From: Thiotrichaceae bacterium
Lineage (GTDB): Bacteria > Pseudomonadota > Gammaproteobacteria > Thiotrichales > Thiotrichaceae
NCBI GenBank assembly: GCA_015486375.1
Contig: WFRR01000032.1
Location: 1 to 44,607, forward strand
Direction: 5' to 3'
DNA length: 44,607 nt
Position numbers and translations under genes: made by a program. The notes under the pieces are model-generated. The model did not search any database. It saw only the letters and a list, made by a program, of their open reading frames with translations, and was not told the origin of the DNA. This document shows, piece by piece, positions 1-44,607 of the stretch (its first letter is position 1; each line of letters begins with the position of its first letter).

Positions 1-1
1 A

Positions 2-388
2 TTAGATATATTTAGCGCACAATTGAGTAATCCGAATCAGTCTTTACAAAATCCCATTGTCGATTTTGCTCATTTAGTGCAACGATTACAGACGGGTGAA
101 CTCGATATTGAAGACACGGAAACCTTAATTGCCCGCGCCAGAGGCGATAAAACCCCACAACAACATGAGTTTGATCGTTGTTTTGGGGAGTTAGAGACGG
201 TTCGTCATACGGCTGATTTGAATAAACAGCACTACTTAGAGTATTTCCAAACCGAAGCCCAAGCCAATCATATGAGCGTCGAGCAATACATTGAAGATCA
301 AGACCAAATGGATTTTTGGCAAGAACTCTGCTCAACCCTCAAACAAAGTGAATATGCTATTCGGGATTTAATGACTCAGAATGTTTAG
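2..388 (+). CDS. Hypothetical protein, 5'-truncated by the window edge
   Basis: The reading frame is open from base 2 to a TAG at 386-388, so the true start probably lies outside the window; a TTG at 23 is the only start-like codon near the edge. The visible ~128 residues are soluble, charged and mostly helical in character, with no membrane segment, Cys motif or signal peptide. I do not recognise the family. The gene converges on yggX-mutY with a 21-bp gap. The opposite-strand frame over the same bases is a shadow, because this frame has the more protein-like composition. Confidence is moderate that it is coding and nil for function. Confidence 0.55.
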   Translation, partial: LDIFSAQLSNPNQSLQNPIVDFAHLVQRLQTGELDIEDTETLIARARGDKTPQQHEFDRCFGELETVRHTADLNKQHYLEYFQTEAQANHMSVEQYIEDQDQMDFWQELCSTLKQSEYAIRDLMTQNV

Positions 389-409
389 CGTCACTATTGA
401 TAAATCAGT

Positions 410-679
410 CTAGCTATTCGGTACGAAATTATCAATCTTGCTCGCACCTGAGCCAAAGAAGAACTTATCCATTTCTTCTTCTAAAAACGTGCGATCTTTA
501 GGATTAATCGGGCTTAAACGGTATTCATTCATTAGAATGGTTTGTTGCTTAACCCAGTTTTGCCATGCTTCTTGCGAGACATTATCAAAAATACGCTGAC
601 CTAAATCACCGGGGTAAGTAAGACGTTCTAAACCTTCTGCTTCACGTTTGAGTAAGACACAATTGACCATTCTGCTCAT
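410..679 (-). CDS. yggX: Fe(2+)-trafficking protein YggX
   Basis: An 89-aa small cytosolic protein of the YggX family, thought to support iron handling and protection of Fe-S clusters from oxidants. The N-terminal MVNCVLLKREAEGLE block with the conserved Cys, the PGDLGQRIF segment and the acidic C-terminal FLEEEMDKFFF stretch are all typical, and the length matches the family (about 90 aa). The ATG at 679 overlaps the mutY stop as ATGA, which fixes the start and implies translational coupling. The mutY-yggX pairing is conserved across gammaproteobacteria and fits, because MutY itself carries a [4Fe-4S] cluster. Confidence 0.95.
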   Translation of the reverse strand: MSRMVNCVLLKREAEGLERLTYPGDLGQRIFDNVSQEAWQNWVKQQTILMNEYRLSPINPKDRTFLEEEMDKFFFGSGASKIDNFVPNS

Positions 680-1794
680 GAGGTATTTTTCCTTTTAAGA
701 GTATTTAATAAGTAACTAATCGGCGCGGCAAGCCCACCCGAAAATTCTGTGTGAGTGTTATACCAGAGCTGATGATTTGCTTCCATTATCCTTGATGGCA
801 CTGTCTCTATTTGGACTAAATACGGGTGAATACGAAGATGAAAATGGCTAAAGGTGTGCATTCGTTCTGGCAATAAGCTGGCTTGCTCTAGTGCTATAGC
901 ATAATAGTCTAGTAACCACTCACCCGCTTGAGATTCCTGTTCAAATTGTGGAAAACTCCATAATCCGCCCCAAATACCGACTGATGGGCGTTTTTCAAGT
1001 AACACATCACCTGCCTTATTTTGTAGTATCAACATAATGGTATTTCGTTCGGGGATTTTCTTTTTGGGTTTAGCTTGTGGATAGTTTTGCACTTGTCCTG
1101 TGCGGAATACTTGGCAATCACTACACAAAGGGCAAACTGGGCAATCGGGCTTACTGCGTGTACATAACGTTGCACCTAAATCCATCATCGCTTGCGTATA
1201 ATCTGCATGACGCTGTGTAGGCTGTTGTTGTGGTAATAGCCTTTCTGCATATTCCCAAAGTTGTTTTTGTACTGCGCTAGAACCCGTCCAGCCTTCAACT
1301 TGGTAATAACGCGCTAATACCCGTTTTACATTACCGTCTAAAATGGCATGTTTTTGTTGATAAGCAATGGATAGAATTGCCCCTGCCGTTGATTTTCCAA
1401 TCCCTGATAAAGCAATAACAGCCTCTAAATCATCAGGAAAAATACCTTCGTGTTGATCTCGGATGGTTTGGGCAGCTTTATGTAAATTTCTGGCTCGGGC
1501 GTAATACCCCAGCCCTGACCAATGCTTTAATACTTCATCTTGTTCTGCATTGGCTAAACTTTCTAAGCTAGGGAAAGTTTGCATAAACTTAAGAAAATAG
1601 GGAATCACCGTATTAACCTGTGTTTGTTGCAACATAATTTCAGAAATCCAAACCCGATAAGCCGAACGATTTTCTTGCCAAGGTAAATTTTTACGACCGT
1701 GCTGATCAAACCAGATGAATATTCGCTCCGCAAAAGGCAGCGTTGTACTCTGAGTTTCTAAAGGCTGAATATGTAAATTAAGTTGTTGCGACAA
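676..1794 (-). CDS. mutY: A/G-specific adenine DNA glycosylase MutY
   Basis: This enzyme removes adenine mispaired with 8-oxoguanine in base-excision repair. The 372-aa protein has the HhH-GPD catalytic core, with the general-acid Glu52 in WISEIMLQQ, a helix-hairpin-helix SGIGKSTAGAI followed by the catalytic Asp in ILDGNVKRVL, and the [4Fe-4S] loop Cys211-X6-Cys218-X2-Cys221-X5-Cys227. A C-terminal NUDIX-like domain (about 250-370) for oxoG recognition follows. The start is a TTG at 1794; no ATG lies upstream of the catalytic core, so the first ~18 residues are less certain. It is followed directly by yggX with an ATGA overlap. Confidence 0.96.
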   Translation of the reverse strand: MSQQLNLHIQPLETQSTTLPFAERIFIWFDQHGRKNLPWQENRSAYRVWISEIMLQQTQVNTVIPYFLKFMQTFPSLESLANAEQDEVLKHWSGLGYYARARNLHKAAQTIRDQHEGIFPDDLEAVIALSGIGKSTAGAILSIAYQQKHAILDGNVKRVLARYYQVEGWTGSSAVQKQLWEYAERLLPQQQPTQRHADYTQAMMDLGATLCTRSKPDCPVCPLCSDCQVFRTGQVQNYPQAKPKKKIPERNTIMLILQNKAGDVLLEKRPSVGIWGGLWSFPQFEQESQAGEWLLDYYAIALEQASLLPERMHTFSHFHLRIHPYLVQIETVPSRIMEANHQLWYNTHTEFSGGLAAPISYLLNTLKRKNTS

Positions 1795-1958
1795 AATACT
1801 TGACCCTAAACAGTAAAATTTGCGCCTATATTAACGCGACAGTCCTTACTAATGTATAAAAACTGCTTTCACTCATCTGCTAGGAAGTTGGCTGATAATA
1901 TCAGTGAAAATACGCTATGATTAGTTCACTATTAAGCTGAATCATCACTCCAATAACA

Positions 1959-2270
1959 ATGAAGCTACTCCTTATTATCTTTAGTTTTTTATTAATTACA
2001 CTTTTTTCTCGTCTCTGGATCGGTCAGGGCAGCTATCCTGATGTTTGGTATTTAGAAAAGAAAATTAAGCAACAGGAAGAAGCCAATGAAAAACAAATCA
2101 CAAAAAATAAACGTTTATCCGCAGAACTTAAAGACTTACAGGCGAATGGGGATGTTATCGAAGAATATGCCCGTGATGAATTAGGCATGATTCGCAAAGG
2201 CGAAACATTTTACCAAGTCATTTTAGAGAAAGAAGTGAACAGGAAGCAAGCCCATGCAAAATCTCAATAA
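1959..2270 (+). CDS. ftsB: Cell division protein FtsB
   Basis: A 103-aa bitopic septal-ring protein that forms the FtsQLB complex. One N-terminal membrane helix (about residues 2-20) is followed by a Lys/Glu-rich coiled coil (about 30-62) and the family's end motif EEYARDELGMIRKGETFYQV. The length is normal. It is the first gene of a packed set with ispD, which it overlaps by 17 bp; ftsB-ispD adjacency is a common gammaproteobacterial arrangement and supports both calls. Confidence 0.94.
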   Translation: MKLLLIIFSFLLITLFSRLWIGQGSYPDVWYLEKKIKQQEEANEKQITKNKRLSAELKDLQANGDVIEEYARDELGMIRKGETFYQVILEKEVNRKQAHAKSQ

Positions 2271-3009
2271 TGGTGTGGAGAATGCTATTGATCAAGCAGA
2301 AATTTGGGTGGTTATTCCAGCAGCAGGGGTAGGCAAGCGAATGCAAGCCGATCGTCCTAAGCAATATCTGCCTTTATTAGGTAAAACGGTATTGGAACAT
2401 ACCTTAGACTGCTTTCTTCAACAGCCTAAAATTATGGGTATTATTATTGCATTAAGTCAGGACGACCCTTATTGGGAAACATTATCTATCTCCAAACAAA
2501 AGCCCATTTATACGGTAGAGGGTGGTTCAGAGAGAAGTGATTCTGTTTTAAATGCGCTTAATTATTTAAACGATCATTTAGATACTCGCAATAATCATTG
2601 GGTGATGGTGCATGATGCCGCTCGACCTTGTTTATCTTCAGAAGATATTGAATTGTTACTCAGTGAATCAATACATGATCCCGTGGGTGGAATTCTTGCC
2701 GCACCTGTTAAAGACACCATGAAACGGGCTTATACAAAAAATTCAGAATTCCAACGTATTGCCCAGACTGAATCCCGCGAGCATTTATATCATGCGTTAA
2801 CCCCACAAATGTTTCCCTTAGCAACATTGCGTTCTGCTTTGCAATCCGCTTTGGATAAGCAAATTACGATTACAGATGATGCTTCCGCAATGGAATATCA
2901 AGGCTTATCACCCCGATTAATTATGGGAAATGCCAATAATATTAAAATTACTCATCCGAGTGATTTACCCTTGGCAGAATTCTTTCTTTCCCACAAGGAC
3001 AAAACGTAA
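2254..3009 (+). CDS. ispD: 2-C-methyl-D-erythritol 4-phosphate cytidylyltransferase
   Basis: IspD makes CDP-methylerythritol in the non-mevalonate (MEP) isoprenoid pathway. The 251-aa protein starts with [19 protein letters not shown], the nucleotide-binding loop with the conserved Arg and Lys, and contains the HDAARPCL and TDDASAMEY motifs of the active site. It starts inside ftsB at an ATG preceded by AGGAAG and ends in a TAATG overlap with ispF. The next pathway step but one is therefore encoded immediately downstream. Confidence 0.97.
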
Positions 3010-3491
3010 TGCGTATTGGTCACGGTTATGATGTACATGCTTTCACTACAGGCAATCAAATTGTTTTAGGTGGGGTAAAGATTCCTCATTCACACGGCTT
3101 AAAAGCACATTCTGATGGTGATGTGTTAATTCATGCCTTATGTGATGCCTTACTCGGAGCATTAGCCTTGGGTGATATTGGTAAACATTTTCCCGATACG
3201 TCAGCACAATTTGAAAATATTGATAGTCGTATTTTATTACGTAAAGTTAAACAGTTAATCCAATCAGAGAGCTATCAACTTGTTAATTTAGATTGTACCT
3301 TGGTGGTGCAAACTCCGAAGATGTCACCTCATATTGAACAAATGCGCCGTAATCTTGCCCAAGATCTAGGTTGTAATAAAAATCAAGTCAGTGTTAAAGC
3401 CACAACAACCGAAAAACTTGGCTTTACTGGACGCAAAGAAGGCATTGCTGCACATGTTGTAGTACTACTAGAAAAAGGAACAGACGTATGA
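3009..3491 (+). CDS. ispF: 2-C-methyl-D-erythritol 2,4-cyclodiphosphate synthase
   Basis: IspF cyclises CDP-ME 2-phosphate in the MEP pathway. The metal ligands Asp8 and His10 are visible in GHGYDVHAF. The conserved segments [28 protein letters not shown] and the C-terminal [17 protein letters not shown] are present, and the 160-aa length is typical of the trimeric enzyme. It overlaps ispD by 1 nt and the next gene by 4 nt (ATGA), so ftsB-ispD-ispF-peptidase probably form one transcript. Confidence 0.97.
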
Positions 3492-4294
3492 AATTTTTAA
3501 ACACAGGACTAATGCTCTGCATAATAAGTTTAACTGCCTCCACAGCGATTGCATATGATGATGATCACGACCATGCTAAACCTGCACCTGTACTCATTGC
3601 AGATAACAGCCCGAAGAACCAAAGTACGCCTATTGATACAAATTTTGTGATGGGAAAATTTGAACCTAAATCACATCCTAATTTTGTGCCTATTGCGGCT
3701 AAATATGCAAATCGTAACGGTTTATATTTACAAAAATCAGCTTATCAAGCTTTTAAAAATATGCATGCGGATGCTGCAAAAGCGGGTGTTCAACTGCAAA
3801 TTCGTTCTGCAAGTCGTAATTTTAATTATCAAAAAGGTATTTGGGAGCGTAAATGGACAGGACAAACGAAAGTATCAGGTCAAAATTTAGCTAAGACACA
3901 GCCTAATCCTGTGCAACGAGCTAAGACTATTTTACGTTATAGCTCCATGCCCGGTAGTTCACGCCATCACTGGGGAACCGATATTGATTTAAATTCGTTT
4001 GAAAATAGTTGGTTCTCAACAGGTAAAGGTCTAAAGCTTTATCAGTGGTTACAAAACAATGCCGCTAACTATGGTTTTTGCCAAGTATATACTTCTAAAA
4101 CTCAAACAGCCCGAACAGGCTATGAAGAAGAGAAATGGCATTGGTCTTATCGTCCATTGGCGAGAGAATATACAGCCTTTGCGAAACAATATATCAATGC
4201 ACAACAATTTACAGGTTTTAAAGGGGCTAAGGCTGCAGCTGATGTACAAATTGTTAAACGCTATATATTAGGAATTAATCCCGCTTGTTTTTAA
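3488..4294 (+). CDS. M15-family (VanY-like) D,D-/L,D-carboxypeptidase, exported
   Basis: A 268-aa protein with an N-terminal signal peptide (about 22 residues ending TAIA) followed by a His/Asp-rich spacer DDDHDH. The zinc-peptidase signature of M15B enzymes is clear: [12 protein letters not shown] (about 158-169) supplies His and Asp ligands, and EEKWHWSY (about 214-221) supplies the catalytic Glu and third His ligand. It likely trims peptidoglycan stem peptides in the periplasm. The ATGA overlap with ispF and an AAGGA Shine-Dalgarno fix the start. I cannot tell whether the cleaved bond is D,D or L,D. Confidence 0.88.
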
Positions 4295-4386
4295 GTACTC
4301 AATACTTTTAGTATGATTAGCACTTTTATATCATCAGGTAATATGATTACACTTGATGATTGATTGAATTTTGAGATTTTTTATTT

Positions 4387-4947
4387 ATGGCAAAGCAACT
4401 TCCTGCTAAACAGCAACAAATTATCCAATCCCATGCTGCAATGATTGTACTGATTGCACAAGCGACTCAAAACTCCAGTTTACGTCCACAGTTGGATACG
4501 GTATTAGCCGCAACGGAAAAAAATGGCTGGAGAGCTTTAGGTAAAGCGATCCGAGCAATCATGGCAGGAGAGCGTTCTACACGTTCTTTACTTTCCCCTC
4601 TCGATGAAGAAGACCGTATTATTATTATGGCGGTGTTACAAGGTATTCAAAACCCTAATAGTTTGCCTAATCCTAATCAACAGTCGGATGCAGGTGATGC
4701 CGCCCCTGCCATTGCACAAATTGTCTATATGGCAGCCCAAGGCGATGCTCAAAGCAAAATTATGCTCGGAGGAATGGCGGATCAAATGCGTAAAGCAGGC
4801 GGAGATATGGCGCGTTTAAGTAGTATTATGAAACGCCTTATTGACGGTGAACGAGATATGAAAATTTTATCTCGTGGTATGGGTGAAGACGGTAAGAGGT
4901 TAGTCTTATCCATTTTAGAAAAATTGGATGAATTAGACCAGAACTAG
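4387..4947 (+). CDS. Hypothetical protein built from two internal repeats
   Basis: A 186-aa cytosolic protein of unknown family. It consists of two related halves (about residues 16-87 and 107-180) joined by a Pro/Asn/Gln-rich linker NPNSLPNPNQQS. In each half a GER motif (61-63 and 154-156) sits 93 residues apart in the same helical context, and flanking positions align without gaps over ~40 residues. The two stop codons of this gene and convergent rng share the palindrome CTAG at 4944-4947. The composition suggests an all-helical bundle. No catalytic motif or membrane segment is seen, so I assign no function. Confidence 0.8.
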   Translation: MAKQLPAKQQQIIQSHAAMIVLIAQATQNSSLRPQLDTVLAATEKNGWRALGKAIRAIMAGERSTRSLLSPLDEEDRIIIMAVLQGIQNPNSLPNPNQQSDAGDAAPAIAQIVYMAAQGDAQSKIMLGGMADQMRKAGGDMARLSSIMKRLIDGERDMKILSRGMGEDGKRLVLSILEKLDELDQN

Positions 4948-6395
4948 ACTAAAACCACATCGAAGTTTTCTTGTGAATACAATAACTCTGCCTGAAAACG
5001 AATCGGTTTATTAATAAAGGTTTCTAGCTCCAATAGTGCATCGGCTTCTTCATCAATAATTAAATCTACCACTTCCTGAGAAGCCAGCACTAATAAGCCT
5101 TTGGAATCAAATTGACGCGATTCACGTAATAATTCTCTAAAAATCTCATAACAAACAGTTTCAGCGGTTTTAACATAACCTTGTCCATTACAGGTGGGAC
5201 AGGTTTCACATAAGATATGTTCTAAACTTTCGCGGGTACGTTTGCGAGTCATTTCTACCAAACCCAGCGAAGATAAGGTACTGATATAAGTTTTTGCATG
5301 GTCTTTTTCTAAAGAATTTTCCAGTGCTGTAACAACTTGTTTACGATGTTCTTTAGTTTCCATATCAATGAAATCAAGGATAATAATACCGCCTAAATTA
5401 CGTAAACGCAGTTGACGTGCAATCGCATGAGCCGCTTCTAAATTCGTTTTGAATATTGTCTCTTCTAAATTACGATGTCCGACAAAACCACCTGTATTAA
5501 CATCAATCGTGGTCATGGCTTCGGTTTGATCAATAATCAAATAGCCACCTGACTTCAACATCACCTTTTTCTCTAAGGCTTTTTGAATTTCATCTTCAAC
5601 ATTATGTAAATCAAAAATAGGACGTTCGCCAGGGTAATGTGTAACGCAATCGGCTAATTCAGGAATATAAGAAACACAAAATTGTTTAACCCGTTTCGCT
5701 GTTTCGCGTGAATCAATATGAATTTTTTCTAATACTTCGCCCACCATGTCACGAATAACGCGATGAACTAAGGGTAAATCAGAGTAGATTAAGGAGCTAG
5801 TTTCAGCCACATCAACAGATTCCATTACGCAGCTCCACACTTTACATAAAAACAGCACGTCACGTAATAACACATCATCACTAACGCCTTCTGCTGCGGT
5901 ACGAATAATATAACCAAATTTTTTATTCGATTTTTTACAAAAATCAGCCACTAGATTTTTTAAACGATCTCGTTCTTCAGCATCGGTAATTTTACTAGAA
6001 ATACCAATATTTTGACTATCAGGCATTAAAACAATATAACGAGAAGGAATCGTTAAATACGAGGTAATTCGTGCACCTTTAGAACCGAGTGGATCTTTAA
6101 TCACTTGAACTAATAAATTTTTACCTTCATAAAGCAAATTTTCAATACTAAATTTTTCTTCTGAGGAAGGTGGCATTACATCAGAGACATGCAAAAAAGC
6201 TGCCTTTTCTAAGCCAATATCTACAAAAGCGGCTTCCATTCCAGGTAAAACCCGAACAACACGACCTTTATAAATTCTGCCAACAATCCCTTTTCTATTT
6301 TCACGCTCAATTTGCAATTCTTGCAAAATGCCATTTTCTAGCAGTGCAACCCGTGTTTCTTGAGGGGTAATATTAATTAGTAATTCGGCACTCAT
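4944..6395 (-). CDS. rng: Ribonuclease G
   Basis: An RNase E/G family endonuclease that trims the 16S rRNA 5' end and decays some mRNAs. The 483-aa length matches RNase G and lacks the long C-terminal scaffold of RNase E. Visible features are the S1-domain segment VDIGLEKAAFLHVSDV (about 59-74), the catalytic TIDVNTGGFVG motif (about 296-306) and the zinc-link CPTCNGQG (about 403-410). The N-terminal AELLINITPQETRVAL is typical. It converges on the 186-aa gene with a 4-bp overlap of stops. Confidence 0.95.
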   Translation of the reverse strand: MSAELLINITPQETRVALLENGILQELQIERENRKGIVGRIYKGRVVRVLPGMEAAFVDIGLEKAAFLHVSDVMPPSSEEKFSIENLLYEGKNLLVQVIKDPLGSKGARITSYLTIPSRYIVLMPDSQNIGISSKITDAEERDRLKNLVADFCKKSNKKFGYIIRTAAEGVSDDVLLRDVLFLCKVWSCVMESVDVAETSSLIYSDLPLVHRVIRDMVGEVLEKIHIDSRETAKRVKQFCVSYIPELADCVTHYPGERPIFDLHNVEDEIQKALEKKVMLKSGGYLIIDQTEAMTTIDVNTGGFVGHRNLEETIFKTNLEAAHAIARQLRLRNLGGIIILDFIDMETKEHRKQVVTALENSLEKDHAKTYISTLSSLGLVEMTRKRTRESLEHILCETCPTCNGQGYVKTAETVCYEIFRELLRESRQFDSKGLLVLASQEVVDLIIDEEADALLELETFINKPIRFQAELLYSQENFDVVLV

Positions 6396-6598
6396 GCTTT
6401 GTTCTCATTATGGTGTTAGGGATATATAGCACTTTTAATATTTATTTTTTCAAATGGAGTTGAATCATTTACCGTGATAGTAACATTCAGCTTGTAGGAA
6501 GTTTATAGTATTTTAATGTGGAAACTTTAAACGTATTGACCCAGTCATCTCGTGTTAATCTTATAGTTAAATTTTATACTGATATAGGTATAACTAAT

Positions 6599-8293
6599 AT
6601 GTTGAATGTACAGATAAATCTATCCCCCATTGTCCAGCAACTTATGCTTGAGAAAAACCTAAATGCAAGCCTAATGTATAAGTTAGCTCAGCAAGCTCTA
6701 GAAGAAAAAACCGCTTTATTGGCGTTGTTATTGCATAAACACTTACTAAATGACATAGACATTAGCCATGCTTTTGCCCAACTGTATCAATTCCCCGTAA
6801 TGGATATTCAGGTTGAACATTCTGTAAGATCGTTATTAAGTATTGAACAGTTATTAGACTTACAACTATTACCACTAAGACAACAAATGAATCATCTCAG
6901 TGTAGCTTTAGCTGATCCAGACAAGCTTGATCGTTTGGAAGAAATACGAACGCAAACAGGTCTAAACCCCACACCTGTTATTGTGCCTTATAGTCAATTA
7001 CAGCACTATTTTGTACAACGTAAACAAGAGCAAAAATTAAAACGCGATAGAGGCGGATTACGTATTGCACCAGACACCTATCAACAACCTTATCTATTGA
7101 ATATTGAAGTCTTAAAACGTTTTGAACAAGAAAGCGATGCTATTTCTCAGTTTGTGCATTACATGCTAAAACACGCAATTCAATATCAAGTTTCTGATAT
7201 TCATATCGAGTCTTATGAAAATATTTTTCGAATTCGCTATCGCATGGACGGTATTTTAACCGTTGTTGCTACTCCCCCTAAAAAGATAGCCACACAATTA
7301 ATTTCTCGTTTAAAAGTCTTAGCGCGTTTAAATAGCTCAGAACGTCGTATTCCACAAGATGGAAATATTCATTTTTTATATAAAAATAGCCGTAAAAAAA
7401 TGGATTTTCGGATGAACACTTTACCCACCTTATACGGTGAAAAAGTGGTGTTACGTTTATTGGATGCGGCTAATGTACAGATAAGTATTGATCAACTCGG
7501 CTTTACAGAACAGCAAAAAGCCACCTATCTACAGGCGTTAAAAAAACCTGAAGGCATGATTCTGGTCACAGGACCCACGGGAAGTGGTAAAACGGTCACC
7601 TTGTACTCAGGTTTAAGTATCCTCAATCAACCTGAACGCAATATCGCTACCGTTGAAGATCCGATTGAAATTCAGTTAGCAGGCATTAATCAAGTCAATA
7701 TTAACCCTAAAGTGGGTCTAAATTTTGCTACCGCCTTAAAAGCATTTTTACGTCAAGACCCTGATGTGATTATGTTAGGTGAGATTCGTGATATGGAAAC
7801 AGCCGAAATAGCTTTAAAAGCCGCACAAACAGGGCATCTGGTACTCTCAACATTACATACCAATAGCGCACCTGAAACCTTAACTCGTTTAGCCAATATT
7901 GGCATTCCTGCCTTTAATATTGCCTCTTCCGTTAGTTTAGTAATTGCACAACGCTTAGTACGCCGCTTATGTACTTGTAAACAAGAAACTCATATTGATA
8001 GTGAAGCATTGCTCTATCACGGTTTTCACAAAACGGAAGTAGAAACCCTAAAAGTTTATCAAGCGGTAGGTTGTTCCCAATGTTCTAAAGGCTATAAAGG
8101 TCGTGTAGGAATTTATCAAGTTATGCCTATTTCTGATGCGATGCGACAAATTATTATGTCAGGCGGTAATGCACTCAATTTAGAACAACAAGCGCATCGT
8201 GAAGCCATTCTTAATTTACATGAAGCAGGTTTGAATAAAGTCCGTGAAGGCATTACCAGTATTGAAGAAATTGATCGTGTGACCCACACATAA
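6599..8293 (+). CDS. pilB: Type IV pilus assembly ATPase PilB
   Basis: The hexameric extension motor of type IV pili. The frame is open from a GTG at 6518, but the ATG at 6599 (MLNVQINLSP) gives 564 aa, the usual PilB length, so I prefer it. An N-terminal MshEN/T2SSE-N domain precedes the ATPase core. The core has Walker A GPTGSGKT (about 325-332), the Asp box TVEDPIE, Walker B VIMLGEIRD and the His box LSTLHTNSAPETLTRL. A tetracysteine zinc site follows (CTC and CSQC) ahead of GYKGRVGIYQV. It is the first gene of pilB-pilC-pilD; no pilA pilin lies in the window. Confidence 0.95.
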   Translation: MLNVQINLSPIVQQLMLEKNLNASLMYKLAQQALEEKTALLALLLHKHLLNDIDISHAFAQLYQFPVMDIQVEHSVRSLLSIEQLLDLQLLPLRQQMNHLSVALADPDKLDRLEEIRTQTGLNPTPVIVPYSQLQHYFVQRKQEQKLKRDRGGLRIAPDTYQQPYLLNIEVLKRFEQESDAISQFVHYMLKHAIQYQVSDIHIESYENIFRIRYRMDGILTVVATPPKKIATQLISRLKVLARLNSSERRIPQDGNIHFLYKNSRKKMDFRMNTLPTLYGEKVVLRLLDAANVQISIDQLGFTEQQKATYLQALKKPEGMILVTGPTGSGKTVTLYSGLSILNQPERNIATVEDPIEIQLAGINQVNINPKVGLNFATALKAFLRQDPDVIMLGEIRDMETAEIALKAAQTGHLVLSTLHTNSAPETLTRLANIGIPAFNIASSVSLVIAQRLVRRLCTCKQETHIDSEALLYHGFHKTEVETLKVYQAVGCSQCSKGYKGRVGIYQVMPISDAMRQIIMSGGNALNLEQQAHREAILNLHEAGLNKVREGITSIEEIDRVTHT

Positions 8294-8296
8294 ACT

Positions 8297-9508
8297 ATGA
8301 CTGATCAGCGTAGAAAAGAGTCCTATTTTGTTTGGGTTGGTATCAATCAACAGGGCGTAAAAATTCGGGGTGAGCGTCAAGCTGCTAATGCACAGCTTGT
8401 ACGAATTAATTTACGTCGTGAAGGCATTACTACTCACTCTATCCGTAAAAAACCTCGACCGTTATTTAAACCTAAAATTACCGCGACAGAGATTGCCCAA
8501 TTTTCTCGTCAGCTTACGATTATGTTAGAAGCGGGTATTCCGATTGTGCAAGCGTTGGATTCCATTGCAAAGGGCTATGAAAATCCGTCTTTATCTCATC
8601 TTGTTAAGGAGATTAAACAAGATATTGAAGAAGGCAGTAGTCTTGCCAAAGCCATTCAACAACAACCTAAATATTTTGATGACTTATTTGTTAGCCTTGT
8701 TACCGCAGGTGAATATGCAGGCACATTGGAAAATATGCTGAATGAATTAGCCAATTATCAAGAAAAGATTCAAGCCCTTAAAGCCAAAGTTAAAAAATCT
8801 ATGCTTTATCCTCTATTTGTCCTCTCTGCGACCAGTATTATTTTTGGCTTAATGTTAATTTTTGTGATTCCACAGTTTAAACAAGTATTTAGTAACTTAA
8901 ATGCTCAGTTACCTGCGTTTACTTTATTATTGATTGATCTATCCGATTGGTTACAAAACTCATGGTGGAAATTAGTCTTGAGCTTAGCTGTGTCAGGCTA
9001 TGTATTTTTATGGGCAAAACATCGTTTTAAAGGACTTCAATATTGGCTAGATCGTGTACTGCTTAAACTGCCTTTAATTGGCAAAATTAGTCAATTTTCT
9101 GCCATCGCCCGTTTTTCTCGCACTTTGTCGATTATGTTTGCAGCAGGTGTACCTTTAGTAGAAGCTATGGACTCTGTTGCAGGCAGTACAGGTAATCAAA
9201 TTTATAAACAAGCAACGTTAAATATCAAACAAGATATTTCACAGGGTTTGCCTCTTTTTTCTGCCATGCAAAATCAACAGCTATTCCCCAATATGGTGAT
9301 ACAAATGACTAAAGTAGGGGAAGAGTCGGGACGTGTTGATGAGATGTTGGCACGCGTTGCTAATTATTATGAAGATTATGTCGATAATTTAACTGAAAGC
9401 TTGGTAAAACAAATTGAGCCACTGATTATGCTCCTAATTGGAGGGTTGGTGGGTGCATTAGTGATTGCCATGTATTTGCCGATATTTAAGCTGGGAGAAG
9501 CAATTTAG
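8297..9508 (+). CDS. pilC: Type IV pilus inner-membrane platform protein PilC
   Basis: A 403-aa polytopic protein on which PilB acts. It contains two T2SSF domains (about residues 65-190 and 270-393), each with the ARFSRTLSIMFAAGVPLVEA-type helix; the first copy reads QFSRQLTIMLEAGIPIVQAL. Three hydrophobic membrane segments are visible near 168-190, 215-235 and 372-395. It begins 3 bp after the pilB stop, so the two are almost certainly co-translated, and pilD follows after 4 bp. Confidence 0.95.
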   Translation: MTDQRRKESYFVWVGINQQGVKIRGERQAANAQLVRINLRREGITTHSIRKKPRPLFKPKITATEIAQFSRQLTIMLEAGIPIVQALDSIAKGYENPSLSHLVKEIKQDIEEGSSLAKAIQQQPKYFDDLFVSLVTAGEYAGTLENMLNELANYQEKIQALKAKVKKSMLYPLFVLSATSIIFGLMLIFVIPQFKQVFSNLNAQLPAFTLLLIDLSDWLQNSWWKLVLSLAVSGYVFLWAKHRFKGLQYWLDRVLLKLPLIGKISQFSAIARFSRTLSIMFAAGVPLVEAMDSVAGSTGNQIYKQATLNIKQDISQGLPLFSAMQNQQLFPNMVIQMTKVGEESGRVDEMLARVANYYEDYVDNLTESLVKQIEPLIMLLIGGLVGALVIAMYLPIFKLGEAI

Positions 9509-9512
9509 ATCG

Positions 9513-10391
9513 ATGGATATTTTAATTTTACTGGAATCAAACCACCATATATTAATTATGATTGTGGGTGTTTTTTCATTACTGATTGGTAGTTTTTTAA
9601 ATGCGGTTATTTATCGTATTCCTCTAATGCTGAAACGGGCATGGAAACGAGATTGCCAGATGATATTAGAAAAAACCTCCTCACATATTGATGATGGACA
9701 AATGTTTAACTTACTTTTGCCTAGCTCTCACTGTCCACACTGTGGGCATTCCATTACAGCTTTAGAAAATATTCCCATCTTGAGTTATCTACTCCTAAAA
9801 GGTCGATGTTCCGCTTGTCATAAAAAGATTTCAATTGAATATCCTATTATAGAAATTGTCACGACGCTTTTATCGATGCTGCTAGCGTGGCAATTTGGCT
9901 ATAGCTTAGAACTTGCCGCGAGTTTAGTCCTACTTTGGACATTAATCGTATTATTTATGATTGATGCCAAAACCTTATTATTACCCGATAATCTGACCTA
10001 TCCGCTTTTATGGTTAGGCATTATTATTAATTTTAATACGGTCTTTATTGATTTAGAAAGCAGTGTTATTGGTGCAGTTGCAGGCTATTTAAGCTTATGG
10101 TCGGTGTATCATATTTTTCGCTTGATTACGGGCAAAGAAGGCATGGGATATGGGGACTTTAAACTATTAGCCGCCTTAGGCGCGTGGGGTGGTTGGCAAA
10201 TTCTACCCTTTGTGATTATGAGCGCCGCAACCTTCGGTGCGATTGTCGGCACAATATGGATTTATTTATCTCATCGAGACCCCAATACACAGCCGATTCC
10301 TTTTGGGCCTTACTTGGCAGTAGCAGGATTTATTGCGATTGTATGGCGAGAAGATGTTATGCAATTGATGTGGTTGTATTTCCCTCTATAA
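9513..10391 (+). CDS. pilD: Prepilin peptidase / N-methyltransferase PilD
   Basis: An integral membrane aspartic protease that cleaves and N-methylates type IV pilins and type II secretion pseudopilins. The start chosen is ATG 9513 (MDILILL), preceded by GGGAGAAG; the frame extends back into pilC but adds nothing family-like. The 292-aa protein has the methylase-domain zinc site CPHCGH...CSACHK, and the two catalytic Asp residues lie in IDAKTLLLPD and the GMGYGDFKLLA motif. Six to eight membrane helices are visible. It converges on senB with a 10-bp gap. Confidence 0.95.
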   Translation: MDILILLESNHHILIMIVGVFSLLIGSFLNAVIYRIPLMLKRAWKRDCQMILEKTSSHIDDGQMFNLLLPSSHCPHCGHSITALENIPILSYLLLKGRCSACHKKISIEYPIIEIVTTLLSMLLAWQFGYSLELAASLVLLWTLIVLFMIDAKTLLLPDNLTYPLLWLGIIINFNTVFIDLESSVIGAVAGYLSLWSVYHIFRLITGKEGMGYGDFKLLAALGAWGGWQILPFVIMSAATFGAIVGTIWIYLSHRDPNTQPIPFGPYLAVAGFIAIVWREDVMQLMWLYFPL

Positions 10392-10401
10392 ACTTTAACG
10401 C

Positions 10402-11367
10402 TTATACACTGGCTAAAGGTAGCATTTGCAATAAATTTTGCCATTGTTGTGCTTCTGTTTCAGCTTGAAACTGTTTCGCCTTGTGATCGACTTGCTGTTG
10501 TAATTGCTGCATAAATGCAGCATCACTCTCAGCTTTTATTAATAAATCTCGTAAGGCTTGCGTATCTTGTACAGGATAATAGCCAAGATAATTATCTCCT
10601 AACAAACCGATTGAACCTTGTATATCAGATGCAATCACGGGTAATCCTGCTACGGTTGCTTCTGAAATCACATTTGCGCCGCCTTCCATATTAGAAGACA
10701 AAACCATCAAATGACAACGCGAATAAGCTTGGCGAATTTGCCAGTGCTTAACTTCACCCTTCCAGTGATAACGAGGGTTAATTTGCATTTCGTCGCGTAC
10801 TTTTTTCTCCCAATCGGAGTTATGTGGTTTACCATAATGCAAAACACGAATACGGCTACTTTCAGGTAAATCACGTACTGCATAAGCGGTGCGTAAAGGG
10901 TCTTTTTCATCGCGTAAATGCCCAACGACACAAATATCAAAACTTCGTTGACTACGCTTAATTGGAAAAGGTAAGGCTTGAGCAGATTGATAAATAATAC
11001 TAATTTTATCCCAAACATCTTTAGGTAATTCTAAATAAGCCCGCTCGTGTAAAACCACTAATTTATCTGCGACTTGAATCGAGTGTAAAGTTGATTCAGG
11101 GTGACTGTGAATAAATCGATATAAATCCGTACCTGTCATTGCAACAATCAAAGGCTGATTAGGACACTGTTGCTTGAATTTCGCAATTGAATCTGCACTA
11201 CGCCATGCATGTAATGCAATCATCACATCATAAGAGCTTTCATCCCAGCGCATGGCTATATCAACATGATGTCCAGACGCTTTTAGAAATGCAGCCCAAC
11301 GCGTCGCGGTCGCCCGATTGCCATATAATGATTTAATATTAGCGGGGGTGATAATAATAATTTTCAA
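10402..11367 (-). CDS. senB: Selenosugar synthase SenB (TIGR04348-type glycosyltransferase)
   Basis: A 321-aa GT-B glycosyltransferase-like protein. Its N terminus ITPANIKSLYGNRATATRW and the middle block GHLRDEKDPLRTAYAVRDLP resemble the family known to make Se-glycosidic sugar from selenophosphate and UDP-sugar for selenoneine synthesis (established for SenB). The C-terminal half has the nucleotide-sugar site MEGGANVISEATVAGLPVIASD. The start is TTG at 11367 with a strong AGGAG six bases upstream. The gene is divergent from senA across 104 bp. That pairing is the main reason for the specific call; without it this would be a generic glycosyltransferase. Confidence 0.78.
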   Translation of the reverse strand: MKIIIITPANIKSLYGNRATATRWAAFLKASGHHVDIAMRWDESSYDVMIALHAWRSADSIAKFKQQCPNQPLIVAMTGTDLYRFIHSHPESTLHSIQVADKLVVLHERAYLELPKDVWDKISIIYQSAQALPFPIKRSQRSFDICVVGHLRDEKDPLRTAYAVRDLPESSRIRVLHYGKPHNSDWEKKVRDEMQINPRYHWKGEVKHWQIRQAYSRCHLMVLSSNMEGGANVISEATVAGLPVIASDIQGSIGLLGDNYLGYYPVQDTQALRDLLIKAESDAAFMQQLQQQVDHKAKQFQAETEAQQWQNLLQMLPLASV

Positions 11368-11471
11368 GAAAAACTCCTAATAGGTCAATGGTTCTATAAG
11401 CACAGTTTGTTACCATCATTACATGGCTGAGCAAATTTGATAGTTAATGAAATGATAGGAATAGCGCATAA

Positions 11472-12773
11472 ATGATACAACAAACCCAGATATTGATCGA
11501 ACAATTAAAAGATACGCGTCAACGTACCCTAGAACTCATTGCGGGATTAGACAGTGAACAATTGATGGGTCCTAGGCTTGATATTGTGAATCCCTTATTA
11601 TGGGAAATTGGTCATGCTGCTTACTTTCATGAATACTGGGTGTTACGCCATATTGAACACCCCAAGTATCCTGAAAGCCAAGCCTCGATTTTGCCACGAG
11701 CTAATGAACTGTATGACTCTATTCATATTGCTCATGATGACCGTTGGGATCTGCCCTTGCTTTCACTGGATGAAGTATTGAGCTATATGCAGAGAATTTT
11801 AGCAGCAGAAATTGATTTACTTGAAAGTGGGCAAGCTGATGAGATTGAACAATATCGAATTCAATACGCCATCTTTCATGAAGATATGCACACAGAAGCA
11901 TTTACCTATTCGCGTAAAACCTTAAATTATCCTATTCCTCAGTTTAAGGCAGGAAAGCCACAAATTATTGCTAGTGTAGAAAAATTAAGCGGCGATGCTT
12001 ATATTCCTACAAGCCAATTTAGCCTAGGCGCAGACAAAAATACGCCCTTTTGTTTTGATAATGAAAAGTGGGGACATGAAATTACGGTAGAAGCCTTTAA
12101 TATCTCAAAAACCGCCACGAGCTATGCAGAATATGCAGATTTTGTGGAAGCTGGAAGTTATCAAAATAAACACTATTGGGATAATGAAGGCTGGGACTGG
12201 TTACAACAATCAGGCTTAAAACAACCCTTATACTGGAAAAAAGATGCGAATGGTGCTTGGTTAATTAAACACTTTGATCAATGGAAAACCATGCAGACTA
12301 ATGCAGCTGTTATTCATATTAATTGGTATGAAGCAATGGCATGGTGTCGCTGGGCTGGGCGACGTTTACCCACCGAAGCTGAATGGGAATTAGCCGCTTC
12401 AGGCAATCCAAATAATACTGAAAAAACCACTTACCCTTGGGGAAATACTGAACCGTGTACAGAGTATGCCAATCTTGATGGTTATCAACTAGAAAGCATT
12501 GATGTTAGTGCTTTAGCCGCAGGTGATAGTGCTTTTGGTTGTCGTCAAATGCTAGGTAATGTATGGGAATGGACTGGCGATACTTTCGAGCCTTACCCTG
12601 ATTTTGAAGCCGATATGTATGCTGATTACTCTCAACCTTTATTTTCAAAAACAAAAGTATTAAAAGGCGGTGCATGGACAAGCCGTTCTCGTATGATCCG
12701 TAATACATGGCGCAATTATTACGGCAAAGAAAGAAATGATATATTTGCAGGCTTCCGTAGTTGTGCGGTTTAG
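11472..12773 (+). CDS. senA: Selenoneine synthase SenA (EgtB-like nonheme iron enzyme)
   Basis: A 433-aa protein with an N-terminal DinB-like helical domain and a C-terminal formylglycine-generating-enzyme (FGE) type domain, the EgtB/OvoA/SenA architecture. The three-His iron site is visible as His48 (WEIGHAAYFHEYW) and His136/His140 (FHEDMHTEAF). The FGE part has AMAWCRWAGRRLPTEAEWE and the end motif GGAWTSRSRMIRNTWRNYY...GFRSCAV. In the known pathway SenA joins hercynine to a selenosugar made by SenB. The HEDMH rather than HEQQH spelling and the adjacent senB favour SenA over ergothioneine EgtB. No egtD/hercynine synthase gene is present here. Confidence 0.78.
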   Translation: MIQQTQILIEQLKDTRQRTLELIAGLDSEQLMGPRLDIVNPLLWEIGHAAYFHEYWVLRHIEHPKYPESQASILPRANELYDSIHIAHDDRWDLPLLSLDEVLSYMQRILAAEIDLLESGQADEIEQYRIQYAIFHEDMHTEAFTYSRKTLNYPIPQFKAGKPQIIASVEKLSGDAYIPTSQFSLGADKNTPFCFDNEKWGHEITVEAFNISKTATSYAEYADFVEAGSYQNKHYWDNEGWDWLQQSGLKQPLYWKKDANGAWLIKHFDQWKTMQTNAAVIHINWYEAMAWCRWAGRRLPTEAEWELAASGNPNNTEKTTYPWGNTEPCTEYANLDGYQLESIDVSALAAGDSAFGCRQMLGNVWEWTGDTFEPYPDFEADMYADYSQPLFSKTKVLKGGAWTSRSRMIRNTWRNYYGKERNDIFAGFRSCAV

Positions 12774-12777
12774 ATAC

Positions 12778-12864
12778 TTAAGCCCTGATGTTCTGGCATA
12801 TTTTAAAGACAATGGTACTGGTTAGCAGAAAAGAATTGATATTGCATTGAAAGACTGACTATGG
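12778..12864 (+). pseudogene. Relic of a BrnA/CopG-like antitoxin with two in-frame stops
   Basis: Read in the frame of codon 12778, the strand gives LSPDVLAYFKDNGTG, stop, QKRIDIALKD, stop, LW. This resembles the C-terminal ribbon-helix-helix end of BrnA-type antitoxins (pattern DPDVLxWFKxxGxGWQxRINxxLRxW). Both stops (TAG 12823-12825, TGA 12856-12858) fall where Trp is expected, so each is one base from TGG. The upstream part and any toxin are absent; senA ends 4 bp before. This is a similarity judgement by eye over ~27 residues. Confidence 0.5.
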
Positions 12865-12874
12865 CGCACAAGTG

Positions 12875-13189
12875 TTATAATTTTTCAATTAAAACAATAT
12901 GTTGTGCTTTAATATTTTCATGAAAGGATTTAGGTACATTATTCCATGTAAATAAATCAACCCGAAAGGGTAAATCACTTTCGTCAAAGGCTTCTTTTAA
13001 ATAAAAAACAGCCATTGCTTGATTATCTTCTGTAAAAACCACCATATCTAAATCAGAATTATGACGACTTGTGCCTTTTATACGTGAACCATAAAGCCAA
13101 ATCTCAGTATTAGGGAGATACTGATTTAGCAAATCAATAAGTATTGTTTGATCTTCATCATCAATATCAAGCGTGTTTTTTAATGCCAT
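12875..13189 (-). CDS. mntA: MntA-like minimal nucleotidyltransferase (type VII antitoxin)
   Basis: A 104-aa MNT-fold protein. The diagnostic GSX10DXD motif is intact: Gly34-Ser35 in LYGSRIKG and Asp46/Asp48 in NSDLDMVV, with a downstream acidic FRVDLFTW giving the third carboxylate. In characterised HepT-MntA pairs this enzyme AMPylates a Tyr of the HEPN partner and neutralises its RNase activity. It overlaps the upstream HEPN gene by 10 bp, so the two are translationally coupled. It is also known as the HI0073-type nucleotidyltransferase. Activity here is inferred from motif conservation. Confidence 0.85.
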   Translation of the reverse strand: MALKNTLDIDDEDQTILIDLLNQYLPNTEIWLYGSRIKGTSRHNSDLDMVVFTEDNQAMAVFYLKEAFDESDLPFRVDLFTWNNVPKSFHENIKAQHIVLIEKL

Positions 13190-13596
13190 GTTGCACCACT
13201 TATTTTTTCATAAAGTTGTATAGCATCGGTAATATAATCATCCATTGATTGCAATGCCTTTTTCGCTTTTTCACCATTATAGTCATGTGATGTACTATTT
13301 CTGAGCTGTAAATAATAAAACCATATTTTTATATCCGTATCTAATAAGTTATTTTCATTAGCAATTCTTAACAAAGGTTTAGGAGAATTGGGTATTTCAG
13401 CAAGCCCCATTTCTTCAGAAAGATAGCGTTTTAAGACTTTCCACATAGAGTCAAAACAGGTTTCAAACCGCTGAATAATAGATTCTGGTACAGCCTCTTT
13501 TAACCAATCTGGAAGAGAATCATCCATAACTTTATAATGCTCATACATAACCTCAAGGTGCTTAAGTGATTTTTGAAACTTATTATATTCAATCAT
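13180..13596 (-). CDS. hepT: HepT-like HEPN ribonuclease toxin (HI0074 family)
   Basis: A 138-aa all-helical HEPN protein of the nucleotidyltransferase-substrate-binding family. The catalytic RX4HXY motif is complete: Arg99-NSTS-His104-Asp-Tyr106, where Tyr106 is the residue expected to be AMPylated by MntA. It sits upstream of and overlaps mntA. Its ATG overlaps the stop of a short upstream frame as ATGA (see the hsdM-like remnant), which suggests it was once embedded in a longer operon. With both motifs intact, the pair is predicted to be a functional type VII toxin-antitoxin module. Confidence 0.85.
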   Translation of the reverse strand: MIEYNKFQKSLKHLEVMYEHYKVMDDSLPDWLKEAVPESIIQRFETCFDSMWKVLKRYLSEEMGLAEIPNSPKPLLRIANENNLLDTDIKIWFYYLQLRNSTSHDYNGEKAKKALQSMDDYITDAIQLYEKISGATWH

Positions 13597-13700
13597 ACTG
13601 TTTTTCTATACCCCAATAACTTTAAATTTTTATAAATAATAGCATCCAGCTTTTCTGACTCTTTCATCTAGGCATACAGAGTTTGGCTAAATTCTGCCAT
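13593..13700 (-). pseudogene. Probable hsdM deletion scar (N- and C-terminal ends only)
   Basis: Minus-strand reading from ATG 13700, with GGAGAAAATA ahead of it, gives MAEFSQTLYA then TAG, and in the same frame immediately MKESEKLDAIIYKNLKLLGY...V ending in a TGA that overlaps the hepT ATG. The first ten residues look like the N terminus of type I restriction-modification methylases (MAxFSQTLWAAADKLR type). The second part looks like their C-terminal tail (ES-x-LexxIxxNLxxLGY). The simplest reading is an internal deletion of hsdM that left only the ends. Evidence is short, so confidence is modest; the alternative is two unrelated leader peptides. Confidence 0.42.
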
Positions 13701-13710
13701 TATTTTCTCC

Positions 13711-14496
13711 TTATGGGTAGTGACCAATGCTGTAATCATAATCAATAATCAGCGGTGAATGATCCGAAAAGCGTTGTTCTTTATAAATATGCGTATGAGT
13801 GACGGTGTTTTTTAAACTGGGCGATAAAATTTGGTAATCAATCCGCCAGCCAGTATTGTTGTCCCATGCTCTGCCACGATTTGACCACCAAGTGTATTGG
13901 TGTTCTTCCTGTTCTAGTTCACGAAATGCATCAATAAAGCCCTCTTGATCAAAGAGTTGATCAAACCATGCACGTTCTTCAGGTAAAAAGCCTGAACGTT
14001 TTTGATTACCGCGCCAGTTTTTAATATCGGCTTTCGTATGGGCAATATTCCAGTCACCACATAGCACATAATCCCGTCCAGAGGCTTTCATATCCAGCAT
14101 TTTATCCATAAAGAAATCCATACACTGAAATTTATATTGCTGACGTTCTAGCTTGGCTGAACCTGAAGGCATATATAAAGAAGCGACGCTAAGCTGACCG
14201 AATTTAGCCTCTAAATAACGCCCTTCTCGATCAAAAATATCTTTGCCCATCCCCACAATTACCTCATCAGGCTGATGTTTACAATACAGAGCAACCCCGC
14301 TATAACCCTTTTTCTCGGCATCATGATAATAGCAGCGATAACCCTTGGGCTTAAAAATGGGGTCTTCTAATTGCCATTCTTGCGCTTTAGTTTCTTGGAT
14401 ACAGACCACATCAGCATTTTGCTCACTTAGCCATTCAAAAAAGCCCTTACGAGCCGCAGCACGGATACCATTGGTATTAGCGGTAATAATTCTCAT
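13711..14496 (-). CDS. xthA: Exodeoxyribonuclease III (AP endonuclease)
   Basis: A 261-aa endonuclease/exonuclease/phosphatase-fold repair enzyme that cleaves abasic sites and degrades 3' ends. All family motifs are visible: NTNGIRAAARKGFFEWL at the start, the metal-binding Glu in CIQETKAQ, GYSGVALY, GDWNIAHTKADIKN, GWRIDYQ and the C-terminal catalytic SDHSPLIIDY. The length is standard. The ATG at 14496 has no clear Shine-Dalgarno. The defence-scar region follows 10 bp after its stop. Confidence 0.95.
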   Translation of the reverse strand: MRIITANTNGIRAAARKGFFEWLSEQNADVVCIQETKAQEWQLEDPIFKPKGYRCYYHDAEKKGYSGVALYCKHQPDEVIVGMGKDIFDREGRYLEAKFGQLSVASLYMPSGSAKLERQQYKFQCMDFFMDKMLDMKASGRDYVLCGDWNIAHTKADIKNWRGNQKRSGFLPEERAWFDQLFDQEGFIDAFRELEQEEHQYTWWSNRGRAWDNNTGWRIDYQILSPSLKNTVTHTHIYKEQRFSDHSPLIIDYDYSIGHYP

Positions 14497-14655
14497 ATAA
14501 TTAAAATATTGCCTTATTTAAAGGTTGCTAATCATAGCAAAACATTTGTCATCATTACCTTAAAAATATTTTCATAAATATAGTATTTTTTTGTTTTTAA
14601 AGCAGTTTATAAAAAATTTACACATATTTAACGGTTATATTAATAACTTATATTA

Positions 14656-14724
14656 CTCTCTATAAGAGAGTTTAAATTTAACTCGGAATAATTTAGAACT
14701 AAAGCGTGAATTCATAAAGTTCTA
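14656..14724. promoter_or_regulatory. Two inverted repeats upstream of the GltB-like gene
   Basis: Two dyads lie 45-113 bp before the ATG at 14769. The first is CTCTCTATAAGAGAG (14656-14670, 6-bp arms). The second is TAGAACT at 14694-14700 with AGTTCTA at 14718-14724 (7-bp perfect arms, 17-nt spacer). They could be operator sites. I do not recognise a known regulator consensus and no clear promoter hexamers are spaced around them. Confidence 0.35.
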
Positions 14725-14768
14725 AGAAAATAAGAACGACAATCATTTTACAAAGGAGATTTTTCACA

Positions 14769-16304
14769 ATGTCTGCCACTCAGAGCTTTCTCATGTCATT
14801 CGTTGAATTTACTGCCGCGTTATTTATATTTATTATTGGCATTATTGGCATTATTGCATTAATTGTTTACATCAAAGATGTCACCCAAACGAAACAAGCA
14901 ATTTTAAGAAACTATCCTATTATCGGGCATTTTCGTTATTTATTTGAACATCTCGGCGAGTTTTTTCGACAATATTTCTTTGCAATGGATCGTGAAGAAC
15001 TGCCTTTTAATCGAGCGCAACGTACTTGGGTTTATAAAGCCGCTAAAAATGTCAGTAATACCGTTGCATTCGGTTCAACTAAAGACCTACGCAAACGAGG
15101 CTCAGTATTATTTGTTAATTCACCTTTTCCTACCTTAGATGAGGATGCTGTCCCGAGTTTAAAAACCACCATTGGTAAAGACTGCCTGATGCCCTATTCC
15201 ACTGAAGCCATTTTTTGTATTTCGGGTATGAGCTACGGAGCAATTTCCAAACCTGCAGTTTTATCCTTATCGCATGGGGCAAAAAAAGCAGGCATCTGGA
15301 TGAATACAGGTGAAGGGGGCTTATCGCCTTATCATTTGGAAGGGGATTGCGATATTGTTTTTCAGATTGGTACAGCCAAAAATGGTGTCAGTGATCAGGA
15401 CGGCAATTTAGATGATGATTTACTGCGTGAAGTGGCAGCCCATCCACAAGTGAAGATGTTTGAATTAAAGTTAAGTCAAGGAGCTAAACCAGGCAAAGGC
15501 GGTATTTTACCCAAAGAAAAAGTTAGTAAAGAAATTGCAGCTATTCGTAATATCCCCGTGGGTGAAGCCGCGATTAGCCCTAATCGCCATACCGATGTCA
15601 GTTCTAACTCCGATCTGTTGTTATTAATTAATCGGATTCGGGATGTCACGGGTAAACCAACAGGATTTAAAGCCGTCATCAGTGACGCTTCGTGGTTAGA
15701 TGATTTATTCACAGAAATTCAAGAGCAAGGCATCGACTCTGCCCCTGATTTTATTGTGGTGGATAGTGCTGATGGTGGGACGGGGGCAGCGCCTTTACCT
15801 TTGATTGATGATATGGGCTTACCGCTACGTGAAAGCTTACCGATGTTAGATAATAAATTAACCGAATATGGTTTACGTGATCGAGTAAAAGTCATTGCTT
15901 CTGGAAAATTAATTACCCCTGCGGATGTTGCATGGGCGATTTGTTTAGGGGCTGATTTTTGTGTTTCTGCCCGAGGCTTTATGTTTGCATTAGGCTGTAT
16001 TCAAGCTTTGCAATGTAACAAGAATACTTGTCCAACAGGGATTACAACCCATGATAAGCATTTACAAAAAGGCTTAATTCCAGACTCTAAAATTGGTCGA
16101 GTGGTGGATTATGCTCATAATATCGAACACGAGGTGGGCATTATTGCTCATTCCTGTGGTGTGAAAGAACCGCGTGCTTTAAGCCGTAAACATGCACGTA
16201 TTGTCACGGATCATAATTTGTCTATTCCCATGAATCAATTACACCCTATTCCTGCTGTTCTGAAACAATATAAAAGGAATAAGTTAAAGAATGATTTCGG
16301 TTAG
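14769..16304 (+). CDS. FMN-binding glutamate-synthase-family membrane protein
   Basis: A 511-aa protein related to the FMN/synthase domain of GltB but without glutaminase or GltD-like parts. An N-terminal membrane helix (about residues 12-33) is followed by the family's conserved block RNYPIIGHFRYLFEHLGEFF. The TIM barrel contains MSYGAISKPAVLSLS, NTGEGGLSPYH, SADGGTGAAPLPL (phosphate/FMN loop) and CNKNTCPTGITTHD, the usual 3Fe-4S Cys region. An AAAGGAG Shine-Dalgarno eight bases upstream fixes the start. The physiological substrate of this widespread family is not established, so I give no gene symbol. It stands alone, with xthA divergent upstream. Confidence 0.88.
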   Translation: MSATQSFLMSFVEFTAALFIFIIGIIGIIALIVYIKDVTQTKQAILRNYPIIGHFRYLFEHLGEFFRQYFFAMDREELPFNRAQRTWVYKAAKNVSNTVAFGSTKDLRKRGSVLFVNSPFPTLDEDAVPSLKTTIGKDCLMPYSTEAIFCISGMSYGAISKPAVLSLSHGAKKAGIWMNTGEGGLSPYHLEGDCDIVFQIGTAKNGVSDQDGNLDDDLLREVAAHPQVKMFELKLSQGAKPGKGGILPKEKVSKEIAAIRNIPVGEAAISPNRHTDVSSNSDLLLLINRIRDVTGKPTGFKAVISDASWLDDLFTEIQEQGIDSAPDFIVVDSADGGTGAAPLPLIDDMGLPLRESLPMLDNKLTEYGLRDRVKVIASGKLITPADVAWAICLGADFCVSARGFMFALGCIQALQCNKNTCPTGITTHDKHLQKGLIPDSKIGRVVDYAHNIEHEVGIIAHSCGVKEPRALSRKHARIVTDHNLSIPMNQLHPIPAVLKQYKRNKLKNDFG

Positions 16305-16370
16305 TGCGCAAATCAGTAGTGCATTGAGAATAGCATTAACTTAATCTTCCTAAGATACAAGCTAGATTTT

Positions 16371-16472
16371 AATACCCAATTTGATATAACCCAATTTAGG
16401 TTTTTATACCCACTTTGGTATGACCCAACTCAGGTTTTAATACCCAATTTGATATAATCAAAAGTGGGTTTT
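16371..16472. repeat. Three 34-nt imperfect tandem repeats
   Basis: Units lie at 16371-16404, 16405-16438 and 16439-16472. Each begins with (A/T)ATACCCA(A/C)TTTG(A/G)TAT and ends in GG-TTTT, with substitutions but no length change. The period of exactly 34 nt and the lack of unique spacers mean this is a satellite-like array and not a CRISPR. The third unit's second half has diverged and forms the left arm of the following hairpin. Confidence 0.8.
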
Positions 16473-16503
16473 TCTAACCAAAGTAGATAGAAAAACCCAC
16501 TTT
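16461..16503. other. Perfect 16-bp hairpin
   Basis: AAAGTGGGTTTTTCTA at 16461-16476 is the exact reverse complement of 16488-16503, with an 11-nt loop. On the plus strand it lies ~157 nt after the GltB-like gene and ends in TTTGGGG, not a U-tract, so a plain intrinsic terminator is unlikely. It overlaps the last 34-nt repeat unit and echoes the CCCACTTTGG core of unit two, so hairpin and repeats probably share an origin. Confidence 0.75.
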
Positions 16504-16534
16504 GGGGCATACACAACAGACAAACTACAATAAA

Positions 16535-16589
16535 ACAGAAAACAGTTTACAAAGAAACAACAACACACAGACAACGACAGAAAACAGTT
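16535..16589 (+). repeat. Duplicated ACAGAAAACAGTT in an A/C-rich tract
   Basis: The 13-mer ACAGAAAACAGTT occurs at 16535-16547 and again at 16577-16589 within a ~115-nt stretch made almost wholly of A and C, with few G or T. There is no coding sense in any frame. Its role is unknown. Confidence 0.6.
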
Positions 16590-16798
16590 CACTGTAATAC
16601 AAAAAAACAGACGACAAACAACCATCATAGGGGGAAATTAATTTTTAATTTTATCTTGACAAATACATTCTGAGCATGGCAGGATGTTCGCCATTGTCAG
16701 CCCCGCTACAAAAATAAGCGGCTAGAATCGGCTTAAATAGCGATGAATATTTAGAATCGACGCGTCGTTGATACTGATTGAATCTTAATTGCTAGACA

Positions 16799-16832
16799 TA
16801 AAAAAAGCCGACACTAAAGTCAGCTTTTTTCT
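16799..16832 (-). terminator. Rho-independent terminator of the dsr operon
   Basis: On the minus strand this reads AGCTGAC-TTTAGT-GTCGGCT, a 7-bp stem with one mismatch, followed by TTTTTTT. It lies about 30 nt after the dsrP stop and marks the end of the long minus-strand block. Runs of T flank the stem on both strands, so it could also work in the other direction. Confidence 0.85.
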
Positions 16833-16862
16833 AATAGGCTTACTTCTTAGAAATAACTCTAT

Positions 16863-18077
16863 TTAAGACTTACAGTGATGAGGATCAACCACTTTATCTG
16901 CAAGTGAGACAGGTAAGAAACGCAATACCTTAACGGCTACGGTGACGATCGCGAGTGATAATGCCATTCCACCTAAACCTAAGGCTAATTCAAGCATTGA
17001 AGGTTGATAGCTATTCACCATTCCATCGAAGAAACTACTGCTTACTTCTGCATTCGGGAAGAGGACTAACGGATAGGCTTGACCACCAATAAGAATGACA
17101 TAAAGCTGAGCAAATGCTCCGACTATCACAAAGACCGAAGCTGCAACAAAGGCTTTACGATTATTCTTTAAGCGACTACAGAAAATCAGGAAGAGCGGTA
17201 ACACTGTTCCGACACCAATCTGAACCCACCAGAATAACGTACTGTAAATATTGTCACCCATTAAAATAAAGGCTTCAATACCGTGATGCTCAGTCGCATA
17301 TAGGTTAGTTAAGTGACGGGCGAGTTCTAATAGAAATACACCACCAATAAATACGGCTAATAAGTAGCGTAATTTATTAATAAGCACATCACCAATCGGA
17401 CGTTTTGTACCCGTATAGGCTGCCATCAATACAAGATTGAACATGGCAAGACCCACTGCAAAAGACAGTACGATAAATAAGGGTGCCATAATCGCTGCGT
17501 CATAAAACTGACGTGCCACAATAAAGCCAAAGATAGAACCTGTACCCAACGTTAGTAATAAACGCCATATAAAGGCTGCACTTCCTGCAATCTTATAAAG
17601 GAACTTCATTTTAGGGTCGATCATTGTCCAAATATAAAGACCAACGAGTAGCATAAAGCCATTATAAAGAATGATATTCCATGCAAAAATAGACTTAAAG
17701 TTGTAGCTTGTCATGGCAACAATTAAGCGATCAGCCCGACCTAAATCTAAGACTAAAACGATCAAGCCACCCATTAACAATGCCATTGCTAATAAGCCAG
17801 ATAAACGTCCTAGGGGTTGATAAATATGTTTACCAAATACCGTTCCCATCGAACCAATATTTAATGCGCCTGATGCAGCGACCACTAAACCGATTGCAAA
17901 TACATGCGGTAGACCCCACACAATTTGGTTATTCATGCCTGTGATGTAATGACCTGAATGTTCTGCGGTAAAGAAAGCGATTGCGCCTGCTAGAATAAAT
18001 AATCCTAGAAAACCCAGTAAACCCCAATAGCCAACACCATTACTTTTTACTTCTTGAAACACGATTTTTGTATTCAT
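16863..18077 (-). CDS. dsrP: DsrP, NrfD/PsrC-family membrane subunit of DsrMKJOP
   Basis: A 404-aa polytopic protein with about ten membrane helices and no soluble domain, typical of the NrfD/PsrC family quinone-interacting subunit. As part of DsrMKJOP it is expected to link the periplasmic DsrJ/DsrO module to the membrane quinone pool. It lies 19 bp after dsrO and is the last gene of the operon. In Allochromatium the operon continues with dsrN, dsrR and dsrS; here a terminator follows instead. Confidence 0.93.
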   Translation of the reverse strand: MNTKIVFQEVKSNGVGYWGLLGFLGLFILAGAIAFFTAEHSGHYITGMNNQIVWGLPHVFAIGLVVAASGALNIGSMGTVFGKHIYQPLGRLSGLLAMALLMGGLIVLVLDLGRADRLIVAMTSYNFKSIFAWNIILYNGFMLLVGLYIWTMIDPKMKFLYKIAGSAAFIWRLLLTLGTGSIFGFIVARQFYDAAIMAPLFIVLSFAVGLAMFNLVLMAAYTGTKRPIGDVLINKLRYLLAVFIGGVFLLELARHLTNLYATEHHGIEAFILMGDNIYSTLFWWVQIGVGTVLPLFLIFCSRLKNNRKAFVAASVFVIVGAFAQLYVILIGGQAYPLVLFPNAEVSSSFFDGMVNSYQPSMLELALGLGGMALSLAIVTVAVKVLRFLPVSLADKVVDPHHCKS

Positions 18078-18096
18078 GTTCTATCGTCCTTCTCGA

Positions 18097-18843
18097 TTAG
18101 ATGCCGTGATAACGCACGCCAGTGTTTAAGCCAAGGTCTGCACGAATCTGCTTACCCCCAAATTTCTGCAAGGTTTTACTAATATCACTATCAGCATCAT
18201 TCAAATCACCAAAGATCATTGCTTGCGGCTCTGCTTCAACACAAGCAGGCTTTTTACCCTCATCGACTCTATGTACACACATATTACAAGATTCAACCGT
18301 ACCCATTCCCCGAGGTGAATAAGCTTTTTGATCTTGTAAAGCTTCATGTACCAAGCTACGCGCTTTATAAGGACAAGCCATCATGCAATAGCGACAACCA
18401 ATACAGAGATGTTTATCGACTAAGACAATGCCATCGGCACGTTTAAAAGATGCACCCGTTGGGCAAACATCTTCACAAGGTGCAGTTTCACAATGTTGAC
18501 ACATCACAGGTAATTCAAAGCTATGTTTCGTTAACTTCTCAGTCACCTTAACTTTGCGTACCCATTGAGTCTGCTGTTCAGTACTAGAATGTTTTTCATC
18601 GCCCCAGCCATGTTCTTTCTTACAGGCTTGAACGACTTTATCACCACCATCGGTTAACTTACTGGTAATGACTAACATACCCCAACGAACGCTATCTGTT
18701 ACGGCTGCATCCGCTGCTTTAGGGGCAGCTTCTACTTGACGTAAAAGGACACCGGGCGCAATGGTAATTGCAGCGGCCGCGCCTGCAATTCCTGTTAGGA
18801 ATTTACGACGATATTGATCCGCAGTATGACTTATTTTACTCAT
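18097..18843 (-). CDS. dsrO: DsrO, Tat-exported periplasmic ferredoxin-like subunit
   Basis: A 248-aa iron-sulfur protein. The start at 18843 (MSKISHTADQYRRKFLTG) places a twin-arginine Tat signal at residues 12-18 and overlaps the dsrJ stop as ATGA; the longer open frame upstream runs through dsrJ and is rejected. Cys clusters for several [4Fe-4S] centres are visible: CQHCETAPCEDVC, CIGCRYCMMACPYKA and CNMCVHRVDEGKKPAC. It likely passes electrons between triheme DsrJ and membrane DsrP on the periplasmic side. Confidence 0.94.
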   Translation of the reverse strand: MSKISHTADQYRRKFLTGIAGAAAAITIAPGVLLRQVEAAPKAADAAVTDSVRWGMLVITSKLTDGGDKVVQACKKEHGWGDEKHSSTEQQTQWVRKVKVTEKLTKHSFELPVMCQHCETAPCEDVCPTGASFKRADGIVLVDKHLCIGCRYCMMACPYKARSLVHEALQDQKAYSPRGMGTVESCNMCVHRVDEGKKPACVEAEPQAMIFGDLNDADSDISKTLQKFGGKQIRADLGLNTGVRYHGI

Positions 18844-19247
18844 TTCACGCCCTCCGCTTTTGCTGCATCTTGCGCTTCTGGCTGATCGGTATGGCACTCG
18901 AAACAATCAAGTTTCACACCGACATAAGTATGACAAGTTGAACAAAAATGTTTTTCATCCGTATGTCGTAACTTATTCTCACCTTCGAGTTTAGGTACAT
19001 GACAGTTAATACATTCTTTAAAACTGTGATCTTTAGTACGAATGCCATCATGTACTGTTCGATCACGTTTGTGCTTCAGATAATTCATGTGATTTTTACG
19101 TACTTCACTTTCATCATCTGAAATTGCACAATGCTCTGCTTTTGCCTTAGCAACCGACTCATCAGGCTCTGGAGCAACATCTCCACAGCCGTATAGCATG
19201 GTTGCTAATGCAATTAACATCAGCATAAATTTGGTTTTTCCAAACAT
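18840..19247 (-). CDS. dsrJ: DsrJ, triheme cytochrome c subunit
   Basis: A 135-aa exported protein with three CXXCH heme sites (CINCH, CSTCH, CFECH). The ATG at 19247 (MFGKTK) is preferred over 19259 because GGGAG sits five bases before it. The N-terminal hydrophobic segment LMLMLIALATMLYGC resembles a lipoprotein signal or an uncleaved anchor. A further Cys in EHCAISDD could be the unusual His/Cys heme ligand described for this family. Heme attachment depends on the ccm genes upstream in the same block. It sits between dsrL and dsrO. Confidence 0.94.
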   Translation of the reverse strand: MFGKTKFMLMLIALATMLYGCGDVAPEPDESVAKAKAEHCAISDDESEVRKNHMNYLKHKRDRTVHDGIRTKDHSFKECINCHVPKLEGENKLRHTDEKHFCSTCHTYVGVKLDCFECHTDQPEAQDAAKAEGVK

Positions 19248-19291
19248 AGCAACTCCCATCTATGTGTTTCTAATACCGATTAGGTAGCTAA

Positions 19292-21250
19292 CTAGCCGCC
19301 TAGACCCATTTCGATGTAGCCTGTTGGGCAAACATCTGCACAGATATGACAACCAATACAACGATCATAATCCGTATCGACATAACGACCTGTGGTTGAA
19401 ATATCTTTCTTAACTTTAAAGACCGCATCTTGAGGACAGAAAATAACGCAGTTATCACACTCAAAACACATGCCACAACTCATGCAACGCTCCGCTTCTT
19501 CAACCACTTCTTCTTCAGGAAGTGGCAACATACGCTCTGCAAAGTGACCCATAACCTGATCAGGAGTTGGCACTTCTTCTTGACGTAATTTACGGGCAAC
19601 TTTCTCAAAGTGACCTAAGTAAAGATCACTGGAAGCCACAATTTCATGGGCAGAACGATCATCAAAGTTATGTACAGCAAAGTTTAAGCTATCTGTACCG
19701 CGTAAATCTTCTTCAGCCGTTTCTTCATAATCACTCGGTGTAAGGGCTGTTTCAGCCAACTTATCTAAAAGGTCAAAGTGATGCTTATCGACTTTAGGAC
19801 GACGCTTCATCTTTTCACTTTTGAGGAAGTGATCAATACTTTCAGCCGCAACAGATGCTTGACCGATTGCAGTCGTTAATAAGTGAGGGCGAACAATATC
19901 ACCTGCAACGAAGTGAGCATCTTTACCAGGTACTTGGTAGAAAGCATCCGCATCGATTAAAGCACGGTCATTACCATACTCTTCAACACCGTCTAAATCA
20001 CCGTATTGACCAATCGCAGAAACGATTAAGTCAGCTTCGATAATTTCTTCTCTTCCGCCTTCAACAGGAGAAGGAACACCACGACCATCAACCGTACACT
20101 CGACCACTTTCAAGCCAATAGCACGACCTGCATCATTACGTACGATTTCAGCAGGCATAACATTATTGAGAATAGTGACACCTTCAATCAAGGCATCATT
20201 CACTTCATGCTCTGCAGCCATCATTTCATCACGAGGCAATACGGCCGTTAATGTCACTTCACAAGCAACTTTACTGGTAGGCTCTTCTGTATGTTTGATT
20301 GTACCTGTTGCGCTATCTTCACCATTTTCAGTGTAGTTAGCTAATGTACCAATACGACGAGAAACGGATACCACATCAATAGAGGTATCACCACCACCCA
20401 CACAAACCACTTTAGGGGCTGTGTATTTCATATCACCAAGGTTGAAGGCTTCTAAGAAGTCAACCGCAGTCACTGCATTGGGTGTTTCATTCCAATTTTC
20501 AACAAATAAACCACGACCGTTTTTACAGCCTAATGCCCATAAAATCGCATCGTAATCTTTTTCTAATTCTTCAACCGCAACATCTTTACCAACACGGGTA
20601 TTTAGACGAACATCAACACCATCCATATCAGTAATACGTTTGATTTCTGCATCCATCTTATCACGCGGAACACGATAGCCAGGAATACCATAACGTGCCA
20701 TACCACCCAGTTGTGGATGATCATCAAAGATAGTCGAAACATGTCCCATCTTACGTAACTGGAAAGCGGCTGCCATTCCAGCAACACCACCACCAATAAT
20801 GGCAACTTTTTTACCTGTTAACGTAGCAGAGTCGTCAAAAGTTAAATTAGCTTCAATCGCTTGATCACCAATATATTGCTCAACTGAGTTGATACCAACA
20901 AAGTCATCAACATCATTACGGTTACAACCTTCTTCACACGGTGCAGGACAAACACGTCCCATCATAGAAGGGAATGGGTTCGCAGTCGTAGAACGACGGA
21001 ACGCATATTCCTGCATGGACATATCACTGTTGGATTTTTCTATTCCACGCACGATTTGTAACCAACCGCGAATATCTTCTCCAGAAGGACAGCTACCCTG
21101 ACAAGGGGGTGTTTTCTGTATATATGTAGGACATTTATACGAAGTATCTTCTTGGAAAATATGATCGCCCATATTGCCCCATGTATCATCTCCTTCTTCG
21201 TATCGACGGAAGGTATGTCCTAAACTCGTATCATCAATTGATGTCGCCAT
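19292..21250 (-). CDS. dsrL: DsrL, NAD(P)H:acceptor oxidoreductase of sulfur oxidation
   Basis: A 652-aa iron-sulfur flavoprotein related to the GltD subunit of glutamate synthase. N-terminal Cys motifs (CQGSCPSGED, CPAPCEEGCNR) bind Fe-S. GGGVAGMAAAFQLRKMG is the FAD Rossmann loop and VGGGDTSIDV the NAD(P) loop. A C-terminal ferredoxin module has CMSCGMCFECDNCVIFCP and CIGCHICADVCPTGY. DsrL is a hallmark of the oxidative Dsr pathway, taking electrons from rDsrAB. The start has AGGAG seven bases upstream. A 149-bp gap with a hairpin separates it from dsrK. Confidence 0.95.
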   Translation of the reverse strand: MATSIDDTSLGHTFRRYEEGDDTWGNMGDHIFQEDTSYKCPTYIQKTPPCQGSCPSGEDIRGWLQIVRGIEKSNSDMSMQEYAFRRSTTANPFPSMMGRVCPAPCEEGCNRNDVDDFVGINSVEQYIGDQAIEANLTFDDSATLTGKKVAIIGGGVAGMAAAFQLRKMGHVSTIFDDHPQLGGMARYGIPGYRVPRDKMDAEIKRITDMDGVDVRLNTRVGKDVAVEELEKDYDAILWALGCKNGRGLFVENWNETPNAVTAVDFLEAFNLGDMKYTAPKVVCVGGGDTSIDVVSVSRRIGTLANYTENGEDSATGTIKHTEEPTSKVACEVTLTAVLPRDEMMAAEHEVNDALIEGVTILNNVMPAEIVRNDAGRAIGLKVVECTVDGRGVPSPVEGGREEIIEADLIVSAIGQYGDLDGVEEYGNDRALIDADAFYQVPGKDAHFVAGDIVRPHLLTTAIGQASVAAESIDHFLKSEKMKRRPKVDKHHFDLLDKLAETALTPSDYEETAEEDLRGTDSLNFAVHNFDDRSAHEIVASSDLYLGHFEKVARKLRQEEVPTPDQVMGHFAERMLPLPEEEVVEEAERCMSCGMCFECDNCVIFCPQDAVFKVKKDISTTGRYVDTDYDRCIGCHICADVCPTGYIEMGLGG

Positions 21251-21350
21251 GCCTATTCTCCTGCGTAATCCTTATCAATATGGATTATTCAACCATTATG
21301 TGTATAAAATTAAAATATTCACTGCGATATAACACAGCGTAAAACCCGCT

Positions 21351-21382
21351 CAATAGCCACTGTATCGATTACAGTGCTATTG
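21351..21382 (-). other. Strong intercistronic hairpin after dsrK
   Basis: Arms 21351-21364 and 21370-21382 pair over 13 bp with one bulged base around a 5-nt TCGAT loop. It starts 18 nt after the dsrK stop. On the minus strand it is followed by AGCGGGTTTTACG, only a weak T-run, so partial termination or protection of the upstream mRNA is more likely than full termination. Confidence 0.75.
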
Positions 21383-21399
21383 ATGGGTGTATAAAAATG

Positions 21400-22971
21400 C
21401 TAGTAAAAATCGTCTTCATCACGCTCAATTTTTTCATATTCGAGCTGCCCTTCTAAAATCAATGCATTACTGACCAATTGATGCACACTGACAATTTGAT
21501 CCATTGTAAAGCCATAATAAGGAATGACTTTGGTAAACTGGGATTTACAAATTGCACAGATTGCTGCCATATGGGTCACACCTTGATTTTCGGTCACATT
21601 CTTTAATGCTTCCATTCTCGGTGCTGCACCTTTCACTCGAATTTCCATCAAGTCATCAGTCAAGATACCACCACCACCACCACAGCAGAAAGTTGCATCA
21701 TGGGTTGTGTCTTGATTCATATCGACGTAGTTATTACAAACTGCTTTGATCACATTACGAGGAATATCAAACTGTCCACCGGGCTTATCACCCATACGTG
21801 TTCCACGGGCAATATTACAAGAATCATGGAACGTCAATGTTTTATCATCATTCCGTGTCTTATCAATATTGAGTTTTCCTGCTTGCAAGAGTGGCCAAGT
21901 AATTTCAAGTACGTGCTGAGGCACAGGATATTTAGGATCAAGAAAATCAAAAGGTCCTGCCAGTGTATTTAAGAAGGAATATGCAACCCGCCATGCGTGT
22001 CCACACTCGCCAAATACAATTCGTTTAACCCCTAAATCTTGCGCTGCTTTACGAATCCGTAATGCAATACGACGCATATTTTCATATGAACCGATAAACA
22101 TACCGAAGTTTGCCCCTTCAGAGGCATAAGAACTCAGTGTCCAGTCCAAGCCTGCTTGGTGGAAAACTTTGGCATAGCCCATTAAACCATCAACATGTGG
22201 CTCTGCAAAGAAATCGGCTGAAGGCGTAATTAACAGTATATCCGCGCCTTTTTTATCTAAAGGAAACTTAACTTTCGCACCTGTTTCCCATTCAACATCT
22301 TCTTCAAGACCTTCTAGGGTATCGGCTAATGCAGCTTGTGGTAAACCCAGATTATTACCAATCTTGTGTACCTTACCCATAATCTCAGTACAGTATTTTT
22401 GACCGCGACCAATGTGGTCTAAGATTTCACGGGCTGCCATTGAAATTTCTGCGGTATCAATACCATAAGGACAGAAAACAGAACAACGACGACACTGAGA
22501 ACACTGGTGATAATAGTTGTACCAATCATCAACTACGTCTTCAGTTAAATCGACAGCACCGACTAATTTTGGGAAGTATTTACCTGCAAAAGTAAAGTAA
22601 CGACGATAGACTTTTCTTAATAAATCTTGTCGAGCAACAGGCATGTTTTTAGCATCTGCAGTACCGATAAAGTAATGACACTTATCCGTACAAGCACCAC
22701 ATTTAACACAGATATCTAAATAAACTTGTAGAGAACGGTAGCGCGTACGCAAATCGTCTAGTTTATCTAAAGCACGTTCTTTCCAGTTATCAACCAAAGT
22801 ATATTTGGTTGTGCCTCCGATTTGTTCAAAATCAGTCGGAAAGTGCATTTCCTTTTGAAAGTGGGGCTTGGATATCCAAGGCCCTGTACCTTTCATTGTG
22901 TCATGCTCAACAGCAGGTACAGCTAATTTACCTGTTTCACCTGTTACCTTGGGTATTTCGTAATCTGCCAC
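21400..22971 (-). CDS. dsrK: DsrK, cytoplasmic HdrD-like Fe-S subunit
   Basis: A 523-aa protein homologous to heterodisulfide reductase HdrD, the likely catalytic site for reoxidation or reduction of DsrC. Two ferredoxin-type motifs (CVKCGACTDKCHYF and CSQCRRCSVFCPYG) are followed by the CCG-type active-site Cys clusters (GECGHAW, DSCN, CCGGGGG, CAICKSQF), which hold a noncanonical [4Fe-4S] centre in this family. The start is GTG at 22971 (MADYEIPK) with AGAGG upstream. It is 45 bp after dsrM, its membrane partner. Confidence 0.95.
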   Translation of the reverse strand: MADYEIPKVTGETGKLAVPAVEHDTMKGTGPWISKPHFQKEMHFPTDFEQIGGTTKYTLVDNWKERALDKLDDLRTRYRSLQVYLDICVKCGACTDKCHYFIGTADAKNMPVARQDLLRKVYRRYFTFAGKYFPKLVGAVDLTEDVVDDWYNYYHQCSQCRRCSVFCPYGIDTAEISMAAREILDHIGRGQKYCTEIMGKVHKIGNNLGLPQAALADTLEGLEEDVEWETGAKVKFPLDKKGADILLITPSADFFAEPHVDGLMGYAKVFHQAGLDWTLSSYASEGANFGMFIGSYENMRRIALRIRKAAQDLGVKRIVFGECGHAWRVAYSFLNTLAGPFDFLDPKYPVPQHVLEITWPLLQAGKLNIDKTRNDDKTLTFHDSCNIARGTRMGDKPGGQFDIPRNVIKAVCNNYVDMNQDTTHDATFCCGGGGGILTDDLMEIRVKGAAPRMEALKNVTENQGVTHMAAICAICKSQFTKVIPYYGFTMDQIVSVHQLVSNALILEGQLEYEKIERDEDDFY

Positions 22972-23016
22972 AGTGTATGCCTCTTATAAATCCTTAAACA
23001 AAGGTGATGTCAACGC

Positions 23017-23769
23017 TTACTTATCATCAGGGTATATCTTACCCTGTGCTTCTAAGTCAGCCGCCCACGGTGCCAAATGACGTTGCTCTCTTGGGTTATC
23101 AACTTGATTTCGTGATGGACTAAAGAATATTCCCGGTGCATGTAATAACTTACTAATTGGGAAAATCAACATTAGGAAAGCCACCGATGCAAGATGAATT
23201 AAAAGAATGGGATCACTGGGTAAAGGCTGCCAATTAAACAACATCAAACCCCGAAAAAATTCTTTTACTTGTAGAACATCCGTATGTACAACAAACTTAG
23301 TCATTAGACCTGTTGCACCAATGCCTATTAATAAAACTAACATCAAGAAATCAGAAGGTGCAGAAATATAACGTACTCGATCAACCACGATGCGACGTAT
23401 TAATAAACCTGCCAAGCCTAAAATCATTGCAAAACCTGCATATTTTCCAAATGGCTGCATAAACAATACAATGGAAGAAACAGGGTCTTGGAAATAACGG
23501 ACGTGACGGAATAGAACCAACCAAAGTGACATATGGAACACAAAGGCAAATAACCACGTTGGTTTACTCGCACGGAATAAACTTTGGAAAAATACGACTT
23601 CTTTAAACATACGCCAAACCACACCACGCTGGGTCACTGGGGCAGGCATCGTAGGGATTTTAAGGGGGGCTGGAGTTTTCCAGTAAATGCGAACTTTATT
23701 CGCAATTCCAAGTACCAACACTAATGTGGCTACCCAGAAAAGGACTCCGAAAACAGTACCTAAGATCAC
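23017..23769 (-). CDS. dsrM: DsrM, heme b membrane subunit
   Basis: A 250-aa NarI-like membrane protein with about five to six helices and His residues inside them (FVFHMSLWLVLFRHVRYF; LLIHLASVAFLMLIFPISKLLH), suited to bind two b hemes. It passes electrons between DsrK and the quinone pool. It is separated from dsrC by 143 bp that hold a long inverted repeat, so DsrMKJOP expression may be set separately from dsrABEFHC. Confidence 0.94.
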   Translation of the reverse strand: MILGTVFGVLFWVATLVLVLGIANKVRIYWKTPAPLKIPTMPAPVTQRGVVWRMFKEVVFFQSLFRASKPTWLFAFVFHMSLWLVLFRHVRYFQDPVSSIVLFMQPFGKYAGFAMILGLAGLLIRRIVVDRVRYISAPSDFLMLVLLIGIGATGLMTKFVVHTDVLQVKEFFRGLMLFNWQPLPSDPILLIHLASVAFLMLIFPISKLLHAPGIFFSPSRNQVDNPREQRHLAPWAADLEAQGKIYPDDK

Positions 23770-23792
23770 TGATTAAACTCCTAATATAGTTT

Positions 23793-23878
23793 CTTCTTGC
23801 AAAAGACTCTTAAATCAATTAATTGAAAAGAAATGCATTAAAAATATTTTGCAAGAAGTTCGGGGCAATAACACCCCC
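23793..23878 (-). other. Inverted repeat and GC hairpin between dsrC and dsrM
   Basis: CTTCTTGCAAAA at 23793-23804 pairs exactly with 23847-23858 (12 bp, 42-nt loop). Closer to dsrC, on the minus strand, GGGG (23874-23877) pairs with CCCC (23862-23865) around an 8-nt loop. Both lie just after the dsrC stop. No U-tract follows, which fits mRNA stabilisation or processing better than termination. Confidence 0.6.
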
Positions 23879-23912
23879 AATACTTCTTTACATTCGTATT
23901 AATTCAGATGAA

Positions 23913-24260
23913 TTATACGCACCCTGTTGGCTTTGGAAGACCCGCATACTTACATGCTTGCTTACCTGGACCATAAGGGAATAAGCTGTAAAGATACTTA
24001 GAGTTTCCGTACTTTCTGCCCATTTTCTTACCCACTGCTTTAGTCAGTACACGTACTGCTGGAGCAATTTGGTATTCTTCGTAATACTCACGTAAGAAAG
24101 TAATAATTGCCCAATGTTGCTCTGATAAATCAACAGGTGGCTCATCAGTTTCAGCTAGTGCATTAGCAATTTCAGGTGTCCAACTACTTAGGTCAACTAA
24201 GTAACCTTCTTCGTCTAATTCAATTCCGCTATCGTTTCCATCAATTAAAAGATTAGCCAT
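23913..24260 (-). CDS. dsrC: DsrC sulfur-carrier protein
   Basis: A 115-aa sulfur carrier that delivers sulfur to DsrAB and ends as a trisulfide or disulfide handled by DsrK. The flexible C-terminal arm has both essential Cys residues: Cys103 and the penultimate Cys114 in CKYAGLPKPTGCV, with the normal ten-residue spacing. This separates true DsrC from TusE/RspA homologues with one Cys. The WAIITFLREYY and VRVLTKAVGKKMG segments are conserved. It is set off by long non-coding gaps on both sides, consistent with its own regulation. Confidence 0.97.
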   Translation of the reverse strand: MANLLIDGNDSGIELDEEGYLVDLSSWTPEIANALAETDEPPVDLSEQHWAIITFLREYYEEYQIAPAVRVLTKAVGKKMGRKYGNSKYLYSLFPYGPGKQACKYAGLPKPTGCV

Positions 24261-24297
24261 CTTTATTTCTCCATGTTTTATTAAATTTACTCAGACG

Positions 24298-24332
24298 ACT
24301 TTAAAAATCCAATTTAAGGTTTGTATTAAAGT
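24298..24332 (-). other. Weak inverted repeat between dsrH and dsrC
   Basis: ACTTTAA (24298-24304) and TTAAAGT (24326-24332) form 7-bp arms around a 21-nt AT-rich loop in the 94-bp dsrH-dsrC gap. The gap could also hold a dsrC promoter, but I see no convincing -35/-10 pair. Confidence 0.3.
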
Positions 24333-24354
24333 GTCCTAATAACTCAACTATAAT

Positions 24355-24663
24355 TTATAGCCAGCTTTGTGTTTTTTCATTATCAGCCGTTAAATCAACG
24401 AAACCTGCATAATCAACAACTTTAATGCCGTCAATAATTCGATCTTCGCTCATACCGCGTGCAGCTAAGTCACCGCCGAGTACGTAAACCGCTTTATCAG
24501 CCATTGCTGCTTTTAATAGATCTGAAAATACCGTGCCATCAACTGCGCCAACGGTTGCATCTTCAATCATTAAAATAGAATCGCCTTCTGAGGCATGTCC
24601 TAAACAGGACTCAAACGCCACTCTTTCAAAAGGTGACTTATTTACAATATGTAGCATTGCCAT
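24355..24663 (-). CDS. dsrH: DsrH sulfurtransferase subunit
   Basis: A 102-aa member of the DsrH/TusB family, part of the DsrE2F2H2 sulfur relay that loads DsrC. The conserved Cys20 (FESCLGHAS) of sulfur oxidisers' DsrH is present. The order dsrE-dsrF-dsrH-dsrC is the canonical order in sulfur oxidisers, and the EFH set distinguishes oxidising from reducing Dsr organisms. An 18-bp gap separates it from dsrF. Confidence 0.95.
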   Translation of the reverse strand: MAMLHIVNKSPFERVAFESCLGHASEGDSILMIEDATVGAVDGTVFSDLLKAAMADKAVYVLGGDLAARGMSEDRIIDGIKVVDYAGFVDLTADNEKTQSWL

Positions 24664-24680
24664 GTGAATCTCCTTTTAAA

Positions 24681-25085
24681 TTAAAAGCTAAACGTAACGT
24701 CTTGTTTTGCCATGATCGCTGCCATTTCAGTACGAGATACAATGCTAATAGAAGGCTTTTCTGCCCAATCATCATCTTCATCTTCATATACTAAAGGCAT
24801 CAAATCATCAGCGGTCATACCACGGGCATCAAGAGATTCTTGCTCAACAAAAATCTTATTGATGTCATAGTCACCTAAAGCACGATAAGTCGCTGAAAAA
24901 TTCTTTTGACCAATCCCTGTTGTATCTTGACCTTTGGCAATCTGGTAAACACCATCATCCAAAAATGCAAGGCTAACGTCTTGATCAAAAGCGGCTGCAA
25001 TTAATACAACTTCTAGTGACTCAAGTGCGTAGACTGTACCGTAAGGAGCCTTACGGTTTACATACATAAACTTTTTAATCGCCAT
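24681..25085 (-). CDS. dsrF: DsrF sulfurtransferase subunit
   Basis: A 134-aa DsrF/TusC-family subunit of the DsrEFH complex. The start is taken at ATG 25085 (MAIKKFMYVNRKAPYG), with GGGAGAG upstream; the longer frame to 25142 runs into dsrE and lacks family character. The protein contains no Cys, consistent with a structural rather than sulfur-carrying role. The N-terminal VNRKAPYGTVYALESLE is typical. Confidence 0.94.
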   Translation of the reverse strand: MAIKKFMYVNRKAPYGTVYALESLEVVLIAAAFDQDVSLAFLDDGVYQIAKGQDTTGIGQKNFSATYRALGDYDINKIFVEQESLDARGMTADDLMPLVYEDEDDDWAEKPSISIVSRTEMAAIMAKQDVTFSF

Positions 25086-25095
25086 GCTGCTCTCC

Positions 25096-25488
25096 CTAAT
25101 CTCCAAATACGATGGTACGGTCGGCTTGAATACCGCCTTCAATTAACTGACCTAAACCAGAAATACGGAAACCATCTGCAATATTATGTGCATCCATACC
25201 TTGGCGTTTAGCTTCACTTTCATCCATAATGCCACGACGTTGTGCCGCTGCAATACAAATGACTAAATCAAGCTCGTGTTCCTTCGCTAATTCGCTCCAT
25301 TCTTTTTGAATTTGACGATCATCGGAAGGAGGAACGCTTAAACAAGTTCCGTTATTTACCCCATCATGGTAAAAGAATACACGGTAAATTTCGTGTCCTT
25401 TTGCCAGTGCAGCACGGACAAATTGAAGTGCAGTATCAGCAGATTGATGCTGATAAGGGCCTTCATTTATCATAACTGTATATTTCAT
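25096..25488 (-). CDS. dsrE: DsrE sulfurtransferase subunit
   Basis: A 130-aa DsrE/TusD-family protein. The essential sulfur-binding Cys is at position 78 (LVICIAAAQRRGI), the same numbering as in Allochromatium DsrE. It passes persulfide sulfur to DsrC. It is the first gene after dsrAB, with an 81-bp gap containing a small hairpin, and 10 bp separate it from dsrF. Confidence 0.96.
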   Translation of the reverse strand: MKYTVMINEGPYQHQSADTALQFVRAALAKGHEIYRVFFYHDGVNNGTCLSVPPSDDRQIQKEWSELAKEHELDLVICIAAAQRRGIMDESEAKRQGMDAHNIADGFRISGLGQLIEGGIQADRTIVFGD

Positions 25489-25527
25489 ATATCAAATATC
25501 CATTAAATATCTTTAAAACACCTAAGC

Positions 25528-25545
25528 AATAGTGATGCCACTATT
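25528..25545 (-). other. Intercistronic hairpin after dsrB
   Basis: AATAGTG at 25528-25534 pairs perfectly with CACTATT at 25539-25545 around a 4-nt loop, 25 nt after the dsrB stop. A palindromic ACCTAAGGT follows on the plus strand. There is no U-tract on the minus strand. Confidence 0.6.
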
Positions 25546-25569
25546 ACCTAAGGTCAATATAAAGTAACT

Positions 25570-26649
25570 TTAGAAACGAATGTGCGTTGAAGAATTCAAA
25601 TTCGCACGTGCGCCACGCCAGTTATCAATATGATATTTAGTGAACGGAAGACCTGTAAGTTCAAAGAAGCGAGGCCAACCGATACGCTCAACCCACTCGT
25701 TAATCCGCTCCCAATCTCTTGCACTATCTTTATAGACATCAAGGATTTTCTTAACAATCGCTGTGGCTTCAGGCCAACGTGGAGGATTGTTTGGAACACC
25801 TGCTGCAACTAAGCGTTGGAACGTAGGCTTACCACGAGCATTCGAGTGATTACCACCAATCCAGATGGCTAACTGCGTGTATTCGTAGTCATTAATCTGC
25901 ATAGGAGGACAAGGAGGGTAACATGCACCACAACAGATACATTTCTTCTCATCAACTTCCAAAGAAGGTTTGCCGTCAACCATTGCAGGACGAATCGCCG
26001 CTACAGGACAACGTGCTACAACCGAAGGACGCTCACAAACATTACCGACTAGACTGTGATCAATCTTAGGTGGCTTAGTATGTTGTACGTTAATTGCGAT
26101 ATCACCTTGACCACCACAGTTAATTTGACAACAAGAAGTAGTCAAATGAACACGGTTAGGCATATCCCAGCCTCTCCAGTATGGAAGTAACTCATCCATC
26201 ATGGCTTTTACAACGCCTGATGCATCCGTTCCTGGAATATCACAATGCAACCAACCTTGTGTATGTGAAATCGACGCAACGGAATTACGTGTACCACCCA
26301 CAGGGAAACCCGCATCTTCAAGTGCTGCCACTAATGGCAATACTTTTTCTTCGCTATCAACAAAGAATTGAATATTAGAGCGAATAGTGAATTGAATGAA
26401 ACCATCACCTTTTTCGTCTGCAATATCCATTAATTTACGTAGTGTGAACACATCAAGGATACGCTGAGTACCTGCTTTGATTGTCCAAACTTTATCACTG
26501 CCATATTTAGCAACGTGTACCATTACACCCGGTTGTACGTCTTCATGGTACGCCCAAGTACCAAAGTTACGTCGCATTGCTGGATGCATGTATTGGAAGC
26601 CATCTGGTGCGCCCGTTTCAATCGGCTCACGCATTTGTGGAGCTGCCAT
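25570..26649 (-). CDS. dsrB: Reverse dissimilatory sulfite reductase beta subunit
   Basis: A 359-aa subunit of the siroheme rDsrAB heterotetramer that oxidises DsrC-bound sulfur to sulfite. Siroheme/Fe-S region Cys residues are in TTSCCQINCGGQGDIA and NVCERPSVVARCPVAAI. The added ferredoxin domain has an intact KCICCGACYPPCP cluster motif. The C-terminal GLPFTKYHIDNWRGARANLN is typical. GGAGATAA precedes the ATG. It follows dsrA after 105 bp. Confidence 0.97.
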   Translation of the reverse strand: MAAPQMREPIETGAPDGFQYMHPAMRRNFGTWAYHEDVQPGVMVHVAKYGSDKVWTIKAGTQRILDVFTLRKLMDIADEKGDGFIQFTIRSNIQFFVDSEEKVLPLVAALEDAGFPVGGTRNSVASISHTQGWLHCDIPGTDASGVVKAMMDELLPYWRGWDMPNRVHLTTSCCQINCGGQGDIAINVQHTKPPKIDHSLVGNVCERPSVVARCPVAAIRPAMVDGKPSLEVDEKKCICCGACYPPCPPMQINDYEYTQLAIWIGGNHSNARGKPTFQRLVAAGVPNNPPRWPEATAIVKKILDVYKDSARDWERINEWVERIGWPRFFELTGLPFTKYHIDNWRGARANLNSSTHIRF

Positions 26650-26728
26650 ATTTATCTCCTAAAAACTTTAACAACGAAGCAGAATCACTCTACTCCGATA
26701 TATAAATTCAAAATGATTTACGCTAATT

Positions 26729-26748
26729 CAATATAAAAAATTATATTG
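26729..26748 (-). other. Intercistronic hairpin directly after dsrA
   Basis: CAATATAA (26729-26736) and TTATATTG (26741-26748) form an 8-bp perfect stem with a 4-nt loop, 6 nt beyond the dsrA stop. It is AT-rich, so it is weak thermodynamically. Its placement matches the hairpins after dsrB, dsrC and dsrK. Confidence 0.6.
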
Positions 26749-26754
26749 TAATGA

Positions 26755-28014
26755 TTAGCTCGCCATTTTCTCTTCGCGTTTACGATCAAACCACTCTTCA
26801 GCCGCTTCATCCCAACCATCCATACGAACATAAGAAACGTTACGTGGCTGGTGGATCATATTTGGATCAGGATCAACACCGATACCTTCAAGGAAGTTAA
26901 CTAAGCCAATACGCTCAATCATCTCACCACAACGCTCATGCTCAAGACCATTTTCTGCCCAGAAGTCAATGACTTCTTCAGCAAGTTCAATGATTTGCTC
27001 ATAGTCATCATCATTTTCAAGCTTCATGAAAGGTACAATTACAATACCCATCAAATCACCGATTTTCAGTGTACGCTTACCACCCATAAGGATAGTGACA
27101 CCTTTATCTTCACCTGGATGAATTGCCTTAGGTACAACGTTCATGCAATGCATAGAGCGAACACAGTTCGTCTCATCAGCAATTAATGAATCATCATCAC
27201 CTAAAGATAAGCTACCTGAAGTACAGCGTGTAATGACATTATCAATGACATAATCACGACCCTTCTCAGCAACAAAGGCTTTCCACTCATCTTGGTTAAT
27301 CGCTTTATGATCACGCCATGTACCAATAACGGCCATATCAGCACGCTCAATCGCGTTTTGGCAATCGTTAGGGCAACCTGATACTTTAAATTTGAACTTA
27401 TAAGGTAATGCAGGACGATGAACATCATCGGTAAAGCTGTTCACTAAGTGACGGTGAATCGCTTGCTCATTACAGTTAGACATTTCACAGCGTGCGCCAC
27501 CAATACAAGACATTGCTGTACGGACACAAGGACCTGCACCACCAAGATCCCAACCATAATCATTGATTTCATCGAAGAAATGTTGGAAGCTTTTTGAGTC
27601 AGAACCGATAAACATAATGTTACCTGTTTGACCGTGGAAGGTTTGTAGACCTGAACCCCACTTTTCCCAGCTATCGGCTAACTGACGTAGCATGGCTGAA
27701 TCGTAAAAGTTTCCTGCGGGTGGTTGTACACGCAAAGTATGGAATTCTCTTGACTCTGGGAACTTATCGCCCACTTCAGAGAAACGAGGAATAATACCAC
27801 CGCCATAACCAAATACAGAGATTGTTCCACCCTTCCAGTAACCCATCTTGGTTTCGTAAGAGTGTTCCAATTGACCTAAAAGACCATTGGTTACATTCTG
27901 AATACGTTCATCCGGATGATTATCTCTTAGGTTCTTAATACCAGTAATAAAACTTGGCCAAGGACCATCTTCCAATACATCAAGCATCGGTGTAGGGTAA
28001 TTATTAGACGCCAT
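26755..28014 (-). CDS. dsrA: Reverse dissimilatory sulfite reductase alpha subunit
   Basis: A 419-aa catalytic subunit of rDsrAB. The siroheme-[4Fe-4S] ligands are visible as CIGGARC...C and CPNDC (C-X5-C, C-X3-C). The inserted ferredoxin domain is recognisable (Cys264, Cys284, Cys290), but the residue expected to be the third cluster Cys is Ser287 (NCVRSMHC instead of NCVRCMHC). The end ERCGEMIERIGLVNFLEGIG is typical of oxidising-type DsrA. AGGAG precedes the ATG. It is the first gene of the dsr operon, preceded by 608 bp without a gene. Confidence 0.97.
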   Translation of the reverse strand: MASNNYPTPMLDVLEDGPWPSFITGIKNLRDNHPDERIQNVTNGLLGQLEHSYETKMGYWKGGTISVFGYGGGIIPRFSEVGDKFPESREFHTLRVQPPAGNFYDSAMLRQLADSWEKWGSGLQTFHGQTGNIMFIGSDSKSFQHFFDEINDYGWDLGGAGPCVRTAMSCIGGARCEMSNCNEQAIHRHLVNSFTDDVHRPALPYKFKFKVSGCPNDCQNAIERADMAVIGTWRDHKAINQDEWKAFVAEKGRDYVIDNVITRCTSGSLSLGDDDSLIADETNCVRSMHCMNVVPKAIHPGEDKGVTILMGGKRTLKIGDLMGIVIVPFMKLENDDDYEQIIELAEEVIDFWAENGLEHERCGEMIERIGLVNFLEGIGVDPDPNMIHQPRNVSYVRMDGWDEAAEEWFDRKREEKMAS

Positions 28015-28303
28015 ACCTGCCTCTCCTCAAATTTAACATTTCTATGACTTGCAACAGCCTGCTCAGTAGTAGCAAGCCATAATAAATAAATATCTTTATT
28101 CAGTGTGATTATCACCTAAAAGGCATTCCACTGAGCTTTGACATCAGTCTATTGTAATTTGCTAATATACGACATCCCACCCTTGGGGGACACAGCATAA
28201 CGATGACTATCTCTTATGGGGTAATAAGTTTTAACAATACATTTATTATTTTTCTTTAAAATATTGATAGTAAAGGTATTTACACACAAATAAAGAAAAA
28301 GCC

Positions 28304-28325
28304 ATAAAAACAATATTGTTTTTAT
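28304..28325. promoter_or_regulatory. Perfect 22-bp palindrome upstream of dsrA
   Basis: The arms ATAAAAACAAT and ATTGTTTTTAT meet with no spacer, about 290 bp before the dsrA start. A spacer-free palindrome of this size resembles a binding site for a dimeric regulator. It is AT-rich, so chance occurrence is not negligible. Confidence 0.4.
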
Positions 28326-28581
28326 AAATAATATTAATAAATCAAGTATTTAGGATGTATTTTTAGGCATTTCATTTTCATTTAGCTTTTAAGATTAAAA
28401 TATTTTTACGAATAGTTATTGTTAGCATTATCATTCACTGCAAAATACTCGCCAAGCTAAGCCTTAAATACACAGGATTTAATCATTTATTACAATAAGA
28501 AACCCTATAATCTTACGCAAGGAGACTCGATCAGTTTGTTAGATATAGGCTGTAATCCAACAAAAATAGTTGTGATCGTAT

Positions 28582-28616
28582 GCAGGAGTGCTATATATTG
28601 CCCAGCATTTTCCTGC
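28582..28616. other. Hairpin just after the SlyD-like gene
   Basis: GCAGGA (28582-28587) pairs with TCCTGC (28611-28616), and inner TGCT/AGCA arms extend the fold across an internal loop. The plus strand continues as TTTTAGTT, the minus strand lacks a T-run. It may end slyD-like transcription or belong to a plus-strand transcript. Confidence 0.4.
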
Positions 28617-28622
28617 TTTTAG

Positions 28623-29126
28623 TTAGGCGTTCAGAATATCTTCGAGTTCTGGATTGTTATCCGCTTTTCCACCGAGTGCAATTTCTTCTTCATTGGCATC
28701 ACGAATAGAAAGGACTTCAAGTTTGAAGATCACTTCTCTGCCACAGAGTGGATTATTGCCATCAATCGTTAAGCTCTTATCATCAAATCGAGTCACAATA
28801 AAGTTTTTAGGCTCACCCTTTGCATTTTCCATCGTGATTGTCATACCTATTTCCCGATACTCTTCAGGAACATTATCGATATGATCAGTAAAGACTAAAG
28901 ATTCATCTCTAGGACCATATAGGGTATCGCAGTCAATGGGGACTTCAATAACATCACCGACTTCACCACCTTCCAATTCTGCGGTCACTTCAGGTGCTAA
29001 AACACTTTCAGTGCCATGGACATAATTAAGTGGATATTCAATGGTGCTAAAAACATCACCCGTCTTTCTATCAACCACTTCGTAGGTTATTTCAACCAAT
29101 TTATCTTTTTTTATCGTTTCGGTCAT
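28623..29126 (-). CDS. SlyD-like FKBP-type peptidyl-prolyl isomerase
   Basis: A 167-aa FKBP with the SlyD layout: an FKBP core split by an insert-in-flap chaperone domain (about residues 70-125), ending in the family's DGNNPLCGREVIFKLEVLSIRDA segment. The His/Cys-rich metal-binding tail of Escherichia coli SlyD is absent. It lies 5 bp after the 116-aa gene and between the apr and dsr operons, so it may help fold one of these multi-cofactor enzymes. That role is inferred from position only. Confidence 0.85.
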   Translation of the reverse strand: MTETIKKDKLVEITYEVVDRKTGDVFSTIEYPLNYVHGTESVLAPEVTAELEGGEVGDVIEVPIDCDTLYGPRDESLVFTDHIDNVPEEYREIGMTITMENAKGEPKNFIVTRFDDKSLTIDGNNPLCGREVIFKLEVLSIRDANEEEIALGGKADNNPELEDILNA

Positions 29127-29131
29127 ATCAA

Positions 29132-29482
29132 TTAGAAAATAGTTGCGCCAAAAATTTTAATATCATCTTTTTCATAGCCTAGTACCAATCGACCTAACCA
29201 TTCACCAGGCATTTGTTCATTCGTTTGCTTAAAAAGAACCGTTACATGCTCACCACGACGAATCATACCAAGGTATTCTCTTTCCGAAGATAGATTCTTA
29301 GTTAGCTCACTTCTTGCAAACTGTTTACCAATCTCTATTTCGTTGGCAGCCATTTTCATGGCATCAGAAAAGTGGCGTGTAAATGCACCATAGTTCTTAT
29401 TATTGGAGTATTTTACTAAATCATCCCAGAATGGATTAGCCGCAGCTAATATTTCTTCATCCGTTTTGTCAATAATATTCAT
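29132..29482 (-). CDS. Unknown 116-aa protein between apr and dsr
   Basis: A small soluble protein that I do not recognise. The C-terminal half, EYLGMIRRGEHVTVLFKQ...GEWLGRLVLGYEKDDIKIFGATIF, has the alternating beta pattern seen in NTF2/SnoaL-like folds, which is only an impression. GGGA lies before the ATG. The aprA terminator ends about 27 bp upstream, so it is either expressed by read-through or from a promoter inside that structure. It is coupled to the SlyD-like gene by a 5-bp gap. Confidence 0.78.
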   Translation of the reverse strand: MNIIDKTDEEILAAANPFWDDLVKYSNNKNYGAFTRHFSDAMKMAANEIEIGKQFARSELTKNLSSEREYLGMIRRGEHVTVLFKQTNEQMPGEWLGRLVLGYEKDDIKIFGATIF

Positions 29483-29508
29483 TGCTTATCCCTTATCAAA
29501 ATATATAT

Positions 29509-29545
29509 AAAAAAAGACCAACAAACAATGTGTTGGTCTTTTTTC
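29509..29545 (-). terminator. Rho-independent terminator after aprA
   Basis: AGACCAACA (29515-29523) pairs with TGTTGGTCT (29531-29539) around a 7-nt loop and is flanked by A-runs on the left and T-runs on the right, giving TTTTTTT after the stem on both strands. It lies about 40 nt after the aprA stop and should end the aprMBA transcript. Confidence 0.9.
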
Positions 29546-29582
29546 TTAATTCAAATAAAAATTTATGAAATTTTTATTATCC

Positions 29583-31448
29583 TTATTCTTCATCAACCAA
29601 ATGATAAAGAGGTGCTTTTTCCATCGTGTAATCACCTGTCTTAGGGTCACGACGAGACACTGTCAATACATGCCAGTTTTCATCATCAAGCTTCATTGCA
29701 TCACCACGATAGTAGTAACCAGGCCAACGGGTTTCCTTACGGAATAACGTATGCTGGAATACACTTTCAGAAGTCAAGTAACGATGCTTTAATTCCCAAG
29801 CACGAAGTAATTCGTGAATGTTTTCAGCCGCAATCTTCTCTAGATCTTCACCAAAGATTTTCATCTTCTTAAGACCGATAAGAAGAAGCTTCTCGTTAGT
29901 CATGTAGTTAACACCAAAACCACCACAGTACTCATCCATCATCTTCTGTAGACGATCAAGGCCTTGTCTTGGGTTGATGTAGTTTGGATTAACTGAACCT
30001 GCAACGATGTCATTACGACCAACAGTATAAGTTTCCATTGGCTTGTAGATTATTTCTTTGAACTCTTCAAGCTGTCGATCAGAAACAACGATACCATCGC
30101 CTTTTCCATCGTCGATATATTTACAAGCAGCTTTAGCCGCTAAACGGCCTTCCGTGAAAGAACCAGAAGAGAATGCGTGTGGTGTACCACCCACAGCATC
30201 ACCTGCACCAAACAGACCTGCAACCGTCGTCATACGGTTATAGCCCCAGAAGTACTCATCAGGAGATACATCTTCAGGACCTGAACACCATGCACCACAA
30301 CCTGTTGCATGAGAACCCATAACATAAGGCTCAGACGTTGTTAATTCTGGGTTCTCATATTTTGGATTTACGTCAGTAGCTGCCCAAAGAACCGCTTGAC
30401 CGACTGTCATACCTAAGAAGTTGTGCCAACCAATCTCTTCAAGATGAGGATCTTGGAAGGCTTCCATAGTAACCATGTGGATAGGGCCACGACCTGCATT
30501 AACTTCACTAATAAATGCATGGTTACGTAAACACGTAGGAATAGGCTTATGAGAAAAATGTTGATTTTCCGTATCTAAGTATGCCTTACCCACCATTTTT
30601 GTTAGTGCTGGGAACCACTTGGACTCATACTCTTCACCATTACAGTTTTGAGTGTATGTCTTAAGATGTAAGAAGTATGCGCCAACAGGACCATAACCAT
30701 CTTTAAATCGTGCTAATACAATACGATTTTCCATCTGAGTCATTTTCGCGCCTGCGCCGATCATAAGACCGTATGCAGAACCTGATGACCAAGGTGCGTA
30801 CCAAACACGACCCGCGCCTTCACCGACTGAACGTGGTTTAAAGATATTTGACGCACCACCTGCACCAACGATAACCGTCTTTGACTTAAATACGTGGTAG
30901 TTACCTGTACGTACGTTAAAGCCTACAGCACCTGCAACCCGATTCTCTTTTACTTCATCCATTAATAGATGAGTAACACAGATACGGTTGAATACTTTGT
31001 CAGCTGATTTCTTGGCTGCTTCTGCAACAATGGGCTTATATGATTCACCGTGAATCATAATCTGCCAGCGACCTTCACGTAAGTAAGTACCTGTCTTACT
31101 ATTACGCATGATCGGTAGACCCCACTCTTCGAACTGGTGAACAGCCGAATCTACGTGGCGTGCCATATCGAAGGCAAGATCTTCACGAACCATACCCATA
31201 AGATCCATACGTGCATAACGAACGTGATCTTCAGGGTTGTTCTCACCGAAGCGAGTACCCATATAACAGTTAATCGCGTACAAGCCCTGTGCTACCGCAC
31301 CAGAACGATCAATATTGGCTTTTTCAGCAATAATGATTTTCTTGTCTTGACCCCAATAACGTGCTTCCCAAGCAGCACCCGTACCACCGAGACCAGCACC
31401 TGCGACTAGGACATCGATATTATCTTCTACAATAGTTTTGTAACCCAT
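29583..31448 (-). CDS. aprA: Adenylylsulfate (APS) reductase alpha subunit
   Basis: The 621-aa flavoprotein that, in sulfur oxidisers, joins sulfite and AMP to form APS. The FAD-binding loop VAGAGLGGTGAAWEARYWG is at the N terminus. Conserved AprA segments MRNSKTGTYLREGRWQIMIHGESYKPIVAEAA, GAGGASNIFKPRSVGEGAGR and GYYYRGD near the end are visible in sequence order. It overlaps the aprB stop by 1 nt (TAATG), so subunits are made in a fixed ratio. A terminator follows. Confidence 0.97.
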   Translation of the reverse strand: MGYKTIVEDNIDVLVAGAGLGGTGAAWEARYWGQDKKIIIAEKANIDRSGAVAQGLYAINCYMGTRFGENNPEDHVRYARMDLMGMVREDLAFDMARHVDSAVHQFEEWGLPIMRNSKTGTYLREGRWQIMIHGESYKPIVAEAAKKSADKVFNRICVTHLLMDEVKENRVAGAVGFNVRTGNYHVFKSKTVIVGAGGASNIFKPRSVGEGAGRVWYAPWSSGSAYGLMIGAGAKMTQMENRIVLARFKDGYGPVGAYFLHLKTYTQNCNGEEYESKWFPALTKMVGKAYLDTENQHFSHKPIPTCLRNHAFISEVNAGRGPIHMVTMEAFQDPHLEEIGWHNFLGMTVGQAVLWAATDVNPKYENPELTTSEPYVMGSHATGCGAWCSGPEDVSPDEYFWGYNRMTTVAGLFGAGDAVGGTPHAFSSGSFTEGRLAAKAACKYIDDGKGDGIVVSDRQLEEFKEIIYKPMETYTVGRNDIVAGSVNPNYINPRQGLDRLQKMMDEYCGGFGVNYMTNEKLLLIGLKKMKIFGEDLEKIAAENIHELLRAWELKHRYLTSESVFQHTLFRKETRWPGYYYRGDAMKLDDENWHVLTVSRRDPKTGDYTMEKAPLYHLVDEE

Positions 31449-31930
31449 TAGTAGTAAACCCCTTCTTTCAATTTTTGACCGTTAGATTCAAGCGTATGTA
31501 AATTACCTTCATCAAGGCGAACATATTTAGGCTCGTTAAATAATAACTGGCTATCGCGCATTTCCTGACTAGGAGCAGACTCATCTGCAAGCTGTGGAAT
31601 GTACTTGCCCCAAGGCTTAGTTGTGATAGGTGCTAATAGCTCCATATCTTTTTTGCCGTTACGGAACTTGATGCGCCAAGCAATTGTGCCTTTTTCTTCA
31701 TCACGAACGGTACGAACACTGTGTCCAAGTGGAGCAAAATCTGCATAACCACGGACATCAATCGCATTATGTGGGCAAGCCTTTACACAGGAGTAGCACT
31801 CCCAACACATATTTGGTTCAATGTTATAAGCACGACGAGTTGTCTCGTCGATATGCATAATGTCAGATGGGCAGATATCTACGCAATGTCCACAACCATC
31901 ACAACGAGTCATATATACAAAAGTAGGCAT
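31448..31930 (-). CDS. aprB: APS reductase beta subunit (ferredoxin-like)
   Basis: A 160-aa iron-sulfur subunit with two [4Fe-4S] motifs, CDGCGHCVDICPSD (about 10-23) and CWECYSCVKACPHNA (about 42-56), that carry electrons from AprA FAD towards the membrane. The C-terminal tail that wraps AprA in known structures is present (about 110-160). It sits 37 bp after aprM and overlaps aprA. Confidence 0.97.
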   Translation of the reverse strand: MPTFVYMTRCDGCGHCVDICPSDIMHIDETTRRAYNIEPNMCWECYSCVKACPHNAIDVRGYADFAPLGHSVRTVRDEEKGTIAWRIKFRNGKKDMELLAPITTKPWGKYIPQLADESAPSQEMRDSQLLFNEPKYVRLDEGNLHTLESNGQKLKEGVYY

Positions 31931-31967
31931 ATTATTCCTCTCTTTTAGTTAATTAGTTAATTAAATT

Positions 31968-32846
31968 TTAGTAATGGCGAGGCGCTTCACGCTTGATGCC
32001 AAGTCCCATATTAGGTGGGTTTTTACCCATGTACTCAGGAATATCTGGGAACTTTGTTTGTACGCCAGCATCCGTTAGGTCGAAATCTTGAGGTAGATTT
32101 TCTCTTGAACCATCGGCTTTAGTCACACGTTTTTGGAATGCAGCGGCTGGCTTGAAGAACATATGAGCGAACTTAGACCATAAAACACTGGCAAACAATG
32201 TTGTGCTAGACATGATAAATAAGAATAAGAATACTAATGTTGATCCTGCTGCTACACCAGAACTTGCTTGAAATATTGACCAGATCAATGCAAATGTTGC
32301 TGTTGTTAGTAGTGAGACGATGAATAGGTCTGCACGAGCAAGTTTATACCATGGCTTCGCTTCCGCATATAGGTCAACACGGATGAAGAACCAGAACCAA
32401 TAGCCGCCAACACAAAGCATTAATGCACCCAAATGCCATAATAAAGGCAATAACGCAGGCGTTGCTAACGTTGCTGTAGCACCTACATATTCAGCGCTTG
32501 TATAACCAAAAATCATAATTGCAGTCGTTGCTACAAAAATAATAAAGCCATACATAGTGAAAAGATGTGAAAGTCTACGACGCTGGTTAGAGAACTCAGC
32601 TGAAGTTAACACTTCATTGGTCACTGTCTTCACGGCAAGAGAAACTTTTTCTCCACTGCTAACAGAACGTGTTGCGGCTTTCTTGGCTTTCTCAGAATTC
32701 GCAAAAAAGTACTGAGCACTTTTCTTGTGAATTAGATCCAGTACTGTTCCACCAATAACAAGTAGAACCATTAAGATGACATAGGTTTGCATTGCAATCG
32801 GGGGAATGAGTGCCGCAAGCTCGATAAAGGGGTTTGTGGTGAGCAT
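31968..32846 (-). CDS. aprM: AprM, membrane anchor of APS reductase
   Basis: A 292-aa polytopic protein with about five to six membrane helices, found beside aprBA in many sulfur oxidisers and thought to pass electrons from AprBA to quinone. Visible helices include MQTYVILMVLLVIGGTVLDL near the N terminus and a His-containing helix in LLPLLWHLGALMLCVGGYWFWFF. The start has AGGAG upstream. It is the first gene of aprMBA and lies behind an 18-bp palindrome. QmoABC, the alternative partner, is not present in the window. Confidence 0.9.
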   Translation of the reverse strand: MLTTNPFIELAALIPPIAMQTYVILMVLLVIGGTVLDLIHKKSAQYFFANSEKAKKAATRSVSSGEKVSLAVKTVTNEVLTSAEFSNQRRRLSHLFTMYGFIIFVATTAIMIFGYTSAEYVGATATLATPALLPLLWHLGALMLCVGGYWFWFFIRVDLYAEAKPWYKLARADLFIVSLLTTATFALIWSIFQASSGVAAGSTLVFLFLFIMSSTTLFASVLWSKFAHMFFKPAAAFQKRVTKADGSRENLPQDFDLTDAGVQTKFPDIPEYMGKNPPNMGLGIKREAPRHY

Positions 32847-32922
32847 TTATTTGTACTCCTCGGTAGTTATTTACAGACAGGCGGGATTGTGTACGATTTG
32901 TCTTTATAATGCAAGAAGGCAA

Positions 32923-32940
32923 TTTATACCTAGGTATAAA
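32923..32940. promoter_or_regulatory. Perfect 18-bp palindrome upstream of aprM
   Basis: TTTATACCTAGGTATAAA is a spacer-free palindrome centred about 85 bp before the aprM start. A possible -10 (TATAAA on the minus strand) lies ~20 bp downstream, so the dyad would cover the -35 region, a common place for an operator. I know of no regulator with this exact site. Confidence 0.5.
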
Positions 32941-33038
32941 AAATACTAATACCAATCGTTCACTTATCTGTAAATCTAGATTAGGAGTACTAACTAGAAA
33001 ACTTATTCACCCTATTATAGTTTTCTATTCAAATTTTG

Positions 33039-33072
33039 CTCTGCTTATTTTTGAATAAATAATAAAGCAGAG
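33039..33072 (-). other. Hairpin after ccmI
   Basis: CTCTGCTT (33039-33046) pairs with AAGCAGAG (33065-33072) around an 18-nt AT-rich loop, 10 nt beyond the ccmI stop. There is no clean U-tract on the minus strand, so it may be a weak terminator or 3' end stabiliser separating ccm from apr. Confidence 0.5.
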
Positions 33073-33081
33073 ACTTTCGAG

Positions 33082-34458
33082 CTACGGAACTACTTGATTA
33101 ATTTCAAGAACAATGCTTTCACCCATTTTTACAGGACTATATTCAATAAATAAATCGCCTGTTTGTGCGCGAGGCTGCCCTGTTAATGAAACTCGTGCGC
33201 CCACTTTAACTTCTGTAAAAGCAGAAATACGCATTTGCGGCATCATCGCCATACTGTCATCTAAAGTCAATTCCAATGGTAAATCCTTAACCTGTTTACG
33301 CGCAGCCGCTAACGGCATAGGTGGTCCAGTAACGGCTTTAGCATAAATAAACACCGTATCATCAGGTTTAACTGAGGCTTTAAGTGCTTCTGATAATATG
33401 ACTTTCACTCGAATACCTTTATTAGCAACTTCATCATTATTAGGCGTTTGAATGACTGCACTTGGCACTACTGGAGCTAGAACATTCGCTTGGGCTGCTG
33501 CACTTGGCACTACTGGAGCTGGAACATTAACTTGAGCGGTTGCACTGGGTATTGTTGGAGGCGGAATAGGTGTTTGGGCAATCGTGCTAGGTGGTGCTGT
33601 CACCGCTGGATTAGTGCCATTGGCACGCGCAATTAAGGCGGTCACTTCTTTATAGTCCTCAGAATCAAGGACGAGCATTGTTTGCAATTTTTTCCAAAGA
33701 TTGACTGCTTCAGGCTTAGCCCCCCGTTGTTCGGCTGCCATACCCGCTAACCACAAACCCATCATATCATTGGGATCAACTTGTAATGCTTGCTTAATTA
33801 AGCTTTCGGGTCTACCTGTCAAACGACCTTGAGAAATCGTTGCTAAAGCATCCGCTAAGGGTAATAAAATTTCAGGGTCATTAGGCTTATATTTATTAGC
33901 AGATTCATAAGCTTGCACGGCATCACTATGACGACGCATTACCATATAAGTACGCCCTAACATAAACCAACCTTTAGCATTATTAGGCTCAGATTTTAAC
34001 TTATCTTCTAAGCTCTTTACCATTTTATCAATGGAAGCCAGTTGCTTTTGTTGCTTGGCTGATAAATCTCCTGCTGTGACTTCTGACTCAGAGATGGCTT
34101 CGAAACTACCCCATTGAGAGTACAATCCGATCGCTAAAATAGGAATCAAAAGAGTCATGATGATGGCACTACTCTTTTGACCTAACCCGCCACTTCTGCT
34201 GCGGGTATTTGTTTGTGTTTCCTCATCTTGCAAGTCTTGATACAAAGCATCTTCTAACTCTAAACGTGAAGCTTTATAAGCAATTTCTTCAATATTTCCT
34301 TGTTTGAATTCTGCTTCTAATTCTGCTAATCGTTGTTTAGCAATACTAATATTTTGTTCACGACGGTCATCTTGCAAAACTGAAGTTTGACGCAACAAGG
34401 GCGGTAAAATAAACGCAAATGCTAACGCAATGAGAGCAATACTAATTATCCAAAACAT
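33082..34458 (-). CDS. ccmI: Cytochrome c maturation protein CcmI
   Basis: A 458-aa apocytochrome-holding subunit of the heme lyase. Two N-terminal membrane helices (about 1-20 and 96-116) flank a cytoplasmic coiled coil. A periplasmic TPR region follows (GWFMLGRTYMVMRRHSDAVQAYESA, about 163-187), then a Pro/Ala-rich linker of 14-residue repeats (about 290-335), and a C-terminal beta domain ending EINQVVP. It overlaps ccmH by 1 nt and is the last gene of ccmCDEFGHI. Confidence 0.92.
   Translation of the reverse strand: MFWIISIALIALAFAFILPPLLRQTSVLQDDRREQNISIAKQRLAELEAEFKQGNIEEIAYKASRLELEDALYQDLQDEETQTNTRSRSGGLGQKSSAIIMTLLIPILAIGLYSQWGSFEAISESEVTAGDLSAKQQKQLASIDKMVKSLEDKLKSEPNNAKGWFMLGRTYMVMRRHSDAVQAYESANKYKPNDPEILLPLADALATISQGRLTGRPESLIKQALQVDPNDMMGLWLAGMAAEQRGAKPEAVNLWKKLQTMLVLDSEDYKEVTALIARANGTNPAVTAPPSTIAQTPIPPPTIPSATAQVNVPAPVVPSAAAQANVLAPVVPSAVIQTPNNDEVANKGIRVKVILSEALKASVKPDDTVFIYAKAVTGPPMPLAAARKQVKDLPLELTLDDSMAMMPQMRISAFTEVKVGARVSLTGQPRAQTGDLFIEYSPVKMGESIVLEINQVVP
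33458..33583 (-). repeat. 42-nt (14-aa) tandem repeats inside ccmI
   Basis: Three consecutive 42-nt units (33458-33499, 33500-33541, 33542-33583) encode AAQANVLAPVVPSA, TAQVNVPAPVVPSA and IAQTPIPPPTIPSA. The first two differ at few bases, so that copy is recent. The units lie in the linker between the TPR region and the C-terminal domain. Confidence 0.85.
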
Positions 34459-34958
34459 TATTTCACTTCCTTATCTTGATGATTATCAGTATCTAATAAT
34501 TTTTTCATTTTATTTCGTTGTGTACTACCTAAAGTGCTACTGGCCTGTTTACGGGTATGACGTAATACAAAAAATAAAACAATAAAGCCTAATAATAATA
34601 GAATAAAAGGACCTGCCCATAAGAGTATCGTTGAACTTTTTACAGGCGGTTTATACAAGACAAAGTCACCATAGCGTTGTATAAGAAAATCTTTTATTTC
34701 AGTTTCTTGCATATTTTTTTCAATGATCATTTTATAAACTTCATCACGTAAATCTTTTGCTAACTCTGCATTAGAAGCAGCAAGATTTTCATTTTGACAA
34801 ACCAGACAACGTAATTCATAGATAAGTTGATTATAAAGGGCTTTTTGCTCAGGCTTTTCAAATGAACGTACCTCAATACCTGCATAAGCAAGGTTATTAA
34901 TTGCAGGTACAGCCATAAAAAATGAAAAGCTAATAATAATTAAATAAAGTCGTTGCAT
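34458..34958 (-). CDS. ccmH: Cytochrome c maturation protein CcmH (CcmL type)
   Basis: A 166-aa membrane-anchored thiol protein that reduces apocytochrome CXXCH. It has a signal peptide (MQRLYLIIISFSFFMA), the redox motif LRCLVCQNENLAASNAELAKDLR and a C-terminal membrane helix. The start at 34958 is preferred because AAGGG lies eight bases upstream and the signal peptide begins there; the longer frame overlaps ccmG. It is 4 bp from ccmG. Confidence 0.93.
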   Translation of the reverse strand: MQRLYLIIISFSFFMAVPAINNLAYAGIEVRSFEKPEQKALYNQLIYELRCLVCQNENLAASNAELAKDLRDEVYKMIIEKNMQETEIKDFLIQRYGDFVLYKPPVKSSTILLWAGPFILLLLGFIVLFFVLRHTRKQASSTLGSTQRNKMKKLLDTDNHQDKEVK

Positions 34959-34962
34959 GGCT

Positions 34963-35493
34963 TTAGCCCTTTTCCGCTCGAAGTTGATCAACCATAGGTT
35001 TTAAGACCTTTTCCACGGCTGCTTGGTCAATAGGACCTGTAAATTTATAACGAATAATACCTTTTTTATCCATAATAAAACTTTCGGGAACACCATAAAC
35101 GCCAAAGTCAATACCAACTCTTCCATCTAAATCAACTGCAATCACCTTATAAGGGTTACCGTGTTGTGCCAACCATACTTTAGCATCAGGAGATTCATCT
35201 TTATAGTTTAGTCCCAATACCGTAAGTTGATTATCTTTAATAAACTGTGTTAAAACAGCATGTTCTGCTCGACAAGATACACACCATGAAGCCCATACAT
35301 TCAGTACCCAGACCTGACCCCGTAAGTCTTCAGGCTGAATACGTTTAGTCGGATCATATAACTGCGGTAGATTAAACGCAGGAACAGGTTTACCCACTAG
35401 CGGCGAAGGAATCTTACGTGGGTCATTGCTTAAACCGAAATACAATAAAACAACTAATAGTGCAAAAATTCCCAGCGGTATATAACGAATCAT
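34963..35493 (-). CDS. ccmG: Thiol:disulfide interchange protein CcmG/DsbE
   Basis: A 176-aa membrane-tethered thioredoxin that supplies reductant for heme ligation. One N-terminal helix is followed by a thioredoxin fold with the active site NVWASWCVSCRAEH. The family insert and the cis-Pro loop GVPESFIMD are present. It overlaps ccmF by 4 bp (ATGA). Confidence 0.94.
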   Translation of the reverse strand: MIRYIPLGIFALLVVLLYFGLSNDPRKIPSPLVGKPVPAFNLPQLYDPTKRIQPEDLRGQVWVLNVWASWCVSCRAEHAVLTQFIKDNQLTVLGLNYKDESPDAKVWLAQHGNPYKVIAVDLDGRVGIDFGVYGVPESFIMDKKGIIRYKFTGPIDQAAVEKVLKPMVDQLRAEKG

Positions 35494-37448
35494 GTTTGCA
35501 CGCCTTTCATTGTGGTAACAGTCGATTTTCTTTTGCGTCGATTCAAACGACGATAACGCCTATCAAACGCTGCAAATAAACCACCAATACCCATAAAAAT
35601 TGCACCTAGCCAAATCCAACGAATAAAGGGTTTATATTGAATCCGTAAACTCCATGCACCTTTATCACCGAGTGGTTCACCCAGTGCTACAAATAAATCA
35701 CGGAATATACCTGCATCAATACCTGCCTCAGTCATTGGCATGGTTTGAACGCGATAGATACGTTTTTCAGGTTGTAAAACAGTCACTAATTTACCATTTT
35801 CTGTGATTTTAACCTTGCCTTGGTAAGCCGTATAATTAGGCCCTTCAACCTCAGTCACGCCTTCAAAGGTAAATAGGTATTCATTCACTTTATAACTTGT
35901 ACCTTTTTCAACTCGAATATCTTCTTCAACATTATAGATAGAGACAAGAGTAATTCCTGTAAAGGTAATTGCTAAACCAATATGCGCGAGCATCGCTCCC
36001 CATGTTGTGCCTGACATTTTAAAGGGTGAACGTTTGAGACGTAATACCCACATTAAGGCAGTAAAGGCAACCCAAGCTGCCATTAGTAAGCCCATAAAAG
36101 ACAAACCATCAAAAGATGGCGCGTAAATCAGCGGTAAAATAGTTGCTGCAACTAGAGCAAAGATTAAAGGTAACCATAGCTTGCCTTGTAAGCGTGACCA
36201 ACGATCACTTTTCCAACGTAAGACAAAACCAAAGCCCATCACAATCACTAAAACGACCGCTAATGGCACCATAATCATATTGAAATAAGGCGGGCCTACT
36301 GAAATCTTACCAATCGCCAGTGCATCACTAATCAGCGGAAACAATGTACCCAATAAGACAGCAGCGGTCATAACCACCAATATAATATTATTGCTTAGTA
36401 AAGCAGTTTCTTTCGATAAGGTTTCAAATTTGGCTGTGGATGAGAGTTTAGCGGCTCGCATACTGAACAATGTTAGTGAAGAGCCGACGACTAAGATTAA
36501 AAAGATTAAAATAAATAAACCGCGTTCGGGATCACTCGCAAAAGCATGAACCGAAGTTAGTACTCCTGAACGAACGAGGAACGTGCCTAATAAACTTAAA
36601 GAGAAGGCACTAATGGCTAATAGAATCGTCCATGCTTTAAACATGCCTCGTTTTTCAGTCACGATTAATGAGTGCATCAAAGCTGTACCGACTAACCAAG
36701 GTAATAAGGAAGCATTTTCAACAGGATCCCAAAACCACCAACCACCCCAGCCTAGCTCATAATATGCCCACCAGCTTCCTAGTGCGATGCCTATAGTAAG
36801 AAAGACCCAAGCAATATTTGTCCACGGACGTGACCAACGCGCCCATGCGGCATCTAATTTACCACTGATCATTGCCGCAACAGCAAAGGCAAAAGCAACT
36901 GAAAAACCAACATAACCCATATACAACATAGGGGGATGAATGGCTAAACCAAAATCTTGTAAGAGTGGATTTAGATCACGTCCATCGGCTTGCATTGGAA
37001 TGCGATCAAAAGGATTTGAGGTCATTAATACAAACAGTAAAAATCCCACTGCGATTAAACCCATGACGCTTAAAATACGCGATAACATCACCGCAGGAAT
37101 ACTGCGACTAAACATCGCAATTGCTAATGCCCATGTGGATAATATCAATACCCAAAGTAATAAAGAACCTTCATGTGCGCCCCAAACAGCAGAGACTTTA
37201 TACACCAGCGGTAGCGCGGAATTAGAGGTTAATACGACATATTTAACACTAAAGTCATTGGTGACAAACGCATAGACTAAACAAGCAAAAGAGATGGCAA
37301 CAAATATCCATTGTGCAACCACCGCAGGTTTCGCTAATGCCATATAGTTAGCATTATTACGTGCTGCACCATACATCGGTAAGACACCTAATATCAGTGC
37401 CATCACGAAGGCTAAAATCAGAGAAAAGTGACCAATTTCTGGAATCAT
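35490..37448 (-). CDS. ccmF: Heme lyase subunit CcmF
   Basis: A 652-aa polytopic protein that ligates heme from holo-CcmE to apocytochrome. The WWD heme-handling motif WGGWWFWDPVENASLLPW (about 236-253) is intact, and about 14-15 membrane helices are visible with a periplasmic domain near the C terminus. It overlaps both ccmE (ATGA) and ccmG, giving tight coupling within ccmCDEFGHI. Confidence 0.96.
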   Translation of the reverse strand: MIPEIGHFSLILAFVMALILGVLPMYGAARNNANYMALAKPAVVAQWIFVAISFACLVYAFVTNDFSVKYVVLTSNSALPLVYKVSAVWGAHEGSLLLWVLILSTWALAIAMFSRSIPAVMLSRILSVMGLIAVGFLLFVLMTSNPFDRIPMQADGRDLNPLLQDFGLAIHPPMLYMGYVGFSVAFAFAVAAMISGKLDAAWARWSRPWTNIAWVFLTIGIALGSWWAYYELGWGGWWFWDPVENASLLPWLVGTALMHSLIVTEKRGMFKAWTILLAISAFSLSLLGTFLVRSGVLTSVHAFASDPERGLFILIFLILVVGSSLTLFSMRAAKLSSTAKFETLSKETALLSNNIILVVMTAAVLLGTLFPLISDALAIGKISVGPPYFNMIMVPLAVVLVIVMGFGFVLRWKSDRWSRLQGKLWLPLIFALVAATILPLIYAPSFDGLSFMGLLMAAWVAFTALMWVLRLKRSPFKMSGTTWGAMLAHIGLAITFTGITLVSIYNVEEDIRVEKGTSYKVNEYLFTFEGVTEVEGPNYTAYQGKVKITENGKLVTVLQPEKRIYRVQTMPMTEAGIDAGIFRDLFVALGEPLGDKGAWSLRIQYKPFIRWIWLGAIFMGIGGLFAAFDRRYRRLNRRKRKSTVTTMKGVQT

Positions 37449-37891
37449 TGTGCTTTCTCCTGTTTAGCATCCTGTATGGCTTTCATGGTGTCAGCGATTT
37501 CTGGTGGTATATATTTTTCATCGTGTTTTGCTAATACTTCTTCAGCCAAGAAAATACCATCCTTTTGTAAACGACCTTTAGCCACTGTGCCTTGCCCCTC
37601 CTTGAAAAGATCAGGCAAAATACCGTTATAACGTACAATCGTTTGAGCCTTTGTATCCGTCACCGTAAATTGTACTGCTAACTCTCCATCCTTACGGTTT
37701 AGGCTGCCTTTTTCGACCATGCCACCAATACGCATTAATTCCCCTACAGGGGCTTCGCCTGCGATAATTTGTGTCGGTGTATAAAAATAATTAAGGTTGC
37801 TACGTAAAGCGACGGTAATCAATGCAGCGGCTAAACCAACTGCAATAACCGCAAGTGCAACGAATAAAATACGTCTTTGTCTAGCTTTCAT
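37445..37891 (-). CDS. ccmE: Heme chaperone CcmE
   Basis: A 148-aa periplasmic heme chaperone with one N-terminal membrane helix (about 9-29) and a beta-barrel domain. The covalent heme-binding His and nearby Tyr lie in EEVLAKHDEKYIPPEI. The segment VRYNGILPDLFKEGQGTVAKG is characteristic. Its ATG overlaps the ccmD stop as ATGA. Confidence 0.95.
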   Translation of the reverse strand: MKARQRRILFVALAVIAVGLAAALITVALRSNLNYFYTPTQIIAGEAPVGELMRIGGMVEKGSLNRKDGELAVQFTVTDTKAQTIVRYNGILPDLFKEGQGTVAKGRLQKDGIFLAEEVLAKHDEKYIPPEIADTMKAIQDAKQEKAQ

Positions 37892-38058
37892 AATCGAGTT
37901 TTCTCTCTGCGAATCGTACGTTTAATCTGTTTGATTAAGCCTTTACGTTGAGACTTTAATACAAAAACTTCACCTAACATCAGTAGTAATGCCATACCCA
38001 TTGACATCCAAACATAGTAGCCAAAGCCACCCATTGAAAAGAATTCACTGATACTCAT
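37888..38058 (-). CDS. ccmD: Heme exporter accessory protein CcmD
   Basis: A 56-aa single-helix protein too short for most gene finders. It starts MSISEFFSMGGFGYYVWMS, the typical CcmD N terminus, has one membrane helix (about 14-34) and a strongly basic tail (QRKGLIKQIKRTIRREK). It overlaps ccmC by 4 bp and ccmE by ATGA, in the expected position. It helps release holo-CcmE from CcmABC. Confidence 0.9.
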   Translation of the reverse strand: MSISEFFSMGGFGYYVWMSMGMALLLMLGEVFVLKSQRKGLIKQIKRTIRREKTRL

Positions 38059-38807
38059 TGTTGACCTTCATTGCTACAGATTAGCCGTTTGACCCAAGTT
38101 GTGTGTTGTTCACGTTGTAAAATAATATTTTTAACCCGCATAAGAATAACCATAAAAGCAAACATCCAAAATCCTAATGCCGTTACTAACCAAGCAATAC
38201 GTATATTGCCTTCGACTTGACTCATTGAAGATTGCTGATGCAACGCGGCACATTGATTCGGATCAGGACAATTCACCGACCAAAAAATTATCGGAATTAA
38301 CACTAAACCCACGGTGGCTAGTAGCGCGGATGCGCGATCACTGCGGCGAGAATCATCAATGGCAGATTGTAATGCCATATAACCAATATAAAGAAAGAGT
38401 AAAATCAATTCTGTGGTCATACGTGGATCCCAATCCCAGTATGTTCCCCATGAAGTCTTTCCCCAAAATGCGCCTGTCCACAGGGTCAAAAAGGTAAAAA
38501 TTGCTCCTGTAGGTGCAGTGGCTGCCGCAAGCATATAGGCCAATCGAGTATTAAAAATTAAACCGATTAATGCCCAAAAAACTAAAACAGCATACAGCCA
38601 CATTGACATCCAAGCAGCGCCCACATGTACATATAAAATACGGTAATACTGTTTTTGATCCGTTAATAAATCAGGGGTTTGGAAAAAGCCCCAATATAAT
38701 CCCCCCATTATCAGTAAGAACGCCAAGCCTGCAAATACAGGCACTAATTTATGGGTTAAGGGATAAAATGTGGAAGGTGCTGAATATTTAAACCAATTAA
38801 TCTTCAC
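38055..38807 (-). CDS. ccmC: Heme-handling membrane protein CcmC
   Basis: A 250-aa six-helix protein that loads heme onto CcmE. The tryptophan-rich WWD motif is WGKTSWGTYWDWDPRMT (about 117-133), with flanking His residues in helices. It begins the ccmCDEFGHI run. A 161-bp AT-rich gap separates it from ccmB, so ccmAB may be a separate transcript. Confidence 0.95.
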   Translation of the reverse strand: MKINWFKYSAPSTFYPLTHKLVPVFAGLAFLLIMGGLYWGFFQTPDLLTDQKQYYRILYVHVGAAWMSMWLYAVLVFWALIGLIFNTRLAYMLAAATAPTGAIFTFLTLWTGAFWGKTSWGTYWDWDPRMTTELILLFLYIGYMALQSAIDDSRRSDRASALLATVGLVLIPIIFWSVNCPDPNQCAALHQQSSMSQVEGNIRIAWLVTALGFWMFAFMVILMRVKNIILQREQHTTWVKRLICSNEGQQ

Positions 38808-38968
38808 AACTTTCTAATTCTCTTTTTATTAAAAAAGATTGTTTTAAATCAATAAATCAATCACTTATAAATCTTTACAATTTTGAAAAAATATTTTTAC
38901 ATGAGTTGTGACCAAATTTTATTACACAATACTTAAAAATAACTTAATTTTTCTCAAAATACCCTCAT

Positions 38969-39637
38969 CTATTCCGATGAAATTCTCAATGCAGCCGCTG
39001 TTGCCCACGGAGTAAAAATCAAACTCAGCAACAGAAATGCCCCTAGCAACAATAAATAGGCTTGTGACTCGCCTTGCATCATACTGGCAGAAACTGCACC
39101 AGAACCATAAATTAATATAGGAATATAAAGGGGAAGAATCAATACAGCGATTAAAATCCCCCCACCTCGCAAGCCCAGTGTTAACGCTGCACCAATTGCG
39201 CCTAATAAACTTAAAATGGGTGTACCTAATAAAATTGATAACACCATAATCAAAATAGCGTGGTTATCTAAGTGATATTGCAAGCCAACTAAAGGCGCAA
39301 TCAGTACCAAGGGCAAGCCTGTCAACAACCAATGTGCAAAAACTTTTGCTAGCACTATAACGGTTAATGGCTGTGAACTAATTAACATTTGTTCTAATGT
39401 ACCGTCTTCATAATCACTGGAAAATAAGCGTTCCAGCGCCAACATAGAAGCCAGTAAAGCAGCAACCCAAACAATATCAGGAGCAATTTTTTGTAATACA
39501 GCTTTGTCAATTCCTGCACCTAACGGGAATAAACTAATTACAATAATAAAAAAAAATAAGGCGCTGAGTACATCCGTTTTACGTCGCATCGCAAGCGTTA
39601 AATCGCGAATGAGCAAGGTCTTAAAGATTGTAAACAT
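38969..39637 (-). CDS. ccmB: Heme exporter ABC permease CcmB
   Basis: A 222-aa membrane protein with six helices and the family's LERLFSSDYEDGTLEQMLIS cytoplasmic loop, which contacts the ATPase. With CcmA and CcmC it releases holo-CcmE. It is separated from ccmA by 30 bp. Confidence 0.94.
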   Translation of the reverse strand: MFTIFKTLLIRDLTLAMRRKTDVLSALFFFIIVISLFPLGAGIDKAVLQKIAPDIVWVAALLASMLALERLFSSDYEDGTLEQMLISSQPLTVIVLAKVFAHWLLTGLPLVLIAPLVGLQYHLDNHAILIMVLSILLGTPILSLLGAIGAALTLGLRGGGILIAVLILPLYIPILIYGSGAVSASMMQGESQAYLLLLGAFLLLSLIFTPWATAAALRISSE

Positions 39638-39667
39638 CGTGACTATTTCCTAAGATTGAACACACAG

Positions 39668-40285
39668 TTAAGCATCCAAGCGCAGGCGATTTGCACCTGA
39701 AGTTAACGCTACTTCTTGATGGGTCGTTAAAATTAACATGCCACCTTTATCAATATGTTGCTGCATAATTGACTGCAATAAGTCCACAGCATTCACGTCT
39801 AAAGCACTAAAGGGTTCATCTAAAATCCACAGTGGCGATTGAGACAGTAATAAGAAGGCTAGACTGGCGCGTTTTTTTTGTCCTTGTGACAAAACTTGGG
39901 TCGGTAGATCTTCATAACCCGATAAACCGATTTGCTCCAATGCATCCCAATAGTGTTTTTCAGTATATTTTAAGCCTTGCAAACAAGACTGAATATGCAG
40001 ATTTTCTAACGCATCTAAATCACCTTTTAAGGCATTATGATGCCCCATCCATGTTAGATTCTGCCGATATTCTTCTGCAATTTTTTCAATGCTTTGGCTG
40101 TTCCAATAAATTTTTCCTTCATCAACATGACGTAACATAGCTAACGTTCGCAGTAATGTGGTTTTTCCACAGCCATTACGCCCTTCAATTAGCATCAATT
40201 CACCTGATTGCAATTGAAAATTTACCTGTTGAAATAATAAACGCTCGCCTCGACGGCAGGCGATTTGCTTGGCCTGTAAAATCAT
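39668..40285 (-). CDS. ccmA: Cytochrome c biogenesis ATPase CcmA
   Basis: A 205-aa ABC ATPase. Walker A is EGRNGCGKTTLLRTL (about 34-48), the signature loop LSQGQKKRASLA (about 133-144), Walker B LWILDEPFSALD and the switch His in LTTHQE. It powers release of holo-CcmE. It is the first gene of the long minus-strand block and divergent from the SDR gene. Confidence 0.95.
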   Translation of the reverse strand: MILQAKQIACRRGERLLFQQVNFQLQSGELMLIEGRNGCGKTTLLRTLAMLRHVDEGKIYWNSQSIEKIAEEYRQNLTWMGHHNALKGDLDALENLHIQSCLQGLKYTEKHYWDALEQIGLSGYEDLPTQVLSQGQKKRASLAFLLLSQSPLWILDEPFSALDVNAVDLLQSIMQQHIDKGGMLILTTHQEVALTSGANRLRLDA

Positions 40286-40404
40286 GCGGGGGATGATAAC
40301 AGAGACTTCCTGCCAATTACTGAAATAATTTTTTTACTGAACTGACTACAAACGGTACACTGCACCACTTTGATTGGTCAGATGTATACAGTGGAGTCTC
40401 CAAA

Positions 40405-41187
40405 ATGATAGGTAATGATTTACTTGATTATGTCCCTGAGGATAATTATCTAAAAGAGCGGGTTATTTTAGTAACTGGTGCTGGTTCAGGCTTGGGGGCA
40501 GTATTAGCTAAATCTTATGCACGTTTTGGGGCAACTGTGATTTTACTGAGCAAAACGATTGGAAAATTAGAAAAGGTCTACGATGAAATTGTCGCAGCAG
40601 GCTATCCTGAACCCATTATTCATCCTTTAGATTTAGAAGGCGCACACGGTGGACACTATGAAGAATTAGTTGAAGCCGTAGTAGAAAACTTAGGTCGTTT
40701 GGATGGTGTGGTTATTAACGCAGCTAACTTACCCACCTTTACCCCCTTTAAACATTATGAACCTGAATTATGGGGAAAAGTGATTCATTCCAATATGCAA
40801 GCTAACTATCTTTTATTACGTGCCTGTTTACCTGAATTAGAAAAATCGCCTGATCCTGCCATTATTTTTTCTAGCCATGAATCCAATAAAGCTTACTTCG
40901 GTGCATTTGGGGTTGCTAAGGCAGGTTTAGATGCAATGTGTGATATTTTAGCGGATGAATATGATAGTGAAACCCAATTTATTCGCGTCAATCGTATTGA
41001 TACAGGACCGATTCGGACACAAATGCGTACACTTAATTTCCCTGGTGAAAATCCGAGTAGTGTTGTCCGTCCTGAAGCCTTAATTGGCGCATACCTATAT
41101 TTTATGGGATCAGATGCAGCTAAACGCACAGGTGAAAATATTAAGTTTGATCGCTTGGCAGCAGATGCGACATGGCAAGGTGAATAA
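40405..41187 (+). CDS. YciK-like short-chain dehydrogenase, catalytic Tyr missing
   Basis: A 260-aa SDR aligned end to end with YciK. The NAD(P) loop VTGAGSGLGAVLAKSYARFGA (split in meaning at GAGSGLG) is intact, as is the INAAN element. At the YXXXK active site the sequence reads GAFGVAKAG, so the Lys (172) is kept while the Tyr is Phe168 (codon TTT at 40906-40908). It may bind a dinucleotide without acting as a normal dehydrogenase. GGAG precedes the ATG. cmoA begins 19 bp later. Confidence 0.8.
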   Translation: MIGNDLLDYVPEDNYLKERVILVTGAGSGLGAVLAKSYARFGATVILLSKTIGKLEKVYDEIVAAGYPEPIIHPLDLEGAHGGHYEELVEAVVENLGRLDGVVINAANLPTFTPFKHYEPELWGKVIHSNMQANYLLLRACLPELEKSPDPAIIFSSHESNKAYFGAFGVAKAGLDAMCDILADEYDSETQFIRVNRIDTGPIRTQMRTLNFPGENPSSVVRPEALIGAYLYFMGSDAAKRTGENIKFDRLAADATWQGE

Positions 41188-41206
41188 TCCTGCTAATAAA
41201 GATTCA

Positions 41207-41947
41207 ATGATGGAATCTGACTCTTCTAAGGATACTTTGTTTGCTAACCCACATAATCAACTGGTTGATTTTGCCTTTACAGACGCAGTCGCAGATGTTT
41301 TTCCCGATATGATTCGTCGTTCTGTCCCCGGTTATGATGCAGTGATTGCTTTGTTAGGCGTGATTGCACGGCAATATATTCAGCCCAATAGCCATGTTTA
41401 TGATCTGGGTTGTTCATTAGGTGCATCGACTTTATCTATGTGTCAACAGGTGCAAGATAGCAGTGTGCAGTTTATTGGCGTTGATAATTCTGTGGCAATG
41501 ACACAGCGTTGTGAAAAAGTTTTACAACGTCATGCTCCTAGTGCCAATATTGTGATTCATTGTGCTGATATTGAAACAATCGACATCAATAATGCCTCTC
41601 TGGTTGTTATTAATTTTACCCTACAGTTTTTACCCGAATCTCAACGTTTAACACTATTAAAAAAGGTTTACGCAGGTTTGCAGAAAGGGGGCGCATTAGT
41701 ACTTTCAGAAAAACTTAGCTTTCCAAAGCAAGCAGAGCAACATCAGTACACTAAACTGCATTATGAATTTAAACGAGCCAATGGTTATAGTGAATTAGAA
41801 ATTAGCCAAAAACGTTCGGCATTGGATCAAGTCATGATTCCTGATAGTTTAGAGACTCACTTTGAACGCTTAAAACAAGCAGGATTTAGTGATGTATCAC
41901 AATGGTTTCAAAGCTTCAATTTCGTTTCTTTATTAGCGATTAAGTAA
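41207..41947 (+). CDS. cmoA: Carboxy-S-adenosyl-L-methionine synthase CmoA
   Basis: A 246-aa enzyme that makes carboxy-SAM from SAM and prephenate for tRNA wobble uridine modification (cmo5U34). KDTLFANPHNQLVDFAFTD, VFPDMIRRSVPGYD and the SAM loop VYDLGCSLGASTLS match CmoA. The start at 41207 places KDTLF where it lies in the Escherichia coli protein; the open frame upstream overlaps the SDR gene. cmoB follows after 44 bp. Confidence 0.95.
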   Translation: MMESDSSKDTLFANPHNQLVDFAFTDAVADVFPDMIRRSVPGYDAVIALLGVIARQYIQPNSHVYDLGCSLGASTLSMCQQVQDSSVQFIGVDNSVAMTQRCEKVLQRHAPSANIVIHCADIETIDINNASLVVINFTLQFLPESQRLTLLKKVYAGLQKGGALVLSEKLSFPKQAEQHQYTKLHYEFKRANGYSELEISQKRSALDQVMIPDSLETHFERLKQAGFSDVSQWFQSFNFVSLLAIK

Positions 41948-41991
41948 CACTACTGTCACCTCATTTACCACACAGAACTTTTTAGAAAAAT

Positions 41992-42972
41992 ATGATTAAT
42001 TTCGATTCTCTTTACCAAAACTTATCTGATTCACCGATTCAAGCATGGCGCAAACCCTTACCACAGCTTATTGAAACAGCACTATCGGATCGTCAACACG
42101 GTAAACGAGTACTCTGGCAAAAATTACTAGAAGAGCTACCTGAAATTACTGCTACAGAAATTGATTTAGATCGAGATTTACTAAAGATTGGTCATAAAAA
42201 AGACTGTAGTGAACAGCAAAAAAATCAATTACTCTCTACGCTTAAACAACTTATTCCATGGCGTAAAGGTCCTTATGAATTATTTGGCATTCATATTGAT
42301 ACCGAATGGCGTTCAGACTGGAAATGGCAACGCCTTCAAAAGCATATCCAACCGCTGAATAATCGTTATGTCCTCGATGTCGGTTGTGGTAATGGCTATC
42401 ATATGTGGCGAATGCGAGCTGAAAAGGCTAAATGTGTGATTGGACTCGATCCTAGTCAGTTCTTTTTAACTCAGTTCCAATTGTATAAGCACTATATAGG
42501 TCATAATCAACCCGTACATCTGTTACCTTTAAAAAGCGAAGAACTTCCCGCAATGCAGTCTAAAGGCTTTGATACTGTTTTTTCAATGGGTGTGCTATAC
42601 CACCGTCGCTCACCTATTGACCATATTGCTGAACTCAAAGGATTTTTACGTCAAGGAGGAGAGTTAGTACTGGAAACCTTAGTGATTGAAGGCGATGAAC
42701 AAACCGCACTGATTCCCGCAGGACGCTATGCAAAAATGCGTAATGTTTGGTTCTTACCCTCAACGGCAATGCTGGTTCGATTCTTAGAACGCCTCGGCTT
42801 TATTAATATTCGTATTGTTGATGTCACCACGACCTCAATTGAAGAACAACGGGTTACTGATTGGATGGATTTTGAATCATTAGAGGATTTTCTTGATCCA
42901 AATGACCATTCATTAACCTGTGAAGGCTATCCTGCACCTAAACGAGCCATCGTTATTTGTAATCGAAAATAA
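41992..42972 (+). CDS. cmoB: tRNA U34 carboxymethyltransferase CmoB
   Basis: A 326-aa methyltransferase-fold enzyme that transfers the carboxymethyl group of carboxy-SAM to 5-hydroxyuridine 34. Key segments are LIPWRKGPYELFGIHIDTEWRSDWKW (Lys/Trp substrate pocket, shown in parts: WRKGPYELFG, DTEWRSDWKW), VLDVGCGNGYHMWRM (cofactor loop) and FSMGVLYHRRSP. Full length compared with the family. It is the direct partner of the preceding cmoA. Confidence 0.96.
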   Translation: MINFDSLYQNLSDSPIQAWRKPLPQLIETALSDRQHGKRVLWQKLLEELPEITATEIDLDRDLLKIGHKKDCSEQQKNQLLSTLKQLIPWRKGPYELFGIHIDTEWRSDWKWQRLQKHIQPLNNRYVLDVGCGNGYHMWRMRAEKAKCVIGLDPSQFFLTQFQLYKHYIGHNQPVHLLPLKSEELPAMQSKGFDTVFSMGVLYHRRSPIDHIAELKGFLRQGGELVLETLVIEGDEQTALIPAGRYAKMRNVWFLPSTAMLVRFLERLGFINIRIVDVTTTSIEEQRVTDWMDFESLEDFLDPNDHSLTCEGYPAPKRAIVICNRK

Positions 42973-43021
42973 TGATAATAGCAACGTATTAATAGCACTC
43001 TATCTTATCCAAAAAACAACC

Positions 43022-43810
43022 ATGCAACTGATTGATTCTCACTGCCACCTTGATCTCGATTGTTTTAACGCCGACCGTGAGCAAGTATTAATTAAGGCAA
43101 AATCTGCCAATATCAGCGATATTATTATCCCTGCTATTCAAGCATCACAATGGGATGCAATGCAAGCGGTGGCACAACAATTTAATCTAATTCCATTGCA
43201 TATTAGCTATGGCTTGCATCCTATGTTTATGCAACAACATCACGATAATGATTTACAGCAATTAAGAAATTGGCTGGACGGCAAATATTGCAATTACAGA
43301 CCCATTGCAGTGGGTGAATGTGGTTTGGATTTCTTTATTAAAGATGCAGATAAACCGCGACAGATGGAATTCTTTGAAGCACAAGTTCAATTATCGTGTG
43401 AATTTGATCTACCTTTAATTATTCATTCGCGCAAATCGCTTGATTTTGTTTTAAAAATATTAAGAAAATATCCGAGTAGTCGCGGTGTCGTACATTGTTT
43501 TTCGGGCAGTGAACAACAAGCTCACCAGTTGATTGAACGAGGCTTTTATCTAGGGTTTGGTGGTGTTATGACTTATCCGCGAGCCAAAAAGATTCGTTAT
43601 TTAGCCAAAAATTTACCTTTGGAAGCCTTATTATTAGAAACGGATGCGCCTGATCAGCCCGACCAGCAACATCAGGGACAGCGTAATGAGCCTGCATGGT
43701 TATTCAATATTGCAGAAACTTTAGCGGAGTTACGCCAAGATAGTATTAATAATATTGCATACGTTACAAGTTTTAATACAAAAAAATTATTTTCTGTAAT
43801 CAGCAGATAA
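43022..43810 (+). CDS. TatD-family metal-dependent hydrolase (YjjV-like)
   Basis: A 262-aa TIM-barrel hydrolase. The metal ligands appear in order: SHCHLD (His pair), GECGLDFF (Glu), IHSRKSLD (His), VHCFSGS (His) and LLETDAPDQ (Asp). The N-terminal DIIIPAIQAS is closer to YjjV than to YcfH or TatD proper. The start at ATG 43022 (MQLIDSHCH) is chosen because the longer frame overlaps cmoB. It probably has DNase or 3'-exonuclease activity, with the natural substrate not certain. Confidence 0.9.
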   Translation: MQLIDSHCHLDLDCFNADREQVLIKAKSANISDIIIPAIQASQWDAMQAVAQQFNLIPLHISYGLHPMFMQQHHDNDLQQLRNWLDGKYCNYRPIAVGECGLDFFIKDADKPRQMEFFEAQVQLSCEFDLPLIIHSRKSLDFVLKILRKYPSSRGVVHCFSGSEQQAHQLIERGFYLGFGGVMTYPRAKKIRYLAKNLPLEALLLETDAPDQPDQQHQGQRNEPAWLFNIAETLAELRQDSINNIAYVTSFNTKKLFSVISR

Positions 43811-44080
43811 TTTTTCAGTTATAAACCCCTCTATATAAACAATAAGATCAGTATAAATTTACTTATTAATGCACTTTAAAAGTGTATTTAATTTACATTA
43901 ATAAAGGGTATTTATCAAACTCCCTTTATTAATACAAATAAATAGCCTGTTTTAAGTCAGATAAGAACCTAACATTTTGTTATCCAGATTAAATATTGCT
44001 ATCAAAAACACTTAGAACTTTACTATGTGATAGCATAATGAAATTCGGTAATAATATTAAGATAACTTGAGCGTAGACAC
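43811..44080. other. AT-rich gene-free gap with one hairpin
   Basis: No coding sense is visible. ATTAATAAAGGG at 43897-43908 pairs perfectly with CCCTTTATTAAT at 43922-43933 (12 bp, 13-nt loop). No U-tract follows on either strand, so it is not a canonical terminator. It may mark the 3' end region of the tatD transcript. Confidence 0.6.
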
Positions 44081-44555
44081 ATGAATTATTGGCATATGCA
44101 GTTACATCCTGATGATTTACATTGGGAACGAGAAGTAGAGCTATTAGAGAACTATTCTATAATTGGTTTTAGTGCATATTCTGGCACACCAAACCAGAGG
44201 AAATTATGAAATTCAGCGTAATAAAAAAAATAAACTTATTTGGTTTCAAACAAATCGAAAAGTTAAAGTATTGGAGTTTTCAAAAGATAGAACTTCAAGA
44301 ATACTTCCTATTAAAAGCAACCGTTTGGGAAGAGCTGTATCAAAAAGTACTAAAATCTATCAATATATTCATAATTGGTATAATGACTTCTTGGGTAAGA
44401 AATATAAAAATAAACCCTTAATGATTGATTTTTATAAAATAAAATACTTCCATATCAAAAATTATAAAGTTATAAAAGACCTTACACTTAAATTATGTAG
44501 TGATAATAATACCCCCTTGCCTATTATTGTTATTGCTCAGCAATTCCCGTTATGA
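44081..44555 (+). pseudogene. Broken ATPase gene with MNYWxMQLHP-type N-terminal domain
   Basis: Frame 1 from ATG 44081 encodes MNYWHMQLHPDDLHWEREV and on to a TGA at 44207-44209. The +1 frame from 44163 continues NYEIQRN, NRKVKVLEF, IYQYIHNWYN and then IKYFHIKNYKVIKDLTLKL with PLPIIVIA, ending in TGA at 44553-44555. The pieces, in order, look like one protein: an MNYW...HP domain as in some restriction-associated proteins, then the N-terminal strand of an SMC/RecF-like ATPase, cut exactly where its Walker A loop (GxNGxGKT) should begin. About 30 residues also seem missing at the frame change. The family match is by eye. Confidence 0.5.
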
Positions 44556-44607
44556 AAAAAAATTATTTAGGAAGTCATCATTATAGGATTTTTGAGCAAA
44601 AAACGCA
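44552..44607 (+). CDS. Start of an unidentified ORF leaving the window
   Basis: ATG 44552 overlaps the preceding stop as ATGA and opens MKKNYLGSHHYRIFEQKT, which runs off the window edge. No good Shine-Dalgarno is visible. Too short to identify; it may be a separate gene or the next fragment of the broken locus. Confidence 0.25.
   Translation, partial: MKKNYLGSHHYRIFEQKT

Follow-up and report, generated by a model that had tools for sequence, protein, structure and literature searches.

The DNA examined here (the window, a stretch of 44,607 nucleotides from a Thiotrichaceae bacterium) carries two divergent genes, which raise the question of whether they make selenoneine, a selenium antioxidant, and from which substrates they would do so. 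We consider it probable, at about 0.86, that this senB/senA pair codes for the enzymes of the two final steps in selenoneine biosynthesis, with SelD and EgtD provided from another contig of the same genome (C119).

Both open reading frames, 10402-11367 (-) and 11472-12773 (+), were found at these positions among the window ORFs and by reading the sequence. The features of the locus are as follows.

10402..11367, minus strand: senB, predicted selenosugar synthase (GT-B Se-glycosyltransferase), 321 aa, TTG start; TIGR04348, 407.6 bits against a cut-off of 300
11368..11471, no strand: intergenic region between the divergent senB and senA starts, 104 bp; sequence read
11472..12773, plus strand: senA, predicted selenoneine synthase, EgtB-like non-heme iron enzyme, 433 aa, full-length (long) form; NF041186, 482.9 bits against a cut-off of 420, and tree
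11502..11858, plus strand: DinB-like N-terminal domain of SenA (residues 11-129), carrying the Fe ligand His48; PF12867 (DinB_2), E 3e-9
11877..11891, plus strand: codons His136-Glu-Asp-Met139-His140, two Fe ligands and Met139, the selenium-branch mark (Gln137 in EgtB); alignment columns
12003..12758, plus strand: FGE-sulfatase (C-type-lectin-like) domain of SenA (residues 178-429); PF03781, E 1.3e-42
12618..12629, plus strand: codons Tyr383 (EgtB Tyr377, catalytic) to Tyr386 (EgtB Tyr380; Met in OvsA); alignment columns
12714..12722, plus strand: codons Asn415-Tyr416-Tyr417 (EgtB Asn414/Trp415/Asp416; Gln-Ala in OvsA), hercynine-type site; alignment columns

In the NCBIfam profile search both proteins scored above curated equivalog cut-offs (E = 2.8e-122 for senB and 8.7e-145 for senA), and these family matches are far beyond chance. 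The original prediction had described a TIGR04348-like glycosyltransferase divergent over 104 bp from an EgtB-like gene, and coordinates, gap and TIGR04348 score agree with it. Its proposed comparison of SenA and SenB profiles with those of EgtB and OvoA returned SenB and SenA as the best families, and not EgtB/OvoA or a generic glycosyltransferase. The TTG start of senB is credible because relatives open at the same residue with ATG (MNIIIITPAK in L058, a Cocleimonas locus, and MHIGIITPAA in L060, a locus of an uncultured gammaproteobacterium). A promoter-like signal or motif was sought in the 104-bp gap, and none rose above shuffled background. Among related loci fetched with SenB, divergent senA/senB is the most frequent layout (43 loci in which a recognised SenA or OvsA adjoins SenB), and the layout itself is therefore ordinary. 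Another 27 fetched loci had no recognised partner, and three were scored as ‘convergent’, a label that seems to be an artefact of long stop-to-stop frames.

The glycosyltransferase is 39% identical to SenB of V. paradoxus over the aligned part. We checked 15 functional positions taken from PMC10891094, and 12 of them are identical in the window protein (N17, T20, H53, R56, T78, T80, D81, Q127, R152, K155, E228, and E236 in its own numbering), including every tested selenophosphate-pocket residue and Lys155, which corresponds to the Lys158 required for breakage of the Se-P bond (PMC10891094). In V. paradoxus numbering, all 10 residues of the selenophosphate/UDP-sugar pocket are retained (N20, T23, H58, R61, T83, T85, R155, K158, E231, E239), as are D86 and Q131. 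Three positions differ, with V for L209, I for T214, and N for H235; alanine mutants of L209 and T214 showed higher activity (PMC10891094).

In the partner enzyme, His48, His136, and His140 fall in the columns of the three Fe ligands of every SenA, OvsA, and true EgtB sequence aligned, and together with PF03781 they bear out the earlier description of an EgtB-like three-His enzyme with an FGE domain. Active-site columns, numbered as in EgtB, were compared across 83 sequences. The replacements of Arg87 by His and of Gln137 by Met, characteristic of the selenium branch, occur in 56/56 selenium-branch sequences and in 0/22 EgtB sequences: all SenA and OvsA have His and Met, EgtB has Arg (one Lys) and Gln, and the window protein has His88 and Met139. 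In EgtB, Arg87 binds gamma-Glu-Cys, while Gln137, Asn414, and Trp415 bind hercynine (PMC9103826). The columns Tyr380/Asn414/Trp415 are Tyr/Asn/aromatic in SenA (one Thr for Asn), Met/Gln/Ala in 4/4 OvsA, and Phe/Tyr/Ala in readable OvoA. The window protein carries Tyr386/Asn415/Tyr416, the hercynine-type set seen in SenA and EgtB. In our alignments, where PDB 8U41 has M, Q, and A at these three places, PDB 8UX5 has Y, N, and F, and we infer that PDB 8UX5 is a deliberate SenA-like variant of OvsA.

The profile scores of the window enzyme are 482.9 for SenA (cut-off 420), 310 for EgtB (cut-off 360), and 138 for OvoA-N (cut-off 400). In the SenA tree it is sister to the L060 protein (97/79), inside a full-length clade (94/93) of alpha- and gammaproteobacterial proteins and one myxococcal sequence. 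This clade stands apart from the OvsA clade (100/99) and from a short betaproteobacterial clade with V. paradoxus SenA (99/99). The order of the long-SenA, short-SenA, and OvsA clades received support of only 79/37 (AU p 0.44), and a tree in which the window SenA was forced to group with OvsA was 24 lnL units worse without being formally rejected (AU p 0.147). The SenA name for the long clade therefore rests on residues and gene content.

The SenB tree has a different shape. The window protein groups with those of Cocleimonas, G028 (another Thiotrichaceae genome), and L059 (100/99), leaving L060 outside (99/96), while a tree with the window sequence held beside L060 was not rejected (AU p 0.085). 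Within this clade SenB of Cocleimonas and G028, the two nearest relatives by path, occurs with OvsA, and SenB of the window and of the L059 genome occurs with SenA-type enzymes. The simplest reading is that SenB would have been retained while its partner was exchanged or differentially lost, and an exchange of partners is likely on these trees.

The original prediction stated that no senC, egtD, or selD lies in the window, and none was found among the window ORFs searched. It concluded that selenophosphate and hercynine must come from elsewhere unless the product differs, and the genome profile search located both sources side by side on C119: SelD at C119:5943-6860 (437 bits, cut-off 125) and EgtD at C119:7017-7916 (398 bits, cut-off 290.9). 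The two genes form a divergent pair of their own, with starts at 6875 (-) and 6975 (+) about 99 bp apart, and their neighbours, named by eye, are aroC-like and hisC-like genes. With a GCGC motif and 544 bits against NF002098, SelD belongs to the standard E. coli type; the Cocleimonas SelD encoded near SenB shares 73% identity with it. A candidate second SelD on C106 was discarded, as by eye its translation reads ThiL-like and it lies downstream of a nusB-like gene. The assembly is a draft of 175 contigs (97% complete, 3.64% contamination) in which selD/egtD and senB/senA are on different contigs; the composition of the selD/egtD contig matches (GC 0.38 vs 0.39; tetranucleotide r 0.975). GC of senB/senA is 0.397 against 0.391 for the window. 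Neither pair departs from the genome in GC or tetranucleotide use, so very recent transfer shows no sign. A recent foreign island for senB/senA was rejected on the same GC agreement, although two genomes of the same genus lack senA, senB, and egtD matches, a pattern that either acquisition or loss may explain.

Other users of the two substrates were sought in the same 97%-complete draft. SelU is present (338 bits, on C173), whereas the search for SelA found none; selenophosphate is therefore probably used for tRNA and selenoneine and not for selenocysteine. A second, truncated and divergent C-terminal part of SelU lies at a contig end (L015, G000:C96, 3-584), and may be a paralogue or derive from a foreign contig in the draft. 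On the hercynine side, neither a second EgtB-like enzyme nor OvsM/OvoA-C was found in the genome (for the latter, best 26.6 bits against a TIGR04345 cut-off of 170), hence SenA is the only hercynine consumer detected among these families in the 97%-complete draft. No EanB-type hercynine sulfurtransferase was recognised among the ORFs adjoining egtD on C119. The only other FGE protein in the genome is a fusion of a caspase-like and an FGE-sulfatase domain (L012, G000:C27, 2-1285) on a 3.4-kb contig; many genomes of the bacterial family encode numerous FGE-domain proteins.

With activities and product carried over from V. paradoxus, where the pathway has been characterised (PMC10702425, PMC10891094, PMC9814287), the genes of the proposed route would form two divergent pairs, of which senB/senA lies in the window and selD/egtD on C119. 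SelD would form selenophosphate from selenide and ATP, and SenB would transfer its selenium to a UDP-sugar, giving a selenosugar with release of phosphate. EgtD would trimethylate histidine to hercynine. SenA, with Fe(II) held by three His and with O2, would then join the selenosugar to the hercynine imidazole at C2; the resulting selenoxide would eliminate the sugar and be reduced to selenoneine.

The V. paradoxus sen cluster (SenA/SenB/SenC; Kayrouz et al. 2022; PDB 8K5I, 8RYZ, 8FBX, 8JJQ) shares with the window the SenA and SenB families, the SenB pocket residues, and the hercynine-type SenA active site. It differs in that no SenC lies beside the window pair, a canonical E. coli-type SelD being encoded elsewhere next to egtD. 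As first defined, a sen cluster has selD/senC overlapping or beside senA/senB, while here selD is on C119. The SenA proteins are 39% identical over the aligned part, and the window enzyme has a full-length FGE loop of about 50 residues that is missing in V. paradoxus. The locus L060 (JABDRN010000045), the nearest complete relative, shares the divergent senA/senB arrangement (SenA 62%, SenB 63% identity), but there senA, senB, egtD, and an oxidoreductase-SelD fusion make up one cluster, in contrast to the two separate pairs of the window genome. The L060 fusion is divergent from egtD and near senA/senB (8193-11724), and weaker SelD matches on long frames similar to it recur in other loci (e.g. 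L063, L066, L069, L073).

Three other readings of the pair have to be weighed. An ergothioneine route, in which an EgtB-like enzyme merely has an unrelated glycosyltransferase as neighbour, would account for the presence of EgtD and for the three-His and FGE architecture, which known EgtB/EgtD systems (e.g. G003, G027; PDB 4X8B) have in common with the window genome, including hercynine supply by EgtD. However, the EgtB score stays below its cut-off, identity to true EgtB of the same bacterial family (G003 and G027 among them, with egtD adjacent) is about 26%, and the gamma-Glu-Cys-binding Arg87 and Gln137 are replaced by His and Met, unlike in 22/22 EgtB. The neighbour, in addition, is SenB, a specific equivalog with a selenophosphate pocket. 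This reading was rejected on score and residues, and we consider it very improbable. A closer competitor is the enzyme OvsA. The ovs cluster (OvsA/OvsM; PDB 8U41, 8UX5; Kayrouz et al. 2024) is that of ovoselenol, and the details of OvsA are drawn in part from the PDB sequences. It has in common with the window a full-length EgtB-like fold, the selenium-branch residues corresponding to His88/Met139, and SenB as the source of the selenosugar, and members of the same bacterial family that carry it have a SenB 69-71% identical to that of the window. If the window enzyme were OvsA, selenium would be put on histidine and the product would be ovoselenol or its unmethylated precursor. The solved structures at first sight point this way, since OvsA scores best (8UX5 311 and 8U41 303 bits, against 243 bits for SenA 8K5I and 8RYZ), and identity to OvsA is 40%. 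The higher OvsA score is in part an effect of length, because about 50 residues, a loop retained in OvsA and in the window protein, are missing from V. paradoxus SenA. Nor does the family model decide: OvsA of G028, which adjoins an OvsM-type methyltransferase (TIGR04345, 324 bits), reaches 432 bits against the NCBIfam SenA cut-off of 420, so the model cannot separate the two products, and naming SenA by this score alone was dropped. The pairing of the two nearest SenB relatives with OvsA and the AU value of 0.147 also leave room for an OvsA reading. Against it stand the replacement of Met/Gln/Ala by Tyr/Asn/Tyr, a genome without OvsM and with EgtD, and the tree position with L060 in the SenA clade. 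Residues, OvsM absence, and EgtD presence overrule the PDB ranking, and leave OvsA very improbable. The suggestion in the original prediction that the product might differ fares accordingly, with the active-site columns and OvsM absence favouring selenoneine.

The remaining reading makes the window protein a third selenosugar-using enzyme, in which the long alpha/gamma clade would use another acceptor (partly methylated histidine or another imidazole betaine) or make a modified selenoneine. The PDB search returned no member of this clade among solved structures and no assay of one was found, the window protein stands at least as far from V. paradoxus SenA as from OvsA, and four other SenA genomes have no detectable EgtD. 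However, the acceptor-site columns equal those of characterised SenA, and EgtD is present here and in 12/16 other SenA-type genomes, in several of them directly beside senA. A third enzyme at this locus is therefore very unlikely, and that the full-length alpha/gamma clade as a whole should be a functionally distinct branch, with an acceptor or product unlike that of V. paradoxus SenA, we consider very unlikely as well. Selenoneine synthesis by the senB/senA pair remains the preferred reading.

Gene content across related genomes was compared in a set of 20, comprising 17 SenA-type (including the window genome, and two whose SenA is truncated at a contig end) and 3 OvsA-type genomes (G028/G066 counted once). 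OvsM occurs in 3/3 OvsA genomes and 0/17 SenA genomes (Fisher p 0.0009), and EgtD in 13/17 SenA genomes and 0/3 OvsA genomes (Fisher p 0.03), both p values being optimistic as the genomes are related. Among 35 other sampled genomes of the family, G028 alone has SenB above E 1e-40 or a SenA-model match above the cut-off. In two genomes of the same genus, SenB and EgtD gave no match, and the SenA model picked up nothing beyond a weak FGE-domain match. The ovsA-ovsM pair of G028 lies at 8843-10947 of L047 (G028:C128), with SenB (L057, 70% identical to that of the window) on another contig; by the NCBIfam SenA cut-off its OvsA would be misnamed selenoneine synthase. In a Cocleimonas MAG of the same family (L058, 384-7663), ovsM-ovsA, a permease-like gene, senB, and a canonical selD lie within about 7 kb, which is likely an ovoselenol cluster. 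In another genome (G058), a long-type SenA cut by the contig end (L183, G058:C82, 484-2559) adjoins an HDOD-like gene instead of senB; that genome has its SenB on a different contig, and a search of it for EgtD found none.

The original prediction also drew attention to selenium metabolism beside a sulfur-oxidation block. The block is present: the window contains dsrA, dsrB, a DsrE-family gene, DsrM-, DsrK-, DsrO-, and DsrP-like genes, aprA, and an AprB-like gene. DsrE presumably indicates an oxidative (reverse) Dsr pathway. A special link between the two is not supported. The block starts at 16863, about 4 kb past senA, and the genes between them are unrelated: a toxin-antitoxin-like pair, xth, and a glutamate-synthase-domain gene. 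The first of these, at 12875-13596 (-), consists of a nucleotidyltransferase (Polbeta/NTP_transf_2) and an NTase substrate-binding protein overlapping by 10 bp, and looks like a HEPN/MNT-type toxin-antitoxin pair. The last, at 14769-16304 (+) between xth and the dsr block, is a stand-alone glutamate-synthase (FMN) domain protein without the GltB amidotransferase part. By eye, no Dsr genes were identified in the listed ORFs around the two near relatives L058 and L060. A functional tie of senB/senA to the sulfur genes was rejected, as neighbourhood is the only link, and their co-location looks incidental. As for discrimination between selenium and sulfur in known enzymes, SenC rejects sulfide and SenB disfavours thiophosphate 10-20-fold (PMC10702425).

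The genome of this sulfur-oxidising member of the Thiotrichaceae appears to hold a complete dedicated selenium-metabolite pathway, as a further example of one already known. Its organization in two divergent pairs instead of one cluster means that searches for selD only beside senA/senB would miss it. The three-residue test (Tyr/Asn/aromatic vs Met/Gln/Ala) tells selenoneine from ovoselenol enzymes where the NCBIfam SenA model fails. Within one bacterial family nearly the same SenB serves SenA or OvsA depending on the species, which makes the choice between two selenium antioxidants directly testable.
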